From Rhizobium leguminosarum bv. trifolii WSM1325 (GTDB lineage Bacteria > Pseudomonadota > Alphaproteobacteria > Rhizobiales > Rhizobiaceae), in NCBI GenBank assembly GCA_000023185.1, contig CP001622.1, positions 682,001 to 746,000 of the forward strand: 64,000 nt of DNA. Reading direction: 5' to 3'. The translations under genes were made by a program, and so were the position numbers. Below the pieces are notes generated by a model. It saw only the letters and a program-made list of their open reading frames with translations. It did not search any database and was not told the origin of the DNA. The first letter of the stretch is position 1. Every line of letters begins with the position of its first letter. Of this stretch, positions 1 to 64,000 are shown piece after piece.

Positions 1-18
1 GCGGGAGGTTGGTTCTGA
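1..18 (+). CDS. 3' tail of an upstream gene, possibly ctaB (heme O synthase)
   Basis: The first 18 bases read AGGWF then TGA in frame 1, and that stop overlaps the ATG of the next small gene (TGATG). Such overlaps mark a tightly packed operon. In alphaproteobacteria the gene before the CoxF-like peptide and ctaG is usually ctaB, so a ctaB end is plausible. Five residues cannot identify it. Confidence 0.3.
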
Positions 19-158
19 TGGAATTGGTCAAGCTCACGGAAAAGCAGCTCAAGTCGCGCCGCAACCGCAACGTCGCCCTCGGGCTGGTGCTTGCCGGCCT
101 CGTCGTTCTCTTCTACGTGATGGCAATCGTGAAGATCGGCGGGGGAACGGCCGGATGA
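18..158 (+). CDS. CoxF-like small membrane protein of the cytochrome oxidase operon (46 aa)
   Basis: This is a 46-residue ORF. A basic N-terminal stretch ([10 protein letters not shown], about residues 9-18) is followed by one hydrophobic helix (about 19-38, [17 protein letters not shown]). Its stop overlaps the ctaG start by 4 bases (ATGA), which suggests translational coupling. Small single-helix proteins in this position between ctaB and ctaG are known in rhizobial aa3 oxidase operons and are often labelled CoxF or hypothetical. The identification rests on size, topology and position. A direct role in oxidase assembly is inferred. Confidence 0.75.
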
Positions 159-763
159 GCGATAACCCCGCCGCACCGAAGAAGCAGGTCCGCAACAACG
201 GCGCCGTCGTCATGATGTGCCTGAGCTTCGTCTTCGGCATGGGCGCGATGAGCTATGCCGCCGTGCCGCTCTACCGCATCTTCTGCCAGGTGACCGGCTA
301 TAACGGCACGACGCAGCGCGTCGACCAGGTGTCGAGCGTCGTGCTCGACCGCACGATGCGCGTCACCTTCGACGCCAATGTCGCCCCCGGGCTGCAATGG
401 GACTTCAAGCCGGTCCAGCGCGAGGTCAATCCGAAGATCGGCGAGACCATCCAGGTCAATTTCACCGCCGAGAATCGTTCGAACGAGACCCAGCGCGGCC
501 AGGCGGTTTTCAACGTCACGCCGGGTGAAGCCGGCGTCTATTTCAACAAGGTGCAATGTTTCTGCTTTACGGAAACGGACCTGAAGCCGGGCGAGAAGCT
601 CGACATGCCTGTCGTGTTCTACATCGATCCCGAAATCGTCAAGGCCGTGGAATCCAGGGATATCCACACGGTCACGCTGTCATATACGTTCTACCCGAAA
701 GAGGGTCCGAAGCCGGTGGCTTCGAATGAGGGTGGAGCGGAAAAGATTGAAAAGAAACTTTGA
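155..763 (+). CDS. ctaG: Cytochrome c oxidase assembly protein CtaG/Cox11
   Basis: The 202-residue protein matches the Cox11/CtaG family, a membrane-anchored copper chaperone that delivers Cu to the CuB centre of subunit I of aa3 oxidase. There is one N-terminal transmembrane helix (about residues 16-38), then a conserved cysteine (C44 in [12 protein letters not shown]) and a beta-sandwich domain. The domain carries the copper motif CFCF (C135 and C137 in [10 protein letters not shown]). The length is normal for the family. It starts at the ATG overlapping the small upstream gene and precedes subunit III, so it sits in the oxidase operon. The bulk of the protein should lie in the periplasm. 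Confidence 0.96.
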
Positions 764-824
764 TCAAGGCTCGTTTCCGGCTATGCCGGGAGCGGAGTGA
801 AGGAAGACATCCGGGGATAACGAC

Positions 825-1703
825 ATGGCCGATGCTCACCAGAAGAATCACGACTATCACATCATCGATCCGAGCCCTTGGCCGATTCTCGCCTCGCTCG
901 GCGCCTTCATCATGGCAATCGGCGGCGTCTGCTACATGCGTTATCTCAACGGCGGCTCGTTCAAGGTCGCCGGCGCGGAGCTCGCCAATCCCTGGCTCTT
1001 CTACATCGGCTTCGCGCTGGTGCTCTACGTCATGTACGGCTGGTGGGCCGATACGGTGAAGGAAGCCCATGAGGGCGCCCACACCCGCGTCGTCTCGCTG
1101 CACCTGCGCTACGGCATGATCATGTTCATCGCTTCGGAAGTGATGTTCTTCGTCGCCTGGTTCTGGGCCTATTTCGACGCCAGCCTCTATCCGAACGAAG
1201 CGATCCAGGCCTCGCGCCTGCTCTATACCGGCGGCACTTGGCCGCCGAAGGGCATCGAAGTCCTCGATCCCTGGCATCTGCCGATCTACAACACCGTCAT
1301 CCTGCTCCTGTCGGGCACGACGGTCACCTGGGCGCACCATGCGCTGCTGCACAACGACCGCAAGGGCTTGATCCAGGGCCTGACGCTGACGGTGCTGCTC
1401 GGTATTTTCTTCTCCAGCGTCCAGGCCTATGAATATGCCCACGCGCCCTTCGCCTTCAAGAATTCGATCTACGGCGCGACCTTCTTCATGGCGACCGGCT
1501 TCCACGGTTTCCACGTCCTCGTCGGCACGATCTTCCTGGCTGTCTGCCTGATCCGTGCGCTGCGCGGCGACTTCACCCCGAAACAGCATTTCGGCTTCGA
1601 GGCGGCCGCCTGGTACTGGCACTTCGTCGACGTCGTCTGGCTCTTCCTGTTCTTCTGCATCTACGTCTGGGGCGGCTGGGGCGCACCCGTCGCAGCCGGA
1701 TGA
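825..1703 (+). CDS. ctaE: Cytochrome c oxidase subunit III (CtaE/CoxC)
   Basis: The 292 residues form a seven-helix heme-copper oxidase subunit III of the aa3 terminal oxidase in the inner membrane. Family features are visible: the GWWADTVKEAHEGAHT stretch after the second helix, the acidic residue in the SEVMFFVAWFWAYF helix, GTTVTWAHHAL, and the C-terminal WYWHFVDVVWLFLF helix. The start has a purine-rich upstream sequence (GGGGATAACGAC). It lies 61 bases after ctaG, and a strong hairpin-plus-T-run terminator follows at 1721-1749, so this is probably the last gene of the oxidase operon. Subunit III contains no redox centre; it stabilises the enzyme and its proton uptake. Confidence 0.97.
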   Translation: MADAHQKNHDYHIIDPSPWPILASLGAFIMAIGGVCYMRYLNGGSFKVAGAELANPWLFYIGFALVLYVMYGWWADTVKEAHEGAHTRVVSLHLRYGMIMFIASEVMFFVAWFWAYFDASLYPNEAIQASRLLYTGGTWPPKGIEVLDPWHLPIYNTVILLLSGTTVTWAHHALLHNDRKGLIQGLTLTVLLGIFFSSVQAYEYAHAPFAFKNSIYGATFFMATGFHGFHVLVGTIFLAVCLIRALRGDFTPKQHFGFEAAAWYWHFVDVVWLFLFFCIYVWGGWGAPVAAG

Positions 1704-1720
1704 TCGGAACGAAATTTGAG

Positions 1721-1749
1721 AAAAGGCGGGCCTGGTGCCCGCCTTTTTT
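1721..1749 (+). terminator. Rho-independent terminator after the oxidase operon
   Basis: GGCGGGC (1725-1731), a CTGGT loop and GCCCGCC (1737-1743) form a 7-bp GC stem flanked by AAAA and followed by six T residues. This is a textbook intrinsic terminator, 18 bases past the subunit III stop. Confidence 0.9.
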
Positions 1750-1837
1750 GTTGGTGGGATCCGCGACAGCCCGCACCTTTCCGGAGACGAGGGACGTGCC
1801 ATGCGAGAGCGGGCGAGGAACGGAGAGGCTGCGGCAT

Positions 1838-1946
1838 GTGTCCTCTTCTCCCCAGCGGGGGTCCGAAGGACGGGTTGAGACCGGTGGCTCAACCCAGGCA
1901 AAGGTGGCCCGAAGGGTCGGATGAGGGGGCCACGCGGCAGGCCCTC
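1838..1946. repeat. Degenerate Rhizobium intergenic mosaic-type repeat
   Basis: It begins with CTTCTCCCCAGCGGGGGTCC and ends near GGATGAGGGGGCC. It shares blocks with the repeats at 2027-2145, 60046-60162 and, in the opposite orientation, 63691-63853 (the 'tccgaaggacgggt...gagac' module). No credible protein is encoded. The gap 1750-2197 between subunit III and the kinase gene holds this copy, the next repeat and nothing else I can recognise. Confidence 0.65.
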
Positions 1947-2026
1947 TCATCTCAACTATCCCGCCATGCCGACGCGAGCGCGGTCGAATCGCGCATGAAT
2001 GTTGTTGGAAAGACCGGCTTCGCCGG

Positions 2027-2145
2027 CCCCCTCATCCGCCCTACGGGCACCTTCTCCCCGCTGGGGAGAAGAGGGAATCGAGAGGTTGCAGCATATTTCC
2101 TTCGCCCCGCGAGCGGGGAGAAGGTGCCGGCAGGCGGATGAGGGG
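2027..2145. repeat. RIME-like palindromic intergenic repeat (119 bp)
   Basis: The outer arms are CCCCCTCATCCGCC (2027-2040) and GGCGGATGAGGGG (2133-2145). Inside lie CACCTTCTCCCCGCTGGGG and its near complement GCGGGGAGAAGGTGCC. A near-identical element in the opposite orientation is at 60046-60162, just before smc. The composition and nested palindromes resemble the Rhizobium-specific intergenic mosaic elements (RIME); that family name is from memory and was not checked. Confidence 0.8.
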
Positions 2146-2197
2146 CTGCCATCGGCAACCTCTTCGGCCGAGGTAAGGGCTCCCGCTTTTCATCGCC

Positions 2198-2839
2198 TCA
2201 GCGCGCGCCGGCAATCCGTTCGAACGCCGAAGGCTGGGGAATGCCGAGATCCAGCTGGTGGCGGATCGCCTCGGCGCATTCGAGCGGTGTCAGCACTGAG
2301 GTATCGACCTCCATGTCGTAGATGCCGGGCCGATGCACCTCGTCCTGCCAGCGTTGCACCGGTTCAGGAACGGGCACGTCCTCCGTGGCGCTGAGATAAA
2401 GCGTCTCGCGCCCCTCCTGGACAATGTCGCGCCGCTGCATGATCGTCTCGATCGGACAGCGCACGCCGACGAACAGCACGGGAAAGTCTTCCAGTCGCCG
2501 GGCGCAATCGCCGAGGATGCCGAGTGGCTGCGAATAGCTGTCATGGTGGCCGAGATCGGCGATGACATTGAGCCCCAGGCTGGCATGGATGGCGATCGAT
2601 TCGTAGAGTGCTGCATAAAAGAACGGCACCAGTTCTTCCAGATCCGGCCGTTCGCCGCCTGGCCGCAGCCCGATGCCCGGCAGGTAGCGCTTCGGTGTCA
2701 TGGCATTGTAGCTGTCGACGCCGAGGTTGATCCACGGCCCCTCGAAGTGTTCCTGTACCGCGCGCGCGATGCTTGATTTGCCGCTCCGCGGCGCACCGTT
2801 CAGGATAATGATCTGCACGGAATGGCTATCATTGGTCAT
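2198..2839 (-). CDS. Chloramphenicol phosphotransferase-like P-loop kinase
   Basis: The 213-residue protein has a Walker A loop GAPRSGKSS (residues 15-23), an acidic residue in the CPT-like position (D42 in NLGVDSYNAM), the LGLNVIADLGHHDSY segment and FVGVRCP before a lid helix (QRRD). These are features of the CPT-like AAA kinase family (Pfam CPT). The Streptomyces member phosphorylates chloramphenicol, but most homologues have unknown small-molecule substrates. It stands alone on the minus strand between the oxidase operon and the DUF983-surf1 block, with repeats downstream and a hairpin upstream, so it looks inserted. Antibiotic resistance should not be assumed. Confidence 0.85.
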   Translation of the reverse strand: MTNDSHSVQIIILNGAPRSGKSSIARAVQEHFEGPWINLGVDSYNAMTPKRYLPGIGLRPGGERPDLEELVPFFYAALYESIAIHASLGLNVIADLGHHDSYSQPLGILGDCARRLEDFPVLFVGVRCPIETIMQRRDIVQEGRETLYLSATEDVPVPEPVQRWQDEVHRPGIYDMEVDTSVLTPLECAEAIRHQLDLGIPQPSAFERIAGAR

Positions 2840-2924
2840 CAGTCTTCTTCTTCTGTTTGGCGCGAATCATTGCAGCGCCGCGCGACTTTTCAGACGCGGC
2901 AAGGACGCTGTAACACTTTGAATT

Positions 2925-2968
2925 GCCGATAGTTCCTCACATCGATTCCGATGCGAGGAACTATCGGC
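2925..2968. repeat. Strong 14-bp inverted repeat in the DUF983 leader
   Basis: GCCGATAGTTCCTC (2925-2938) is perfectly complementary to GAGGAACTATCGGC (2955-2968). The 16-base loop can itself pair ATCG with CGAT. It lies 107 bases upstream of the DUF983 start and about 85 bases upstream of the divergent kinase gene. It could be a leader hairpin, a regulator site or another intergenic repeat unit. No T-run follows on either strand, so it is not a typical terminator. Confidence 0.7.
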
Positions 2969-3075
2969 GGGACGAAATCACGCAGGCATTTCCCTTCGTC
3001 CTGCGAATAATTTATGGGAGAGTTAAGGCAGCATCGAAAAAGGCCGCGGCCGCCAAGGCTGCCAGAAGGAATGCA

Positions 3076-3456
3076 ATGAACGAGGACAGCGCCCATTTTC
3101 CGCCCGTCGATCCGGTGAAAACAGGCATCAAGGGCTGCTGCCCACGCTGCGGCCAGGGCAAACTCTTCGACGGCCTGCTCGGCGTAAAGCCGCGTTGCGC
3201 CGCCTGCGGCCTCGATTATTCCTTCGCCGATTCCGGTGACGGCCCGGCCGTCTTCGTCATCCTCATCGTCGGTTTCATCGTCATCGGCATGGTGCTGTGG
3301 CTGCAGGTGAATTACGAGCCGCCGATCTGGGTGCATATCCTGCTCTTTGCTCCGTTGACGATTATCCTGTCGCTGCTGACGCTGCGCTGGTTCAAGGGCA
3401 TCCTGATCGCCATGCAATACCGCCATAATGCCCGCGAAGGACGCCTGAGTGACTGA
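3076..3456 (+). CDS. DUF983 membrane protein with N-terminal zinc ribbon
   Basis: This 126-residue DUF983 protein has a rubredoxin-like ribbon with CPRCG (C22, C25) and CAACG (C41, C44), followed by two transmembrane helices (about residues 57-77 and 82-105). I chose the ATG at 3076 because AGAAGGA lies 6 bases upstream and the family starts shortly before the GCCPRCG motif; the open frame runs further upstream without support. The gene overlaps the SURF1 gene by 8 bases. In alphaproteobacteria DUF983 genes sit with cytochrome oxidase assembly genes, so a role in oxidase biogenesis is likely but unproven. Confidence 0.9.
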   Translation: MNEDSAHFPPVDPVKTGIKGCCPRCGQGKLFDGLLGVKPRCAACGLDYSFADSGDGPAVFVILIVGFIVIGMVLWLQVNYEPPIWVHILLFAPLTIILSLLTLRWFKGILIAMQYRHNAREGRLSD

Positions 3457-4201
3457 TATCGACCATGCCGCGCCGCGCCGCCGGCTGCCGGTTTTCACCG
3501 GCATCCTGGTGCTGATTGCCCTTGCCATCCTGATTTCGCTCGGCACCTGGCAGGTGGAGCGCCTGCACTGGAAGGAGGGCCTTATCGCCGATATCGCCGC
3601 GCGCCAGGCAGCAAGCCCCGTGCCGCTTGCCGATATCGAGGCGATGGCGGCTGCAGGCGGCGATATCGAATACCGCAAGGTCACCGCCACCGGCCGCTAC
3701 ATCAACAACAAGGAGCGGCACTTCTTCGCCACCTGGCGCGGCCAGACCGGCTATTACATCTATACCCCGCTGGAGCTTGCCGACGGGCGCATTCTCTTCG
3801 TCAATCGCGGCTTCGTTCCCTTCGACAACAAGGAGCCGGAAATGCGCATGCAGGGCCAGCTGACGGATCAGCAGACCGTCACCGGCCTGGCGCGCGAAAA
3901 GCTTCCCGGCAAGCCTTCCTGGGTGGTGCCTGACAACGACGTCGCCAAGAACATCTTCTACTGGAAGGATCTCGACGTTATGGCCGAGAGCGTCGGGCTG
4001 GAGAAAGCGATCGTCATTCCCTTCTTCGTCGATGCCGATTCCACCCCCAATCCGGCCGGCCTGCCGATCGGCGGCGTCACCCAGGTGGATCTGCCGAACG
4101 ACCATCTGCAATATGCTTTCACCTGGTACGGGCTGGCCGCCGTGCTTGTCGTCGTGGTGGCGATCTCCTGGTTCCGCAAGGGCGGCAAGACAGCTCAGTA
4201 A
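3449..4201 (+). CDS. SURF1 family cytochrome oxidase assembly protein
   Basis: The 250 residues show SURF1 architecture: an N-terminal helix (about 14-33) leading into LGTWQVERLHWKEGLI, the YRKVTATGRY strand, FVNRGFVPFD, and a C-terminal NDHLQYAFTWYGLA helix (about 210-243). SURF1 (Shy1 in yeast) binds heme a and helps insert it into subunit I of aa3 oxidase in the inner membrane. The start overlaps the end of DUF983, so the two are probably translationally coupled. Its distance from the main oxidase genes here is only due to the kinase and repeat insertion. Confidence 0.95.
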   Translation: MTDIDHAAPRRRLPVFTGILVLIALAILISLGTWQVERLHWKEGLIADIAARQAASPVPLADIEAMAAAGGDIEYRKVTATGRYINNKERHFFATWRGQTGYYIYTPLELADGRILFVNRGFVPFDNKEPEMRMQGQLTDQQTVTGLAREKLPGKPSWVVPDNDVAKNIFYWKDLDVMAESVGLEKAIVIPFFVDADSTPNPAGLPIGGVTQVDLPNDHLQYAFTWYGLAAVLVVVVAISWFRKGGKTAQ

Positions 4202-4293
4202 TAGTATCACTTCAATTCTCGACCATATTGGGCTAGAGGTCCCTTAGCCCCACGCGGGACGTTGCTGTTGAAGCTGGACGTTGCCGAGTTCTC

Positions 4294-4427
4294 CCTCATT
4301 CCTGTGCTCGTCACAGGAATCCAGTGCGCCCAAGTCCTTGGGCGCGGTAGGTGGACTTGGATGTTGACAGTCATTCACGGCGCCGACGCGCCGTGGCTGG
4401 ATTCCTGTGACGAGCACAGGAATGAGG
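4294..4427. repeat. 134-bp palindromic element with perfect 31-bp inverted ends (copy 1)
   Basis: The left arm 4294-4324 and right arm 4397-4427 are exact reverse complements over 31 bases (core ATTCCTGTGCTCGTCACAGG). The 72-base middle contains its own small palindrome (GCGCCCAAG...CTTGGGCGC). A second copy of the same length, inverted, is at 41378-41511. The element ends 17 bases before the ispH start, so it must form a large hairpin in the ispH leader if transcription begins upstream of it. Confidence 0.92.
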
Positions 4428-4444
4428 AATTTGACGGAACAGAC

Positions 4445-5446
4445 ATGAATATTGCGGCGAAACCTCCTTTGACGATTAGGCTCTGCGGCCCGCGCGGCTT
4501 CTGCGCCGGCGTCGACCGCGCCATCCAGATCGTCGTGCTGGCGCTGAAATCCTATGGTGCGCCGGTCTATGTGCGCCACGAGATCGTCCACAATCGCTAT
4601 GTCGTCGAAGGGCTGGAAGCCAAGGGCGCCGTCTTCGTCGAGGAGCTGGACGAGATCCCGGCCGAACATCGCGCCCAGCCGGTGGTCTTTTCCGCCCACG
4701 GCGTGCCGAAATCCGTGCCCGAGGATGCGGCAAGCCGCAACCTCTTCTATCTCGACGCCACCTGCCCGCTGGTCTCCAAGGTCCACAAGCAGGCGATGCG
4801 CCACAATCGCCTCGGCCGCCATGTCGTCCTCATCGGCCATGCCGGCCATCCCGAGGTGATCGGCACGATGGGTCAGCTGCCGGAGGGATCGGTATCGCTG
4901 ATCGAGACGATCGAGGATGCCGACGCCTATGTCCCCGTCGATCCCGACAATCTCGGCTATGTCACCCAGACGACGCTGTCGGTCGACGATACGGCCGGCG
5001 TCATCACCCGCCTGCACGAGCGCTTCCCGAACCTGACGGCGCCGGCAGCGGATTCGATCTGTTATGCGACGACCAACCGCCAGGAAGTGGTGAAGCAGGC
5101 AGCGCCCGGCTGCGATCTTTTCATCATCGTCGGCGCGCCGAACTCCTCCAACTCCAAGCGCCTCGTCGAAGTGGCGCTCAGGGCAGGGGCGAAGAAATCC
5201 ATCCTCGTGCAGCGCGCCGCCGAGCTCGACTGGGACGAGATCGGCGCGATTTCGACGCTCGGCCTCTCGGCCGGCGCCTCGGCACCCGAGGTCATCGTCA
5301 ACGAGATCATCGAGGCTTTCCGCGCCCGCTTCGACGCCCGCGTCGAACTGGCCGAAACGGTGCAGGAAACTGAAAATTTCCTCGTCAACCGCGAACTGCG
5401 CAATATCGAGCTGACGGCAGCCGACATGGCCTTCGTCAACGGCTAG
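4445..5446 (+). CDS. ispH: 4-hydroxy-3-methylbut-2-enyl diphosphate reductase (IspH/LytB)
   Basis: IspH is the last enzyme of the MEP isoprenoid pathway and makes IPP and DMAPP from HMBPP with a [4Fe-4S] cluster. The 333-residue protein has the three cluster cysteines: C20 in [14 protein letters not shown]107 in [11 protein letters not shown] and C206 in [11 protein letters not shown]. Substrate histidines are present in RHEIVHN, SAHGV and GHAGHPE. I start at the ATG giving MNIAAKPPL. The same frame is open for 61 more codons upstream, but those codons translate the palindromic repeat and are not protein-like. It is followed 68 bases later by thrB and then rnhA. Confidence 0.97.
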
Positions 5447-5514
5447 ATCGGCCTTTCGGCCTGGCGTCCACTCCGGCAAATCCAATATCAACAGGCATGA
5501 AGGCGAGACCTCAC

Positions 5515-6480
5515 TTGGCAGTCTATACCGATATCGCCGAAGACGATCTGAAATGGTTCCTGACGGAATATGACGCGGGCACGCTGCTCTCCTACAAGGG
5601 CATTGCCGAAGGCGTCGAAAACTCCAACTTCCTGCTTCACACCTCCAGGGATCCGCTGATCCTGACGCTCTATGAGAAGCGGGTGGAAAAGAGCGACCTG
5701 CCTTTCTTCCTCGGTTTCATGCAGCATCTTTCCGCCCGCGGCCTGTCCTGCCCGCTGCCGCTGCCGCGCCGCGATGGCGCGCTGCTCGGCTCACTGTCCG
5801 GCCGTCCGGCGGCGCTGATCTCCTTCCTCGAAGGCATGTGGCTGAGAAAGCCGGAGGCAAAACACTGCCGCGAAGTCGGCAAGGCGCTGGCCGAGATGCA
5901 TGTGGCCGGCGATGGTTTCGAGTTGAAGCGGGCGAATGCGCTGTCGATCGACGGCTGGCGGGGGCTGTGGGAGAAATCCGAAGCGCGCGCCGGCGAGGTT
6001 GAGTCCGGCCTGCAGACCGAGATCCGCAGCGAACTCGATTTCCTCTCCGCCGCCTGGCCGAGCGGCCTGCCGGCCGGCGTCATCCACGCCGACCTCTTCC
6101 CCGACAACGTCTTCTTCCTCGGTGACCAGCTCTCCGGCCTGATCGATTTCTATTTCGCCTGCAACGACCTGCTCGCCTATGACGTCTCGATCTGCCTGAA
6201 TGCCTGGTGCTTCGAGAAGGACGGCGCCTATAACATCACCAAGGGCACGGCGATGCTCGAGGGTTACCAGAGCGTCAGGCCGCTGAGCGAGGCCGAAATC
6301 GCAGCCCTGCCGGTGCTGTCGCGCGGGTCTGCGCTGCGCTTCTTCCTGACCCGGCTCTATGACTGGCTGACGACGCCGGAGGGCGCCATGGTCACCAAAA
6401 AGGATCCGCTCGAATATCTCCGCAAGCTGCGCTTCCACCGCCAGATCAAATCGCCCGCCGAATACGGATTGAGCCTATGA
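5515..6480 (+). CDS. thrB: Homoserine kinase (APH-fold ThrB), probable TTG start
   Basis: The 321-residue aminoglycoside-phosphotransferase-fold homoserine kinase phosphorylates L-homoserine for threonine synthesis; its partner thrC is 33 kb away at 38991-40415. Motifs are GVENSNFLL in the N-lobe, the catalytic loop [14 protein letters not shown] and the metal-binding [10 protein letters not shown]. Rhizobial ThrB proteins normally begin [12 protein letters not shown], which here needs the TTG at 5515 with AAGGCGAG about 8 bases upstream. An ATG at 5497 would add six residues (MKARPH) with no better ribosome site. The gene overlaps rnhA by 4 bases (ATGA). Confidence 0.93.
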
Positions 6481-6932
6481 AACACGTCGATATCTTCACT
6501 GACGGCGCATGCTCCGGCAATCCCGGCCCCGGCGGCTGGGGCGCGGTGCTGCGTTATGGCGATGTCGAAAAGGAGCTTTGCGGCGGCGAGGCGGATACGA
6601 CCAACAATCGCATGGAACTGCTGGCGGCGATCTCGGCGCTGTCGGCCTTGAAGAGCCCTTGCGAGGTCGATCTCTATACCGACAGCGCCTATGTCAAGGA
6701 CGGCATTTCCAAGTGGATTTTCGGCTGGAAGAAAAACGGCTGGAAGACCGCTGACAAGAAGCCGGTGAAGAATGCCGAACTCTGGCAGGCGCTGGAGGCG
6801 GCCCGTGACCGCCACAAGGTGACGCTGCACTGGGTCAAGGGCCACGCCGGCCACCCGGAAAACGAACGCGCCGACGAACTCGCCCGCAAGGGCATGGAGC
6901 CTTTCAAGAAGGGCAAGGCGGTTTCGTTTTAA
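6477..6932 (+). CDS. rnhA: Ribonuclease HI
   Basis: The 151-residue RNase HI cleaves the RNA strand of RNA-DNA hybrids, removing primers and R-loops. All four metal ligands are visible: D9 ([11 protein letters not shown]), E47 (NNRMELLA), D69 (LYTDSAYV) and D133 (NERADELA), with the assisting H123 in KGHAGHPE. The length is close to the E. coli enzyme. It is coupled to thrB by an ATGA overlap, an order common in rhizobia. The next gene is on the opposite strand. Confidence 0.98.
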
Positions 6933-6979
6933 GTCCTGCGCATTTGCCTTTACGCGTCTCGGCGACATTGAGCGCGAAA

Positions 6980-7873
6980 TTAACTGCGATAACGCAATGC
7001 ATTCACCAGAAGCGAGAATGCGGGGGAAGCAAGGCGTCGGCTCGGATAATAAAGGTGATATCCAGGAAATGGCGGTGACCAGTCCTCCAGCACGGGCACC
7101 AGTTTTCCTTCACGGATCAGCGGCAGCAGGTAATCGTCTGGCAGGCATGCCAGACCAAAACCACCGAGCGCCGCATCGACGATCATCGGGACGTCGTTGC
7201 AGATGAACTGACCTTCAACACGAACATTCAGCGGCTTGCCGTCTTTTTCGAACTCCCAGGCGTACAAGCCGCCAACCGTTGCAAGCCTGAGATTGATGCA
7301 GCGGTGCTGCGTCAGGTCATGCGGCGTGGCCGGTTTCGGGTTCCGTGCGAAATAATCCGGCGAGGCAACGACCAGCATCCGCATTTCCGGTCCGATCTTG
7401 AGCGCGATCATATCCTTTTCGATATGCTCCCCAAGTCGGACCCCGGCGTCGAAGCGCTCGTTCACAAGATCAATCAGCCGACTGTCGACAGAGATCTCGA
7501 TGTTGATATCCGGGTAGGACTGCATCAATCCCTTTACGGCAGGCATGAGGATCGTTTCTGCGGCATGCCGGATCGAAGTGATGCGTATCGTGCCTCCCGG
7601 CGCATGACGCATAGCGCCAAGTGCATCCAGCCGGCTGCGGATATCATTGAACGCAGGCCGCAGCGTTTCGGCCAGCTGCTCTCCGGCCTCGGTTGGAACA
7701 ACGGTGCGGGTCGTCCGCGTCAGGAGCCGGAGGCCCATGCGATCTTCCAGTCGGCGCACTGTATGGCTGAGGGACGATTGCGAGGTCCCCAGCAGCGCGG
7801 CCGCACGTGTGAAGCTTCGTTCTTCAGCGACCGTCAGGAAGGCCGCCAGGTCACCCAGTTCATCGCGCTTCAT
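6980..7873 (-). CDS. LysR family transcriptional regulator (divergent from CMD-cupin gene)
   Basis: The 297-residue LysR protein has an N-terminal winged helix (about residues 4-63; FLTVAEERSFTRAAALLGTSQSSLSHTVRRLE) and a LysR substrate domain (about 90-292). It resembles the group that senses aromatic or aldehyde-type ligands, but the ligand is unknown. It is transcribed away from the exported CMD-cupin and flavodoxin genes across a 257-bp gap, the usual arrangement for a LysR regulator and its target operon. I saw no unambiguous T-N11-A site in the gap. Confidence 0.93.
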   Translation of the reverse strand: MKRDELGDLAAFLTVAEERSFTRAAALLGTSQSSLSHTVRRLEDRMGLRLLTRTTRTVVPTEAGEQLAETLRPAFNDIRSRLDALGAMRHAPGGTIRITSIRHAAETILMPAVKGLMQSYPDINIEISVDSRLIDLVNERFDAGVRLGEHIEKDMIALKIGPEMRMLVVASPDYFARNPKPATPHDLTQHRCINLRLATVGGLYAWEFEKDGKPLNVRVEGQFICNDVPMIVDAALGGFGLACLPDDYLLPLIREGKLVPVLEDWSPPFPGYHLYYPSRRLASPAFSLLVNALRYRS

Positions 7874-8130
7874 TCATGAATCCTCAATATAAGTCCATTT
7901 TGATCCTAGCATCTAGTCGGAGTAATCAGCCAGGAGTAAATTCTCCTCGACAGCCAGCGGCCTATTGATCCGCCAGGAACAAAGGCCCGCGGACCAACTG
8001 CCCAGCGGAGCGGCGTCCCGCAGGCCGCCCCTTTCATGAATGGCGGATATAGCCCCTTTCGGAATCCGATGCCTAATCCGGCGTGTCCTCCGATCCTATG
8101 TCGGAGCGGACAGTCAACAAGGAGATCACC

Positions 8131-9327
8131 ATGAAAACCGTCGCCGCAAGCCTTGCCATCTCGGCATTCGCAGCCGCAGGCGCCGAAGCGCAGCAGAACC
8201 CCCGCGTCGCTCCGCCGGCCGTCTATCAGGTCGCCCCTGGCCTTGGCCATTTCACGGATGACGTCCTGTTCGGCGAGTTTTGGAAGCGCGGCGATCTGAG
8301 CCCGCGCGACCGCAGCCTGGTCACCATTTCGGTACTGATCTCAACCGGCAAGGGGCACGTCCTTGCCAACCATGTAAAGCGCGCCCTCGAAAATGGTATC
8401 GAGCCGAGGGAAGTCGGCGAGGTCGTCACGCATCTCGCATTTTATTCCGGCTGGCCCAATGCGATATCGGCTGTGACGGAGATCAAGAAGGTTTTTGACG
8501 AGCTGAAGATCGCGCCCGTGGCGGACAGCGATGACACACGCGTTCAGTTCGATGCCGCAACGGAAGCCGCCCGCAGCGCGTCCGTCGACGCCGAGGTGGC
8601 GCCTACCGCGCCGGCGCTTGCCGACCTGACAAACCGGGCATTGTTCGGCGATCTGTGGCAGCGCCCGGATCTGTCGGCCCGCGATCGCAGCCTGGTTACG
8701 GTGGCCGCTCTGGTGGCGATGGGGCAGTCTGACCAACTGGCCTTCCATCTCAACCGCGCCATGGATAACGGTCTCAGCCGGCAAGAGGCAGCTGAAGCTA
8801 TTACCCACGCCGGGTTCTATGCCGGTTGGCCTCGCGCCATGTCGGCAGTGCCGGTTCTCAAAACCGTCTTCGCCAGCCGTCAAGCTTCCGCCGCGAGCAA
8901 TCCGGCAGAAGCAGATATCAAGGTGGTCAAACGCGGCAGCCAACCGGTAAGCGGTCCAGCCGAGCGTTTCACCGGCAAGGTCCAGGTATCGGCCGCTTAC
9001 AAGGGTGATGGCGCTGCCCGCATTGGCGGTGCCACGGTTGCCTTCGAACCCGGCGCCCATACGGCCTGGCATTCGCACCCGCTCGGTCAGACGCTGTTTG
9101 TCGTTTCCGGCCGAGGTTGGGTCCAGAAGGAAGGCGGCACGGTCCAGGTCATGGAACCGGGTGACATCGTCTGGATCCCCCCGATGGTAAAACACTGGCA
9201 CGGTGCGTCGGCTGATCAAGCGATGGTGCATTTTGCGGTATCGGAAGCACTCGACGGTAACAGCGTGACCTGGATGGAGAAAGTCGCTGCCGAGGACTAT
9301 AGCCAAGGTCGCCAGGCCGATAATTGA
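8131..9327 (+). CDS. Exported double carboxymuconolactone-decarboxylase-fold protein fused to a cupin
   Basis: The 398 residues have a Sec signal peptide (1-20, ending AGAEA), CMD repeat 1 (about 38-125; LFGEFWKRGDLSPRDRSLVTIS), CMD repeat 2 (about 165-250; LFGDLWQRPDLSARDRSLVTVA) and a cupin (about 295-375) with HSH at 314-316 and H355/H357. Neither CMD repeat contains cysteine, so it is not an AhpD-type peroxidase. The two repeats look like an internal duplication. The start at 8131 has AAGGAG 7 bases upstream and gives the signal peptide; the open frame extends 16 codons further. A periplasmic lactone-, quinone- or aldehyde-related activity with a metal in the cupin is a guess. Confidence 0.88.
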   Translation: MKTVAASLAISAFAAAGAEAQQNPRVAPPAVYQVAPGLGHFTDDVLFGEFWKRGDLSPRDRSLVTISVLISTGKGHVLANHVKRALENGIEPREVGEVVTHLAFYSGWPNAISAVTEIKKVFDELKIAPVADSDDTRVQFDAATEAARSASVDAEVAPTAPALADLTNRALFGDLWQRPDLSARDRSLVTVAALVAMGQSDQLAFHLNRAMDNGLSRQEAAEAITHAGFYAGWPRAMSAVPVLKTVFASRQASAASNPAEADIKVVKRGSQPVSGPAERFTGKVQVSAAYKGDGAARIGGATVAFEPGAHTAWHSHPLGQTLFVVSGRGWVQKEGGTVQVMEPGDIVWIPPMVKHWHGASADQAMVHFAVSEALDGNSVTWMEKVAAEDYSQGRQADN

Positions 9328-9352
9328 CCGACAAGCTGCGAGGAAAAAGCGC

Positions 9353-9919
9353 ATGCAGAAATCGAGCGCACGCCGGCACTTTCTCACATCGCTGCCCCTG
9401 GCGGCGATCGGGCTGGCTATGACCTCCGCAGGCGCTGGGGCTCAGCAAACTCCGTCCGCGAACACGCTGGTCGCGTATTTTACCCGGACAGGCAACACAC
9501 GGGTCATTGCCCTGCAGGTCCGCCGGGCACGGCAGGCCGCGCTGATTGAACTTCAGCCGGCCGAGCCCTATCCGGAAGACTATGAGGAAACTGTTGCCCA
9601 GGCTCGCCGGGAAACCGAGCAAGGCTTCCTCCCGCCCTTGGTTCAACTGGTTGCCAACCTCGATCAGTATCGGGAGATTTTCCTGGGCTTCCCGATTTGG
9701 GGAACAACGGCACCGCCTGTTATCCGCTCATTTCTGCGGTCTCATGATCTTTCGGGCAAGATCATCCGCCCCTTCATCACTCATGGCGGTTACGGCCTTG
9801 GAAACAGCCTTGAAGTGATCAGCTCCCTGGCGCCGCGTGCTACGATCGAGCCGCCGTTTTCCTTGGAAGCGGACCAGGAACGCCGGACGATGGAACAGGT
9901 GAGGAGCTGGCTGGGTTGA
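9353..9919 (+). CDS. Exported flavodoxin-like protein with Tat-like signal
   Basis: The 188-residue protein starts with ARRHFLTS (residues 6-13), near the twin-arginine consensus, then a hydrophobic segment ending AGAGAQ (about residue 31). The flavodoxin fold follows with the phosphate loop TRTGNTR (44-50), an IFLGFPIWGTTAPP flavin-ring loop and FITHGGYGLGNS. Such sequences belong to the Flavodoxin_4 type family. Tat export would fit a protein that folds around FMN before export. It begins 25 bases after the CMD-cupin gene with GAGGAAAAA upstream, so the two form an operon. Electron partners are unknown. Confidence 0.86.
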   Translation: MQKSSARRHFLTSLPLAAIGLAMTSAGAGAQQTPSANTLVAYFTRTGNTRVIALQVRRARQAALIELQPAEPYPEDYEETVAQARRETEQGFLPPLVQLVANLDQYREIFLGFPIWGTTAPPVIRSFLRSHDLSGKIIRPFITHGGYGLGNSLEVISSLAPRATIEPPFSLEADQERRTMEQVRSWLG

Positions 9920-10089
9920 ATAAGAATTAGCTCCACAGGGCCTGGGATGACGGAGGGTGAGGATCGGTTCCAACCCAAATTTCCCGCTGGTGCAGCGGGA
10001 TAGCGGGTCGGCTTCCGTCAGGCGGGCACTCACCCGACGGTGGGATATTGCGGCGCCTCACGGCAGCGATGCGACGGCTTTCCAGTAGC

Positions 10090-11175
10090 TCACGCCGCCC
10101 GCTGCTGCGGCGCCGTCGCCGCGCCCTGGATCAGCCGGTGCAGATATTCGAGTTTTGCCACGACCGGCGTGGACAGCACGAAGGGGTAGGAGTCGGGCTG
10201 GCCCATGCTGCGCTGGATGGCGTTGATCGCGATGCTGAGCGGCACCCAGGCGCTGACCAACTGTTCGGCGCTTCTTGCCCTGTAGGGGATGAAATCCACC
10301 TCGCCTGATATTTCCTCATGGCCGCGCGGATCGATGGCGATGCCGAAGGCGCGCGCCGTTTCGAGCGTATCGACGATATGGAGGTAATGCGCGAAGCATT
10401 CGGCGAAATCCTCCCAGGGGTGTGATGCCGCATAGGCGCTGATGAAATCGTCCTGCCATCCCAAGGGCGCGCCGCCGGCATAGTGGGTCTGCAGGGCTGT
10501 CGCATAATCCTGCCGTTCGTCGCCGAAGACCCTGCGGAAATCGGCAAGGCCGCCCCGATCGCGCACCAGCTTGTTCCAGATGAAATGGCCGGCCTCGTGG
10601 CGGAAATGGCCGAGCAGCGTACGATAGGGTTCGTTCATCGAGCTGCGCGCCTGTTCGCGCGTCGCATCGTCGGCCTCTGCGGCGCGAATGGTGATCAGGC
10701 CTTCCTCATGGCCGGTCATAGCCGGCACGACATAGCCGTTGCTCTCTATCGAATCCTCGAGGAAATCGAAGACCAGGCCGCCTTGCGGGTCTTGCGCCCG
10801 ATCCGGATGCGGCAGCTTCCAGCGCAGCAGCGAATAAAACAGATGACGCTGGGCCTGGCTGATGCGCCGCCAGCGATCGATGCCGTCCTGGGTGTCGGTG
10901 TTCGGAACCAGCCGGTTGTGGCGGCAGGCAACGCAGAATTCACTCTCGCCGTCGCCGTCCACCAGCCAGTTGCAGATATCGAGACTGGCATTGGCGCAGA
11001 AGCGAACGTCGCGGTCGGGATTGGAAACGAGCTGCCAGAGCGTCTCGTCGCGCGGTTCCAGCGCATGCATGGCGAGATCGCCGGGCAGGAAGCCGAGGCG
11101 ATGGTTGCAACGCACGCATCGACGGTTGTCGAAGTGGACGACCTGATCGCAGTTGTCGCAGGCAAAAAGCTTCAT
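10090..11175 (-). CDS. Zinc-ribbon putative metallopeptidase (Peptidase_Mx family)
   Basis: The 361-residue protein opens with a zinc ribbon (C6, C9, C20, C23) and a second cysteine set (CANASLDIC, CVAC at 81-84). The C-terminal half has HEAGH (H193, E194, H197), a short zincin motif, followed by WEDFAECFAHYLHI, which supplies the likely third ligand. This matches the zinc-ribbon plus Peptidase_Mx arrangement of 'putative zinc-binding metallopeptidase' proteins. No signal peptide is seen, so it is probably cytoplasmic. Substrate and role are unknown. It stands alone; CsbD follows on the same strand upstream after a 149-bp gap. Confidence 0.88.
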   Translation of the reverse strand: MKLFACDNCDQVVHFDNRRCVRCNHRLGFLPGDLAMHALEPRDETLWQLVSNPDRDVRFCANASLDICNWLVDGDGESEFCVACRHNRLVPNTDTQDGIDRWRRISQAQRHLFYSLLRWKLPHPDRAQDPQGGLVFDFLEDSIESNGYVVPAMTGHEEGLITIRAAEADDATREQARSSMNEPYRTLLGHFRHEAGHFIWNKLVRDRGGLADFRRVFGDERQDYATALQTHYAGGAPLGWQDDFISAYAASHPWEDFAECFAHYLHIVDTLETARAFGIAIDPRGHEEISGEVDFIPYRARSAEQLVSAWVPLSIAINAIQRSMGQPDSYPFVLSTPVVAKLEYLHRLIQGAATAPQQRAA

Positions 11176-11324
11176 TGGGTCAATCTCTGCAGAGCATGAG
11201 GGTGGCAGACTAAAAATGCCTGCCGCGCGAGGGGCGCAACAGGCATGGTGATAAAGGATGAGCGTCTACTGCGCATTCCTTAAATCGGAAGCACAGCGTC
11301 CTTTGGGCGTCTTAGTGCTGTCGC

Positions 11325-11516
11325 TCAGAGCCGGTCAACGGCGCCCTTGAGCTTGTCCTTGACCTTGCCGGTTGCGACCTGTCCCTTGCCCTTGGCTTCC
11401 TGGACAGCGCCCTTGGCCTGCATTTCGCGATCGTCCGCGGCCTTGCCGACGGCCTGCTTGGTCTTGCCGGCAATTTCGTTTGCCTTACCGGAAATCTTGT
11501 CGCTGGTGCTACCCAT
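11325..11516 (-). CDS. CsbD family stress protein (63 aa)
   Basis: This small, hydrophilic, Lys/Ala/Gly-rich protein carries the repeating helix pattern of the CsbD family (SDKISGKANEIAGKTKQAVGKA...AKGAVQEAKGKGQVATGKVKDKLKG). CsbD-like proteins are abundant in stressed or stationary cells, and their biochemical function is unknown. I use the internal ATG at 11516 because AAGGAG sits 9 bases before it and the family begins at this point; the frame is open 13 codons further upstream. Confidence 0.9.
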   Translation of the reverse strand: MGSTSDKISGKANEIAGKTKQAVGKAADDREMQAKGAVQEAKGKGQVATGKVKDKLKGAVDRL

Positions 11517-11630
11517 ATGTGATGTCTCCTTGGTCGGCATGGGCTTCTTGTCCATGCTTGCCGAAATGAAACGTCACTCGCGGCTATTCGTTCCCGCTGC
11601 CGTCAGGTCAGCGATCGTCAGGCCAGTCTC

Positions 11631-12236
11631 TTAAGCGTGGCCGGCTTCGGCCGAAAGCATCGCAGCGGTCACGCCCATGCCGGCGAGCGCCCGCTCGTAT
11701 TTGTCGTCGAGACTGCGGTCGAAGATCAATTCCTCATTGGCCGGGCAGGTGAGCCAGCCATTGTTGACGACTTCGCTTTCGAGCTGCCCGGCCGCCCAGG
11801 AGGAATAGCCGAGCAGCATCGTTGCCCGCGTCGGCCCATCGCCCTTGGAGATGGCGCGCACGATATCGAGCGTCGCCGTCAGGCAGATGTCGTCGCTGAC
11901 GGGGATCGAGGAGTCGCTGGCATAATCGTCCGAATGCAGCACGAAGCCGCGGCCGCTTTCCACCGGGCCGCCGGTCTGGATCGGGAAGTCGCGCGCCCGC
12001 TTCGGCAGCACGATCGAATCTTCCTGCTTGATCATGTCGAGATGCAGCAGCACATCGGTGAAGGTGAGGCTTTGTGGCCGGTTGATGACGAAGCCCATGG
12101 CGCCGGCATCCGAATGCGCGCAGATGTAGATGACCGTGCGCGCAAAATTGCGGTCTTCCATGCCCGGCATGGCGATGAGGAACTGGCCATCGAAGAAGCC
12201 ACGTTCCCGTCTGTTCTTCAGCGTCAATAAGGACAT
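11631..12236 (-). CDS. YqgE/AlgH family protein (UPF0301)
   Basis: The 201 residues match the YqgE/AlgH (DUF179) family: [41 protein letters not shown] at the N-terminus, [14 protein letters not shown] in the middle and [16 protein letters not shown] near the C-terminus. The family is widespread; AlgH was linked to alginate gene expression in Pseudomonas, but the biochemical role is unsettled. The ATG at 12236 is preceded by AGGAGG and gives the conserved start; 16 upstream codons are probably not translated. It is divergent from the DsbD-alpha-like gene. Confidence 0.94.
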
Positions 12237-12377
12237 CGTTCCTCCTGCTGCTAGACCGCACCAAGGCCTCGACAAGAGAAACATGGGCCAATGTCACACA
12301 TCAATCAACTGAAAATGAAGATTTAAATCGCCGCGACTTCTGGCGGCCAAGCGGCACATTCGGTAAACCTTTGTTCC

Positions 12378-13241
12378 ATGATGGTTATTTCCTCAGGCCC
12401 GCGCAGGCTTTTGATCGTGGTTGTGTCAGCGGTCGCAGCCCTTCTCCCGTTTTATTCCGCCCATGCGGAAATGAGCGCCTGGGCGGACAACGAGGGCGGC
12501 CGCATGCGCCTCGTGGCGCTCGCCCCCGATGCCGCCGGCAAAATCCGCGCCGCCCTTCAGATCGAGCCGAAGCCCGGCTGGATCACCTATTGGAAAGAAC
12601 CCGGCGGCAATGGCATTCCGCCCCAAATCACTGTCGCGGCGGAAAGCGGCGTCACGCTCGATGCCATCGCCTATCCCGTTCCGAAGCATTTTTTCAACGG
12701 CGCGATCGAGGATATCGCCTATGACGCGCCGGTGACGCTGCCGCTGTCGCTGACGGCGGCCGGCAAAGGCCCGGTTGCGATCGATGCTGCCGCCTTCATC
12801 GGCATCTGCAAGGATATCTGCATTCCCTTCCAGGCGAATTTGCAGCTGAAGCTTGGCCCCGCCATCCAGTCGCACCCGCAAGAGGAGGGGATCCTTCAGG
12901 CCGCCGATGCGAGGCTGCCGAAGCCGCCATCGCCGGATTTCGACGTGACGGCGCATGCGATGTCGCCCGACAGGAAGACGCTGTCGCTGACACTCGCTCT
13001 GCCGGGCGGGGGGCCGGGCGAGGGGCCTGGCGAGGGGACGGACGCGCCGGATATCATCGTCACCGGCCCGAGCGGCCATGCCTTCACCAAGCAGATCGGC
13101 GGCAAGCGCGACGGCGCCACCTTCAAGGTCGATGTCACCATCGGCAAACTGCCTGAGAATTACGACATATCCGGCAAGCGCTGGGGCGTGCTGGTCATCG
13201 ACGGCGAGAGGGCGATGGAGACCACACTTGCCTTTCAATGA
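12378..13241 (+). CDS. Exported DsbD N-terminal (alpha) domain-like protein
   Basis: The 287 residues have a Sec signal (1-30, ending YSAHA) and the immunoglobulin-like domain of DsbD-alpha type: KPGWITYWKEPGGNGIPP, VPKHFFNGAIEDIAY, and a cysteine pair C144-x3-C148 in FIGICKDICIPF. Classical DsbD has this domain fused to a membrane electron channel and a thioredoxin domain; both are absent here, so this is a stand-alone periplasmic form. A Gly/Pro/Glu stretch (GPGEGPGEG, about 214-222) is a short internal duplication. It precedes the peroxiredoxin gene by 81 bases, hinting at shared thiol redox work, but no partner reductase is visible here. Confidence 0.85.
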   Translation: MMVISSGPRRLLIVVVSAVAALLPFYSAHAEMSAWADNEGGRMRLVALAPDAAGKIRAALQIEPKPGWITYWKEPGGNGIPPQITVAAESGVTLDAIAYPVPKHFFNGAIEDIAYDAPVTLPLSLTAAGKGPVAIDAAAFIGICKDICIPFQANLQLKLGPAIQSHPQEEGILQAADARLPKPPSPDFDVTAHAMSPDRKTLSLTLALPGGGPGEGPGEGTDAPDIIVTGPSGHAFTKQIGGKRDGATFKVDVTIGKLPENYDISGKRWGVLVIDGERAMETTLAFQ

Positions 13242-13322
13242 CGGGCTCCTATAGTCGCCTCCGATCCCCTGCGGCGCCCGCCGTCAAGCAGAACTCCCAA
13301 TCCAGAACTCAAGGAGAAAACC

Positions 13323-13808
13323 ATGACCATCGCGATCGGCGACAAGCTTCCTGCCGCCACCTTCAAGGAAAAGACGGCTGACGGCCCGGTCGAAATCACC
13401 ACCGATCAGCTCTTCGCCGGCAAGCGCGTCGTGCTCTTTGCCGTGCCGGGCGCGTTCACGCCGACCTGCTCGCTGAACCACCTGCCGGGTTATCTCGAAA
13501 ACCGCGACACCATCCTCGGCAAGGGCGTCGACGACATCGCCGTCGTCGCCGTCAACGACTGGCACGTGATGGGCGCCTGGGCGCAATCATCCGGCGGCAT
13601 GGGCAAGATCCACTTCCTCGCCGATTGGGATGCCGGTTTCACCAAGGCCGTCGGCCTCGACGCCGACCTCTCCGCCGGCGGCCTCGGCCTTCGCTCCAAG
13701 CGTTATTCGATGCTGGTGGAGGACGGCGTGGTGAAAGCCCTCAACGTCGAGGAAAGCCCCGGCCAGGCAACCGTCTCGGGCGCTGCCGCGATGCTGGAAC
13801 AGCTCTGA
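13323..13808 (+). CDS. Peroxiredoxin, Prx5 type with a single cysteine
   Basis: The 161-residue peroxiredoxin reduces peroxides at the peroxidatic cysteine C49 in PGAFTPTCSLNHLPGY, the Prx5 signature. Other typical parts are VNDWHVMGAWA, FLADWDAGFTKAVGL and SKRYSMLVEDGVV. C49 is the only cysteine in the protein, so it needs an external thiol (glutathione, glutaredoxin or lipoamide) for turnover. AAGGAG lies 7 bases before the ATG, and a terminator follows at 13831-13856. It is cytoplasmic, with no signal peptide. Confidence 0.96.
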   Translation: MTIAIGDKLPAATFKEKTADGPVEITTDQLFAGKRVVLFAVPGAFTPTCSLNHLPGYLENRDTILGKGVDDIAVVAVNDWHVMGAWAQSSGGMGKIHFLADWDAGFTKAVGLDADLSAGGLGLRSKRYSMLVEDGVVKALNVEESPGQATVSGAAAMLEQL

Positions 13809-13830
13809 GCGTTCACTCCTGATGGATGAA

Positions 13831-13856
13831 GGGGCGGCCGTTCGGTCGCCCTTTTC
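13831..13856 (+). terminator. Intrinsic terminator after the peroxiredoxin gene
   Basis: GGGCGGCC (13833-13840), loop GTTC, GGTCGCCC (13845-13852) with one G-T pair, then TTTT. It lies 24 bases after the stop codon. Confidence 0.8.
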
Positions 13857-13907
13857 ACTTGTGTGATCGGCTCGCTCTCGGGCGGCCCCTGCTGCCGGAT
13901 GCGGGCA

Positions 13908-14261
13908 TCATCCTGCTCGCCTCATCGTCAGAACAGCGACGAGCCCGCAAAAACCCAGCACCACCAGGGGCGGAATTGCATGAGCATATTCGCCGTGGAA
14001 CAGAACCGTGCCCGCGGCGGCCAGCATCACCGCACTTCCGAGCAGTGAACCGTAGAGGCGGAGCGGTTTGAAGATGAGCATGACCGCGGTCGTGAATTCA
14101 CAGATGGCGGTCAGATAGTGAAAGCTTTCCGGATAGCCCCAGCGGGCGTAGTCCGCGGCAATTTCGGGGCTGACGAAAGTGTTGCCATAGGCGCCGACGA
14201 AGAAGAAGGCTGCAAGCAGCCAGGCAATGACGTTTGCCAGGGATAGGTTGACGAGAGACAT
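13908..14261 (-). CDS. DoxX-like small membrane protein
   Basis: The 117 residues contain four predicted transmembrane helices (about 7-25, 42-62, 66-84 and 90-108) with the DoxX-type stretch WLLAAFFFVGAYGNTF and SFHYLTAICEFTTAVMLI. DoxX-like proteins are poorly characterised and are often co-transcribed with redox enzymes. I place the start at the ATG 14261; a TTG at 14276 that would overlap the upstream gene is the alternative. It lies 11 bases downstream of the SnoaL-like gene on the same strand, so the two are co-transcribed. Confidence 0.8.
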   Translation of the reverse strand: MSLVNLSLANVIAWLLAAFFFVGAYGNTFVSPEIAADYARWGYPESFHYLTAICEFTTAVMLIFKPLRLYGSLLGSAVMLAAAGTVLFHGEYAHAIPPLVVLGFCGLVAVLTMRRAG

Positions 14262-14272
14262 AGGGGGCGACC

Positions 14273-14662
14273 TCAATGCGACGGCGCTTGGAGCGCGAGA
14301 GTGCGGCGCGCCAAACGCCAGCCCTCCGGCGTCCGCCGCAGCCGGTCGGTATAGGTCACGCTCGCCACTGCCCCGTTCGACAACAGACCAAGGCCCTTCG
14401 AGACGGCGACGATTTCGTCGCCCGCGCCTTCCTGAACGTGCACATTCGTCGTGTGATGGGCCGTCGCATGGCCGTCCTGGCTGGCCATATGGCAGATCGC
14501 TGCAATGCCTGTGACCGGCGCAAAGCCGAAAACGCCCGCGTCGAAATGTGCATCCTCGGTAAAGACTTCACCGAACCTGTCCCACGCATGATTGTCGACG
14601 AGGTGTGCCCAGAGCGAGAGGATCTGGTCGATCTCGACGATGTCATCGGTCGTTGGTTTCAT
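14273..14662 (-). CDS. SnoaL-like/NTF2-fold protein
   Basis: The 129-residue single-domain protein has the NTF2-like pattern: an N-terminal helix pair (IDQILSLWAHLVDNHAWDRFGEVFTEDAHFD), a central strand (TAHHTTNVHV) and a C-terminal sheet ending GWRLARRTLAL. SnoaL_4-type proteins include dehydratases, isomerases and hydroxylase-associated subunits, and sequence alone does not fix the reaction. It lies between the SDR gene and the DoxX gene on the minus strand, suggesting a small-molecule oxidation or isomerisation unit controlled by the TetR gene further upstream. Confidence 0.82.
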   Translation of the reverse strand: MKPTTDDIVEIDQILSLWAHLVDNHAWDRFGEVFTEDAHFDAGVFGFAPVTGIAAICHMASQDGHATAHHTTNVHVQEGAGDEIVAVSKGLGLLSNGAVASVTYTDRLRRTPEGWRLARRTLALQAPSH

Positions 14663-14805
14663 GTTTCATGGTCCTTGAAAGGGGAAGGGGTGCGAATTCG
14701 CGATCGCGGCGAAAAGGCGGATGCCGCGTTCTCAGGACGCAACATCCCCGTGTCGCTGAACGGTCCGGCGCATGCCGGGTTATCCAAGCGCGGGGCCGCG
14801 GGCCG

Positions 14806-15540
14806 TCACCAGTTGATCGGGCCATTGGTGTTGAAAAACTGGCCGGTCGGTCCGGCATCATCAAGCAAAGCATATTTGACCGGGGCGCGAACGCCGTCTT
14901 CGATCGTGATGTAGCCGCCGCCTCGGTTCAATTCGGTCATGACATAGCCGGGGCAGACCGCGTTGACCTTGATCGGCGTATCTTTCAGCTCAAGGGCAAG
15001 CTGCACGGTCAGCATGTTGACCGCCGCCTTGGAGGCGGCATAGCCAAGCCATTTGACGTCGGGGGACGGATTATTTGCATCGCCCGTCCACCAAAGCGAA
15101 CCCACGCTGCTGGAAAGGTTGACGATGCGCCCACTCACCGCCTTGCGGATCAGCGGCAACAGTTTCTGGGTCACGATCACCATTCCGATGAAATTGACCT
15201 CATAGGATTCGCGCAGGGTTTCGATGGACGCCATACTGGGGAAATCGTCGGTGTCGAGCAGCAGGATTCCCGCATTGTTGATCAGGATGTCGAGCCTGCC
15301 GAACCGCTCGCCGATCGATGATGCGGCAGCGTCGATCGTCTCAGGGCGATTGAGGTCGATCTCGATCGCTTCGATCGCCAATCCCTCTGCACGCAATGTT
15401 TCGGCCTTTGCTTGGCCTGCGGCAAGATCGCGTGCGCCGAGAAGGACGAAGACGCCTTCCCGGCCGAGCTGTCGAGCCGTTTCAAAACCAAGGCCGCGGG
15501 TCGCGCCGGTGACGAGCGCAATCTTTTGATGTGTGGACAT
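14806..15540 (-). CDS. Short-chain dehydrogenase/reductase (SDR)
   Basis: The 244-residue classical SDR has the NAD(P)-binding TGATRGLG (11-18), NNAG (88-91), catalytic serine in NLSSSVG (about S143) and Y167-x3-K171 in YAASK. The R-G-L-G context and the GARD segment after beta-2 suggest NADP(H) preference. The ATG at 15540 has GGGAG upstream and yields the normal family start; 15 upstream codons are unlikely. It lies 110 bases downstream of the TetR gene on the same strand. The substrate is unknown. Confidence 0.94.
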   Translation of the reverse strand: MSTHQKIALVTGATRGLGFETARQLGREGVFVLLGARDLAAGQAKAETLRAEGLAIEAIEIDLNRPETIDAAASSIGERFGRLDILINNAGILLLDTDDFPSMASIETLRESYEVNFIGMVIVTQKLLPLIRKAVSGRIVNLSSSVGSLWWTGDANNPSPDVKWLGYAASKAAVNMLTVQLALELKDTPIKVNAVCPGYVMTELNRGGGYITIEDGVRAPVKYALLDDAGPTGQFFNTNGPINW

Positions 15541-15650
15541 TCTATCTCCCAAGCAGGCGCGCTCGCAAGGCGAGGCTGTTTGCAATGACGTTGCTCAGCA
15601 ACGCATCGTGAAATTGCATGGGAAATTATGTCTGTCAATGACAAATGACA

Positions 15651-16250
15651 CTAAGTGACATTTTGTTCGAAGTGGACGATACCGGCGGCGCGATCGAAGA
15701 GATCGGCGAGTGACATTGCCGCTCCGCCATCCACCCAACTGTTTATCGATGCCCGAATGAGCGCGAAAACCGTTCCCGCGATCGTATAGGCGACAATATC
15801 AGGGAGCGGAGACCGTCTGTCCGGCGAGGCGAGAATATGGGCGACTTCGTCGATCAGTTCGGCGATCATCTGTTCTTTTCGCGCGGAAATGCTCCTGTTG
15901 GAGCGGATCGCCGTCTCGATGGCGAGAAAGAAACGCGACTTTTCATCGAACGCCAAAAGCATCGCCCGCGCGGCAGCAAGAAGTGCGACAACCGGCGGCT
16001 CCGAGGCGAGCCGCTCCGTCAGTTCCGCACGGACGATCGTCATGCCATCCTGCACCCAGCTGACGATCACATCCTCCTTTGTCGGGAAATAGCGAAGCAG
16101 GGTGCGGGGCGACACGCTGACGGCGGCAGCGATATCGGCAATGGTGGTCTCCTCGAATCCACGCTTGTGGATCAGATCCAACGCGGCCTCGAGCAACTGG
16201 GCTCGCGTGCGATCCTTCTTATCTTCCCGAAGTCCCAAGATTGTCTCCAC
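15651..16250 (-). CDS. TetR family transcriptional regulator
   Basis: The 199-residue protein has a TetR N-terminal HTH (about 12-60; ALDLIHKRGFEETTIADIAAAVSVSPRTLLRYFPTKEDVI) and a helical ligand-binding C-terminal half. The listed start is a GTG (METILGLR); a TTG four codons later is better placed after GTGGAG. It is followed on the same strand by the SDR gene, and TGACA-type half-sites cluster in the gap (15633-15663) and upstream (about 16273-16320), so it may control itself and the SDR-SnoaL-DoxX genes. Those half-sites are by eye only. Confidence 0.9.
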   Translation of the reverse strand: METILGLREDKKDRTRAQLLEAALDLIHKRGFEETTIADIAAAVSVSPRTLLRYFPTKEDVIVSWVQDGMTIVRAELTERLASEPPVVALLAAARAMLLAFDEKSRFFLAIETAIRSNRSISARKEQMIAELIDEVAHILASPDRRSPLPDIVAYTIAGTVFALIRASINSWVDGGAAMSLADLFDRAAGIVHFEQNVT

Positions 16251-16351
16251 GCTGACATGCGGCGGGCTTCTTTTGACACATCATGCCATTTGTCGTCCAG
16301 CGACAGAAATGCGCGAATGTCGCGCAAAACGACATGCGGAAAACCAAAGAT

Positions 16352-16374
16352 CTAAAGCGTGTGACGCGCTTTAG
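16352..16374. terminator. Palindrome overlapping the stop codon of the 16371 gene
   Basis: CTAAAGCG (16352-16359) pairs with CGCTTTAG (16367-16374), and the TAA stop of the minus-strand gene lies inside the arm. A related AAAGCGC...GCGCTTT palindrome overlaps the stop codon at the other end of the cassette (23119-23144). It probably acts as an RNA 3' end, although no long T-run follows. Confidence 0.6.
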
Positions 16375-16946
16375 TCCTTCATCGGCTCGCCGAGCGTATG
16401 CATCAGGCGGTTCGCCCAGCCGAAGATCGCCGAGGAGAGGACGAGATCGAGAGCCTCAAGCTCGTCGAGCCCGACGTCCGCCAGCGCCTGCGCATCGGCC
16501 GCGACCGCCTCGGGCGGCGTGGTCGACAGTCGGGCTGAAAAGTTGAAGATTGCCTGGAGGTGCTCGTCGAGCGTCGCCTCGAGACCATCGGCGAACACGG
16601 CTTCGATGACATCCGTGCGTTTTGTCAGGTTGTTGAACCGGGATGCATGGACGGCGGCGCAGTAGACGCAGCGGTTGACGACGGAGGCGGCGACTGCACC
16701 CAGTTCGCGCTCGCTGGCTGCCAGTCCGTCCTTGCCGTACATGATCAGGTTGAACAGCGGCGAGCGGACCGCGAGCGTCTCGGGGTCGTGCGCCAGGGTC
16801 AGCACATAGGGCGAGATGCCCTTGTTCGACGGCGTCGTCTGCATCGCTGCATGCTGCTCGTCGGTGGCGGTCGCGAAATCGACCGGAACGACATAGGGCT
16901 GCCAGCGCGGCACTGTGGTGGTGAAGGTGTGGACGACCTCGCTCAT
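16371..16946 (-). CDS. AhpD-like alkylhydroperoxidase domain protein with CxxC (Avi_7169-type)
   Basis: The 191-residue carboxymuconolactone-decarboxylase-fold protein carries the AhpD active-site motif C93-x2-C96-x3-H100 (NRCVYCAAVHASRF). It resembles the 'alkylhydroperoxidase domain protein, Avi_7169' family, which occurs in ABC transporter/monooxygenase loci; the family name is from memory. The start overlaps the end of the 16943 gene by 4 bases, so the two are coupled. A thiol peroxidase role, or removal of a reactive by-product of the nearby monooxygenase, is inferred. Confidence 0.85.
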   Translation of the reverse strand: MSEVVHTFTTTVPRWQPYVVPVDFATATDEQHAAMQTTPSNKGISPYVLTLAHDPETLAVRSPLFNLIMYGKDGLAASERELGAVAASVVNRCVYCAAVHASRFNNLTKRTDVIEAVFADGLEATLDEHLQAIFNFSARLSTTPPEAVAADAQALADVGLDELEALDLVLSSAIFGWANRLMHTLGEPMKD

Positions 16947-17425
16947 CGCATTTCTCCGAGTAGCTTCAGGCCGGCGAGAACCCGCACCTGGTAATTGACG
17001 AAAGCCGCAAGCTCCGCGAGCCGGACGATGTCGGCGTCGGTTACGCCGACCTGGCGCAATGCCTCCACATCAGCGCGCGTGGCATCGCGCGGCGCGACCG
17101 TGAGCCGGTCGGCATGGCGAACGATCTCGGCGGTGCGGGGATCCGACACCTTCGTGTCCGGCTCGGCGAGCAAGGCTGTCGCCGGTTCGTCGGCGCGGGC
17201 AACGAGCGTGTCGTAGTGGCTTGCGAGCGCCGGGCTGCGGTTGTGGCGCGCCATGCGGGCGGCGAGCGCAGCCCTCAGGCCGTGCGACAGCCCGCCGGGA
17301 TCGCGTGGCAGAAGCACTGCGTCGTGGGCCGCTTCACTGAGGCGCAGGATCTCCGCGCGTTTGCCCATGGCTTCCGCGAGCGCGGAACCCGGCCTCACAG
17401 AGGCAAGAGTTTCGATGAGTGTCAA
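16943..17425 (-). CDS. Cysteine-free CMD domain protein (Avi_7170-type)
   Basis: The 160-residue helical protein is related to carboxymuconolactone decarboxylases (ARMARHNRSPALASHYDTLV; LAELAAFVNYQVRVLAGLKLL) and contains no cysteine. It resembles the 'CMD domain protein, Avi_7170' family that pairs with the Avi_7169 type (recalled, not searched). The pair is coupled by a 4-base overlap and could form a mixed complex in which only the partner carries the catalytic CxxC. It is divergent from the LysR gene at 17587. Confidence 0.82.
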   Translation of the reverse strand: MTLIETLASVRPGSALAEAMGKRAEILRLSEAAHDAVLLPRDPGGLSHGLRAALAARMARHNRSPALASHYDTLVARADEPATALLAEPDTKVSDPRTAEIVRHADRLTVAPRDATRADVEALRQVGVTDADIVRLAELAAFVNYQVRVLAGLKLLGEMR

Positions 17426-17586
17426 AACAAGCTCCTCAATACGTCAGCGGACATAAGTCTTAGGTAGGCCGGACCTCTCATTATGTCAAACTGGAATGCT
17501 AGGCAGACTTTGATGTGAATTTTTTATCTACAGCCAGTCGTCAAATGAGAATTGTCATGCTTTACTGACATGAAGGAGAGTGTTTG

Positions 17587-18585
17587 ATGTCCATTATGCA
17601 TTCTAACTCTTTCGATATCCGGCAGCTTGAAGCCTTCGCAGCGGTGATGTCCGCCGGCAGCGTGACCGGGGCGGCGCGACTGCTCGGCCGGTCGCAGCCG
17701 GCGGTCACAAGGCTGATCCAGGATCTGGAAGCCGATATCGGTTATGCGCTTTTGCATCGAAGCGGCCCGCGCATCAGCCCGACCGCGCGCGGTCTGCTCT
17801 TTCACGCTGAAGTGGAACGCCATCTCGCGAGCCTCGCCCACATCCGCGAACGGGCGAACGCCATCGGTCTCGATGAGCCGCCGTCGCTGACGATCGCCGC
17901 CACGCCTTCACTTGCGGCCGGCGTTCTGCCCCAGGCGATTTCGGCCGTCGCGCCGGACCTGATACCGCGTCATCTCCATGTGCAGGCGCTGGCGGCCGAG
18001 AACGTCGTGCAGGCCGTGCTCGCCCGCTCGGCGGATTTCGGGATCTCAAGCCTGCCGCTGGAGCACCCCGGCCTCGACGTGCACTGGATTGCCGAAGCGT
18101 CGTGTGTCGTCGCTCTCGCCGCCAACGATCCGCTCGCCAATGATGACGTGGTGCGTCTCTCCGATCTCGCCGAGCGCCGCATCATCACGCTCGCTAATCC
18201 TTACCGCCTGCGGCACCGCATCGACGAGGCCCTGGAACGGGCGGGTGTGGCGCCGCAACGGATGATCGACGTCAACGCCTCGCTGACGGCCCTGACGATG
18301 GTCCGGGCCGGACTGGGTGTCGCCATCGTCGAGCCGGCGACGGTCTGCGGCGTTCCGCTCGAAGGGATCGTGATGCGCGTCCTCGACCACACCATCCCCT
18401 TCCTGTTCGGCGCCATCTCGCCTGCCGCGATGCCGCTGACCCCGACGGTCGCCGCCGTGATCGATGCGGCGCGCGCGGTGGCGCTCGCGATGCCCGGTTG
18501 CCGGCTGCATGACGCAGGCGGCGTCGAAGCATTGGCCGACACCGTCTACGGCGGTAGCCAGATGACCGAGGACGTGCCGTCATGA
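17587..18585 (+). CDS. LysR family regulator of the monooxygenase/ABC cassette
   Basis: The 332-residue LysR protein has a HTH at about 9-68 (LEAFAAVMSAGSVTGAARLLGRSQPAVTRLIQDLE) and a C-terminal ligand domain. AAGGAG lies 8 bases before the ATG at 17587; the TTG one codon upstream is the alternative. It sits between the divergent AhpD-like pair and the downstream monooxygenase, which it overlaps by 4 bases (ATGA). That position suggests it controls both arms. It resembles regulators of opine or amino acid catabolism in overall form, but the ligand is unknown. Confidence 0.92.
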   Translation: MSIMHSNSFDIRQLEAFAAVMSAGSVTGAARLLGRSQPAVTRLIQDLEADIGYALLHRSGPRISPTARGLLFHAEVERHLASLAHIRERANAIGLDEPPSLTIAATPSLAAGVLPQAISAVAPDLIPRHLHVQALAAENVVQAVLARSADFGISSLPLEHPGLDVHWIAEASCVVALAANDPLANDDVVRLSDLAERRIITLANPYRLRHRIDEALERAGVAPQRMIDVNASLTALTMVRAGLGVAIVEPATVCGVPLEGIVMRVLDHTIPFLFGAISPAAMPLTPTVAAVIDAARAVALAMPGCRLHDAGGVEALADTVYGGSQMTEDVPS

Positions 18586-20072
18586 GCGACCTCTCGATGT
18601 TTCCGAACAATCTCGAAGCGCTCGAGGCACGCCTGCGGCAGGACCTTGCCTGGCTGGAGCTGCCGGCCAAGTCCTGGGTTCCTCCCCGCGTCGTCGATGG
18701 CCAAGGGGTCGTCGACGTCGTGATCATCGGTGCGGGCATGGCCGGGCTCGTGGCCTCCGCCATGCTGAAGCGGCTCGGCGTCGCCAACCACATCCTTCTC
18801 GACAAGGCGCCTGCCGGAAGCGAGGGTCCCTGGGTCACCTTCGCCAGAATGCGGACCCTTCGCTCCCCCAAGCAGCTGACCGGGCCGGCAATGGGCCTGC
18901 CGGCGCTGACGTTCCGCGCCTATTACGAGGCGCTGCATGGCCGCGATGCGTGGATCGCGCTCGACAGGGCGCCGCGTGAGACATGGATGGATTACCTGGT
19001 CTGGTACCGGCGCGTGCTTGACCTGCCGGTACGCAATGGGGTCGCCGTCGATGCGATTCGTCCGCGCGCCGACGGCCTGCTCGATGTCGTCTGCCGTCAT
19101 GATGGCCGGTCCGAAACGACGATCGCGCGCCATGTGGTGCTGGCAACGGGCCGCGACGGCCTCGGCGGTCCCTTCGTGCCGTCGATCGCCCACGGCATCG
19201 AGCGCAAGTTCTGGGCCCATACCGCCGACCCTATCGATTTCGCCGCATTGCGCGGCAAGCGGGTCGGCGTCGTCGGAGCCGGCGCCTCGGCGATGGACAA
19301 CGCCGCCACCGCGCTCGAGGCAGGTGCTGCCCGGCTTGACATGTTCGTGCGCAGGACCGACCTGCCACGGATCAACAAGTTCACCGGCATCGGCAGCCAG
19401 GGCGTGGTGCATGGCTTCGCCGGTCTGCCGGATGACTGGAAGTGGCGCTTTCTCGACTACGCCATGCGCTCGCAGACGCCGCCTCCGCGCCCGAGCGTCT
19501 TGCGTGTCAGCGCATTCCCGCAGGCCCATCTTCATCTCGGAAGCCCGATCGATCGATTGCAGCAGCAAGGCGACCATATCGTTGTGACGACGCCGAAAGG
19601 CAGCTATCCCGTCGATTTCCTGATCTTCGGCACCGGCTTCAGGGTCGACCTGAAGAACCGGCCGGAACTCGCCGCCGTCGCATCCCATATCGGCCTCTGG
19701 CGCGACCGCTTTCCTGTGCCCGCGGACATGCGAAACGACGAGCTTGAAACCTCGCCCGACCTCGGAGAGGCGTTCGAGTTCCTCGAGGCCGAGCCCGGCG
19801 CTTGCCCGGCGCTGGCCCGCATTCACTGCTTCAACTTCCCGGCCACGCTCAGCCACGGCAAGCTCACGGGCGATATTCCCGCCATCAGCGAAGGTGCCGA
19901 CCGGCTCGCGCGCGGCATCGTCAGGGCGCTGTTCGTCGCCGACCGCGAGCGTCATTTCGCCGATCTCCAGGCCTTCGATACGCCCGAGCTGCTCGGAGAC
20001 GAGTGGGCCGACGACGAGACCGCGACGTTTTCCGACCTATCTGCCGAAAGGACACCGACCCGAAATGCTTGA
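18582..20072 (+). CDS. FAD/NAD(P)-dependent oxidoreductase, flavin monooxygenase-like
   Basis: The 496 residues have two dinucleotide-binding loops, GAGMAG (50-55, FAD) and GAGASA (232-237, NADPH), plus ATG near 188-190 and FGTGF near residue 350. The segment ERKFWAHTADPIDFAALRGKRVGVVGAG is a variant of the class B flavoprotein monooxygenase fingerprint region, so N-, S- or Baeyer-Villiger-type oxygenation is likely. It overlaps both the LysR gene and the ABC ATPase gene, so it is translated with the importer. The imported compound is therefore the likely substrate. Confidence 0.9.
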   Translation: MSDLSMFPNNLEALEARLRQDLAWLELPAKSWVPPRVVDGQGVVDVVIIGAGMAGLVASAMLKRLGVANHILLDKAPAGSEGPWVTFARMRTLRSPKQLTGPAMGLPALTFRAYYEALHGRDAWIALDRAPRETWMDYLVWYRRVLDLPVRNGVAVDAIRPRADGLLDVVCRHDGRSETTIARHVVLATGRDGLGGPFVPSIAHGIERKFWAHTADPIDFAALRGKRVGVVGAGASAMDNAATALEAGAARLDMFVRRTDLPRINKFTGIGSQGVVHGFAGLPDDWKWRFLDYAMRSQTPPPRPSVLRVSAFPQAHLHLGSPIDRLQQQGDHIVVTTPKGSYPVDFLIFGTGFRVDLKNRPELAAVASHIGLWRDRFPVPADMRNDELETSPDLGEAFEFLEAEPGACPALARIHCFNFPATLSHGKLTGDIPAISEGADRLARGIVRALFVADRERHFADLQAFDTPELLGDEWADDETATFSDLSAERTPTRNA

Positions 20073-20805
20073 GATCAAAAACCTAAAGCTGTCCTACGGA
20101 AACACCCAGGTCCTCAACGGCGTCGATCTCTCGGTGAACCGCGGCGACGTGGTGTCGATCATCGGCCCCAGCGGCACCGGCAAGACGACGTTGCTGAAGT
20201 GCATCAATTATCTGGCCAAGCCGGCCTCCGGCACAATCGCCTTCGATCAGGTCAGGATGGACTACCAGAAACCGGACAACACTGCGGTCCAGGCGATCCG
20301 GCTGCGGACGGCGATGGTCTTCCAGCAGTTCAACGTCTTCAAGAACATGACCGTCATTCAGAACGTGATGGATCCGCTCGTGGTCGTGCAACGCAATTCG
20401 AAGGACGAGGCGCGTTCGATCGCCTTGCAGGAGCTTGAGCGGGTCGGCCTTTCGAACAAGATCGACAGCTACCCGTCCCAGCTTTCCGGCGGCCAGCTGC
20501 AGCGGACCGGCATTGCGCGTGCGCTGGCCGTGAAGCCGGATGTCATGCTCTTCGACGAACCGACGTCGTCGCTCGACCCCGAACTCGTCGGCGAGGTTTT
20601 GAAGGTGATCAGGGACGTCACGTCGTCCGGCATCACCTCGCTCCTCGTCACCCACGAGATGCAGTTCGCAAAGAACATCTCGAACCGCATCGTCTTCATG
20701 GATCGGGGCGTCGTCGCCGCTCAAGGCAGCCCTGCCGAGATCTTCGACACGCCCTCCAACCCGCGCCTTGCCCAGTTCCTGAATTCCGAACACTCCATCC
20801 AGTAA
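20065..20805 (+). CDS. Polar amino acid-type ABC transporter ATP-binding protein
   Basis: The 246-residue ATPase of the GlnQ/HisP type has Walker A GPSGTGKTT (34-42), the LSGGQLQR signature, Walker B VMLFDEPTSSLDPE and the switch histidine in LLVTHEMQF. The start ATG is inside the end of the monooxygenase gene (8-base overlap); the frame is open much further upstream only as a shadow of that gene. Together with the binding protein and two permeases downstream it forms a complete importer. Confidence 0.95.
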   Translation: MLEIKNLKLSYGNTQVLNGVDLSVNRGDVVSIIGPSGTGKTTLLKCINYLAKPASGTIAFDQVRMDYQKPDNTAVQAIRLRTAMVFQQFNVFKNMTVIQNVMDPLVVVQRNSKDEARSIALQELERVGLSNKIDSYPSQLSGGQLQRTGIARALAVKPDVMLFDEPTSSLDPELVGEVLKVIRDVTSSGITSLLVTHEMQFAKNISNRIVFMDRGVVAAQGSPAEIFDTPSNPRLAQFLNSEHSIQ

Positions 20806-20821
20806 AGAAAGGATGCCTGAC

Positions 20822-21646
20822 ATGTCTTCCATCAAGTCGACTTCCCGCCGCACCTTCGGCCTCGCTGTCGCCGGCGTTGCCTTTGCCCTCGCAACCGCGG
20901 GCCTATCGCATGCCGAGGACGTGCGCACCATCAAGATCGCGACGGCTGCCGAATCCAAGCCGCTCTCCTGGGGTGCCATCGGCGTCGAGCCGCAGGGTTA
21001 CGAGCCCGACGTCCTGAAGGCGATCAACGCCAAGCTGCCCCAGTACAAATTCGTCATGGAGGGTGCTGCCGACATCGCTCAGGAGACCGGCCTCGCCACC
21101 GGCAAGTACGACATCGCGACCGGCGGCTACTACCGGGCGCCCGCTCGCGAAAAGCAGTTCCTCCTTCCGGAGAGCCCGATCGGCGCCAGCCTGATCAAGA
21201 TCTACAGCCGCAAGGACAGCGGCATCAACGAAATGAAGGATCTCGTCGGCAAGAAGATCGTGCCCGTGACGGCCGGCGGCGGCATCTACAAGTTCGCCAC
21301 TGCCTGGCAGGAAAAGAACCCCGACTTCAAAATCGAGATCACCGCATCCAGCGCCGGCATTCCCTATCCGGATCGCCTGAAAGAGGTGGAGAACGGCAAA
21401 TACGACGCGCTGGTTCTGCCGTCCAACCTCGGCGAGCAGACGGTCATCGACCAGCAGAAGCTCGACGTCAAGGCGAGCGAGCCGGTCGCGATCAACAATA
21501 CCTTTGTCCTGATCCATCGCTCCGAGGAGAACAAGGCGCTCTCCGCAGACATCGACAAGGCTCTGAAGGAGCTCAAGGCCGACGGCACGCTCGCCAAGCT
21601 CTCGCAGAAATGGTTCGGCGAGGACATCACCACCTACATGAAGTAA
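20822..21646 (+). CDS. ABC transporter substrate-binding protein (amino acid type)
   Basis: The 274 residues have a signal peptide (1-29, SRRTFGLAVAGVAFALATAGLSHA) with an arginine pair that could also suit Tat, then the SBP_bac_3 fold (TIKIATAAESKPLSWGAIGVEPQGYEPDVLKAIN...). The acidic and aromatic pocket typical of amino acid binders is only partly recognisable, so the ligand is open. I choose the second ATG because AAGAAAGG is correctly spaced from it and touches the first one. It follows the ATPase by 16 bases. Confidence 0.93.
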   Translation: MSSIKSTSRRTFGLAVAGVAFALATAGLSHAEDVRTIKIATAAESKPLSWGAIGVEPQGYEPDVLKAINAKLPQYKFVMEGAADIAQETGLATGKYDIATGGYYRAPAREKQFLLPESPIGASLIKIYSRKDSGINEMKDLVGKKIVPVTAGGGIYKFATAWQEKNPDFKIEITASSAGIPYPDRLKEVENGKYDALVLPSNLGEQTVIDQQKLDVKASEPVAINNTFVLIHRSEENKALSADIDKALKELKADGTLAKLSQKWFGEDITTYMK

Positions 21647-21702
21647 CGCCGGCCAACGATACCGGCGATCAGGCCCAAGGCCGAAACAAGGAGTGTTCCG
21701 AA

Positions 21703-22410
21703 GTGGACCTATCCATCATGATCCCCGAGCTGCTCAAGGCGCTGCCGCTGACGCTTGCGATCACGTTCACGGCCATGATCGTCGGCTTCCTGCTGGCCCT
21801 GATAACGACGACGTTCCGGGTGCGCAGGATACCGGTTGTCAGCCAGCTGGCCGACCTCTACGTCTCCTATGCCCGGAGCGTCCCCGTCGTGCTCCAACTG
21901 TTCGTCGCCTTCTACGGACTGCCGCTGGTCGTCGCTCTGTTCGAGGTCGAGGATTTCGTGTCCCCGAACGTCGCGGCGATCGTCGGCCTCAGCCTCTACC
22001 ATGGAGGCTATCTTTCCGAGGTTCTGCGGCCAGCCTACCTCGCCGTGGAACGCGGTCAGCACGATGCTGCGGACAGTCTCGGATACACCTTCCTTCAGAA
22101 GATCCTTCGGGTCGTCGGACCCCAGGCAGTGCACATCGCCCTGCCAGGCTACGGCAACTCGATCATCTACCTCATCCACAACGTCGCACTGGTGATGTAC
22201 ATCGGCGCCGCGGATGTCATGGCCACCGCCCATCTCGTCATGGAGCGCGACTACAACCAGTACCAGTTCGAGACCTACCTTGTGCTGGCGGTGATCTATT
22301 CGCTGCTATGCCTCGTGGCATGGATCGTCGTGCGCTTTTTCGAAACGCGAAACGCAAGATTCGCGCCCAATACCGCACCGGCCAAGGCCACGATGATGGC
22401 AAGCGTCTGA
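21703..22410 (+). CDS. ABC transporter permease 1 (amino acid type), GTG start
   Basis: The 235-residue inner-membrane permease of the HisM/HisQ type has about five helices and the EAA-type loop DAADSLGYTFLQKILRVVGPQA contacting the ATPase. The start is a GTG with AAGGAG 9 bases upstream; the frame is open 31 codons further, but that part overlaps the end of the binding-protein gene and is not protein-like. It is followed 19 bases later by the second permease, so the channel is a heterodimer. Confidence 0.93.
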   Translation: MDLSIMIPELLKALPLTLAITFTAMIVGFLLALITTTFRVRRIPVVSQLADLYVSYARSVPVVLQLFVAFYGLPLVVALFEVEDFVSPNVAAIVGLSLYHGGYLSEVLRPAYLAVERGQHDAADSLGYTFLQKILRVVGPQAVHIALPGYGNSIIYLIHNVALVMYIGAADVMATAHLVMERDYNQYQFETYLVLAVIYSLLCLVAWIVVRFFETRNARFAPNTAPAKATMMASV

Positions 22411-22429
22411 TCGAATAGGAGGTCATCAC

Positions 22430-23122
22430 ATGTTCGATTCCGAAGTCCTTCTTCCCGATCTCTGGGACATCCTTGGCGCGGTCCCGGTGACGCTCGCCAT
22501 GGCGCTTGGCATCTTCGTTTTCTCTACGATCGTCGGCAGCCTTTTCGCGATGGTGGAATATCGGCGAGTCCCGCTGCTTCGGGAACTGGTCGTCGCCTAC
22601 AAGGTCGTCTTCAAGGGCGTTCCGATGGTCATCGTGATCTTCCTCGCCTATTACGGCCTGCCGCCGACGCTGCAGTTTCTGACCTCGCTCGTCGGCATCG
22701 ACTATAATGGTCACTCGACGCCGAACTGGATCACGCTGATCGTCGCCCTGACCGCCTGCGTCGCGGCGTTCCAGGCGGAAGTCGTGAAGGGCGCACTCAA
22801 CTCCTTCGACAACGGTCAGGCCGATGCGGCCTATTCCCTGGGCTACAAGCGCAGCCAGGTGTTCCGCCGGGTCATGCTGCCTCAGGTCATCGTCGCAGCC
22901 ATCCCGGATCTTGCCAACTCGATCATGGTGATCATGAAGGCGCTGTCGCTGGGATTTGCAATCGAGGTCGTCGACATCTTCGCGCAGTCACAGCTGACCG
23001 CGGCGCTGAACTTCTACTACCTCGAAGCCTTCCTGATCGCGGTCGTCATCTACATGGTGATCGCCTACATCGTCACCTACGCTGCCGATCGTATGGAACG
23101 GGCTCTGAGGGTATGGGCCTAA
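22430..23122 (+). CDS. ABC transporter permease 2 (amino acid type)
   Basis: The 230-residue permease is homologous in form to its neighbour, with helices at about 13-35, 55-75, 95-115, 155-180 and 195-220. The EAA loop is QADAAYSLGYKRSQVFRRVMLPQ. AGGAGG lies 7 bases before the ATG. It is the last gene of the LysR-monooxygenase-ABC operon; its TAA stop is inside a palindrome that probably ends the transcript. Confidence 0.93.
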   Translation: MFDSEVLLPDLWDILGAVPVTLAMALGIFVFSTIVGSLFAMVEYRRVPLLRELVVAYKVVFKGVPMVIVIFLAYYGLPPTLQFLTSLVGIDYNGHSTPNWITLIVALTACVAAFQAEVVKGALNSFDNGQADAAYSLGYKRSQVFRRVMLPQVIVAAIPDLANSIMVIMKALSLGFAIEVVDIFAQSQLTAALNFYYLEAFLIAVVIYMVIAYIVTYAADRMERALRVWA

Positions 23123-23144
23123 AGCGCGTCGGGCGCTTTCTTTG
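23119..23144. terminator. Palindromic 3' end of the ABC operon
   Basis: AAAGCGC (23121-23127), loop GTCGG, GCGCTTT (23133-23139), then CTTTG. The TAA stop codon at 23120-23122 is built into the left arm. The sequence is related to the palindrome at 16352-16374 that closes the other arm of the same cassette. Confidence 0.65.
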
Positions 23145-23248
23145 ATCGATGATATTCCAGATCACCAGATTTACGCTTTGCATAGCGCTGGTTGGCTGGT
23201 TGAAGGCGGGATAGCCGATGCGAGTTTGGATGGCCAGGCCGCAAACTC

Positions 23249-23638
23249 TTAGTTCGGGATGGCAGCAAGGCTGTCAGGACCTGAAACCCAATGAAGCTGG
23301 TCTAAGAAGGTCCTAAGCCTGTGAACAGCTCGTTCTGGCGTTTCCGTCCGCGTCCATTGCCGGCGTTCCACATTCGTATCGATATAGCGAAACTCTATCA
23401 GGCCCGATGATTGCGCTGAAATCCGAAGGTAGGCCACTGAGGGAGGGGCATGGTCGGTTTGTTGGACGCATAGATCAGCCATGGATGTCCATCCGAACAG
23501 CGCATCCCGAAGCGAACTTCGAGCGATGAAATCGGCAAGTTGCTCAATGCCTTGCAAGGCCGACGAGAATTTTTCGTCTTCCGAACGTCCTCGCGCGTTG
23601 CGAATATGGTCAGCGAGTAGGGGCCATGGCCTGATCAT
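23249..23638 (-). CDS. Hypothetical protein (129 aa)
   Basis: I do not recognise a family. The 129-residue soluble protein begins MIRPWPLLADHIRNARGRSEDEK, has an alternating helical N-terminal half (FSSALQGIEQLADFIARSSLRDALFGW) and a more polar C-terminal half with two tryptophans (ERRQWTRTETPE, LDQLHWV). No signal peptide or membrane helix is seen. It starts at ATG 23638, 133 bases from the zinc-uptake Zur sites and pointing away from them, so zinc-linked regulation is possible but unsupported. Confidence 0.65.
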   Translation of the reverse strand: MIRPWPLLADHIRNARGRSEDEKFSSALQGIEQLADFIARSSLRDALFGWTSMADLCVQQTDHAPPSVAYLRISAQSSGLIEFRYIDTNVERRQWTRTETPERAVHRLRTFLDQLHWVSGPDSLAAIPN

Positions 23639-23770
23639 ACGTCAAGTCTGGCTCAGCAGCATATGGCCGTCAAATGGATGCGCGCACGCGATCATCTCAT
23701 GTCGAATGCTGCCCGTATTCAGCTTAGCAATGAATCTGGGACTAGCTTCCGCCTCAATCTCGCCGCAATC

Positions 23771-23797
23771 GTTATAACATAACCGTAATGTTATTAC
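23771..23797 (+). promoter_or_regulatory. Two tandem Zur-type palindromes upstream of the zinc importer
   Basis: GTTATAACATAAC (23771-23783) and GTAATGTTATTAC (23785-23797) are each perfect 5-3-5 palindromes separated by one base. Both fit the AT-rich GTTATA/TAATGTTATTA form of Zur (Fur-family zinc repressor) boxes. They end 15 bases before the first ATG of the operon, so a Zur protein bound there would block transcription when zinc is plentiful. Binding is inferred from sequence and from the genes controlled. Confidence 0.85.
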
Positions 23798-23812
23798 ATT
23801 GTAGGATGCGCC

Positions 23813-23941
23813 ATGCCCCCGAGCCCCGACCGCCCCTCCGTCAGCCTGCTGGGACAGTCGGCATTCTCTAGGGTGATCGGCATGGCGCTGGTCATTACCG
23901 TGCTTTGGCTGGCGATCCACTGGGCGGTTCTCTTGCCATGA
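23813..23941 (+). CDS. 42-residue membrane peptide leading the zinc importer operon
   Basis: A short ORF reads MPPSPDRPSVSLLG..., with one hydrophobic helix at about residues 21-41 (VIGMALVITVLWLAIHWAVLL) and an N-terminal cytoplasmic tail. Its stop overlaps the ATPase start by 4 bases (ATGA), and AGGA is positioned 7 bases before its ATG. It is the first coding unit after the Zur boxes. It may be a small accessory subunit of the transporter or may simply couple translation of the ATPase. Confidence 0.7.
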   Translation: MPPSPDRPSVSLLGQSAFSRVIGMALVITVLWLAIHWAVLLP

Positions 23942-24687
23942 CGCCGCTGATCCGTCTCGAGAATCTGACCGTCGCCTATAACCGGCACCCCGCCGTCCAT
24001 CATGTCTCCGGCGCCTTCGCCTCGGGCAGCCTGACGGCGATTGCCGGGCCGAACGGGGCGGGCAAGTCGACGCTGCTGAAGGCGATCATGGGTGAGCTTC
24101 GTCCCGCCGAAGGCAGGGTCGAGCATCGGCTGGGGCGGGCGGAATTCGGTTATCTCCCGCAGGCGGCCGAGATCGACCGGCGCTTTCCGATCTCGGTGAT
24201 CGACACCGTCATGTTCGGCGCCTGGAAGAAGACGGGCGCCTTCGGCCGCATCGCGCCCGCCGAGGTGAAAAGGGCAGGCGAGGCGCTCTCCGCCGTCGGC
24301 CTCGACGGCTTCGGCCGCCGCCATGTCGGGTCGCTCTCGGCCGGCCAGTTCCAGCGCGTGCTCTTTGCCCGCCTGCTGGTGCAGGATGCCGGCATCATCC
24401 TGCTCGACGAGCCGTTTACGGCAATCGATGCCCGCACCACCAGGGACCTCGTCGATATCGTCACCCGCTGGCATGGCGAGGGCCGCACAGTGATTGCCGT
24501 CCTGCACGATTTCGAGCTGGTTCGCGCCCATTTCCCGCAAACGCTGCTGCTCGCCCGCGAACTGGTCGGCTGGGGTGCGACCGCCGACGTCATGTCCTCA
24601 GTCAATCTCCTGAAGGCGCGCGCCATGGCCGAGCGCTGGGATGAGGATGCAAATGCCTGCGCACCCGAAGAGGCGCCAGCGGCATGA
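23938..24687 (+). CDS. Zinc (metal) ABC transporter ATP-binding protein, ZnuC/AztA-like
   Basis: The 249-residue ATPase has Walker A GPNGAGKST, the variant signature LSAGQFQR, Walker B IILLDEPFTAID and the switch histidine in VIAVLHDFEL. The sequence around WHGEGRTVIAVLHD resembles ATPases of AztABC-type zinc importers. It is coupled by ATGA overlaps to both the small peptide upstream and the permease downstream. Zinc specificity is inferred from the Zur boxes and the binding protein rather than from this subunit. Confidence 0.92.
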   Translation: MTPLIRLENLTVAYNRHPAVHHVSGAFASGSLTAIAGPNGAGKSTLLKAIMGELRPAEGRVEHRLGRAEFGYLPQAAEIDRRFPISVIDTVMFGAWKKTGAFGRIAPAEVKRAGEALSAVGLDGFGRRHVGSLSAGQFQRVLFARLLVQDAGIILLDEPFTAIDARTTRDLVDIVTRWHGEGRTVIAVLHDFELVRAHFPQTLLLARELVGWGATADVMSSVNLLKARAMAERWDEDANACAPEEAPAA

Positions 24688-25556
24688 CGGCTTACGATCT
24701 CTTCCTGGCACCCTTTGCCGATTACGGTTTCATGCGCCGGGCGCTCGTCGCCTGCCTCTGCCTCGGGCTGGGCTCCGGCCCGATCGGCGTCTTCCTGATG
24801 CTGCGGCGCATGAGCCTGATGGGCGACGCGATGAGCCATGCGGTGCTGCCGGGGGCCGCCATCGGTTACCTCGTCGCCGGCTCCCTGTCGCTGACGGCGA
24901 TGGGCCTTGGCGGCCTCATCGCCGGCCTCTCGGTGGCACTGCTTTCCGGCGCCGTCAGCCGGATGACCGTGCTGCAGGAGGATGCGAGCTTTGCCAGCTT
25001 CTATCTCGCCTCGCTGGCGCTCGGCGTGCTGATCGTCTCGCTGCGCGGCTCGAATATCGATCTGCTGCATGTGCTCTTCGGCACCATCCTGGCGATCGAT
25101 GCTCCCGCTCTTTATCTGATCGGCGCGATCACCTCGCTGACCCTCGTCATCCTCGCCTTCATCTACCGGCCGCTGGTGGCCGAATGTTTCGATCCGGGGT
25201 TCCTGCGCGCCGTCGGCGGGCGCGGGCCGGTCTATCACGTGCTCTTCCTGCTGCTGGTGGTGCTGAACCTCGTCGCCAGCTTCCAGGCGCTCGGCACGCT
25301 GATGGCGGTCGGCCTGATGATGCTGCCGGCGGCCGTCGCTCAACTCTGGTCGCGCAGTCTGCCCGTGATGATGGCGATAGCAGCCGCAAGTGCTGCCGCC
25401 TCCGGCTATCTCGGCCTGATCGCCTCCTACCATCTCGAACTCGCCTCCGGCCCGACGATCATCATGACGGCGGCGGTCCTCTACGGCTTTTCTATTCTTT
25501 TCGCGCCCTCCGGCCTTGCCCGGCGCTTTTTTCCCCGCCCGCATTTGAAGGGCTGA
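24684..25556 (+). CDS. Zinc (metal) ABC transporter permease, ZnuB/AztB-like
   Basis: The 290-residue ABC-3 family permease has about eight transmembrane helices. Family hallmarks are RMSLMGDAMSHAVLPGAAIGY near the N-terminus and GTLMAVGLMMLPAAVAQLWS in the C-terminal half. It starts within the last codons of the ATPase gene (4-base overlap), and the binding-protein gene follows after 16 bases. It forms the homodimeric channel for Zn(II), or possibly Mn(II), import across the inner membrane. Confidence 0.94.
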   Translation: MTAYDLFLAPFADYGFMRRALVACLCLGLGSGPIGVFLMLRRMSLMGDAMSHAVLPGAAIGYLVAGSLSLTAMGLGGLIAGLSVALLSGAVSRMTVLQEDASFASFYLASLALGVLIVSLRGSNIDLLHVLFGTILAIDAPALYLIGAITSLTLVILAFIYRPLVAECFDPGFLRAVGGRGPVYHVLFLLLVVLNLVASFQALGTLMAVGLMMLPAAVAQLWSRSLPVMMAIAAASAAASGYLGLIASYHLELASGPTIIMTAAVLYGFSILFAPSGLARRFFPRPHLKG

Positions 25557-25572
25557 TCCCAAGGAGACTTCA

Positions 25573-26472
25573 ATGACACCGCACAGACTGCTTCTCTCCG
25601 CAGCTATCCCCGCTTTGATGGCGCTGTCGGCCGTGCCCGCTTCCGCCGAAACGCTGAAGGTGGTCGCCTCCTTCACCGTGCTTGCCGATGTCGTCAAACA
25701 GGTCGGCGGCGAACACGTCAAGGTGACGAGCCTCGTCGGGCCGAACGGCGATCCCCATGAATTCGAGCCGTCGCCGGCCGACGCGAAGAATTTGAACGCG
25801 GCTGAAGTGACCTTCGTCAGCGGCGAGGGGCTGGAAGGCTGGATGGACCGGCTGATCACCGCCTCGGGCTATAAGGGCAAGCCGGTCACCGTTTCCGAAG
25901 GCATCAACACCCGCACCATGGAAGAGGACGGCGAAAAAATCACCGATCCGCATGTCTGGAACAGCCCCGTCAACGTCAAGATCTGGGTCGCCAATATCGA
26001 AAAGGCGCTGTCATCGGCCGATCCCGCTGACGCCGCCGCCTTCAAGGCCAATGCCGAGAAATACACCAAGACGCTGGATGAACTGAACGCCTACGCCCAT
26101 GCGAAATTCGACAAGGTCGCCGACGATCGCCGCAAGGTGCTGACCAGCCATGACGCCTTCGGCTATTTCGGCCGCGAATATAATGTCAGCTTCCTGGCGC
26201 CGCTTGGCCTGTCCACAGAAAGCGAGGCCTCGGCAGCCGACGTCGCCAAGCTGATCGAGCAGATCAAGGGCGAGCACGTGAAGGCCTATTTCTTCGAGAA
26301 TTCCAACGATCCGCGCCTCGTCAAGCAGGTCGCCAAGGCAACCGGGGCCGAGCCCGGCGGCGAGCTCTATGTCGAATCCCTGTCCGACGCCAAGGGGCCG
26401 GCGCCGACCTATGAGAAGATGTTCAAATACAATGTCGACCAGCTCGCCGCCGCCATGGCGAAATCGAGCTGA
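25573..26472 (+). CDS. Zinc ABC transporter substrate-binding protein, ZnuA/AztC-like
   Basis: The 299-residue cluster A-I binding protein has a signal peptide (1-25, ending VPASA) and metal-ligand histidines H62 (GDPHEFEPS), H127 (TDPHVWN) and H193 (TSHDAFGYFG). The long His-rich loop of classical ZnuA is absent; only a short acidic loop (MEEDGEKI) is there. It therefore resembles AztC or Mn/Zn PsaA-type proteins. Zur control upstream favours zinc. AAGGAG is 7 bases before the ATG. No AztD-like chaperone gene follows; a repeat and a CDF gene do. Confidence 0.93.
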   Translation: MTPHRLLLSAAIPALMALSAVPASAETLKVVASFTVLADVVKQVGGEHVKVTSLVGPNGDPHEFEPSPADAKNLNAAEVTFVSGEGLEGWMDRLITASGYKGKPVTVSEGINTRTMEEDGEKITDPHVWNSPVNVKIWVANIEKALSSADPADAAAFKANAEKYTKTLDELNAYAHAKFDKVADDRRKVLTSHDAFGYFGREYNVSFLAPLGLSTESEASAADVAKLIEQIKGEHVKAYFFENSNDPRLVKQVAKATGAEPGGELYVESLSDAKGPAPTYEKMFKYNVDQLAAAMAKSS

Positions 26473-26476
26473 GCCG

Positions 26477-26577
26477 GAGCAATTCCAGGCAAAGCGCGAA
26501 ACGGTTTTGCCGAGAAATGCGCAAAAACAAAAAGTCAGAGCGGTTCTGCACTTACATGAAAAGCTGAACCGCTCTAG
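26477..26577. repeat. Rhizobial intergenic repeat with AGAGCGGTTC hairpin (copy 1)
   Basis: It runs from GAGCAATTCCAGGC to GAACCGCTCT, including an inner hairpin AGAGCGGTTC (26537-26546) with GAACCGCTCT (26566-26575). An inverted copy is at 31251-31356. It lies between the convergent zinc importer and CDF genes and may serve as a bidirectional 3' end. Confidence 0.8.
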
Positions 26578-26584
26578 CGAGCGA

Positions 26585-27169
26585 TCAGGCCGCAGCCCGG
26601 TGCTCGTCACGGGCTGCGGTCCACACCTCGCGCGCCGCATCGGCATTGATGATCGCGATGCCGACTCCGACGATCAGATCGGGCCACGCCGACCTCCAGA
26701 AAAACGCGGTGATCAATCCGGCGCCGACGATGGCGATATTCGCGACCGCGTCGTTGCGGGCAGACAAGAAGGCCGCTTTCGTCAGGCTTCCACCGTCATG
26801 ACGAAAGCGGGCGAGCAGCAATGCACAACTCAGATTGACGACGAGGGCGCCGAGGCCAGTCAAGGACAGCGCAAAGGGCTCCGGTGCGACGGGCACGGTG
26901 AACTTCTGCCAAGCGGTCCAGATCGTTGCGATTGCCGGTGCCAGCAGAATTGCAGCGAGCGCCATGCCTACGCGTGCCCGGGAGCGAGCCGACCAACCGA
27001 GCGCCATCAGGATCAGGAGATTGACCGAGGCGTCTTCGAGGAAATCGACCGAGTCCGCAAACAGTGAGACCGACCCGATCGAAAGGGCGACGGCGAACTC
27101 GACCCCGAAATAGCCAAGGTTTGCGAGCGCGACGGTCGTGACTGCGCGGCGGAGGGTGGAGCTATGCAT
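26585..27169 (-). CDS. Cation transporter of the CDF (cation diffusion facilitator) type
   Basis: The 194-residue membrane protein has about five or six helices and no C-terminal cytoplasmic domain. Likely metal sites are FADSVDFLEDA in helix 2 and SARNDAVAN in helix 5, the positions of the CDF H/DxxxD motifs. The second motif has Asn/Asp in place of His, so the metal may not be zinc. CDF proteins export metals by proton exchange. It is convergent with the zinc importer, which makes a zinc-homeostasis role attractive, though its own promoter shows no Zur box to my eye. Confidence 0.85.
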   Translation of the reverse strand: MHSSTLRRAVTTVALANLGYFGVEFAVALSIGSVSLFADSVDFLEDASVNLLILMALGWSARSRARVGMALAAILLAPAIATIWTAWQKFTVPVAPEPFALSLTGLGALVVNLSCALLLARFRHDGGSLTKAAFLSARNDAVANIAIVGAGLITAFFWRSAWPDLIVGVGIAIINADAAREVWTAARDEHRAAA

Positions 27170-27246
27170 GTCCCTTTCAGCCTTTTCGATAAACCCGCCG
27201 CCATCGCCGAGGCTGATCCCGTTTTAGCGCGGCCGGCCAACAGCCC

Positions 27247-27555
27247 TCACAAATTCAGGTCGAAGACCAGGATGCCGGCAAGGCCTCCATCCGTCGACGA
27301 GACGATGCGCTCGCCCACGGTCACATGCTCGGGATGGATGAGATAGGCATCCCGGGCCTCGGCGCTTTCAAAGGTCACGGCAAACCCGTCGACGAAGCCG
27401 CCATGCAGTCCCTCGGGCGAAACATTCGGCCCGTATTTGATATCCACTATGCCGGGAATGAGCTGTTTCAGGGCGACGATCGCCGCAAACAGCGACTGCT
27501 TGTCTTCGCTCGTCACCGCGGTCTTCAGCCGCAGGAATACGCAGTGCAGGATCAT
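27247..27555 (-). CDS. Dabb family (stress responsive alpha/beta barrel) protein
   Basis: The 102-residue Dabb protein has the typical start ILHCVFLRLK, a PGIVDIKYGPNVSPEG strand and the YLIHPEHVTVGERI helix. Dabb domains are small dimeric barrels related to ABM monooxygenases, and most have no assigned reaction. GGAGG lies 8 bases before the ATG at 27555; upstream codons in the same frame read through a tandem repeat and are unlikely to be translated. Confidence 0.9.
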   Translation of the reverse strand: MILHCVFLRLKTAVTSEDKQSLFAAIVALKQLIPGIVDIKYGPNVSPEGLHGGFVDGFAVTFESAEARDAYLIHPEHVTVGERIVSSTDGGLAGILVFDLNL

Positions 27556-27565
27556 CAGTGGTCCT

Positions 27566-27610
27566 CCCGATTTCTTTGGCCGATTTCTTTGGCCCGATTT
27601 TCTTTGGCTG
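27566..27610. repeat. Three tandem copies of a 13-14 bp unit
   Basis: CCGATTTCTTTGGC is followed by CGATTTCTTTGGC and CCGATTTTCTTTGGC in direct order, just upstream of the Dabb gene's ribosome site. The array lies where the promoter or leader of that gene should be and could vary in copy number by slippage. Confidence 0.75.
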
Positions 27611-27689
27611 GAGAATAGCGGCGAAAGCCGGGAGAGCAATGAGATTTATTTTCACGCAGGCGTTGCGCCGCAAGCAGCAAGCCGGCAGA

Positions 27690-28115
27690 TTACATCTGGT
27701 CGGTCTTGACCATGGGCCGCTTGTAGATCTTCTGGACGAGATCGCTCGCCAGCGCGCGGGCTTCGTCTTTTTGGTCCGCCGTCATCGGCCGGCAGGTGTT
27801 CCTGGTGTTTGAACTGTCGAGCACTGTCGTAGAACCGGAATTGGCGATGACGAGATGCCAGCTGCAGGAGGCGACCTTGTCGATGGCGACGGCACCATGG
27901 CAACCGGTGGAGAGGCAGAAGGCAACAGTCACCTGCGCCCCGTGGTCGCCTTTATAGGCCAGCCCGACGGCTTTCTTGATAGCCGTGACCCATCGCTCGC
28001 ATTGCGCCTGTTTTGGCCCCGGCTGGCAGCTCTTGGTGACCGGAGTGATGTCGCCGGCCTGAAGCGGCGAGACGCAAAAAACACCCATCGAGAGGGCGAG
28101 CAGGAACTTGAGCAT
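27690..28115 (-). CDS. Exported cysteine-rich hypothetical protein
   Basis: I do not recognise the family. The 141-residue protein has a signal peptide (1-20, MLKFLLALSMGVFCVSPLQA), then a domain with six cysteines in the mature part (CQPGPKQAQC, FCLSTGC, SCSW, TCRP), which could make three disulfides. The layout (SCQPGPKQAQCERWVTAI...) recalls IalB-type invasion-associated proteins, but I cannot support that beyond general form. The ATG at 28115 gives the signal peptide. Confidence 0.7.
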   Translation of the reverse strand: MLKFLLALSMGVFCVSPLQAGDITPVTKSCQPGPKQAQCERWVTAIKKAVGLAYKGDHGAQVTVAFCLSTGCHGAVAIDKVASCSWHLVIANSGSTTVLDSSNTRNTCRPMTADQKDEARALASDLVQKIYKRPMVKTDQM

Positions 28116-28256
28116 GGGATTTTCCTTGTGCAAGGAATGAGTGGCGCACATCGCAGGCCGTTGGTCAATGGCCATCAAAAAAAGGAAGATGGCGCGCCCA
28201 ACAAAGGTTGGCGCGCCACCGGGAAAATCCGAAATTGTGCAGATCCGACGCCGCCG

Positions 28257-28742
28257 CTAATCCAGAACGACCACGGCTTCGACCTCGAAGAGCATGGGGT
28301 CGATGGCAAGCTTGGGAACGGGAATCAGCGTCTGCGCCGGCAGTGCTTCGCCGAACATGTCCTTGACGTTGCTGGTCAGCACCTCGAGCTTGGACATATC
28401 GTGATCGACCACGAAGACCGTCAGCTTGGCGACCTGATCCGGCTTTGCGCCGAGCGCATCGAGGGCGGTGCGCAAATTCGCATAGGCCTGCTTCACCTGG
28501 ACGGCGAAGTCGGGCGACAAGGTTCCCGTGCTGTCCTGGCCGCCCTGTCCGGAGATGTAGGCCAGCCGGGCTCCTCGGGGCACGATCACCGCCGTGCTGT
28601 AGCCATTCGGTGAGGGGTCGTAGAGGTTTTTCGGATTGACGATATCAAGTTTGAGATCGTCCTCATTGGCTGTCGCGGCGGTGGGAGCGCTGATGGTCAT
28701 GATGAGTCCTCCGATAATGAGATGCTTGATTGCGCGTGACAT
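28257..28742 (-). CDS. Exported RidA-like (YjgF/YER057c/UK114) protein lacking the catalytic arginine
   Basis: The 161 residues have a signal peptide (1-26, ending ATAATA) before a RidA domain (LAYISGQGGQD, VKQAYANLRTALDALGAKPDQVAKLTVFVVD). RidA enzymes hydrolyse reactive enamines using an Arg in a PARS/T motif; here the position reads PAQT (Q137), so deaminase activity is unlikely. Export is also unusual, since RidA normally works in the cytosol. AGGAG precedes the ATG at 28742. It is divergent from a TetR gene with a double operator between them, so it is probably under that repressor. Confidence 0.85.
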   Translation of the reverse strand: MSRAIKHLIIGGLIMTISAPTAATANEDDLKLDIVNPKNLYDPSPNGYSTAVIVPRGARLAYISGQGGQDSTGTLSPDFAVQVKQAYANLRTALDALGAKPDQVAKLTVFVVDHDMSKLEVLTSNVKDMFGEALPAQTLIPVPKLAIDPMLFEVEAVVVLD

Positions 28743-28823
28743 GACTTCTCCTGGCTTCACCAAGGGCTGCGAGCGACGGATCCTCGCGGCCTGCAGGATG
28801 GAATCTTACCGCCACATGATACG

Positions 28824-28867
28824 ACTCGTACGGCGTACGATTAAATTGCATCGTACGCCGTACGAGT
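28824..28867. promoter_or_regulatory. Double palindromic operator between ridA-like and tetR genes
   Basis: ACTCGTACGGCGTACGAT (28824-28841) and its exact reverse complement (28850-28867) flank an 8-base spacer. Each arm contains the perfect palindrome CGTACGGCGTACG or its complement CGTACGCCGTACG, so there are two operator sites, as bound by two TetR dimers. It lies 69 bases before the tetR ATG and 82 bases before the ridA-like ATG, ideal for divergent autoregulation. The TetR protein at 28936 is the obvious candidate binder. Confidence 0.85.
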
Positions 28868-28935
28868 CAATCGGTCAGGATCGACATTCCCAGCATTGTC
28901 GGCTTAGATCGACGTCTGATCGGTAAGGAAAACGA

Positions 28936-29637
28936 ATGGCAGCCAAACGCAGCGGTGCTGAGAGCAAAGGGTCTGGGCGGAGAGGTGCGCCATCACTCCA
29001 GTCCAGGCAGGAGCCGCGCAGTGAACCGCCTCTCTCGCTGGAACGGATCGTGGCGACTGCGGTGGATCTTCTGGACGCCGAGGGCGTCGACGGACTGAAG
29101 ATGCGTCGGCTGGCCGATCGCCTCGGCTCGGGCGCGATGAGCCTCTATTGGCATGTCGGCAACAAGGAGGAGGTCTTCGATCTGGCGCTGGATTCCGTGC
29201 TCGAATATCGCGGCCCGCCTGACATCGTCGAGTCTCGAGACTGGCGCGGGGAAATCGTTCATATGCTCGAAGACTGGCGCGCCAGCATGCTGCGCCATCC
29301 CTGGTCGGCCTCGCTGCTGCCGCGCCGGGCGCTCGGCCCGAACATTCTCATTCGCCTGGAACTGCTGAGCAAGACCTTGTCTGGAGCCGGTGTCACTGAT
29401 GCGGATTTGAACGTCGCGATATGGTCGCTCTGGAACTATGTGATCGGCGCGACCATCACCCGGGCGAACTTCGATCTCTCGGACGACGACAGGGCGGCCG
29501 CGCAGCAGCGCCTGACAGGTCTGAGCCAGCACTATCCGACGATCGAACGCTCTCGTCTGCTGCTGGATAATGATTGGGACGGCGCTTTCAGCAAGGGCCT
29601 CGACTTCCTGCTTGATGGCCTCGCTCCGCGCCTGTGA
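28936..29637 (+). CDS. TetR family regulator with TetR_C-type domain
   Basis: The 233 residues have a polar 35-residue N-terminal extension and a HTH at about 38-85 (IVATAVDLLDAEGVDGLKMRRLADRLGSGAMSLYWHVGNKEEVFDL). A C-terminal domain of the tetracycline-repressor type follows (LRHPWSASLLPRRALGPN...). That subgroup often controls efflux or detoxification genes. Here the only divergent target is the exported RidA-like gene. The binding site is very probably the double palindrome 69 bases upstream. Confidence 0.92.
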   Translation: MAAKRSGAESKGSGRRGAPSLQSRQEPRSEPPLSLERIVATAVDLLDAEGVDGLKMRRLADRLGSGAMSLYWHVGNKEEVFDLALDSVLEYRGPPDIVESRDWRGEIVHMLEDWRASMLRHPWSASLLPRRALGPNILIRLELLSKTLSGAGVTDADLNVAIWSLWNYVIGATITRANFDLSDDDRAAAQQRLTGLSQHYPTIERSRLLLDNDWDGAFSKGLDFLLDGLAPRL

Positions 29638-29722
29638 ACATTGGTCATTCCTGGACGAGACGGTACCGGATTCTGCGGGCGCGCCGTGGGTGATCCCGCA
29701 CTGCCGCGACGCGGTTCCCGGG

Positions 29723-30073
29723 CTATTTTCGCAGGATTTTCTCCATCGCTTTCCCCTTGGCGAGTTCGTCGATCAATTTGTCCAGATAGCGGATTTCCCG
29801 CATCGTCGTTTCCTGGATGTCTTCCACGCGGACGCCGCAGATCACGCCGGTAATCGACGATCGGGAGGGATTCATCCGAGGCGCTTGCGCAAAGAAATCC
29901 TCGAAGTTGGTCTTCGCAGCCAATTGGTCGTCCAGGCTCTGCTGGTTATGCCCCGTCAGCCAACAGATGATGTCATCGACCTCTGTCTTCGTCCGCCCCT
30001 TCTTCGCTGCCTTGGCGACATAGTGGGGATAGACGCTCGCGACGCTGATGGAATAGATGCGATGCTTCGTCAT
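29723..30073 (-). CDS. DUF2200 family protein
   Basis: The 116-residue protein matches DUF2200: [39 protein letters not shown] at the N-terminus and [41 protein letters not shown] at the C-terminus. The family is small and cytoplasmic with no known function. It begins at ATG 30073 with GAGGAG a few bases upstream. It is convergent with the tetR gene and shows no operon partner. Confidence 0.93.
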
Positions 30074-30484
30074 CGAGTGCTCCTCAACGTTCCGGATATT
30101 TTCCGGCTTGAGGTAGCTGATTTCAAGACCTCAACAAGTGGCCGATAATCGGCAGGCTTCTGCGGGCGCGAAGTAGATCAGTGCAAAGGCGGCATCTCTC
30201 CAGCGCCGCGCGTCGTCGACCGGATTGCACCAACAACGGACATCGGCTCGGCTTGGGTAGACGACCGCTACGGGGCCGAAAGCCGTCGGTCGGCTTCCGG
30301 GCTCCGATTTTCGAATGCAGACCTTGAGCCTGGCGGGCGCGTGATCTGACACGAAGTGGACGTTCGGTCGCCCTCGGCCGAACGCACGCGCCGACGACCC
30401 CTTCGTAAGTCCGAAATCCTTGGTTTCTGTCCCATCATTTCAGCTATAAGGTGGGAGACATCGCCCAAAGGGGATTCAAGGCCA
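30074..30484. other. 411-bp gap without a supportable gene
   Basis: Short frames exist on both strands, but none has protein-like composition plus a ribosome site. One minus-strand frame (30131-30352) contains NPVDDARRWRDAAFALIYF, which could be a remnant. The last 60 bases hold the leader of the methyltransferase gene. No repeat family member or clear terminator was seen. Confidence 0.4.
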
Positions 30485-31156
30485 ATGCCCCCAGAGAAGA
30501 AGGACCGTTCGCCTGTTGCGCTGGAACAGCGCGACATAAGCGCCGACCAGCGCATGTTCTCACCTTCCGTTGCGCGAAATTCGGCGCCGATCGTCGCGGT
30601 CCTAAAACGTGTCCTTCCAACACATGGCGCCGTGCTGGAGATTGGATGCGGGACCGGCGAGCACACCGTGTGTTTTGCGGGAGCAATGCCCAACCTCACC
30701 TGGCAGCCGAGCGATCCGGACGCCGACGCCCGCACCAGCACGTCTAGCTGGATCAAATTCGCAGGGCTGAAGAATGTGCTGGCACCGCGGGATATTGATG
30801 TGTGCTCAGGACAATGGGGCGTCGAACAAACGGGGCATTTTGACGCCATCGTGTCGATCAATATGATCCATATCGCGCCGTGGGCGGCAAGCTTAGGATT
30901 GTTCGCAGGAGCTGGCCGTTTGCTTCACGCTGGTGGGCTTCTTCTTCTTTACGGCCCATTCATGCGCGACGGGGCACACAACGCCCCCTCGAACGCTGCT
31001 TTCGACGCGGCTCTAAAGGAGCGCAACCCATCCTGGGGGGTGCGTGATATCGCTGATCTTGAACAAGTGGGTGAGGCCGCTGGACTTAATCTCCGCGAGA
31101 CGATCGAGATGCCTACCAACAATATGTTGCTGGTCTTCTCCAGCGGTAGTGCCTGA
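30485..31156 (+). CDS. DUF938 family SAM-dependent methyltransferase
   Basis: The 223-residue class I methyltransferase of the DUF938 family has FSPSVARNSAPIVAVLKRVLP, the SAM motif VLEIGCGTGEHTVCFA (about 50-65), the family marker LTWQPSDPD and NMIHIAPWAASLGLFAGAGRLL. Homologues occur widely in proteobacteria and in eukaryotes (METTL26-like), with unknown substrates. I start at ATG 30485; the frame is open 43 codons further without protein-like sequence. It is a single-gene unit. Confidence 0.92.
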   Translation: MPPEKKDRSPVALEQRDISADQRMFSPSVARNSAPIVAVLKRVLPTHGAVLEIGCGTGEHTVCFAGAMPNLTWQPSDPDADARTSTSSWIKFAGLKNVLAPRDIDVCSGQWGVEQTGHFDAIVSINMIHIAPWAASLGLFAGAGRLLHAGGLLLLYGPFMRDGAHNAPSNAAFDAALKERNPSWGVRDIADLEQVGEAAGLNLRETIEMPTNNMLLVFSSGSA

Positions 31157-31250
31157 ACGATAAGCGGGCGCGAAAGAGACGTGGGCCTATAGCAGCATTC
31201 GGGCCCCTTGCTGCCGTTCGAGGTCGATCCGAGGAACGTCCGGTATGTGC

Positions 31251-31356
31251 TAGAGCGGTTCAGCTGTTAACGGAAGCGCAGAACCGCTCTATCCTTTTGT
31301 TTTTACGCAATTCCGGACGGAAAACCGCTTCGCACTTTTCCTGGAATTGCTCTAGA
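31251..31356. repeat. Rhizobial intergenic repeat with AGAGCGGTTC hairpin (copy 2)
   Basis: It begins TAGAGCGGTTCAGC, has GAACCGCTCTATCC inside and ends GGAATTGCTCTAGA. It is an inverted, diverged copy of 26477-26577. It lies between the DUF938 gene and the molybdoenzyme gene, and an in-frame ATG sits directly at its right edge (31357). The remainder of the 31157-31467 gap shows nothing recognisable apart from possible alternative starts of the molybdoenzyme. Confidence 0.78.
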
Positions 31357-31467
31357 ATGCGGCCGAAGGCGGAACGCGACAGACGCACTGCGAGGGGCGG
31401 TGTGATCGAACCGGAATTCGCGCGACCGAGAGCCGACGTTGTGCTCTTGGAAGGGGAGACGAGGACG

Positions 31468-32577
31468 ATGCCGACACCAGAGCAACCCAGTCTAATAGTT
31501 CGACAGAAATCCCCACAGAATATCGAGTTTCCGTTTGCGTCGCTCTCCGATTGGCTGATCCCAACCGAGCTGTTCTTCGTGCGAAACCATTTCCCGTCGC
31601 CGGACCTCGATGCGCGAGACTGGAGATTGCGCGTTGGCGGGGCGGTGGAGCGGCCGATCGAACTTGACCTCGACAGCATCAAGGCGATGCGGAGCACGAC
31701 TTTGACCGCCGTCGTCGAGTGTGCAGGGAACGGCCGCGTCTACTATGAGCCGCCGAAGGAGGGGTTGCAGTGGCAGAACGGAGCCGTCGGCAATGCCGCG
31801 TGGACAGGTGTTCTTCTGCGCGAGATTTTGGAAATGGCGGGCGTTAAGCGAACCGCATGTGAGGTTCTGCTCGTAGGCGCAGACAGCGGCGTCGTCGACA
31901 CGAACAAGAAAACGGCTTCTCCCGGCCCCATCGCTTTTGCGCGCAGTTTACCGCTTGAGAAGGCCATCGCTGACAGCACGATCCTTGCCTATTCGATGAA
32001 CGAGGAGCCGTTGACGCGCGATCACGGCTACCCGCTACGCGCGGTCGTGGGTGGCTGGTTCGGCATGGCTTGGGTCAAGTGGATCACGCATATCACGGTT
32101 GTGGAGCAACCCTTCCTTGGCTACTGGCAGGTGCGCGACTATTTCCGTTGGGAGCGCAACCTCGGGGAACCCAGGCTGGTCCCCCTTGCGGAGATGGAGG
32201 TCAAAGCGCAGATCGCGCGTCCCGTACAGGGGGCGCATCTCATCGCCGGCCAACCGTACCGGATTTTCGGAGCCGCCTGGAGCGGAGAGGCTGCTATCCG
32301 GCAGGTGCAGGTCTGCACCGGAGATGGCAGGGGCTGGCGCGAGGGGAGGCTCCTCGAAACAGAACGTCCCTTTGCATGGCGCTTGTGGGAGTACATGTGG
32401 ACCCCTGAAGAAGTGGGGCGATATATACTGCGATGTCGCGCGATCGATGGGGCGGGGTGCGTGCAGCCCGACCTCCAGCGTTCCGACTGCGAGAGCTACG
32501 CGGCCAATTGGATCGTTCCGGTGGAGGTCACGGTCGTTCCCGAGCCACAGACGTACCAGGAGGAATTCGTGATCTAA
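31468..32577 (+). CDS. Sulfite oxidase-family molybdopterin oxidoreductase
   Basis: The 369 residues form an oxidoreductase molybdopterin-binding domain (about 20-245) with the Mo-ligating cysteine C85 in VVECAGNGR, the HGYPLRAVVGGWFGMAWVKW pterin-binding stretch, and a Mo-co dimerisation domain (about 250-365). This is the SUOX/SorA layout. No Tat signal is visible in any plausible start, so the enzyme may be cytoplasmic and may act on something other than sulfite. Alternative starts are GTG 31402 and ATG 31357; I prefer 31468 because GAGG lies 3-7 bases upstream and family proteins begin near SLIVRQKSP. No cytochrome partner gene is adjacent. Confidence 0.86.
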   Translation: MPTPEQPSLIVRQKSPQNIEFPFASLSDWLIPTELFFVRNHFPSPDLDARDWRLRVGGAVERPIELDLDSIKAMRSTTLTAVVECAGNGRVYYEPPKEGLQWQNGAVGNAAWTGVLLREILEMAGVKRTACEVLLVGADSGVVDTNKKTASPGPIAFARSLPLEKAIADSTILAYSMNEEPLTRDHGYPLRAVVGGWFGMAWVKWITHITVVEQPFLGYWQVRDYFRWERNLGEPRLVPLAEMEVKAQIARPVQGAHLIAGQPYRIFGAAWSGEAAIRQVQVCTGDGRGWREGRLLETERPFAWRLWEYMWTPEEVGRYILRCRAIDGAGCVQPDLQRSDCESYAANWIVPVEVTVVPEPQTYQEEFVI

Positions 32578-32861
32578 TCACCCGCATGGGGCGGAATGGC
32601 GGCTTGGCGCAACTGCGACCCGCGTTGTCACTGCGTCATGTCCGTTTTGCAGCAACGGCGGCCGGTGGCTCGATGACCATGATGAGGGCGCATTGCCGCC
32701 CGGCAGCATTGGCTCGGTCGGTGGTGTCTCTGACCGCATTTCTGCTAAAGCTCGGAAGCAAATTGCCCGCGATGTCACCAACTGCCGAAGCGGGTGAAAG
32801 GCGCAACGGGCTGATGGGCCTCTCGCTCATCGACCTGTTGTCTAAAAGGAGGCGCGTGAGG

Positions 32862-33488
32862 ATGAGCACCGACAGGGAGACTATGCGGTCCTATGATACG
32901 GTCGCGGCGGAGTACGCTGCCGAGGCCGCGGCGATGCCCGAATGGGTCGCGACAGAGATCGATGCGTTCGTGACCGAGCTGGGCGGCTCGGGCAGGGTGC
33001 TGGAGATCGGAAGCGGTGGCGGGCGAGATGCACTTGAGCTTGAGAAGCGGGGAATGAGCGTCCGGCGCACCGACATTGCAAACGGTTTCGTCGAACTGCT
33101 TCGCGAAAGTGGCTTCGAAGCCGACCTGCTGGACCCGCTGACCGATGACTTGGCCGACCCGCAGCGTCCCGGCACGCCGTACGACGGGATCTGGGCCTGT
33201 GCCTGCCTGATTCATGTCGCGCGCGAGGATTTCGGCACGGTGCTTGGACGGCTTGCCGAGGCGACCCGGACCGGTGGCCGATTGCACGCCTCGGTAAGAG
33301 AGGGCGAAAGCCAGGATGTGTCCACACACGGCAGTGCTGCAGCGCCCCGGCGCTACGTCGAGACGTACTGGCGTGAGTCTGCCCTGCGGTCCGCACTCAC
33401 AGACGCCGGCTGGATCGTCAGCGAGATACGTCGGTGCGTCGGAAAGCCCCATGATCGGTGGCTGAGCGTTCGGGCGAGTCGGGCGTGA
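32862..33488 (+). CDS. Class I SAM-dependent methyltransferase
   Basis: The 208-residue methyltransferase has motif I VLEIGSGGGRDALELE (about 47-62), an acidic residue after strand 2 (RRTDIANGF), DGIWACACLIHV as motif II, and GGRLHASVREGE. It resembles small tellurite-resistance-like and ubiquinone-type methyltransferases, with no clear substrate. AAAAGGAGG lies 9 bases before the ATG. The 284 bases between the molybdoenzyme and this gene contain frames with no recognisable product. Confidence 0.88.
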   Translation: MSTDRETMRSYDTVAAEYAAEAAAMPEWVATEIDAFVTELGGSGRVLEIGSGGGRDALELEKRGMSVRRTDIANGFVELLRESGFEADLLDPLTDDLADPQRPGTPYDGIWACACLIHVAREDFGTVLGRLAEATRTGGRLHASVREGESQDVSTHGSAAAPRRYVETYWRESALRSALTDAGWIVSEIRRCVGKPHDRWLSVRASRA

Positions 33489-33600
33489 CGCACATAGAAC
33501 TTGCGGAAATGGCCAGTTGTGGCGCGACTATGAACTCTAGGTGGTCACCGCCAGGTAGAGTGTCTTTTCACCAGATCGAAGTCCATGATAAGCGGCGCCT

Positions 33601-34110
33601 ATGGGAATCAAGAACTATCTGATCGAAGGCGGTTCCGGCACTGGAAAAACGTCAGTCGCTACCGAACTGGAGCGGCGGGGCTACCATGTCGTCCATGGTG
33701 ACCGGGTCTTGGCCTATGTCGGCGACCCCGAGACGGGCCAGGCACTCGCAGGACCGCCCAAAGGCGCGGACCGCATCGTTTGGGGATACGCGCACTGGAT
33801 CTGGCCTGTCGACAAGGTCCGGGCTATTGCTGCCGACACCACCTATCCTGCCACCTTCTTCTGTGGCGGCTCGCGCAATTTCCACAAATTCCTGGACCTT
33901 TTCGATAAGGTTTTCGTGCTCGACATCGACGTTGAGACGTTGAACGGACGATTAGATGGGCGGCCGAATGAGCCGGGCTTTGAGCCGGCCGAGCGGGCGC
34001 TGGTGCTCCGCTATCATCATACCCGGGAATATCTTCCCATCGGCATCAATATCGACACGACGGGTACTGTCCCAAGTGTCGTCGACGATATCCTCGCTCA
34101 ACTCACCTGA
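33601..34110 (+). CDS. P-loop nucleotide kinase-like ATP-binding protein
   Basis: The 169-residue AAA-type kinase has Walker A GGSGTGKTS (10-18), a substrate-side DRVLAYVGDPETG segment, GGSRNFHKFLDLFDKVFVLDIDVETL as Walker B region, and a LID-like RLDGRPNEPGFEPAE. Such proteins look like nucleoside or shikimate-type kinases but usually have no assigned substrate. It stands alone on the plus strand and is convergent with the GGDEF-EAL gene, 25 bases away. Confidence 0.87.
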   Translation: MGIKNYLIEGGSGTGKTSVATELERRGYHVVHGDRVLAYVGDPETGQALAGPPKGADRIVWGYAHWIWPVDKVRAIAADTTYPATFFCGGSRNFHKFLDLFDKVFVLDIDVETLNGRLDGRPNEPGFEPAERALVLRYHHTREYLPIGINIDTTGTVPSVVDDILAQLT

Positions 34111-34135
34111 CGACCGATGAGGCCGGCCGCTCCGC

Positions 34136-37048
34136 TCAGGCCCGTTTCGTCAGCGGAAAGCGGTCGCGCAGCAGCCGCAGCACCGATTCCGAAGGGATTG
34201 GCGGGCCGAAAAGGTAGCTCTGGCCGTAGTTGCAGCCCATCTTGGCAAGCTCGATCGCATCCTCGTTGGATTCGATCCCCTCCGCCACCACCTTCATGTC
34301 GAGTTCGCGCGCCATTGATATCACCGACCGGAGCACGATCGCCTTCTTGTCGCTGCTGTCGCGCACCAAAGTCTTGTCGAGCTTGATCGTGTCGAAGGGG
34401 AAGCGGGTGAGATAGGCGAGCGACGAATAGCCAGTGCCGAAATCGTCGAGCGCCAGTCCGATGCCGGCTTCCTTCAGCTTCTGCAGCACCAGCCGGGCCT
34501 GTTCCGGATTTTCCATCACCATGGATTCCGTCAGTTCGAGCTTGAGGCGCGAGGGCTGGCAATGCGTCTTGGCGAGAACCGAACGCACGTCGTCATAGAG
34601 CTCGTTATTGAGCAACTGCACGCTCGACAGATTGATCGAGACGAAGATCGGCAATTCGCCGGTCTGGTGCTGCCAGCTCATCAGATCGTTGGTCGCCTGT
34701 TCCAGTGCGAACATGCCGAGCGGGCCGATAAGATCGGAGGCCTCGGCGATCGGGATGAATTCGGACGGCGGGATATTGCCGCGTTTGGGATGTTCCCAGC
34801 GCATCAGCGCCTCGAAACCGGCGACCTCGACATCTTCCAGCCTTGCGATCGGCTGGTAGACCATCGACAATTCTTTGCGCTCGATGGCGCGGCGCAGATC
34901 CGTTTCGAGCTGCAGCCGGTCGGTGCCGAAGTCGCGGAAGGCCGGCTGGAACGGCTCGACACGGTTGCCGCCGGCTCGTTTTGCCCGGTACATCGCAAGC
35001 TCGGCATCGCTGAGCAGGCCGGTGGCGCTCTCCTGCCGGTCGACCCAGGAGGCAAGCCCGACCGAGGCGGTCAGGATGATCTCGCGATTGGCGAAGTTGA
35101 TCGGTACCATGATCGCCTTGCTGATCGCATCGGCAAAATCGGCGACCTTGGCCGGATTGTGCTCGGAAACCAGGATCAGGCCGAACTGGTCGCCGGCAAG
35201 CCGCGCCAGCGTGTCCTGCGGTTTCAAGAGGCGGCGTAGCCGCCGCGTCAGCGCGATGAGGATATTGTCGCCGGCGGCAACGCCGAGCGAATCATTGACC
35301 AGCTTGTAGCGGTCGATATCGATCACCATCACCGTCGGCCGCAGCGTGTCGCCGCCCGGCGCCAGTGCCAACACCGACTGCAACCGGTCGAGGAAGACCT
35401 GCCGGTTCGGCAGGCCGGTCAGATTGTCGTGCAGCGCATCGTGCAGCAGCCGCTCGACGGAATTCTTCTGTTCGGTCACGTCGACGATCGTGCCGACGCA
35501 GCGGATGATTTCGCCGTTCGAGCCGAGCACCGGCCGGGCGCGGATCAGCAGCCAGTGGAAATGCCCGTCCTCGGCGCGAATGCGGAATTCGTGGTTCAGC
35601 CGCCCGCGGCGGTGTTCGAGCAGCACGTCGAGCGTAGCGCGGAAGCGGTCGCGGTCGTCGGGGTGCAGCCGCGGCAGCCAGTTGCGCGCCGCGCCATGCA
35701 TGGCGCCGGGCGACAGGCCGAGCTTGATCGAGACGTCGGGAATGGTGACGACGCGGTCGCGCGCCACGTCCCAATCCCAGACCATGTCGCCGGAGCCGGT
35801 CAGCGCCAGCGATTGCCGCTCGAGATCGGAAAACAGCCCCTGCTGGAAGGCGCCGCCGGCAAAAGCATGCTGCATGACAGTGAAGCCGATCAACAGCACG
35901 ATCAGCACCAGGCCGCCGCCGAGTGCTGGCTGGATGATGTCGTTGTCGAGCCGTCCGGTGACCGTCAGCCACGCCCCGAACAGCCAGACGAGGATCAGCG
36001 CCCAGGCCGGCACCAAAAGGATGGCGCGGTCGTAGCGGTTGAAGCCGAGATAGATGATCAGCAGCAACCCCATCGTCGCCGTCAGCGCGAAGGAAAGCCT
36101 GGCAATGCCGGCGGCAATCGACGGATCGTAGATCGCCACGCCGAAGAGCAGGGCAAGGCCGAGCACCCAGGCAAGCGTGGCGTAACCCAGATGCGCATGC
36201 CAGCGGTTGAGGTTGAGATAGGTGAAGAGGAAGATGACGAAACTCGACGCCAGCGCCACCTCGGCGCAGGCGCGCCATATTCGCTGGTCGGCCGAGGCGA
36301 CGCTGATCAGCTTGCCGAGAAAACCGAAATCGACGCAGATATAGCCGAGCACCGCCCAGGCAAGTGCTGCCGTCGCCGGCAGCATCGAGGTGCCCTTGAC
36401 GACGAAGAGGATGGTCAGGAACACGGCAAGCAGGCCGGCAATGCCGAGCACGATGCCGCGATAGAGCGTGAAGGCGTTGATCGTGTCCTTGTAGGCGTTC
36501 GGTTCCCAGAGATAGATCTGCGGCAGTTCCGGCGTCGACAGTTCGGCGACGAAGGTGATGACGGCGCCGGGGTTCAGCGTGATGCGGAAGACGTCGGCCT
36601 CGTCGCTCGGCTGCCGGTCGAGCGCGAAGCCTTCGCTCGGCGTAATCGCGCTGATGCGCTGCGAGCCGAGATCCGGCCAGAACAGCTTGGAATTGACCAG
36701 ACGGAAATGCGGCGCGACGATGACGCGCTCGAGCTGTTCTTCCGAGACATTGGCAAGCGCAAATACCGCCCAGTCGCCCTGATGGTTCTCCGAGCTTGCC
36801 CTGACCTCGATGCGGCGGCGGATGCCGTCGGCGCCGGCCGCCGTCGAAACCTGGAAGGCTTCGCCCTGGTTGGCGTAGATCTCCGTCGTTGCCGTCAGGT
36901 CGAGCGCGGTATCGTCACGGGAAATTTTTACAGGTTCGGCCGCCTGGGCAACACCCGCCACGAAGGCGAAGGCCGCCAGGAAAAGGGCTGCGATCACCGC
37001 GATCACTCGTCCGGACGGTGACTTGGGCAGCATGCGGTCTCTTGTCAT
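34136..37048 (-). CDS. 7TM-sensor, PAS, degenerate GGDEF and EAL cyclic-di-GMP protein
   Basis: The 970 residues have a signal sequence (1-37), an extracytoplasmic sensor domain (about 40-190), seven membrane helices (about 195-400), PAS (about 410-530), GGDEF (about 545-700) and EAL (about 715-965). The GGDEF signature reads AGDQF (618-622), so cyclase activity is probably lost. The EAL domain keeps EALMRW (746-751), N806, E841, DDFGTGYSS (868-876) and K889, so it should hydrolyse c-di-GMP. The degenerate GGDEF may bind GTP or c-di-GMP as a regulator. The start overlaps the GNAT gene end by 4 bases. Confidence 0.94.
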   Translation of the reverse strand: MTRDRMLPKSPSGRVIAVIAALFLAAFAFVAGVAQAAEPVKISRDDTALDLTATTEIYANQGEAFQVSTAAGADGIRRRIEVRASSENHQGDWAVFALANVSEEQLERVIVAPHFRLVNSKLFWPDLGSQRISAITPSEGFALDRQPSDEADVFRITLNPGAVITFVAELSTPELPQIYLWEPNAYKDTINAFTLYRGIVLGIAGLLAVFLTILFVVKGTSMLPATAALAWAVLGYICVDFGFLGKLISVASADQRIWRACAEVALASSFVIFLFTYLNLNRWHAHLGYATLAWVLGLALLFGVAIYDPSIAAGIARLSFALTATMGLLLIIYLGFNRYDRAILLVPAWALILVWLFGAWLTVTGRLDNDIIQPALGGGLVLIVLLIGFTVMQHAFAGGAFQQGLFSDLERQSLALTGSGDMVWDWDVARDRVVTIPDVSIKLGLSPGAMHGAARNWLPRLHPDDRDRFRATLDVLLEHRRGRLNHEFRIRAEDGHFHWLLIRARPVLGSNGEIIRCVGTIVDVTEQKNSVERLLHDALHDNLTGLPNRQVFLDRLQSVLALAPGGDTLRPTVMVIDIDRYKLVNDSLGVAAGDNILIALTRRLRRLLKPQDTLARLAGDQFGLILVSEHNPAKVADFADAISKAIMVPINFANREIILTASVGLASWVDRQESATGLLSDAELAMYRAKRAGGNRVEPFQPAFRDFGTDRLQLETDLRRAIERKELSMVYQPIARLEDVEVAGFEALMRWEHPKRGNIPPSEFIPIAEASDLIGPLGMFALEQATNDLMSWQHQTGELPIFVSINLSSVQLLNNELYDDVRSVLAKTHCQPSRLKLELTESMVMENPEQARLVLQKLKEAGIGLALDDFGTGYSSLAYLTRFPFDTIKLDKTLVRDSSDKKAIVLRSVISMARELDMKVVAEGIESNEDAIELAKMGCNYGQSYLFGPPIPSESVLRLLRDRFPLTKRA

Positions 37049-37659
37049 CGGCTGTCGGTTATCCTGCCTTTATCCGTATCAGTGGCGAGACGTGAAAACA
37101 TCACATGGTCATGCCACTGACCGTTGATCTTCAAATATCCGCGCAGATAGCCTTCCTGTTGAAACCCGGCTTTTTCAAGCAGACGGATGCTGCGCGCGTT
37201 ATCTGGAATACAGGCTGCTTCGATACGGTGCAACTCAAGCCCGGCGAAGATGTAAGGAATAACCAATTGAAGGGCGGCGAACATATGCCCCTGGCCGGCG
37301 TGGCGTTCGCCCATCCAGTAGCCGATCATGCAGCTTTGTGCCGCACCCCTTCTGATGTAGCCGATGGTGACGCCGCCGACGAGCGTCATGTCACCTTTCA
37401 GGAAAATGAACAGCGGCACCGCCTGGCCCGAGGCGTATTCCTGCTTGCCGCGGACGACACGGGCGCGGTAGGCGCCCTCCGTCAACTCGTCGCGCCGCCA
37501 GGTCGGCTCCCAGGGTTCGAGGAACTTGCGGCTTTCGGCGCGCAGCCGGTGCCACTGGTTGAAATCCTGGTAGCGCGGCAGGCGCAGGAAATACCTGTCG
37601 TTCTCCAGCTCCACCGCTTCCGGCTGCCGCTGCAGGAACCGAAAAACCGATTTTGGCAT
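37045..37659 (-). CDS. GNAT acetyltransferase, RimJ/RimL-like
   Basis: The 204-residue GNAT protein has FLRLPRYQDFNQWHRLRAESRKFLEPWEPTW, the acetyl-CoA loop YWMGERHAGQGHMFAALQLVIPYIF, and ARSIRLLEKAGFQQEGYLRGYLKINGQWHDHVMFSRL. These are RimJ/RimL hallmarks, so it acetylates either a protein N-terminus or a small amine. It lies 29 bases after the M16 protease gene and is coupled to the c-di-GMP gene by an ATGA-type overlap. All are on the minus strand, downstream of thrC. Confidence 0.92.
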   Translation of the reverse strand: MPKSVFRFLQRQPEAVELENDRYFLRLPRYQDFNQWHRLRAESRKFLEPWEPTWRRDELTEGAYRARVVRGKQEYASGQAVPLFIFLKGDMTLVGGVTIGYIRRGAAQSCMIGYWMGERHAGQGHMFAALQLVIPYIFAGLELHRIEAACIPDNARSIRLLEKAGFQQEGYLRGYLKINGQWHDHVMFSRLATDTDKGRITDSR

Positions 37660-37688
37660 CGATCACTCCCGGCAGGACGAACGTCGGC

Positions 37689-38987
37689 TCAGCGGCTTGC
37701 CTGCAGCGTCTTCGACGCCGGGACCGAAAGCGAGGCGGTGATATCTTCCATCGGTGCGAGCTGGTCCAATGGCCCGATCGCCGAAAGCGTCGGCACCGTG
37801 TCATAAAACAGCCGGCCGGCAAGGTCGGTCAGCCGCTCGACGGTGATGCCTTCCAGCCGCTCCATCATCTCCGGATTGGAGATCGGCCGGCCGTAGAGCA
37901 TCATCTGCCTGGCGATCTGGCCGGCCCGGGCAGCCGGGCTTTCCGCACCCATCAGCAGCTGGGCGCGGATCTGGGCGCGGGCGCGCTCGATTTCCTTCTG
38001 GTGGATCGCATCGGCTGACTTGTGCAGCTCATCGATGATGACGGGCACCAGCTCCGGCAGGTTTTCGCCGCCGGTTGCGGCATGAATGCCGAAGATGCCG
38101 GTGTCGGAAAAACCCCAGTGGAAGGCATAGACCGAATAACAGAGGCCGCGGAACTCGCGCACCTCCTGGAAGAGCCTGGAGGACATGCCGCCGCCAAGGA
38201 TATTGGCGAGGATCTGCGAGCAGTAGAAATCGCGGGCGTGGTAGGGCTTGCCTTCGAAACCGAGCAGGATCTGCGCGTCCATCAGGTCGCGCGGTTCGCG
38301 CACGCTGCCGCCGATATAACGCGCCGGTTCCATGACGGGCGGCGCCGAAGGGGCCGTCGGCAGGTTGGCGAAACGATCCTCGACCATGCGCAGGAATTCT
38401 TCATGCTCGACGGCGCCGGTGGCGACCACGAACATCCGGTCGGTCGTGTAGTTGCGGCTGAGATAGCCACGGATCTGCTGCGGCGTGAAGGAGACGACGG
38501 TCTCCGGCGTGCCGAGGATCGCCCGGCCAAGCGTCTGGTCGCGATAGGCGACCTCGGAGAACCGGTCGAACACCACGTCGTCGGGCGTGTCGTTGGCGGC
38601 GTTGATCTCCTGCAGGATCACCTGCTTCTCGCGCTCCAGCTCCTCTTCCTCGAAGGCCGATTCCGTCAGGATGTCGGCGAGGATATCGACGGCGAGCGGC
38701 ACGTAGTCCTTGAGCACGCGGGCATAATAGGAGGTCGTCTCGGTCGAGGTCGCGGCATTGACTTCGCCGCCGACATCCTCGATCTCCTCGGCAATCTGGC
38801 GGGCCGTGCGGCGCGCCGTGCCCTTGAAGGCCATGTGTTCGAGCAGGTGAGCGATGCCGTGCTCGTTGTCCGTCTCGTTACGCGATCCCGATTTGATCCA
38901 GACTCCGAGCGCAACGCTTTCAAGATGCGGCATGGTCTCTGTGACTACTGTCAGCCCGGATTTTAGCCGGGTGCACTCAACTGTCAT
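37689..38987 (-). CDS. M16 family zinc peptidase (mitochondrial processing peptidase-like)
   Basis: The 432-residue pitrilysin-family protease has the inverted zinc motif H47-L-L-E50-H51 (GIAHLLEHMAFKGT) with the downstream glutamate helix (EEIEDVGGEVNAATSTETTSYY). The C-terminal R/Y-type region is GGGMSSRLFQEVREFRGLCYSVYAF. It is the rhizobial relative of the mitochondrial processing peptidase beta subunit and is active without a partner in related bacteria. It starts 3 bases after the thrC stop, so the genes are co-transcribed. No signal peptide is seen. Confidence 0.95.
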   Translation of the reverse strand: MTVECTRLKSGLTVVTETMPHLESVALGVWIKSGSRNETDNEHGIAHLLEHMAFKGTARRTARQIAEEIEDVGGEVNAATSTETTSYYARVLKDYVPLAVDILADILTESAFEEEELEREKQVILQEINAANDTPDDVVFDRFSEVAYRDQTLGRAILGTPETVVSFTPQQIRGYLSRNYTTDRMFVVATGAVEHEEFLRMVEDRFANLPTAPSAPPVMEPARYIGGSVREPRDLMDAQILLGFEGKPYHARDFYCSQILANILGGGMSSRLFQEVREFRGLCYSVYAFHWGFSDTGIFGIHAATGGENLPELVPVIIDELHKSADAIHQKEIERARAQIRAQLLMGAESPAARAGQIARQMMLYGRPISNPEMMERLEGITVERLTDLAGRLFYDTVPTLSAIGPLDQLAPMEDITASLSVPASKTLQASR

Positions 38988-38990
38988 TGG

Positions 38991-40415
38991 CTATCTTTCT
39001 GCGCCTGCTGTCGTCTCGCCGCGGGCATGCTTGCCGATAAAAGTCTCAACGGCTTTCAGCTCCGGTTTGATGATCTGGAAACGCTCCTCCCTGTGCATCA
39101 GATCAGCAAGCCACGTCGGAAGCGCCGGGTCAATACCGCAGGCGGATTTTACAGCGGCGGGGAATTTCGCCGGATGCGCGGTCGAAAGCGTCACCATCGG
39201 CGTATTCGGCTTTTCTTTCTTGGCAGCGACGAAGACGCCGATCGCCGAATGCGGATCCAGCAGATAGCCGGTCTCGGCATGGGTCTTGCGAATCGTTTCG
39301 GCCACCTGCTTCTCGCTGGCACGCCCGGCGCGGAAGTCACGGCGGATCGCCTTCAGCGCTTGGCTGCCGATCTCGAAGCCGTTGGATTGCTTGAGGCTTT
39401 CCATCGCCGCGCGCACCTTCGAGGCGTCGCGGTCATAGGCTTCGAAGAGCAGCCGTTCGAAGTTCGACGAGATCTGGATGTCCATCGACGGCGAACTCGT
39501 CGCCTTGACCGCCTTCATGTCGTAGCGGCCGGTCTTCAGCGCCCGCGCCAGGATGTCGTTCTCGTTGGTGGCGATCACCAGCCGGTCGATCGGCAGGCCC
39601 ATGCGCTTCGCGCAGTAGCCGGCGAAGATATCGCCGAAATTGCCGGTCGGCACCGTGAACGAGATCTTCCGGTCCGGCCCGCCGAGCGCGACCGATGCCG
39701 TGAAATAATAGACGATCTGGGCCATGATGCGCGCCCAGTTGATCGAGTTGACGCCTGATAGCCGGACCCTGTCGCGGAAAGCCACGTCGTTGAACATTGC
39801 TTTCACGAGGTTCTGGCAATCGTCGAAATTGCCCTCCACGGCAAGCGCATGCACGTTCGGTGACGACGAGGTCGTCATCTGCCGCTGCTGCACCGGCGAG
39901 ACCTTACCGTGCGGGAAGAGGATGAAGATGTCGGTGCGCTCGCGGCCGGCAAAGGCGTCGATCGCAGCCCCGCCGGTGTCGCCCGAGGTAGCGCCGACGA
40001 TCGTCGCCCGCTCGCCGCGTTTTTCCAGCGCATAGTCCATCAGCCGGGCGAGCAGCTGCATTGCCACGTCCTTGAACGCGAGCGTCGTGCCGTGGAAGAG
40101 CTCCATGACGAAGCTGTTCGGCCCGGTCTGGACGAGCGGCGCGATCGCCGGGTGGCGGAAGGTGCCGTAGGCCTCGTCGATCATCGCCCGGAAAGTGTCG
40201 TCGGGGATCTCGCCATTGGTGAAGGGCGACAGGATGGTGAAGGCGATCTCCTGATAGGTCTTGCCCCTGAGCGCCCGGATCTCCTTCTTGGAAAAGCTCG
40301 GCCATTTCGAGGGAACGTAGAGCCCGCCATCGCGCGCCAGCCCGGTCAAAAGGGCGTCGCAAAAGCCGAGGGAAGGGGCCTCGCCGCGGGTCGAGATATA
40401 ATCCACGTTCGTCAT
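38991..40415 (-). CDS. thrC: Threonine synthase
   Basis: The 474-residue PLP enzyme converts O-phosphohomoserine to threonine, completing the pathway served by ThrB at 5515. The PLP lysine is K115 in FHGTTLAFKDVAMQLL. The phosphate-binding GATSGDTGGAAIDAF and the VPTGNFGDIFAGYCAKRMGLP loop are clear. I use the ATG giving MTNVDYISTRGEAPSLGF, which matches the family start; the frame is open 44 codons upstream. It heads a minus-strand run with the M16 protease, GNAT and c-di-GMP genes. Confidence 0.97.
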   Translation of the reverse strand: MTNVDYISTRGEAPSLGFCDALLTGLARDGGLYVPSKWPSFSKKEIRALRGKTYQEIAFTILSPFTNGEIPDDTFRAMIDEAYGTFRHPAIAPLVQTGPNSFVMELFHGTTLAFKDVAMQLLARLMDYALEKRGERATIVGATSGDTGGAAIDAFAGRERTDIFILFPHGKVSPVQQRQMTTSSSPNVHALAVEGNFDDCQNLVKAMFNDVAFRDRVRLSGVNSINWARIMAQIVYYFTASVALGGPDRKISFTVPTGNFGDIFAGYCAKRMGLPIDRLVIATNENDILARALKTGRYDMKAVKATSSPSMDIQISSNFERLLFEAYDRDASKVRAAMESLKQSNGFEIGSQALKAIRRDFRAGRASEKQVAETIRKTHAETGYLLDPHSAIGVFVAAKKEKPNTPMVTLSTAHPAKFPAAVKSACGIDPALPTWLADLMHREERFQIIKPELKAVETFIGKHARGETTAGAER

Positions 40416-40690
40416 CCTTGATCTATCGCTGGAGGAAACCCGGCCGGCCGGCACCATGGCCCGCTCTGCCTGAAATCGGGCCGGAAATCGAAAAGGCGCC
40501 GCCCTGCCGGCAGGGCTTTGCTCGTATGCTTTTGAAGTTGCCCGCATCCGGCGTCGAAAAGTGCATCAAAACGGCGCTTACCCAATCGATTTTTGTTTGC
40601 GCCGCTGATATAGACCATCGCAAACCGTCATGAAAGGCCCTGCTGAAAAGACACGGGGCCTCCAAGAAACGCTTGTACAAGGGATGGAAT

Positions 40691-41335
40691 ATGGTGCTCG
40701 GCAAGGTCTCGCGTCTCATCGTCTCCGCATCTTTTCTTGCCCTGCTTACTGGTTGCAACTCGCTCGGCATAGGCGGCGACAGCAAGTCGTCGGCGCCGAC
40801 CCAGCCGAACGGCACCGCCCAGATCATGCCGCTGGCGCCCGCCAACCCGTCCTCGAACAATCCTTCGATCGGCACCGCCACGACGGCGCAGGGCACGGTC
40901 GCCCCCGTCGTCCAGGGCGCCTGCCCACAGATCTTCATGCGTGACCAGGACGCGATCTTCCGCACCTATGCCAAGGGCAAGAAGGACGATCCGCAGCAGA
41001 TCGTCTACCAGGCCTCCTTCGGCGATTACACTCGCCAATGCACGCTGAACGACTCGAACCTGACGATGACCATCGTCGCCCAGCTGCGCCTGATCACCGG
41101 CCCGGCCGGCACGCCAGGCCCGCTGACGCTGCCGATCCGCATCTCCGTCGTCGACGGCGAGACGGTGCTCTATTCCGAGGTTACCAAATTCCCGACCGAA
41201 ATCCCGGCGGGTGCTCCGGGCACGCAGGTCATCTTCCGCAAGGACGGCATCAAGATGCCGGTCGGCTCCGGCGCACTGGTGCGCGTCAATATCGGCTTCG
41301 ACACCCTGCCGGCAAAGACCAAGAAGAGCAGCTAA
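40691..41335 (+). CDS. Exported lipoprotein of unknown function
   Basis: The 214 residues have a lipoprotein signal ending LALLTGC (C22), a Ser/Thr/Pro/Asn-rich linker (about 30-75) and a C-terminal domain (about 80-205) with CPQIFMRDQDAIFRTYAKGKKDD and RQCTLNDSNLTMTIVAQLRLITG. No family with a known role is recognised. It is probably anchored in a membrane facing the periplasm. AAGGGA lies 8 bases before the ATG at 40691. It is divergent from thrC, and a palindromic repeat follows its stop. Confidence 0.88.
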   Translation: MVLGKVSRLIVSASFLALLTGCNSLGIGGDSKSSAPTQPNGTAQIMPLAPANPSSNNPSIGTATTAQGTVAPVVQGACPQIFMRDQDAIFRTYAKGKKDDPQQIVYQASFGDYTRQCTLNDSNLTMTIVAQLRLITGPAGTPGPLTLPIRISVVDGETVLYSEVTKFPTEIPAGAPGTQVIFRKDGIKMPVGSGALVRVNIGFDTLPAKTKKSS

Positions 41336-41377
41336 GCAATTCCAGCGGCTGCTTCCGAGATACGGATGCACGACCTC

Positions 41378-41511
41378 CCTCATTCCTGTGCTCGTCACAG
41401 GAATCCAGCCACGGCGCGTCTGCGCTGTGAATGACTCTCATCGACGAAGCCTTTCTCTCGCGCCCAAGGACTTGGGCGCACTGGATCCCTGTGACGAGCA
41501 CAGGGATGAGG
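41378..41511. repeat. 134-bp palindromic element with 31-bp inverted ends (copy 2, inverted)
   Basis: The left arm 41378-41408 is identical to the left arm at 4294-4324. The right arm 41481-41511 differs from perfect complementarity at two bases. The interior matches the reverse complement of the 4294-4427 interior, with the diverged block in the middle. The equal length of the two copies argues for a defined element rather than chance palindromes. Confidence 0.92.
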
Positions 41512-41637
41512 AAGGAGAGGGCGTGCTCGCCTGACACAGCATTCCGGCTTGATCTCGGCCATTCTATGGGCTCGGCAGAGTCAAGGCGTGGTGTCAGTCC
41601 ACAGCTCCGCGGTGTCGGGCTTAAGGCCTGAGGCGCC

Positions 41638-42327
41638 TCAGAGAACGTTGTCCCAGGCCGCCAGCGCGGCGACGACACCTGGCAGGTCGTTCATGCGCGA
41701 GATTGCCGTTTCGGCGCCGGCATCCGTTAATTTGTCGGCATGGGCGGGATAGCTGTGCGAGGCGCCGGTAAAACCGATGACGCGCATGCCGGCGGCACGT
41801 GCCGCATGTACACCGTGGACGGAATCCTCGACCACAACAACCTTGTCAGGCGAAACGCCCATCTGGCTTGCGCCGTGCAGGAAGATGTCGGGCTTCGGCT
41901 TGGCGCGGTCCGGGCCAAGATCCTTGGCGGAAAAGATGTTCGGCGCAAACAGCGGCTTCAGGCCCACCTTGGTCAGCATCATATCGAGCCGCTTGGTGCT
42001 CGAATTCGAGCAGATGCAGCGCTTGATCGGCAGCCTGGAGAGGGCGAATTCGACGCCCGGAATGGCCTGGACGTCCTCTGCCAACCTGAGGTCGAGCATA
42101 TGCTCCGATTTATCGAGCAGCGAGGCCGAAAACGGGATGCTCGCCTCACGCTCGATCTGCAGCAGGATGTTGCGCCATGTCATGCCGGCGAAGCGCTCGC
42201 CCATTTCTTCGACGCCGATCGGATATCCGGCCTCTGTCAAAAGCACGGATTCGACTTCCGCCGCGATGATTTCCGAATCGACGAGAACGCCGTCGCAGTC
42301 GAAGATGATGAGGTCGAAGCCGTCCAT
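41638..42327 (-). CDS. HAD-family hydrolase (beta-phosphoglucomutase/phosphatase-like)
   Basis: The 229-residue HAD subfamily IA protein has motif I FDCDGVLVDSE (about 9-19), motif II CSNSS (about 106-110), motif III lysine in KPKPDIF and motif IV VVVVEDSVHGV. A C1 cap domain lies between motifs I and II. These proteins dephosphorylate small sugar or nucleoside phosphates; the substrate cannot be predicted. It is monocistronic on the minus strand. Confidence 0.94.
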   Translation of the reverse strand: MDGFDLIIFDCDGVLVDSEIIAAEVESVLLTEAGYPIGVEEMGERFAGMTWRNILLQIEREASIPFSASLLDKSEHMLDLRLAEDVQAIPGVEFALSRLPIKRCICSNSSTKRLDMMLTKVGLKPLFAPNIFSAKDLGPDRAKPKPDIFLHGASQMGVSPDKVVVVEDSVHGVHAARAAGMRVIGFTGASHSYPAHADKLTDAGAETAISRMNDLPGVVAALAAWDNVL

Positions 42328-42679
42328 ATGTTCACGCCTTGCTGAAAGTCTGGGCTGGAAGTCTGGGTCTTGTTCGGGAATGCTGCGGCTTTACACGATG
42401 CCCGGCCAAAGCTCAACCTGATCTCAAGCATGGCAGCGATGCGGCATGCGACGGGCTCCGTCGTCGCAGTCGGATCGGCGGCGTTGGCCGCAGTCATTCC
42501 GGCCTAGACAAGCAGGAACTCGCTCGCCACCGAAGGCGCATGGGGAGGGGACCGGAGGCACAATCGAAGCCGCATCAGCGAAATGCTCGCCGGGCGCATC
42601 GTGCGCGGCGCTATAAAATGAGAGCGCCTGGAGATGACGATGGACGTCGGCAGGATTGCCCGCCGACGTCATGGCAAGT
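42328..42679. other. 352-bp gap with one short hairpin
   Basis: No credible gene is seen. GACGTCGGC (42643-42651) and GCCGACGTC (42662-42670) form a 9-bp hairpin just past the stop of the DyP peroxidase gene and may mark its transcript end, although it has no T-run. Base composition changes from the GC-rich HAD gene to the less GC-rich peroxidase gene within this gap. Confidence 0.5.
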
Positions 42680-44089
42680 TTAAAGCGAGCTCAGAAACGC
42701 GAGGGACGGCATAAAGAAATATTCGCCTCCCTTCATCTTCACCGCTTGAGGAACTGTTGCAACGGTTTTGAGGGAGCTGGGATCACCCCAGATGGCAGCT
42801 CCTTCCATATCTGGTCGCGCAGCATCTTGTTTTGTTTGACCGATGACCGGATCGACCCCAGGCGGTGGAAAGCCAGTTGGAACGGCTGGGAAACCGGGAT
42901 TGTTGGCCCAATTTTTCTGCGTGAATTCGAACTGATTGCCTATGTCACTGTTGAACGCCATGAACAACAGACCGACGTATTTACTCGGCTTGTTGGCGAT
43001 CTTGCCATCGTTCGGATTATCTGTTCGCACGCCATAGGTCTGGCCGCGTCGGGCCATAAGGTGCTTGCGCTCGCCAGCACTGTTTTCGAACCCGCCCGAC
43101 CCTCGCGGATTGGTTTTCCGGATATGCCCTGAAAAGGGACACTTCGCGCCGCTCTTGTCGCTGAAGTAGTTGAAGTTGTTCGGGACGGGTGACTCAACTC
43201 CGTCTTCTGACTGCATCGTGACCGGCGTTCCGTCCTCAAAGCGCCCGACGACCATGGCGCCGGCCCTTTCGTCATCAGATCCGAATAAGCGATCTGCAAG
43301 TTTCTGCTCCTGCCTTTTGAAGCGGCGGACGTTTTGTTCCAGCTTCCGGTATACGAAGTAGCTTCCGAAATGAACGGCCGGATCGGGCGCTGCTGGATCA
43401 GGAACAATAACCTGTTCTAATGGGAAAGCCGGATCCCAGTTCGCAATCCCATCTGTCGCGTTTTCTTCCGCGTCGATGTCTTCCAGCAGAAACAGCGGCT
43501 GGCTGCGCCCATCGACATAGCCAAAGTGTTCGATACCTTCTTCATTGTCATTGTGAAGGCCCAGGCCATCTTGCGTCCCTACGATTGTTACTCCTTGCGA
43601 GGTTTGGATCAAGTTTACCACCTGATCATGAGCAGTGACCTTGGTGTCATTGAGCATATCTCCCACCAAAACGACCGCATGGATGGGATTGCGAAAATAA
43701 GAATCCCACCTGCTGACATCAGGGTCATTCAAGTCGGAATTTTGCATACCCGCGCGGAATATCGGATCGCTCGGTCTTTGGGCGATTTGGAGGGCTTGAT
43801 AGCCCGCGTCAGTAAGGCCAAGCCCAATGTACGGCGTTCCCGGCGTCGAAGGTTTGGCTTTGAATGCTTCAATTTCCATTAAATGTTGCGTTGCCGATTT
43901 CATCAGCGTCGTGGAAATCGCCCGAAGGAAGCTTTTCGCAGCCTCCTTATCGTCAAACCGCAGAAAAAACAGAGTCAAAAACTCGCGAACATGCGCCTTG
44001 ATGATGTTCGGCTGAAGATTGTTAAGCATAGTACTGTCATCAGCCGATAGATTTTTCCATGAGATTGGAGAGTTTAACGTGACGGACAT
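42680..44089 (-). CDS. DyP-type heme peroxidase
   Basis: The 469-residue dye-decolorizing peroxidase has the GxxDG signature GYVDG (190-194, catalytic D193) and the proximal heme histidine H322 in FSGHIRKTNPRG, followed by an arginine in HLMARRGQTYG. The length and insertion pattern fit the larger DyP classes. No signal peptide is seen, and no encapsulin gene is adjacent. The ATG at 44089 has GGAGGA upstream. Codon and base usage look more AT-rich than the neighbours (many AAT, TTG, ATT codons), which suggests acquisition. Confidence 0.93.
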   Translation of the reverse strand: MSVTLNSPISWKNLSADDSTMLNNLQPNIIKAHVREFLTLFFLRFDDKEAAKSFLRAISTTLMKSATQHLMEIEAFKAKPSTPGTPYIGLGLTDAGYQALQIAQRPSDPIFRAGMQNSDLNDPDVSRWDSYFRNPIHAVVLVGDMLNDTKVTAHDQVVNLIQTSQGVTIVGTQDGLGLHNDNEEGIEHFGYVDGRSQPLFLLEDIDAEENATDGIANWDPAFPLEQVIVPDPAAPDPAVHFGSYFVYRKLEQNVRRFKRQEQKLADRLFGSDDERAGAMVVGRFEDGTPVTMQSEDGVESPVPNNFNYFSDKSGAKCPFSGHIRKTNPRGSGGFENSAGERKHLMARRGQTYGVRTDNPNDGKIANKPSKYVGLLFMAFNSDIGNQFEFTQKNWANNPGFPAVPTGFPPPGVDPVIGQTKQDAARPDMEGAAIWGDPSSLKTVATVPQAVKMKGGEYFFMPSLAFLSSL

Positions 44090-44292
44090 CTTGCATTCCT
44101 CCGTTAATGACGGCGTCATTAAACAACAGGTAGCATATTAGAGTCAACGCAACCATTTATTAGTTGATTTGTATTTCCAATGACGGTTTGAATCTTTTGC
44201 CATTTTTGATCTACAAACGAACCTATTGATATCGGGTGCTCACCCGCCCTCTTGGATAGGCTCTGCTGCCAGATCGGCTGAAGAGTGCAGTG

Positions 44293-44475
44293 ACTGCCGG
44301 TCGTCTTCCGCTGAGAAGAGGATGGAGCGACTTTCCGCCGTCGGGCGCGCCCAGCCTTTGTCGAAGAAACTTGACAGCAGGGCCCCGCCGAGACTGCCGG
44401 CGAGATGAGCCCGCCTTTCGTCACAGTCGAGGCAGGAGCGGCAGCCGCGATGACCTGAGGTCCCCGACGTCGCCG
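44293..44475 (-). pseudogene. Broken second copy of the 3' end of the ArsR-type regulator at 47656
   Basis: The minus strand encodes CRSCLDCDERRAHLAGSLGG ALLSSFFDKGWARPTAESRSILFSAEDDRQS, almost identical to the last 60 residues of the regulator at 47656-48342. The DNA similarity spans about 47685-47880 of that gene. The N-terminal DNA-binding part is missing, small indels shift the frame at the upstream edge, and the C-terminal end is lost. The rest of the 44090-44505 gap is AT-richer and shows no gene. Confidence 0.85.
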
Positions 44476-44505
44476 GAATGAACAATGGCGAGCAGATAGC
44501 AGCCG

Positions 44506-46338
44506 TCAGGCCGCCAGCTGCCCACCCCGGCGTCCGGCTGCAGATTGCGTAGAAGCCGTCGCCCGAAGCCTGAACCGGGAAACCAGTTCACGCAGCGTGG
44601 CAGCTTCCTGAGCAAGCTGGCCGGATGCCGCGGTGGATTGTTCCACCATCGCGGCGTTCTGCTGGGTCACCTGGTCCATGGAATTGACGGCGGTGTTGAC
44701 TTCGGCAAGGCCGGTCGACTGCTCTCTGGCCGACACGGCGATTGCATCCATGTGCTGGTTGATGCGGGCAATCTGCTCGCTGATCGCCTTCAGAACCTGG
44801 CTGGTGTCGAGAACCAGTTTGACGCCGCTTTCCACTTCCACCGAGGATTTCTGGATGTGGCCTTTGATTTCCTTTGCCGCCTGAGCCGATCTCTGGGCGA
44901 GTTCGCGCACTTCCTGGGCGACCACTGCAAAACCCTTGCCCGCGTCGCCGGCGCGTGCCGCTTCGACGCCGGCGTTCAGCGCCAGCAGATTGGTCTGGAA
45001 GGCGATCTCGTCGATCACGCCGATAATGCTGGAAATCTGCTGGGACGAAGCCTCGATGCGGCGCATGGCTTCTTCGGCATGCGACACGACTTCCGAAGAT
45101 TTGGCGGCATTGCGGTTTGCATCGGTCGCTTCCGTGCGTGCCTCGTCGGTCCGCTTGCTCGAGTTCGAGACATTGGCGGTGATCTGATCGAGCGCTGCGG
45201 CGGTTTCTTCGAGAGAGGCTGCCTGCTGTTCGGTTCGTTTTGACAGATCGCCGGCCCCGGATGCGATTTCCCTGGTGCCTTCGTCGATCGCGGCAATGGC
45301 GGTCGCAATCGCGCTGAGCGTCTGATCGAGCTGCCGGATCGACATGTTGAAATCATGCCGGAGGTTCTCGAAATCAGGCGCGAACGGCTCATCGATCTGG
45401 AAGGCAAGATCGCCGGATGCAAGCCTCTTCAAGCCTGCGGCGAGGCCTGATGTCGCCGCCCGCAGCCGTTCGGCTGCATCTTCGTCGGCCTGCTTGCGCG
45501 CCGTGATCCGCTCGGCTTCGCCCTGCAATCGGGCTGCCTCGGCGTCTTGCTCAAGCTGCTTATTGGCAATCGCCGCCTGGCGGAAGATTTCGACGGCCGA
45601 TGCCATCGTTCCGATTTCATCGGTGCGGCCGATCCCGGTGCAGGCAATTGCTGTGTCACCGTCGGCAAGCTTTTGCATGTCGTTGGAAAGCGAAAGGATC
45701 GGCTTGGTGACGGTCTTGCGGGTCAGGAAATAGAGCCCGAGCGCAAACAGCGCGGCCGCAGCCAGAAGTGCTTTCAGAACAATATCGACCGAAGCTTTTA
45801 TGTCGGCGCTATGCTTGGAAATATCGTCCGACGCCGCCGTGATCTGGTCCCCGGTCTGTTCCATGGCCGTTTCCAGCGTCGAGAACTGCGCCATGAATTC
45901 CGGCAAGGCCTTCAATGCCGCCGAGGGATCCTGGCTCGCCAGATCGACAATCTTCGTGGCGCTTTCGATATAGGTCAGAAGGGGACGTTCGATGCTGGCA
46001 AGCAGCGCCTTGGTCTTTTCGTCGGCGGCAAGAGCCTTATTGGCGCCAATCATCTCACGGAACGACGCGTCGTGCTCCACCAGATCCGCCTTCACCGCGG
46101 CAGGGTCTATGCCTGCTGCCGGGTTGGAGGCAAGCATCGACGCCAGCACATCCGCGCGCATTGCATCATGCATCATGTCGGCCTGCATGTGGTTGCGCAG
46201 AATTTGCGCCGACCGGGCAACGTCGGCGTTGTTTTCGGAGAGGGTCGAGGCGGACCAGATGCCGACGCCCGTAGCGCCGCCCGCCAATGCGAAAATCGCG
46301 ATGCTCGCAATGATGATCTTATGCTGGATCGACGCCAT
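44506..46338 (-). CDS. Methyl-accepting chemotaxis protein
   Basis: The 610-residue chemoreceptor has an N-terminal membrane helix (about 8-30), a helical periplasmic sensor (about 31-190), a second membrane helix (about 191-209), HAMP (about 211-265), a second HAMP-like stretch (about 300-350) and the signalling domain (about 355-590). The hairpin tip reads [37 protein letters not shown], with the expected CheA/CheW-contact core. The C-terminus has no CheB/CheR-binding pentapeptide. The ligand is unknown. It sits between the truncated regulator copy and a small exported protein gene. Confidence 0.96.
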
Positions 46339-46600
46339 GACAGGGCTCTCTCGTTAATTTAGAACGTGAGAGTAGCCGAACATGCTTAATTATTTTCTTA
46401 GCACCATATGGCTTAACGGCGCGAAAACAACAGGTTGTAGCGGATATTTCACTTTCGATGAAAGGTTGAGCTCTTTGTGGGTCGGGCGGATGCCCGCTAC
46501 CGATAGGATGACGGACCTGCGCGAGTGCCGCGGCCTCGTCGAGGCTCATTGCTGCTTACCGGTCTGGGGCGTACGATGCATGTACAATGGGAGAGGGACC

Positions 46601-46810
46601 ATGAGGCTTTCAGCTTTCGTCCGACCGGCGGCAGCCGTAGTGCTGCTGTTTGCCTTCACATCCACCGACGTCATCGCCAAGGGCAAGCACCGAAGCTGTG
46701 CGCAGCTGCAGGCGATGAAGGATAATGCCCTGACCGGCGGAAAGCATGCCGGGGATGGCACCGACAAGAGAGCCAAGATCGAAAGGAAGATGAGGAAGAA
46801 AGGCTGCTAG
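46601..46810 (+). CDS. Small exported basic protein (69 aa)
   Basis: This is a 69-residue ORF with a signal peptide (1-26, MRLSAFVRPAAAVVLLFAFTSTDVIA) and a short basic mature part with two cysteines (HRSCAQLQAMKDNALTGGKHAGDG...RKMRKKGC) that could form one disulfide. GAGAGGG lies 5 bases before the ATG. It is faintly reminiscent of PsiF-repeat proteins, but too short to assign. A 22-bp stem-loop begins within its stop codon. Confidence 0.72.
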   Translation: MRLSAFVRPAAAVVLLFAFTSTDVIAKGKHRSCAQLQAMKDNALTGGKHAGDGTDKRAKIERKMRKKGC

Positions 46811-46856
46811 ATCAGGATGATTTTAGGCCCGATCGGCCTAAAATCATCCTGATCTA
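46808..46856. repeat. Perfect 22-bp stem with 5-base loop
   Basis: Arm 46808-46829 is the exact reverse complement of 46835-46856 (core AGGATGATTTTAGGCC), with loop CGATC. The TAG stop of the preceding gene forms the first three bases of the arm. The length and perfection make it a likely transcript-stabilising end or a mobile palindromic unit. Confidence 0.9.
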
Positions 46857-46867
46857 AATCAAAGAAG

Positions 46868-46919
46868 TAGAGCATGATGTCGTCCGAAAACCGCTCACAC
46901 TTTTCGGCATCATGCTCTA
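46868..46919. repeat. AGAGCATGATG-type rhizobial palindrome
   Basis: TAGAGCATGATG (46868-46879) pairs with CATCATGCTCTA (46908-46919), and an inner stem CCGAAAA/TTTTCGG (46884-46890 with 46901-46907) continues it. This is a very common rhizobial intergenic palindrome. It is placed only 11 bases after the preceding 22-bp stem. The rest of the 46811-47178 gap has no supportable gene. Confidence 0.85.
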
Positions 46920-47178
46920 GAGGCAAGTCGCCGCTAGCTTGCGAGTACCGAGAGAACACGGTCTGGAAGCAGGCGAGCCTGTTGCCGAGACGGCAGAGAT
47001 GCGCCTTCGTTGAGGATGGCGCGACATCCATCAAATCCGCCTCATGCCAGACTAACCGCAGTCCGGGGACTACCTTTGGCATTCTCATGCACTAGATGGC
47101 GATCGAGGAGGACGTCACCGCCGCTCTTGGGAGGAGAACAAGCGGCATGTCTAGAGAATGGATGAAGAGGAAGACTGC

Positions 47179-47610
47179 ATGACGATCGAGGACATCATCG
47201 AAACCCTGGAAAAGACTGACATGCCCGACAGCCGGATCGACGCCTTCATCACCTGTGCCTTTCTGTTGAAGCAACTCCGGCCGGCCGAGCCCAACGATTT
47301 CGACGGTCCTCACGATTACCTGCCGAGCAGTATCAAGTCTGAGCACGGCTTCCTGATGGCGCGACCCTTCACGCACGACGTCAATCACGCCATCGACCTG
47401 TGCCGGGAAGTCCGGCCGGATGCGGTTTGGCACCTCGCCCGCGGCCGCCAGACACCGGACGAGTCGCTCTACGGTGCGCAGCTGCGCGAGATCAAGGAGA
47501 GCGAAAGCGTGCTCGGTGAAGCCGAGAGCAATCACGCAGCGCTGGCGCTCACTCTGGCGGCGCTGCGGGCGCATGTGCGGCAGGAAGATGAAAAGAGGGC
47601 AGGTGCGTGA
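47179..47610 (+). CDS. Hypothetical protein, possibly phage ABA-sandwich-like
   Basis: The 143-residue soluble protein starts MTIEDIIETLEKTDMPDSRIDAFITCAFLL. It has a central strand-rich part (LMARPFTHDVNHAIDLCREVRPDAVWHLARGR) and ends with a helix ALALTLAALRAHVRQED. The IDAFITCA...LALTLAALRA spacing recalls the phage 'ABA sandwich' domain often found in rhizobial chromosomes, but I only offer that as a possibility. GAGGAAG lies 6 bases before the ATG at 47179. Confidence 0.68.
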   Translation: MTIEDIIETLEKTDMPDSRIDAFITCAFLLKQLRPAEPNDFDGPHDYLPSSIKSEHGFLMARPFTHDVNHAIDLCREVRPDAVWHLARGRQTPDESLYGAQLREIKESESVLGEAESNHAALALTLAALRAHVRQEDEKRAGA

Positions 47611-47655
47611 GGGCGCTGGAGCGTGCCTCGGAACCTCTTGCAGCTCCGCAATAAC

Positions 47656-48342
47656 CTACGGATCGACCGGGAAAAACATGAGGAACTGCCGGTCGCCCTC
47701 CGGCGAAAACAGGATCGAGCGGCTTTCGGCCGTGCGCCGCGCCCAGCCTTTGTCGAGGAAGCTTGACAGCAGCGCCTTGCCGAGGCTGCCGGCGAGGTGG
47801 GCGCGTCTTTCGCTCCAGTCGAGGCAGGAGCGGCAGAGCGGCCGGCGCGACGATCTGAGGTCGCTGACATCGATGCCGATGCGTTTGAGATCGCCTTCGC
47901 CCTTTTCCGTCAGCGCCAGGCCGTCTCCGACCGCGTCGATCGAGCCGGAGGCAATCAGGCTGTCGAGCATGCGCACGCCGTAATCGCCGGCAAGGTGATC
48001 GTAGCAGATGCGCGCCTTGCGCAGCGCCGGCTCCTTCGGTCCCGGCTGATGGCGCAGATGGCCGCGTCCGGCGGCAAAGCCCATCATGCTTTCGATCAGC
48101 CGGGCGACGGCCTCGTCGGCCAGCGTGAAATAGCGATGGCGTCCCTGTTTGCGCTGGGTTAGCAGCCCGCCGGCTTCGAGCTTGGCGAGATGCGTGCTCG
48201 CCGTCTGCACGGTGATGCCGCCGACGCCGGCAAGCTCGGTCGCCGTCAGTGCCCGGCCGCCGGTCAGTGCCGCCAGCATGTTGGCGCGGGCGGGATCGCC
48301 GATGAGCGCGCCGATCTGCGCAATGTCTGGGCCTTCCTTCAT
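47656..48342 (-). CDS. ArsR-type winged-helix regulator with C-terminal extension
   Basis: The 228 residues have an ArsR-like winged helix (about 5-85; LIGDPARANMLAALTGGRALTATELAGVGGITVQTASTHLAKLEAGGLLTQRKQGRHRYFTL) and a longer C-terminal part. That part has two cysteines in CRSCLDWSERRAHLAGSLG and ends FSPEGDRQFLMFFPVDP. The C-terminal extension is typical of a subgroup regulating small-molecule metabolism, not of classic metal sensors. It is divergent from the NIPSNAP/ABM genes, which it probably controls. Its 3' end is duplicated at 44293-44475. Confidence 0.92.
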   Translation of the reverse strand: MKEGPDIAQIGALIGDPARANMLAALTGGRALTATELAGVGGITVQTASTHLAKLEAGGLLTQRKQGRHRYFTLADEAVARLIESMMGFAAGRGHLRHQPGPKEPALRKARICYDHLAGDYGVRMLDSLIASGSIDAVGDGLALTEKGEGDLKRIGIDVSDLRSSRRPLCRSCLDWSERRAHLAGSLGKALLSSFLDKGWARRTAESRSILFSPEGDRQFLMFFPVDP

Positions 48343-48414
48343 AGTTCGATCGTAACCGAAGCATCGCCGTCAGGCAATGTGCGAAAACGGATGAAGAGCC
48401 AAAGGAGAAACGAT

Positions 48415-48744
48415 ATGATCACCTGCTTCATCCGCTACGAGATCGACCCCTTCAAGAAGGAGGCATTTGCCGAATATGCCCGCAACTGGGGCCAGGCAAT
48501 CCCGAAGAATGGCGCCGACCTGATCGGCTATTTCGGTCCGCATGAGGGATCGGCAACGACGGCTTACGGCGTCTACAATATCGAAAGCCTCGCCGCCTAC
48601 GAGGCCTATCGCGCCAGGCTGGCGGCCGACCCGCTCGGCCGCGAGAATTACGAATTTGCCAGACGCGAAGGCTTCATCCTGAAGGAGGATCGCATCTTCC
48701 TCAAAAATGTCTCCGCCCCTCACGCAAAGCTGGTGCTGCCATGA
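48415..48744 (+). CDS. NIPSNAP family protein
   Basis: The 109-residue ferredoxin-like barrel protein of the NIPSNAP family has ITCFIRYEIDPFKKEAFAEYARNWGQAIPKNGADLIGYFGPHEG and YEAYRARLAADPLGRENYEFAR. NIPSNAP proteins are small dimers, with function unknown in bacteria. AAAGGAG lies 7 bases before the ATG at 48415. The frame is open 75 codons upstream, but that part reads through the divergent promoter and the ArsR gene. It overlaps the next gene by 4 bases. Confidence 0.9.
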   Translation: MITCFIRYEIDPFKKEAFAEYARNWGQAIPKNGADLIGYFGPHEGSATTAYGVYNIESLAAYEAYRARLAADPLGRENYEFARREGFILKEDRIFLKNVSAPHAKLVLP

Positions 48745-49091
48745 TCGCCGTCATCTTCGAAGTCGTGCCCTATATGGGCGAACGCCACAAATATCTGGAT
48801 CTCGCCGGCGAGCTGCGCGGCGAACTCGAAAAGATCGACGGCTTCATTTCGATCGAGCGTTTCGAGAGCCTGACGAACCGCGGCAAGCTGCTGTCGCTTT
48901 CCTTCTTCCGCGACGAGGCGGCGGTGAAGGAATGGCGCAATCTCGAGGCGCACCGGGCAGCGCAGCAGGCCGGACGCGGCGGCATCTTTGCCGACTATCG
49001 CCTGCGGATTGCCAGTGTCGTCCGCGATTACGGCATGTTCGAACGCGACGAGGCGCCGGCCGACAGCCGCAGGGTTCACGACGCCGCCTGA
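48741..49091 (+). CDS. Antibiotic biosynthesis monooxygenase (ABM)-like protein
   Basis: The 116-residue dimeric alpha/beta barrel protein has IAVIFEVVPYMGERHKYLDLAGELRGELEKIDGFISIERFESL and LLSLSFFRDEAAVKEWRNLEAHRAAQQAGR. This matches ABM-domain proteins (YgiN/HmoB-like), which include quinone monooxygenases and heme-degrading enzymes; the reaction here is unassigned. It is translationally coupled to the NIPSNAP gene (ATGA). Together with the divergent ArsR-type gene it makes a compact regulator-plus-two-barrel unit. Confidence 0.9.
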   Translation: MIAVIFEVVPYMGERHKYLDLAGELRGELEKIDGFISIERFESLTNRGKLLSLSFFRDEAAVKEWRNLEAHRAAQQAGRGGIFADYRLRIASVVRDYGMFERDEAPADSRRVHDAA

Positions 49092-49257
49092 TCGCCGGCG
49101 GCGGCATTCTTGACGCCGCTCGGCAGCCGGCCGACGTCGGCAAAGTCTGCCGCTCACTCATCGGCCGGCCGAATAAATTCCCGAAATCGGCCACCGCTTC
49201 AGGCTTTGGTAACTAAGTTGCGTAACCATAACGGACAGTTAAGCGTAGAGCGTATGA

Positions 49258-50409
<1,152 letters not shown>

Positions 50410-50477
50410 TGAGCAACGCCTCTACGGATCGAAACCACCTTCTTCCGATTTCCCTCCAGTTGCGGAAGAAGACCAAG

Positions 50478-50506
50478 GCGCCCGGGGTCAAACCCGGGCG
50501 TCCTCT
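50478..50506 (+). terminator. Intrinsic terminator after ccrM
   Basis: CGCCCGGG (50479-50486), loop GGTCAAA region, CCCGGGCG (50493-50500), then TCCTCTTTT. It lies between the convergent ccrM and NTF2-like genes. Confidence 0.82.
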
Positions 50507-50508
50507 TT

Positions 50509-50874
50509 TCAAAAGTCCTGGTAATCGGTGACCTCAACCCGTGTGACGCGGCCTTCCGCGTTGAAGGTGATCGTCTCCTCGCCCTCGCGGATCAGCGGCT
50601 TGCCTGATTTGCTGTGGGTGGCGCGTACCGACCAGACCGACCGGCCGGAGAGCGGCGTCAACGTTTCCACCAGCGAATTTTCCGCCGTCTGATCGGGATA
50701 GTCGTCGAAATATTTTCGGAACGCGGCCATGATCTGAACCCGTCCGGCAAGGCTACCGACGCCGTTTGAGACATAGGTCGCGTCCTCGGCGAAATAGGCC
50801 TCGATTGCGGGAAAATCGAGGGCGTTGATGGCAGCGTGAAAACGTTCGATTTCTTCTGCGGGGTCGAAAGCCAT
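50509..50874 (-). CDS. NTF2-fold (SnoaL-like) protein
   Basis: The 121-residue protein has the NTF2-like pattern EEIERFHAAINALDFPAIEAYFAEDATYVSNGVGSLAGRVQIMAAFRKYFDDYP and a C-terminal sheet ending GRVTRVEVTDYQDF. The reaction, if any, is unknown. It begins 5 bases after the HAD gene stop, so it is the third gene of the mutY-HAD-NTF2 operon. Confidence 0.88.
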   Translation of the reverse strand: MAFDPAEEIERFHAAINALDFPAIEAYFAEDATYVSNGVGSLAGRVQIMAAFRKYFDDYPDQTAENSLVETLTPLSGRSVWSVRATHSKSGKPLIREGEETITFNAEGRVTRVEVTDYQDF

Positions 50875-50879
50875 GGATC

Positions 50880-51500
50880 TCAGACCTTCAATCCGTAAGC
50901 GGCAAGATCGCTGCGCAGCTTCTCAGGCCCCGAAAACAGCACCGCATTCCAGCCATAGGCCTTGGCGCCTTCGACATTAACAGGTGCGTCGTCGATGAAG
51001 ATCGTCGCTGCCGGATCGAGGCCGAAGCTTTTCGTATGCGTCTCGTAGATCGCGATATCCGGCTTGATCAGGCCGACATCGCCGGAAACGGTGACGCCAC
51101 GTGGTTTGGTCAGAAAGGGGAAGCGCGCCTGCGCCTCGCGGAAGGTGTCGGAGGCGAAGTTTGTCAGCATCGTCACGTCACGCCCTTCGGCGATCAGCCC
51201 TTCCATGATCGCGACGCTGTCATCATAGGCGTGCGGCACCATCTCGTGCCAATATTTGCGGAAGGCGCGGATATGCTCTTCGCGCGCCGGGTGCTGTTTT
51301 ATCAGCAGCGCTTCGGCCTCCGCCCAGGTGCGGCCGCGGTCCTGCTCGATGTTCCAGTCATGGGTGCAGATATTGGTGAAGAACCAGTTGCGCTCGGTCT
51401 CATCGGGAATGAGCCGGCTGAAGGGAAGATGCGGATCGTAATGAATAAGGACTTTGCCGATATCGAAAACGATATGTCTTATGTCGGTGGTCATGGTCAT
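50880..51500 (-). CDS. HAD-family hydrolase (HAD-IA, YihX-like)
   Basis: The 206-residue HAD protein has motif I VFDIGKVLIHYD (about 10-21), motif II MLTNFASDTF, motif III lysine in GLIKPDIAIYETH and motif IV IFIDDAPVNVEGA. The first Asp of motif I is followed by IGKV, as in YihX-like and haloacid-dehalogenase-type members. Those are usually sugar-phosphate phosphatases. The ATG overlaps the mutY stop by 4 bases; a second ATG two codons later is better spaced from AAGGG. Confidence 0.92.
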   Translation of the reverse strand: MTMTTDIRHIVFDIGKVLIHYDPHLPFSRLIPDETERNWFFTNICTHDWNIEQDRGRTWAEAEALLIKQHPAREEHIRAFRKYWHEMVPHAYDDSVAIMEGLIAEGRDVTMLTNFASDTFREAQARFPFLTKPRGVTVSGDVGLIKPDIAIYETHTKSFGLDPAATIFIDDAPVNVEGAKAYGWNAVLFSGPEKLRSDLAAYGLKV

Positions 51501-52600
51501 CCCTTGGATGTTTTAAACGCGAGAGGAATAGCCGCTGCGATCGCTTTTTTCATGATTGTTGGTAAGGCCTGGGCTTCAAGATTTGTAACCGGCTCCCACC
51601 ATCCGTCATTCGGGCCGTCATCCATGGCGACCTTGGCAGCGATTGCCGCACGCCAGATCGAAAGCCTGAGCTCGAAATGGGTGAAGACATGGATGACGGT
51701 GCCAGAGGCCTGCCATGCCGCTTCGAAGGGCGCGGCGGCAGCCGAGGTCTCGCCGTCGATGCGCGCCGTCCAGGCGGTCGTCGGCACCTCAGTCATGCCG
51801 CCGAGCAGGCCGCTGTCGATGCGCCGCCGCAGCAGGATCTCGCCATCACCTGTTACCGCGATGAAGGCCGCGCCATATCTGACCGGCTTCTCCTTCTTTG
51901 CCGCCTTGACCGGAAAGAGCTCGGGATCGGAAAGTTTGAGCGCCTCGCAGGCACCCCGGAACGGACAGAGCGAACAGGCCGGCCGCTTCGGCGTGCAGAT
52001 CGTGGCACCCAAATCCATCATCGCCTGGGCGAAATCGCCGGGCCGATCGGCAGGCGTCAACAGCGCCACCTTCTCTCTCATCGCCGGCTTGGCGGCTGGA
52101 AGCGGCGTGGCGATCGCATAGAGCCTGGAGATCACCCGCTCGACATTGCCGTCCATGACAGCGGCCTGCCGGTTGAAGGCGATGGCCGCGACGGCGGCTG
52201 CCGTATAGTCGCCGATGCCGGGGAGCGACTTGAGGTCTTCCTCGGTATCGGGAAAGACGCCGCCATGCTCGTTCGCCACCGCTTCGGCGCATTTCTTCAG
52301 GTTGCGGGCGCGCGCATAATAACCAAGCCCCGCCCAAGCGGCCATCACCGCGTCGTTTTCGGCTGCGGCAAGATCGGTCACTTCGGGCCAGCGCTGCAGA
52401 AACCGCTCGAAATAGGGTTTGACCGCCTGCACCGTCGTCTGCTGCAGCATCACTTCGGACAACCAGACGCGATAGGGATCGGCCTTGACGCCGCGGGCCG
52501 CCATGCCGGGCGAAACGCGCCAGGGCAACTCGCGGTGATGGCGATCGTACCAGTCGAGCAGGGGCTTGGCTAAGGGCGTGTCGAGTGTGGTGATCGTCAT
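51497..52600 (-). CDS. mutY: A/G-specific adenine DNA glycosylase MutY
   Basis: The 367-residue MutY removes adenine mispaired with 8-oxoguanine. Catalytic residues are E49 (LSEVMLQQTTVQAV) and D150 (VMDGNVERV). The helix-hairpin-helix is LPGIGDYTAAAVAAIAF (126-142), and the [4Fe-4S] cysteines are C202, C209, C212 and C218. The C-terminal NUDIX-like 8-oxoG recognition domain spans about 235-360 and includes the VFTHFELRL strand. The ATG at 52600 matches the family; the frame stays open upstream as an antisense shadow of the DUF721 gene. It is divergent from that gene. Confidence 0.97.
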   Translation of the reverse strand: MTITTLDTPLAKPLLDWYDRHHRELPWRVSPGMAARGVKADPYRVWLSEVMLQQTTVQAVKPYFERFLQRWPEVTDLAAAENDAVMAAWAGLGYYARARNLKKCAEAVANEHGGVFPDTEEDLKSLPGIGDYTAAAVAAIAFNRQAAVMDGNVERVISRLYAIATPLPAAKPAMREKVALLTPADRPGDFAQAMMDLGATICTPKRPACSLCPFRGACEALKLSDPELFPVKAAKKEKPVRYGAAFIAVTGDGEILLRRRIDSGLLGGMTEVPTTAWTARIDGETSAAAAPFEAAWQASGTVIHVFTHFELRLSIWRAAIAAKVAMDDGPNDGWWEPVTNLEAQALPTIMKKAIAAAIPLAFKTSKG

Positions 52601-52708
52601 GATTTGCCGCGATGGGGGGAAGTGCCTATACTTGGCGAAGCAATGCCGCGCGATCAAGTCGCCTGTGCGAATTGGCATGCGAATTGGCGGCGTCGCTGAA
52701 GGGTTTCG

Positions 52709-53200
52709 ATGAGTTATCCACGCAAAGGTGCAAAGCAGATCTCCGAGCTGGCGAACGGGCTGATCGATCCCGTGCTCGCGAGGCGCGCCGGTATCAACAC
52801 GGCTCTGCTCGGTTCGTGGAGCGAAATCGCCGGCGAGGATTTCGCCGATTGCACCCGGCCGGAAAAGATCGCCTGGGCCCGCGGCGGCAATGAGACCGGC
52901 GGTTTCCGCCCCGGCGTGCTGACGATTGCCTGCGAAGGCGCGCGCGCGTTGTTCCTTACCCATGCGCAGGGCGAACTCATCCAGCGCATCAACAGCTTCT
53001 TCGGCTTTGCCGCCGTCCACCAGATCCGCATCGTCCAGAAGCCGGTCTCACAAGCCATCCGCCGCTCCCGCACCCCGCCGCCGCTGAAGGGCGAAGCCGC
53101 CCGAAAGCTCGACAGCATGATGGAGGGCATCGAGAACGACAAGCTGCGCCAGGCAATCCAGCGCCTGGGCACCGCGGTGATGGGCAAGCGCGGACGATAA
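52709..53200 (+). CDS. DUF721/DciA-like protein
   Basis: The 163-residue DUF721 protein has an N-terminal KH-like domain (ISELANGLIDPVLARRAGINTALLGSWSEIAGEDFADCTRPEKIAW, VLTIACEGARALFLTHAQGELIQRINSFFG) and a basic C-terminal tail. Some DUF721 members (DciA) help load the replicative helicase DnaB; the short alphaproteobacterial forms are less studied. In rhizobia this gene usually stands beside mutY and is followed by a dsbA-like gene and smc. Here those lie 6 kb away, beyond the sugar transport cassette. Confidence 0.9.
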   Translation: MSYPRKGAKQISELANGLIDPVLARRAGINTALLGSWSEIAGEDFADCTRPEKIAWARGGNETGGFRPGVLTIACEGARALFLTHAQGELIQRINSFFGFAAVHQIRIVQKPVSQAIRRSRTPPPLKGEAARKLDSMMEGIENDKLRQAIQRLGTAVMGKRGR

Positions 53201-53274
53201 ATGTGGCGCGTGCTCGATCGGAGCCGATGACACCTTCAAGCGTTCCCGCGACCTGGAGACGTCTCAGACCATCG

Positions 53275-53718
53275 CTAAACCACACCCTTCTTCAGGATGA
53301 AGTTGCCATAGGGCCGTGTTTCACCTGTGTGAACCACCGCAAAGCAGGATTCAGCCAACGGATAATAGGCGAAGCGCTCGATCGACCTGCTCTTGATGCT
53401 GCGCATTTCGACCGTCGAGCAGAGCAATTCCACATCCGCATGAACCGGTAGCATCGTGCCGGCCTGATCCGGATCCTCCATATGCATGAGCGGCTGTTCG
53501 ACGAAGTGATCGAGCGGCATGACTGCCAGGATCGCCGCTATGGCGTCTGTGGCGCTCGCCGCGTTCATCGACACGAGTTTGCCGGTCACGGTCTTCTTCG
53601 ACACGCGGCACGCCGAAAAATTCTTGTCGACGATGGCGAGCTCGTCTCCGTGGCCCATCGCGCTCAGTATCCACAAAAGATCCGGGCAAAGAATTCCCGG
53701 AATGTTTTTCAGTGCCAT
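53275..53718 (-). CDS. RbsD/FucU family sugar mutarotase
   Basis: The 147-residue protein has MALKNIPGILCPDLLWILSAMGHGDELAIVDKNF, with the likely catalytic H23 and D31, and the C-terminal ETRPYGNFILKKGVV. These are FucU/RbsD hallmarks. Such enzymes interconvert alpha and beta anomers of fucose or ribose, and the GHGDELAIVD form is closer to FucU. GGAGGAG precedes the ATG at 53718. It is divergent from the LacI gene, with a shared operator-like palindrome between them, so it likely belongs to the same sugar regulon. Confidence 0.92.
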   Translation of the reverse strand: MALKNIPGILCPDLLWILSAMGHGDELAIVDKNFSACRVSKKTVTGKLVSMNAASATDAIAAILAVMPLDHFVEQPLMHMEDPDQAGTMLPVHADVELLCSTVEMRSIKSRSIERFAYYPLAESCFAVVHTGETRPYGNFILKKGVV

Positions 53719-53764
53719 GTTCGCTCCTCCCAACGGACTCCAGTATCGCCATAATAGCTAACGA

Positions 53765-53784
53765 AAACGCTTGCGCAAACGTTT
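53765..53784. promoter_or_regulatory. LacI-family operator-like palindrome
   Basis: AAACGCTTGCGCAAACGTTT is a 20-bp palindrome with one mismatched pair, centred on TTGCGCAA. The central CG step and AAACG/CGTTT flanks fit LacI/GalR-family operators. It lies 47 bases before the mutarotase gene and about 170 bases before lacI-like 53956, so one repressor could control both directions. Confidence 0.75.
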
Positions 53785-53955
53785 CGATGGCCATATATCG
53801 ATTTCCAGCATTTCATTGGAGGATGAAATAGACCGGGTGACCGCCGAGCTGGGAGGCTTGTTCGCGGGCGGCAATATTTCCGACTTTTTGTTCTGGAGGT
53901 GACGCGGCGGCGGTCTGAAGCTGCGCGTCAGGCGTGATGGGGGAGGTCTGCAATC

Positions 53956-54960
53956 ATGGCGACAATCACTGACGTTGCACGCGCCGCGGGCGTCTCGGTC
54001 TCGACCGTGTCGCACGTCGTCAACGGCACCCGGCATGTGAACGAAGCGACGGCGGCGCTCGTCAAGAACGCGATCGAAAGCCTCGGATTCGTGCCGAACG
54101 CCGTGGCCCGGTCACTGGTGCGATCATCGACGGATGCCGTGGGTATCGCGATCTCGATCAGCACCAACTACTATTTCAACGATATCGTGTCTTCTATCGA
54201 ACGAGCCTGCGCCGCCATCGGCCAGCTCGTCTTTCTCTGCGACACGCAGAACGATCCGGAGACCGAGCTGCGGCTGGTCCGCGAACTCGTCCAGCGGCGG
54301 GTGGATGGGGTGATTCTGGCTCCGTCCGGCGATCCGGAAAACCGCGCCATCGACTATCTCAAATCGTCTCGCATGCCCTTCGTGCTTGTCGACCGTCTGA
54401 CGGTTGCCGATGCGGACGGGGTTTGCCTGGACAACGAGGCGGCGATGGAGACGCTGATCGACCACCTGGTGGGCCACGGCCACCGCCGCATCGGCCTCAT
54501 CGCCGGCGAGCCCGGGCTGCTTTCCACGATCGAACGCGTGCGTGGATATGTCGGCGCCATGCGCAAGCACGGGCTGGAAATCGATCGCAGCCTGATGAGC
54601 GAAGGCAATGCCAACAGCGCGGATGCCCGCCAATCAGCGCTTGAGATCTTAAGCCGGGTGGACCGACCGACGGCGATCGCCTCGGGCAACAATCTGGCCA
54701 CAATCGGCGTCATGCGCGCTGTGCGGGATCTTGGCTTGCGCATCTCCGAGGATCTGGCGCTGATCGGCTTTGACGATTTCGATTGGGCCGACTGCTTCGA
54801 GCCGCGGCTGACCGTCATGGCGCAGCCGAGCGAGATGATCGGCATGCAGGCTGCGGAAATGCTGTCCAGGCGGATCAAATCGAGCACGGAAGACGTGCGG
54901 CAGGTTCGCCTGCCGGCAAAACTGGTAATTCGCCGCTCCTGCGGCTGCGGAGGGCATTGA
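53956..54960 (+). CDS. LacI family transcriptional regulator
   Basis: The 334-residue LacI/GalR-type repressor has a HTH and hinge (1-60; ATITDVARAAGVSVSTVSHVVNGTRHVNEATAALVKNAIESLGFVPN) and a periplasmic-binding-protein-like sugar domain (about 62-330; GHRRIGLIAGEP; LIGFDDFDWADCF). It ends with a small CGCGG motif. It begins an operon with the ABC genes; the next start is 1 base after its stop. It probably binds the palindrome at 53765. Confidence 0.95.
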   Translation: MATITDVARAAGVSVSTVSHVVNGTRHVNEATAALVKNAIESLGFVPNAVARSLVRSSTDAVGIAISISTNYYFNDIVSSIERACAAIGQLVFLCDTQNDPETELRLVRELVQRRVDGVILAPSGDPENRAIDYLKSSRMPFVLVDRLTVADADGVCLDNEAAMETLIDHLVGHGHRRIGLIAGEPGLLSTIERVRGYVGAMRKHGLEIDRSLMSEGNANSADARQSALEILSRVDRPTAIASGNNLATIGVMRAVRDLGLRISEDLALIGFDDFDWADCFEPRLTVMAQPSEMIGMQAAEMLSRRIKSSTEDVRQVRLPAKLVIRRSCGCGGH

Positions 54961-54961
54961 A

Positions 54962-56449
54962 ATGACGTCGGCATTGGCTCTTGCTGGGATCACCAAATCC
55001 TTTCCGGGCGTGCGGGCCCTGAAAGGCGTGTCGTTTTCTCTGCAGCCCGGAGAAATCAGGGCGTTGGTGGGGGAGAACGGGGCCGGAAAATCGACGCTGA
55101 TGAAGATCCTTTCCGGCGCCTATTCGGCCGACGAGGGGCGCATCGAGCTTTTTGGCGAAGCGGTGCTCGACCCGACCCCAGCCGGGATGATCGCGCGCGG
55201 CGTCGCGGTTATCTATCAGGAACTGGCTCAGGCGCCGCACCTGACCGTCGCCGAAAATGTTCTGATGGGGCGGCTGCCGTGCAAGGGCGCCCTGATCGAC
55301 TGGGGCGAGGCAAAGCGCCGGACCATCGAGGTCATTGACCGGCTCGGTTTCGATGTCGATCCGACCGCTCGGATCGGGACGCTCTCCGTTGCCAAGCGAC
55401 AGATGGTGGAGATCGCCAAGGCCCTGGCGCGCAATGCCAAGATCATCGTTCTCGACGAGCCGTCGGCGGTGTTGGCGCAGGCAGAAATCGATCAGCTGTT
55501 TCGGGTTGTCCGGCAACTGGCTCGTGAGAGCGGCGTTGCCTTCGTTTATATTTCGCATCGCCTGCGCGAGGTTTTCGAACTGAGCGACACGGTCACCGTT
55601 TTGCGCGACGGCACAGTCATCCACAACGGACCTTCCAATGGTCTGACGACGGACGACCTCATTCGCAGCATGGTGGGCCGGGAAGTGGGCGACGTCTTCC
55701 CCACCCGCACGCCCCGGATCGGCGAGGAGGCGTTGTCCGCTCGGGGCATTTCGACGCCAGCGCTGCTCAAAAATGTCAGCATCCATGTTCGAAAGGGCGA
55801 GATCGTCGGTCTTTTCGGGCTGGCGGGTGCTGGCCGCACCGAGCTTTTGCGCGCCATCTACGGCGCGGATCCGCGTGGTGCCGGCGAAGTCAGGATCAAC
55901 GGCGCGATGGCCAGCATCGGTTCACCGCGCGCCGGCATCAGCAAGGGGCTCGGTCTGGTGCCGGAAGACCGCAAGACGGAGGGCCTCTTCCTGATACAGA
56001 GCGTCGGCTTCAACATCATGTCGGCGAGCCTCGCGCAGATCGTCCGTTTCGGGCTTCTTTCTCTGCGCCGCGAGCGCAAAATCGTGAACGGTCTGATCGA
56101 ACGGCTGCGGATCAGGACGCCGAATGCCGCAGCAGCGACGCAGAACCTTTCGGGTGGCAATCAGCAGAAATGCGTGCTGGCGAGGCTGGTCAGCGCCGGA
56201 TGCGAGATCCTGCTGGCCGACGAGCCCACACGTGGCGTCGATGTCGGGGCCAAGCGCGAGATCTACGACCTGCTGGTCGAACTGGCGGAAGCCCGCGGGC
56301 TGGCAATCGTCATCGCTTCTTCCGAACTGCCTGAAATCCTTGGTTTGTGCGACCGGCTCTATGTCCTGAGAGAGGGCGAGGTGACGGCTGAACTCGACGC
56401 GCGCACCGCGACTGAAGAAGACGTCATGCACTTCGCGGCACTACATTAA
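54962..56449 (+). CDS. Sugar ABC transporter ATP-binding protein (RbsA/MglA type)
   Basis: The 495-residue protein has two fused ABC domains. The first has an intact Walker A GENGAGKST (38-46) and the KRQMVEIAKAL signature region. The second has a degenerate P-loop GLAGAGRTE and a good signature LSGGNQQK. Walker B sequences are IIVLDEPSAVL and ILLADEPTRGVD. This is the usual carbohydrate uptake (CUT2) layout. It directly follows the regulator gene and precedes the permease by 13 bases. Confidence 0.95.
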   Translation: MTSALALAGITKSFPGVRALKGVSFSLQPGEIRALVGENGAGKSTLMKILSGAYSADEGRIELFGEAVLDPTPAGMIARGVAVIYQELAQAPHLTVAENVLMGRLPCKGALIDWGEAKRRTIEVIDRLGFDVDPTARIGTLSVAKRQMVEIAKALARNAKIIVLDEPSAVLAQAEIDQLFRVVRQLARESGVAFVYISHRLREVFELSDTVTVLRDGTVIHNGPSNGLTTDDLIRSMVGREVGDVFPTRTPRIGEEALSARGISTPALLKNVSIHVRKGEIVGLFGLAGAGRTELLRAIYGADPRGAGEVRINGAMASIGSPRAGISKGLGLVPEDRKTEGLFLIQSVGFNIMSASLAQIVRFGLLSLRRERKIVNGLIERLRIRTPNAAAATQNLSGGNQQKCVLARLVSAGCEILLADEPTRGVDVGAKREIYDLLVELAEARGLAIVIASSELPEILGLCDRLYVLREGEVTAELDARTATEEDVMHFAALH

Positions 56450-56462
56450 TGAGGGGACTACC

Positions 56463-57395
56463 ATGAAATATCTTCCGCGCGGAACGGGTCTTGCCGGTGC
56501 ACTGATCGTACTGATCATCGCCGCCTCGCTGATCTCTCCTCATTTTCTCAACCCCATCAACATCCTGAATGTCCTGAGGCAGGTTGCGCTCTACGGGATC
56601 CTCGGCATCGGCATGACATTCGTGATCCTCACCAAGGGGATCGATCTTTCGGTGGGGTCGATCGTCGCACTGGTCGGCGTCACCGGCGCGGTCCTGATGG
56701 AGCAGGGGGTGCCCATCCCGCTGATGGTGCTGATCTGTCTCTCCATCGGCGCCCTCGTCGGCTGCGTCAACGGCCTCGGCATTTCCTATTTCCGCATTCC
56801 GGCCTTCATCATGACGCTCGGCTGCATGGTCATGGTGCGCGGCTTCGCCCTGATGATCGCCGATGGCGGGACCGTTAATCCCGGAAAGCTCGCCGACAGT
56901 TTCTTCGTGCTCGGCGGCGGCTACATGCTGGGCGTGCCGACACCGATCTACGTCTTTGCGGCAGTCTGCATCATAGCCGCCGTCGTGCTCAGCTTCACGC
57001 AGTTCGGCCGGGCCATCTATGCGGTCGGCAGCAATGAGGAGGCGGCGAGGCTCTCCGGCATCAACGTGCCGCTCGTCATCTTCAGCGTCTACATCATTTG
57101 TGGTGTGCTGGCGGCACTTTCCGGCCTGATTTTCCTGTCCCGCCTGTCCGTCGGCGACCCGAATTCCGGCCTCGGCCTCGAACTGGAAGCGATCACGATC
57201 GCGGTGATCGGCGGCACGTCGCTGTTTGGCGGCGAAGGCACCGTTCTCGGTACGATCGGCGGCGCCATGGTGCTGGCCATCATCGCAAACATTCTCAATC
57301 TCGCAGGCGTTTCACCATTCTCACAACAGGTGGTGAAGGGCGCGATCATCGTTCTTGCCGTGCTGCTCGAAGCCGGAAGAAAACCACGCAAGTAG
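56463..57395 (+). CDS. Sugar ABC transporter permease (RbsC type)
   Basis: The 310-residue CUT2 permease has about nine membrane helices. Typical segments are ILGIGMTFVILTKGIDLSVGSIVAL, FIMTLGCMVMVRGFALMIADGGTV, AVGSNEEAARLSGINV (cytoplasmic coupling loop) and IAVIGGTSLFGGEGTVLGTIGGAMVL. It forms the channel with the RbsA-like ATPase. The short gap and GAGGGGA upstream of the ATG show co-transcription. Confidence 0.95.
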   Translation: MKYLPRGTGLAGALIVLIIAASLISPHFLNPINILNVLRQVALYGILGIGMTFVILTKGIDLSVGSIVALVGVTGAVLMEQGVPIPLMVLICLSIGALVGCVNGLGISYFRIPAFIMTLGCMVMVRGFALMIADGGTVNPGKLADSFFVLGGGYMLGVPTPIYVFAAVCIIAAVVLSFTQFGRAIYAVGSNEEAARLSGINVPLVIFSVYIICGVLAALSGLIFLSRLSVGDPNSGLGLELEAITIAVIGGTSLFGGEGTVLGTIGGAMVLAIIANILNLAGVSPFSQQVVKGAIIVLAVLLEAGRKPRK

Positions 57396-57421
57396 CGTGT
57401 TAACCAGAGGGAGGACTTAAA

Positions 57422-58423
57422 ATGCTCAACATCACCAGACGCATGCTCATTATCTCCGCCGGGCTCGCCACCGTCTTGACCGCCGCACCCGCCTTCAGCG
57501 CGGACAAGATCGTCATCGGCTTCTCGCAGGCGAGCTCGAACTCCGCCCACCGCAACACGATGACCAAGCGCAACCAGGCCTATGCAGCGGAACACTTCAA
57601 GGATGTCGATCTGATCGTCACCAACGCGGAAGGCAAATCCGCAAAGCAGATTTCGGATGTCGAAAGCCTGATGGTCCAGGGCATGAAGGTTCTGATGATT
57701 TCGGCGCAGGATAGTGCCGCCATCGCTCCGACCATCAAGCAGGTCCTGGCTGCCGGCATTCCGGTCATCACGCTCGAGCGCAGCCTCGATATTCCCGTTA
57801 CGCTGCACGTCGGCCCGCACAACAAACCGATCGGCACGCTTGCCGGCAAGTACATAGCCGAGGCGTTGAAAGGCAAGGGCAATGTCGTCGAGATCAAGGG
57901 CGATCCGGCTGTCGCTCCCGCGGTGGAGCGCCATGAGGGCTTTGCCGAAGCCATCGCTGGCACCGAGATCAAGGTGATCGCCGAAACCCACGCCGACTGG
58001 GACCAGGAAAAGGCGTTGAAGTTCATGGAAGACACGCTTCAGCGTTTCCCGGCCGGGCAGATTCAAGCCGTTTACGCCCATAACGACAACATGGCGTTTG
58101 GCGCGCTGCGGGCGATCCAGGCCGCCGGCCGTGACAAGGAAGGCATTCTTATCATCGGCATCGACGGCGAGAACGCCGCCATCCGCGCCGTTGCCAAGGG
58201 CGACCTGACCGCGACCTTCACATATTCCACCGTCGCGCCTGAAGGCGTTATTGCCGCGCATGCGCTTGCCACCAACGACACCGCAGCGCTGGAAAAGCTC
58301 GGAACCTTGACCAAGAAGGACGACGGCTCGATGGAAATCGAGATTGCGTCGAAGATGATCACCAAGGAGAACGCTGCCGAGTTCTTCTGCAAGGGCTTCG
58401 GCGACGACCCTGAATGCAAGTAA
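57422..58423 (+). CDS. Sugar ABC transporter substrate-binding protein (RbsB type)
   Basis: The 333-residue periplasmic protein has a signal peptide (1-27, ending APAFSA) and the type I sugar-binding fold. Its strands include IVIGFSQASSNSAHRNTMTKRNQ, VKVLMISAQDSAAIAP, VAPAVERHEGFAEAI, QAVYAHNDNMAFGALRAI and GILIIGIDGE. It ends with a disulfide-capable CKGFGDDPEC pair. GGGAGGA lies upstream of the ATG. A strong terminator follows at 58438. The ligand may be fucose- or ribose-like, given the mutarotase, but this is not proven. Confidence 0.95.
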   Translation: MLNITRRMLIISAGLATVLTAAPAFSADKIVIGFSQASSNSAHRNTMTKRNQAYAAEHFKDVDLIVTNAEGKSAKQISDVESLMVQGMKVLMISAQDSAAIAPTIKQVLAAGIPVITLERSLDIPVTLHVGPHNKPIGTLAGKYIAEALKGKGNVVEIKGDPAVAPAVERHEGFAEAIAGTEIKVIAETHADWDQEKALKFMEDTLQRFPAGQIQAVYAHNDNMAFGALRAIQAAGRDKEGILIIGIDGENAAIRAVAKGDLTATFTYSTVAPEGVIAAHALATNDTAALEKLGTLTKKDDGSMEIEIASKMITKENAAEFFCKGFGDDPECK

Positions 58424-58437
58424 TCCGATAGACTTCG

Positions 58438-58470
58438 AAGTCCGGCGCCACAACAGAAGCGCCGGACTTT
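58438..58470 (+). terminator. Intrinsic terminator of the sugar ABC operon
   Basis: AAGTCCGGCGC (58438-58448), a 10-base loop, GCGCCGGACTT (58459-58469) and a following T. It is an 11-bp perfect stem 14 bases after the binding-protein stop. Confidence 0.85.
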
Positions 58471-58562
58471 GCCGCCGATATCGTCTTCGAGCGGCTCGAA
58501 CGTCTGCATGCCGACGATGAAGGCCAAGGACGCCGGCGCTTGGCCTTTTCGGCGAACCGAGG

Positions 58563-58919
58563 TTATGACTTCCGGTATTCGCCCGGCATTGGCGGGCTTC
58601 CCCAGGGGCCGGTATCGTGCCCCGTATCAATAATGGCGAGCTGCCGCTGTACGGCCTGTTCAAGCTCATATTGCAAAGCCTGATATTGCTCGACGTATCC
58701 GTATTGATGCCAAGGCGAGAGTTCGAAGCCGTTTTCAAAATGATTGTAGTAAATTACGGTCGGCCCGATGAGTGCCACCACCCAGCACCGGTCATAGCCT
58801 CGCAATTCCCATTCTTCCGGCATGCGCTTGATCGCCTCCCACAGGCAGCGCTGCTTGCGGGACATTCGTGTCCAGCCGTCATTGATTTTGTCCCAAACCA
58901 GTTCTTCTGGAAATGACAT
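58563..58919 (-). CDS. Hypothetical protein (118 aa)
   Basis: I do not know a named family. The 118-residue soluble protein reads MSFPEELVWDKINDGWTRMSRKQRCLWEAIKRMPEEWELRGYDRCWVVALIGPTVIYYNHFENGF and is rich in Trp and Tyr, with a Gln-rich C-terminal helix (VEQYQALQYELEQAVQRQLAIIDTG). The composition is convincingly coding. It has no signal peptide or membrane helix. It is convergent with the sugar operon and divergent from the DsbA-like gene (270-bp gap). Confidence 0.78.
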   Translation of the reverse strand: MSFPEELVWDKINDGWTRMSRKQRCLWEAIKRMPEEWELRGYDRCWVVALIGPTVIYYNHFENGFELSPWHQYGYVEQYQALQYELEQAVQRQLAIIDTGHDTGPWGSPPMPGEYRKS

Positions 58920-59189
58920 TCAGCTTCTCGCAATCGGTACTGTCCGGAGGCTTCAGGTGAGTCCAGGCTATCAGCGGGTGATTCATAAATCACCGAAAAG
59001 ATGATCCGGAGAATAGGCTCTCGTCCTTCCGTGGAAGCTGAGAATCGCTCATTTCGGGCGCAACGTCCGCTTTCGGTCCCATCACGGTCACAATTCTTTG
59101 AAGGAAGTTGGCGAAGCGTGCCTTGTGAGCGGCCGCCAGCCGTTATATCGCACAGTCATGCCGTCAATCTCATTAGTTATGGGGAATCC

Positions 59190-59966
59190 ATGCAGATGTC
59201 CGAAATGCAACTGACGAAACGCCGCCTGCTCAGCGGTATCGCCATCGCCGCCGCTGCCGTAGCGCTTGTCGCCTGCAACGACAGCAAGGACGCTGCCGAT
59301 GCTTCGTCCTCCGGCAAGACCATGGCTGATGGCACCAATGTCGACACCATGCAGACGGCAGCTACCTCGGCGACCGAAATGCCGGAGTCCGACGGCGATG
59401 TCGACATGGCCGAAGTGCTGAAGCCCGGCGTGCTGCCGGAAATGGCGCTCGGCAAGGCCGACGCCCCGGTCAAGATCGTCGAATACATGTCGATGACCTG
59501 CCCGCATTGCGCTCATTTCCACAACACCACCTTCGACACGATCAAGCAGAAATATGTCGACAGCGGCAAGGTGCAGTTCATTATCCGCGAATTCCCCTTC
59601 GACCCGCGCGCCGCCGCAGCCTTCATGCTCGCCCGCTGCAGCGCTTCCAATCCGGAGCAGTTGAGCACGCCGGAACAGTATTTCCCGATGGTTTCGATGC
59701 TGTTCAAGCAGCAGCAGATCTGGGCCGCCGCCGATGATGGCCGCGCCGCACTGCTGCAGATGTCGAAGCTTGCCGGATTTACTGAGGATAGCTTCACGAA
59801 ATGCTTGACGAACCAGAAGCTTCTGGATGAAGTGAACGCCACGCGGGAAAGAGGTTCCAAGGATTTCGGCGTCAACGCCACCCCGACTTTCCTGATCAAT
59901 GGCAAGCGCTACTCTGGAGACATGCCGGTTGACACTTTGTCGAAGCTCATCGACAGCCTGCTCTGA
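59190..59966 (+). CDS. DsbA-family thiol-disulfide lipoprotein
   Basis: The 258-residue protein has a lipoprotein-type signal (VALVAC, C29), a Ser/Asp-rich linker (about 30-75) and a thioredoxin fold with the active site C104-P-H-C107 (YMSMTCPHCAHFH) and cis-proline loop NATPTFLING. The helical insertion of DsbA lies between them. It would oxidise or isomerise disulfides in the periplasm while membrane-anchored. I use the ATG at 59190, 6 bases after GGGGAA. In rhizobia it normally precedes smc, as here. Confidence 0.94.
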   Translation: MQMSEMQLTKRRLLSGIAIAAAAVALVACNDSKDAADASSSGKTMADGTNVDTMQTAATSATEMPESDGDVDMAEVLKPGVLPEMALGKADAPVKIVEYMSMTCPHCAHFHNTTFDTIKQKYVDSGKVQFIIREFPFDPRAAAAFMLARCSASNPEQLSTPEQYFPMVSMLFKQQQIWAAADDGRAALLQMSKLAGFTEDSFTKCLTNQKLLDEVNATRERGSKDFGVNATPTFLINGKRYSGDMPVDTLSKLIDSLL

Positions 59967-60045
59967 ACCGGATCGTTTCGATAGAACGGGCGATGGCGAA
60001 AGCCGTGCGCCCGTTTTTCGTTTTCAGCGCAGTTTGCAGGTGTGG

Positions 60046-60162
60046 CCCCCTCATCCGCCTGCCGGCACCTTCTCCCCGCTGGGGCGAAGGGGATTTGCCG
60101 CAGCGTCTCGATTCCCTCTTCTCCCCAGCGGGGAGAAGGTGCCCGTAGGGCGGATGAGGGGG
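60046..60162. repeat. RIME-like palindromic repeat immediately upstream of smc (117 bp)
   Basis: CCCCCTCATCCGCC (60046-60059) to GGCGGATGAGGGGG (60149-60162), with nested CACCTTCTCCCCGCTGGGG and CCAGCGGGGAGAAGGTGCC. It is nearly the reverse complement of 2027-2145. It ends 23 bases before the smc ATG, and its frame is open into smc for 48 codons, so naive gene calling could start smc inside the repeat. Confidence 0.88.
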
Positions 60163-60185
60163 CTTCCTGCCGTGGATATTTCCGC

Positions 60186-63100
60186 ATGAAGTTCAACAAG
60201 CTGCGCCTGGTCGGCTTCAAATCCTTCGTCGAGCCGACGGAATTCATCATCGAGCGGGGACTGACCGGCGTTGTCGGCCCGAACGGCTGCGGCAAGTCGA
60301 ACCTTGTCGAGGCGCTTCGCTGGGTGATGGGCGAAAATTCCTACAAGAACATGCGCGCCTCCGGCATGGACGACGTGATCTTTTCGGGCTCGGGAAACCG
60401 CCCGGCGCGCAACACCGCCGAAGTGGCGCTCTATCTCGACAACGCCGATCGCACCGCGCCCGCCGCTTTCAACGACAGCGACGAGATCCAGGTCACCCGC
60501 CGCATCGAGCGTGAACAGGGCTCGCTCTATCGCATCAACGGCAAGGAAAGCCGCGCCAAGGACGTGCAACTGCTGTTTGCCGACGCCTCGACAGGCGCGC
60601 GTTCGCCCTCGATGGTCGGGCAGGGGCGTATCGGCGAGCTGATCCAGGCAAAGCCGCAGGCCCGCCGCCAGCTGCTGGAAGAGGCGGCCGGCATATCCGG
60701 CCTGCATTCCCGCCGCCACGAGGCCGAATTGCGGCTGCGTGCCGCCGAAGGCAATCTCGAGCGCCTCGACGACGTCACCTCGCAGCTGGAAAGCCAGATC
60801 GAGAGCCTGAAGCGCCAGGCCCGCCAGGCAAACCGCTTCAAGACGCTGTCTGCCGATATCCGCGCCCGCGAGGCGATGCTGCTGCATATCCGCTGGGTGC
60901 AGGCCAAGGAAGCCGAGGCCGAGGCCGACAGCGCGCTGAACCAGGCGACCTCCGTCGTCGCCGAAAAGGCGCAGATGCAGATGGAGGCGGTAAAGAACCA
61001 GGCTATCGCCAGCCTGAAACTGCCGGAACTGCGCGAGGGCGAGGCACGCGCGGCTGCCGCTCTGCAGCGCCTGCAGATCGCCAGAAGCCAGCTGGAGGAG
61101 GATGCCGGCCGCATCCTGCGCCGCCGTGACGAGCTGACCCGCCGTCTCGCCCAGCTTGCCGAGGATATAAGCCGCGAGCAGCGGCTGGTGGCCGACAATG
61201 CCGTCATCCTGGCGAGGCTCGATGCCGAAGAGGCGGAGATTTCAGAAATCCTCGCCGATTCCGGCCGTTATGCCGAGGAAACCCGCGAGGCCTTCGAGGA
61301 GGCGGCGGCAAAACTTTCCGATAGCGAGCGCATCTTCACCCAGCTGACCGCCGAGCGCGCCGAGGCGGCTGCCGGCCGCAACCAGCTGGAACGCGCCATC
61401 CGCGATCTGACGGACCGGCGGATGCGCCTCGAACGGCAGATGGATGAGGCAAACCAGGAACTGTCAGCCGTCGGCGAGAAGATATCAGGCCTGCCCGATC
61501 CCGACGAAAAACGCGCCATCGTCGAAGCCGGCGAGATCGCCGTCGCCGACGCGGAAGCCGCAGTCCAGGTGGTCGACCAGGCGCTGGCCGGCGCTCGCCA
61601 GATCGAGGCGCTGTCGCGCGCGCCGGTCGATCAGGCCCGCTCCAGCCTGAATGCGCTGGAAACCGAGGCCCGCACCATTTCCCGCATGCTCGCCGCTGGT
61701 GCTGCGGCCGGCAAATTTCCGCCGGTTGCCGACGAGCTGAAGGTCGATCGCGGTTTTGAGACCGCACTCGGTGCTGCCCTCGGCGACGATCTGGAATCGC
61801 CGCTCGATGCCGAGGCGCCGGCCCATTGGTCGGACAATGGCGATGGCGCCAGCGATCCCGCGCTTCCATCCGGTGTTGCGCCGCTTGTTGCCCATGTCCG
61901 CGCGCCGGCAGCACTGACCCGCCGCCTGCGCCAGATCGGCCTGGTCGCGGAAGGGGAGGCGCAGTCGCTGATGGCGGCGCTGAAGCCCGGCCAGCGGCTG
62001 GTGACCAAAGAGGGCGCGGTCTATCGCTGGGACGGCCACGTCACCGGTGCCGATGCCCCAAGTGCTGCGGCGCTCCGCCTTGCCCAGAAGAACCGCCTGG
62101 CCGAACTCGAAAGCGAAGCAGCCCTTGCCCGCGACGTGCTTGCCGAAGCCGAAGAGCGGCAGGCTGCGGCTGCCGAAGCGATCCGCGTCGAGGAGCGCCG
62201 GCTTGCCGAAGCGCGCGACATGAGCCGTCTGTCTGCACGTCATCTCGCGGAAGCGCGCGATGCGCTTGTTGCCGCCGAGCGTGCCTCCGGCGATCTCATC
62301 CGCCGCCGCGATGTCGTCAGCGAGGCCGCCAGCCAGTTGCGCACGCAGCTGGAGGAGATCGCCATCCAGGAAGAGAATGCCCGCATCGAGCTGGAAGACG
62401 CGCCTGATCTGACTGCGATCGACGAGCGGCTGCGGTTCCAGCAGGCGGAAGTTGCGACCGATCGCGGCGCGCTGGCCGAAAGCCGCGCCCGCCATGAAAG
62501 CCTGGCGAGGGAAAACGAAGCCCGCCAGCGCCGCATCATGGCGATCGGCCAGGAGCGGGACACCTGGCGCCAGCGGGCGGCAAGCGCCGAAGACCATGTC
62601 GCGACGCTGCGCGAACGCGAGGAAGAGGCGCGGGACGAGGCAGCCGAGCTCGAACTGGCGCCGGACGAATTCGACGACAAGCGCCGCGCTCTGCTCAGCG
62701 AATTGCAGAAGGCCGAGGAGGCGCGCCGCCAGGCCAGCGATCTCCTGGCCGAGGCCGAACGCATCCAGCGCGAGGCCGACCAGAAGGCGACGACGGCACT
62801 GTCGGAACTTGCCGAATGCCGGGAACGCCGCGGCCGCGCCGAGGAGCGCCTGGTTTCGGCCCGCGAGAAGCGGCAGGAAAGCGAAGGCCGCATTCGCGAG
62901 GTCCTGAACGTCGCCCCGCACGAGGCGCTGCAGCTGACCGGCCGCCCGACCATGCAGGCGCTTCCCGATCCGCGCGAAGTCGAGCGCGAGCTGGAACGCC
63001 TGAGGATCGAGCGCGAGCGGCTCGGCGCCGTCAACCTGCGCGCCGACGAGGAGCAGAAGGAGCTGAGCGAAAAGCTCGAAGCGCTGATCAAGGAACGCGA

Positions 63101-63647
63101 CGACGTCATCGATGCGATCCGCAAGCTGCGCGGCGCCATCCAGAGCCTCAACCGCGAGGGCCGCGAGCGGCTGATCGCCGCCTTCGACATCGTCAACGCC
63201 CAGTTCCAGCGGCTGTTCACCCATCTTTTCGGCGGCGGCACCGCCGAGCTGCAGCTGATCGAATCCGACGATCCGCTGGAAGCCGGCCTCGAAATCCTCG
63301 CCCGTCCGCCCGGCAAGAAGCCGCAGACCATGACGCTGCTCTCCGGCGGCGAACAGGCGCTGACGGCAATGGCACTGATCTTTGCCGTCTTCCTCACCAA
63401 TCCGGCGCCGATCTGCGTGCTCGACGAAGTCGACGCGCCGCTCGACGACCACAATGTCGAGCGCTACTGCAATCTGATGGACGAGATGGCGGCCTCCACC
63501 GAAACCCGCTTCGTCATCATCACCCACAATCCGATCACCATGGCCCGCATGAACCGCCTCTTTGGCGTCACCATGGCCGAGCAGGGAGTCTCCCAACTCG
63601 TCTCTGTCGACCTGCAAATGGCCGAGCGCCTGCGCGAGATTGCCTGA
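60186..63647 (+). CDS. smc: Chromosome segregation protein SMC
   Basis: The 1153-residue SMC ATPase organises and separates chromosomes as a dimer with ScpA/ScpB. Walker A is GPNGCGKSN (31-39). Long Ala/Glu/Arg-rich coiled coils run about 170-500 and 660-970. The hinge is about 505-650 (FPPVADELKVDRGFETALGAALGDDLE). The C-terminal head has LLSGGEQALTAMALIFAVF and Walker B ICVLDEVDAPLDDHNVERY. The ATG giving MKFNKLRLVGFKSFV is the family start. No strong ribosome site is seen between the repeat and this ATG. Confidence 0.97.
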   Translation: MKFNKLRLVGFKSFVEPTEFIIERGLTGVVGPNGCGKSNLVEALRWVMGENSYKNMRASGMDDVIFSGSGNRPARNTAEVALYLDNADRTAPAAFNDSDEIQVTRRIEREQGSLYRINGKESRAKDVQLLFADASTGARSPSMVGQGRIGELIQAKPQARRQLLEEAAGISGLHSRRHEAELRLRAAEGNLERLDDVTSQLESQIESLKRQARQANRFKTLSADIRAREAMLLHIRWVQAKEAEAEADSALNQATSVVAEKAQMQMEAVKNQAIASLKLPELREGEARAAAALQRLQIARSQLEEDAGRILRRRDELTRRLAQLAEDISREQRLVADNAVILARLDAEEAEISEILADSGRYAEETREAFEEAAAKLSDSERIFTQLTAERAEAAAGRNQLERAIRDLTDRRMRLERQMDEANQELSAVGEKISGLPDPDEKRAIVEAGEIAVADAEAAVQVVDQALAGARQIEALSRAPVDQARSSLNALETEARTISRMLAAGAAAGKFPPVADELKVDRGFETALGAALGDDLESPLDAEAPAHWSDNGDGASDPALPSGVAPLVAHVRAPAALTRRLRQIGLVAEGEAQSLMAALKPGQRLVTKEGAVYRWDGHVTGADAPSAAALRLAQKNRLAELESEAALARDVLAEAEERQAAAAEAIRVEERRLAEARDMSRLSARHLAEARDALVAAERASGDLIRRRDVVSEAASQLRTQLEEIAIQEENARIELEDAPDLTAIDERLRFQQAEVATDRGALAESRARHESLARENEARQRRIMAIGQERDTWRQRAASAEDHVATLREREEEARDEAAELELAPDEFDDKRRALLSELQKAEEARRQASDLLAEAERIQREADQKATTALSELAECRERRGRAEERLVSAREKRQESEGRIREVLNVAPHEALQLTGRPTMQALPDPREVERELERLRIERERLGAVNLRADEEQKELSEKLEALIKERDDVIDAIRKLRGAIQSLNREGRERLIAAFDIVNAQFQRLFTHLFGGGTAELQLIESDDPLEAGLEILARPPGKKPQTMTLLSGGEQALTAMALIFAVFLTNPAPICVLDEVDAPLDDHNVERYCNLMDEMAASTETRFVIITHNPITMARMNRLFGVTMAEQGVSQLVSVDLQMAERLREIA

Positions 63648-63690
63648 GGTAGCATCCGATTTCGGATGTTCCGCAGTGTTTGAGATCCAG

Positions 63691-63853
63691 CCCCTCATCC
63701 GCCTGCCGGCACCAGCCGGGGTCGAGCCACGGGTCTCGACCCGTCCTTCGGACCCCCACTTGCGGGGCGAAGGGACATTGCCGCGCCCTCTGCGTTTCCC
63801 TCCGACCTTTCGCAGGGCAGGCCCCCTCTGCCCGTTTCTTACAGGGTGAGGGG
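63691..63853. repeat. Mosaic RIME-like repeat downstream of smc
   Basis: It starts CCCCTCATCCGCCTGCCGGC, continues with a gagacc/gggtc module (63721-63755) also seen inverted at 1860-1900, and ends GGGTGAGGGGC. It is longer and more diverged than the 117-119 bp copies, as if assembled from modules. The final 350 bases of the window contain this, a short inverted repeat and no gene. Confidence 0.65.
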
Positions 63854-63902
63854 CAACCATCAGCGCCAACCGAGCATCCATTTGGACGCCGAGCGCTGGC
63901 GA

Positions 63903-63949
63903 CGCAATTTCAGCAAAGGTGCGGCGCGGTTTTGCGCCCAGAAATTGCG
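63903..63949. repeat. Interrupted inverted repeat CGCAATTTC...GAAATTGCG
   Basis: CGCAATTTC (63903-63911) pairs with GAAATTGCG (63941-63949), and AGCAAA/TTTTGC can extend pairing inside. It could be a transcript end or a leader structure for a gene beyond the window. Confidence 0.5.
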
Positions 63950-64000
63950 TAAAATCAAGGACTGAGCAATAAACACCAAAAAAGGTCGGCTCTCTTGTCG

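What the first reader, a model, noticed from the sequence alone, without database searches (positions are those of the whole stretch)
16352..23144. Self-contained monooxygenase, AhpD-like pair and ABC importer cassette with unknown substrate
Seven overlapping or near-touching genes plus a LysR gene form one unit: cysteine-free CMD protein and CxxC AhpD-like protein on one arm; LysR, flavin monooxygenase, ATPase, binding protein and two permeases on the other. Overlaps of 4, 4 and 8 bases tie the AhpD-like pair together, LysR to the monooxygenase and the monooxygenase to the importer. The AhpD/CMD pair resembles families (Avi_7169/Avi_7170) I recall from ABC-transporter loci that usually carry a luciferase-like monooxygenase; here a class-B-type flavoprotein takes that place. 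Inference: import and oxygenation of an S- or N-containing amino-acid-like compound, with the AhpD pair removing a peroxide or reactive product.
Basis: partly seen in the sequence, partly recalled or inferred. Interest (0 to 1): 0.72.

Follow-up and report, generated by a model that had tools for sequence, protein, structure and literature searches.

The report
Rhizobial import-and-oxygenate sulfur scavenging cassette
An eight-gene cassette in a soil and root-nodule bacterium appears to import a small compound, oxidise it with a flavin enzyme and clean up with a paired redox protein; comparison with other bacteria suggests that the compound contains sulfur and is salvaged to cysteine, but this is untested.

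Summary
The eight genes are present as described. The core is LysR, a flavoprotein with a class-B monooxygenase fold, a CxxC AhpD-like protein and its cysteine-free AhpD-fold partner CMD. It is a real module: AhpD lies within 9 kb of 12 of 17 close relatives of the flavoprotein, 1 of 11 distant ones and 0 of 25 control stretches. By parsimony the importer type changes 15 times on the flavoprotein tree, so the core defines the system. The same pair accompanies a luciferase-like monooxygenase in 12 of 20 loci. Partner genes elsewhere point to sulfur: Cds1-like cysteine desulfhydrase (10 of 80 loci; 8 of 121 genomes of the order), RidA, BisC-like S/N-oxide reductase and, in some Rhizobium, desulfurase, Blh-like dioxygenase and TauE. 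Best reading: uptake and oxidative cleavage of an S-substituted cysteine-like compound, working like Bacillus S-alkylcysteine salvage with other enzymes. Substrate and reaction are inferred. Against it: no sulfur-specific gene in the window's cassette, and 0 of 9 independently sampled Cds1 genes lie near this core.

The parts
16352..16374 (-). terminator-like hairpin closing the AhpD/CMD arm
   Evidence: 8-pair stem, T-rich tail; z -2.05
16371..16946 (-). AhpD-like 'peroxidase-related' protein, 191 aa, CxxCxxxH site
   Evidence: TIGR01926 181.6 bits (cut-off 81.8); TIGR04030 145.7 (cut-off 233.15, not reached); CxxCxxxH in 116 of 116 family frames
16943..17425 (-). CMD protein, 160 aa, cysteine-free AhpD-fold partner (TTG start)
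   Evidence: TIGR04029 90.2 bits (cut-off 100.75); AhpD fold, TM 0.71 to 2pfx and 2prr; CxxCxxxH in 0 of 99 family frames
17426..17586 (.). divergent regulatory region; ATGTCAA conserved
   Evidence: alignment of 15 Rhizobium-type loci, ATGTCAA in all 15, counted by eye
17584..18585 (+). LysR-type regulator (likely ATG at 17587)
   Evidence: PF00126 + PF03466
18582..20072 (+). flavoprotein monooxygenase, 496 aa
   Evidence: PF13738/PF13434; model pLDDT 83.5; class-B monooxygenase fold
20065..20805 (+). PAAT-type ABC ATPase (GlnQ/TcyN-like)
20813..21646 (+). SBP_bac_3 binding protein (likely ATG at 20822)
   Evidence: PF00497; best PDB match YtmK 2o1m E 1.1e-16
21703..22410 (+). ABC permease 1 (GTG start proposed)
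   Evidence: PF00528 and cystine-permease-like; start chosen by reading
22430..23122 (+). ABC permease 2
   Evidence: PF00528
23121..23139 (+). hairpin after permease 2, resembling the one at the other end
   Evidence: z -0.16, not better than shuffles; repeat I2, 83%; not listed by the scan

Best explanation
A sulfur-scavenging import-and-cleave cassette. LysR reads the substrate or sulfur state and switches the divergent arms (inferred). The PAAT ABC importer brings in a small thioether compound, most likely an S-substituted cysteine or a blocked form of it (inferred). The flavoprotein, with NAD(P)H and O2, oxygenates the sulfur or the carbon next to it (fold shown, reaction inferred), so that the C-S bond breaks and a cysteine sulfenic acid or free thiol plus a carbonyl fragment result (inferred). 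The CxxC AhpD-like protein, held in a complex with its cysteine-free paralogue CMD, reduces the sulfenic acid, mixed disulfide or leaked peroxide (site shown; partnership supported by gene fusion in a relative; reaction inferred). Cysteine is then used, or in relatives is broken down further by Cds1 + RidA, or by a desulfurase and a Blh-like dioxygenase with sulfite export by TauE (genes shown, pathway inferred).
For: Core linkage: 12 of 17 vs 1 of 11 vs 0 of 25 controls; 67 and 66 of 80 loci. Cds1-like cysteine desulfhydrase (552-571 bits in four scanned, below the cut-off of 600) within 9 kb in 10 of 80 loci, 5 genera, next to CMD or RidA in L030, L033, L092 and L095 (coordinates); the family is rare in the order: 8 of 121 genomes, 9 copies. 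BisC-like S/N-oxide reductase (744.8 and 601.1 bits in two scanned, cut-off 1017.55) in 11 of 80 loci, 8 genera. R. etli and two R. tumorigenes plasmids: class-V PLP enzyme, MBL protein and TauE/SafE annotated beside the core; in R. etli the first two are SufS-like (134.8 bits, cut-off 475.1) and Blh-like (534.7, cut-off 625). CMD-AhpD fusion of 405 aa in L137. One LLM locus (L128) carries MetQ/NlpA (TIGR00363 over cut-off). C. glutamicum cg2674 (putative carboxymuconolactone decarboxylase) and peptide importer genes cg2675, cg2677, cg2678 are marked McbR* in a table of PMC2807442 (passage); that McbR is the sulfur-gene regulator is recalled. Nearest solved binding proteins are YtmK and Lmo2349; that YtmK is TcyK is recalled; TcyKLMN of Listeria is a cystine/cysteine importer (PMC9239247, passages).
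Against: No sulfur-specific gene in the window's own cassette, and no Cds1 match at E <= 1e-100 in its genome. Reciprocal test negative: 0 of 9 Cds1 copies sampled independently have the core near them. The desulfurase/Blh/TauE set is narrow: desulfurase and Blh-like in 2 of 80 loci, TauE in 1. The YtmK resemblance is unspecific: 63.5 bits for the window's protein, 61.6 for another binding protein of the same genome. The closest folds of the flavoprotein include N-hydroxylases (PvdA), tied with S. maltophilia FMO. Opine-dehydrogenase-family genes recur (8 of 80 loci) and are not explained. BisC-type enzymes reduce S- or N-oxides, so they do not exclude N. No acetyltransferase or deacetylase, which the Bacillus route needs. 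13 of 80 loci lack AhpD within 9 kb. cg2674 was not itself scanned here.
Confidence: 0.5

Rival explanations
1. Nitrogen chemistry: the flavoprotein N-oxygenates an imported amine, opine or N-substituted amino acid, the first step of its use as N or C source, and the AhpD pair handles hydroxylamine/peroxide by-products.
For: PvdA and other N-hydroxylases among the best fold matches; PF13434 match; opine-dehydrogenase-family genes in 8 of 80 loci and in L006-L009, L013, L015; Pot-type polyamine-like importers in one clade.
Against: Does not account for the Cds1-like, RidA, Blh-like, SufS-like, TauE or MetQ neighbours or for the McbR mark on cg2674, cg2675, cg2677 and cg2678.
Confidence: 0.2
2. 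Detoxification: the cassette disarms a plant or microbial organosulfur toxin (thiosulfinate, isothiocyanate conjugate, alkylated thiol) rather than feeding the cell.
For: ahpD alone gives strong allicin resistance in Pseudomonas (PMC7119367, passages); OsmC within about 6 kb of the Pantoea and Sinorhizobium cores; patchy, accessory distribution (7 of 36 same-genus genomes at 79% identity or more).
Against: Importers are attached in 90 of 109 tree rows, of seven kinds, four of them ABC, which fits uptake of a nutrient better than defence. The Pseudomonas ahpD was not compared with this family.
Confidence: 0.15
3. Loose neighbourhood: importer and monooxygenase/AhpD core are separate functions that merely sit together.
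For: The importer type changes 15 times by parsimony on the flavoprotein tree; 17 of 80 loci had no importer marker of the searched kinds.
Against: Overlapping genes in the window and repeated independent pairing with an importer of some kind.
Confidence: 0.1

Closest known systems
LLM/CMD/peroxidase importer cassettes (NCBIfam TIGR04027, TIGR04029, TIGR04030; Klebsiella KPN_01858 type)
   Same: CMD protein and AhpD-like protein adjacent, a flavin monooxygenase and an importer
   Different: flavoprotein with class-B fold instead of the luciferase-like enzyme; both CMD and AhpD below the curated cut-offs; PAAT importer instead of Dpp/Liv
B. subtilis CMO / ytmI operon, S-alkylcysteine salvage (CmoO, CmoJ; PMC10863075, part 1 of 3 of the text read)
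   Same: works alike in outline: activator, cystine-type PAAT importer (tcyJKLMN; gene list in a table of PMC2885750, passage), flavin oxygenation, need for a reductant of the sulfenic acid
   Different: no luciferase-like CmoO/CmoJ, no acetylation or deacetylation gene; AhpD/CMD pair instead of the glutaredoxin-like YtnI (that role recalled)
Mesorhizobium serpentine-soil gene cluster denovo003265-003273 (PMC5315480, passages and table)
   Same: by annotation and number order: opine dehydrogenase, flavoprotein, peroxidase-related enzyme, PAAT ATPase, binding protein, two permeases; frequency 0.86-1.00 in serpentine and 0.00 in non-serpentine strains
   Different: sequences not compared; in the passages I saw the authors discuss only the opine dehydrogenase, as a nickel-adaptation candidate
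E. coli YciW
   Same: one protein with weak CMD (36.2 bits, 118-178) and AhpD-like (43.1 bits, 250-373) matches; profile comparison with CMD 95.7%
   Different: both below cut-off, no CxxCxxxH by eye, no monooxygenase or importer directly beside it; its link to cysteine/methionine metabolism and CysB is recalled, not found in the three papers searched for it

Membership tests
TIGR01926 peroxidase-related (AhpD superfamily) | score over curated cut-off | tested here: met
   181.6 vs 81.8 bits
AhpD-type thiol enzyme | CxxCxxxH active site with upstream Glu (motif recalled) | tested here: met
   window protein ERELGAVAASVVNRCVYCAAVH; CxxCxxxH 116 of 116 frames
AhpD-type thiol enzyme | peroxide or disulfide reductase activity | not testable with these tools
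   needs purified protein
TIGR04030 (Avi_7169) | score over cut-off 233.15 | tested here: not met
   145.7: related, not a member
TIGR04029 (Avi_7170) | score over cut-off 100.75 | tested here: not met
   90.2: related, just outside
LLM/CMD/peroxidase cassette | luciferase-like monooxygenase TIGR04027 beside the pair | tested here: not met
   the gene in that place is a Pyr_redox_3/Lys_Orn_oxgnase flavoprotein
class-B flavoprotein monooxygenase | two-dinucleotide-domain fold | tested here: met
class-B FMO/BVMO | FxGxxxHxxx(F/W/Y) fingerprint (motif recalled) | tested here: not met
   found in 1 of 112 cassette-type flavoproteins; ARMxTLR in 111 of 112
B. subtilis CMO pathway | two luciferase-like enzymes CmoO/CmoJ | tested here: not met
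   none among the eight proteins scanned
B. subtilis CMO pathway | binding protein of TcyK kind | tested here: inconclusive
   best PDB match is YtmK, but 63.5 vs 61.6 bits for another own binding protein
B. subtilis CMO pathway | growth on S-alkylcysteine as sulfur source | not testable with these tools
   needs mutant growth tests
PAAT ABC importer | GlnQ-type ATPase, SBP_bac_3, two BPD_transp_1 permeases | tested here: met

The most novel reading that the evidence does not exclude
A further bacterial route of oxidative C-S cleavage for cysteine salvage: a flavoprotein family without the class-B fingerprint that acts with an obligate AhpD/CMD hetero-complex (catalytic CxxC subunit plus cysteine-free paralogue), in which two unrelated monooxygenases (LLM or this flavoprotein) have been exchanged around the same redox pair and the importer is swapped freely to suit the sulfur source at hand.
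Probability: 0.35. Interest if true: 0.7.

Novelty: new variant of a known kind. Interest (0 to 1): 0.48.

Why it matters
Plant-associated bacteria live among thioethers and cysteine sulfoxides, and how rhizobia use them is little known (my judgement, not searched systematically). If right, the cassette assigns a role to a flavoprotein family with at least 5235 relatives at E <= 1e-60 among 7997 scored candidates (not all are cassette members), to the cysteine-free CMD proteins, and to the LLM cassettes around the same pair, and makes their substrate testable with one deletion and a panel of sulfur sources.

Tried and rejected
Rejected or weakened: (1) 'The importer tells the substrate': importer type changes 15 times by parsimony, and PDB matches of one Pot-type and one Dpp-type binding protein were generic. 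(2) YtmK/TcyK resemblance as proof: control one search shows it is unspecific. (3) Cds1 as a general partner: 0 of 9 independent Cds1 loci have the core. (4) S- or N-preference from fold: tie. (5) E. coli YciW as functional stand-in: weak matches, no CxxC, regulation only recalled; three papers searched for yciW hold no mention of it in the main text. (6) A DNA search for fused CMD-AhpD genes in E. coli gave one fragment on a plasmid carrying resistance genes; annotation read only, not pursued. (7) Promoter scan: 1 site found, 1.2 expected; terminator-like sites 10 found, 4.7 expected. (8) The motif pattern had the wrong spacing and reported 'no motif' for every row; corrected. (9) Paper searches: Avi_7169/Avi_7170/'CMD domain protein' none; TIGR04027/29/30 none, one paper for KPN_01858, which rises in iron limitation as does TauC; CmoO/CmoJ with rhizobia or flavin monooxygenase, two papers, neither on rhizobia by title. 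So I found no paper on this cassette; the library lacks most subscription journals.

Rows dropped before counts and limits: the tree (quick method, long branches flagged) leaves out L010, L014 and frames under 400 aa; importer labels were set by my own rule; its 15 changes leave out the 19 rows without a recognised importer (21 changes with them). Of 35 matches in 25 genomes, 20 loci were fetched. One search aligned 15 Rhizobium-type loci only. The 80 loci are the best 80 of 581 and lean to close kin. In one search, L194 and L208 are shorter stretches (contig ends), so a neighbour could be missed. In A3, L019 and L095 were left out for a stop inside the matched range. One junk range (33 aa) was sent and gave nothing.
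Full report
1. What is there. The window is part of a 7.4-Mb genome (G000, C1:682001-746000); its flavoprotein is 97% identical to one in Rhizobium johnstonii 3841. Between 16371 and 23122 lie eight genes: AhpD-like and CMD on the minus strand, LysR, flavoprotein, ATPase, binding protein and two permeases on the plus strand. The overlaps of 4, 4 and 8 bases are correct. The two arms diverge from a gap of about 160 bases in which ATGTCAA is conserved in 15 of 15 aligned loci (counted by eye). A terminator-like hairpin stands at the AhpD end; the one behind the last permease folds no better than shuffles (z -0.16) but resembles the first.

3. A module with a fixed core and a free importer. In a sample of 398 genomes of the phylum the flavoprotein occurs in 23 (28 places at E <= 1e-40). 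AhpD lies within 9 kb in 12 of 17 loci whose flavoprotein is at least 46% identical, 1 of 11 below 45%, and 0 of 25 control stretches. In the 80 closest loci of the genome collection, AhpD is near in 67, CMD in 66. Attached importers are PAAT (Rhizobium, Pantoea, Erwinia), Pot-type (Agrobacterium, Sinorhizobium), Dpp-type, Liv-type (Burkholderia), TctC-type, MFS or a TonB receptor; by parsimony on a quick flavoprotein tree the type changes 15 times among the 90 rows that have one. Searching instead for CMD (TIGR04029) in 398 genomes gave 25; of 20 loci fetched, 12 pair the core with a luciferase-like enzyme, 7 with the flavoprotein, 1 with neither (five of the twelve confirmed as TIGR04027). 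On the AhpD tree the partner changes twice (long branches, so uncertain).

4. Sulfur. (a) Ten of 80 loci in five genera carry a Cds1-like L-cysteine desulfhydrase within 9 kb (NF052478 552-571 bits in four scanned, all below the cut-off of 600), and three carry RidA. By coordinates Cds1 lies 38 bases from CMD in L030 and overlaps it by 4 bases in L033; in L092 and L095 RidA and Cds1 follow each other. The family is rare: 8 of 121 genomes of the order, 9 copies. The reverse does not hold: 0 of those 9 copies has the core nearby. (b) Eleven of 80 loci, eight genera, carry a BisC-like S/N-oxide reductase (two scanned, below cut-off), and 12 an M24 peptidase. (c) In R. etli p42e the core lies beside genes for a SufS-like desulfurase, a Blh-like sulfur dioxygenase (both below cut-off) and a TauE/SafE protein, and genes annotated alike lie beside it in two R. 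tumorigenes plasmids. Among the 80 loci this set is narrow: desulfurase and Blh-like in 2, TauE in 1. (d) One LLM locus carries MetQ/NlpA. (e) In C. glutamicum, cg2674, 'putative carboxymuconolactone decarboxylase', and importer genes cg2675, cg2677 and cg2678 carry the mark McbR* in a table of PMC2807442 (passage read); I did not scan cg2674, but this species is the only one of 14 control genomes with a TIGR04029 match. Neither Cds1, BisC, RidA, desulfurase, TauE nor opine dehydrogenase relatives were found in the 25 control stretches.

5. How it probably works. By analogy with B. subtilis, where S-alkylated cysteine is acetylated, oxidised to the sulfoxide by CmoO and cleaved by CmoJ to a sulfenic acid that must be reduced (PMC10863075, part 1 of 3 read), I propose: import of a thioether compound; oxygenation and C-S cleavage by the flavoprotein; reduction of the sulfenic acid or leaked peroxide by AhpD with CMD; cysteine as product. 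Shown: genes, predicted folds, sites, linkage. Inferred: substrate, reaction, partnership of AhpD and CMD in this species, LysR control. The window's cassette has neither acetyltransferase nor deacetylase; blocked substrates could be taken up as such.

6. Distribution. The cassette is accessory: 7 of 36 same-genus genomes have the flavoprotein at 79% identity or more. In G000, G402 and G408 it lies within 4 kb of a znuC-like gene that is itself found in 24 of 25 genomes of the genus, own included; in G406 the two are on different contigs. A gene run with the same annotations in the same number order is nearly fixed in serpentine-soil Mesorhizobium and absent from the non-serpentine strains (PMC5315480, passages); sequences were not compared.

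7. Verdict. Real, coherent, and a variant of a known kind of cassette for which I found no functional paper. Sulfur salvage is the best-supported reading at about even odds; nitrogen chemistry and detoxification remain open.

Noticed in passing
PMC5315480 table: Mesorhizobium genes denovo003265-003273, annotated like this cassette plus an opine dehydrogenase, are at 0.86-1.00 in serpentine strains and 0.00 in others; in the passages seen only the opine dehydrogenase is discussed.
   Followed up: partly
L006, L007, L008, L009, L013, L015 and 8 of 80 genome loci: Opine-dehydrogenase-family genes recur next to the core; their role in a sulfur pathway is unexplained.
   Followed up: no
L137:7390-8604: CMD and AhpD fused into one 405-aa frame beside a luciferase-like monooxygenase and a Dpp-type importer.
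   Followed up: yes
L273:4981-6108: E. coli YciW looks like a degenerate CMD-AhpD fusion that has lost the CxxCxxxH site.
   Followed up: partly
L010:5817-15119: A distant flavoprotein relative on R. rhizogenes pAtK84b sits with nitrilotriacetate-monooxygenase-like and peptide-importer genes, with no CMD or AhpD annotated nearby.
   Followed up: no
window 16354-16377 and 23116-23139: Similar AAAGCG...CGCTTT hairpins at both ends of the cassette (83% complementary arms).
   Followed up: partly
window 23905-26472: ABC ATPase, permease and binding protein that look like a ZnuCBA zinc importer (my reading, not scanned) lie beside the cassette; the ATPase is in 24 of 25 genomes of the genus, the cassette is not.
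   Followed up: partly
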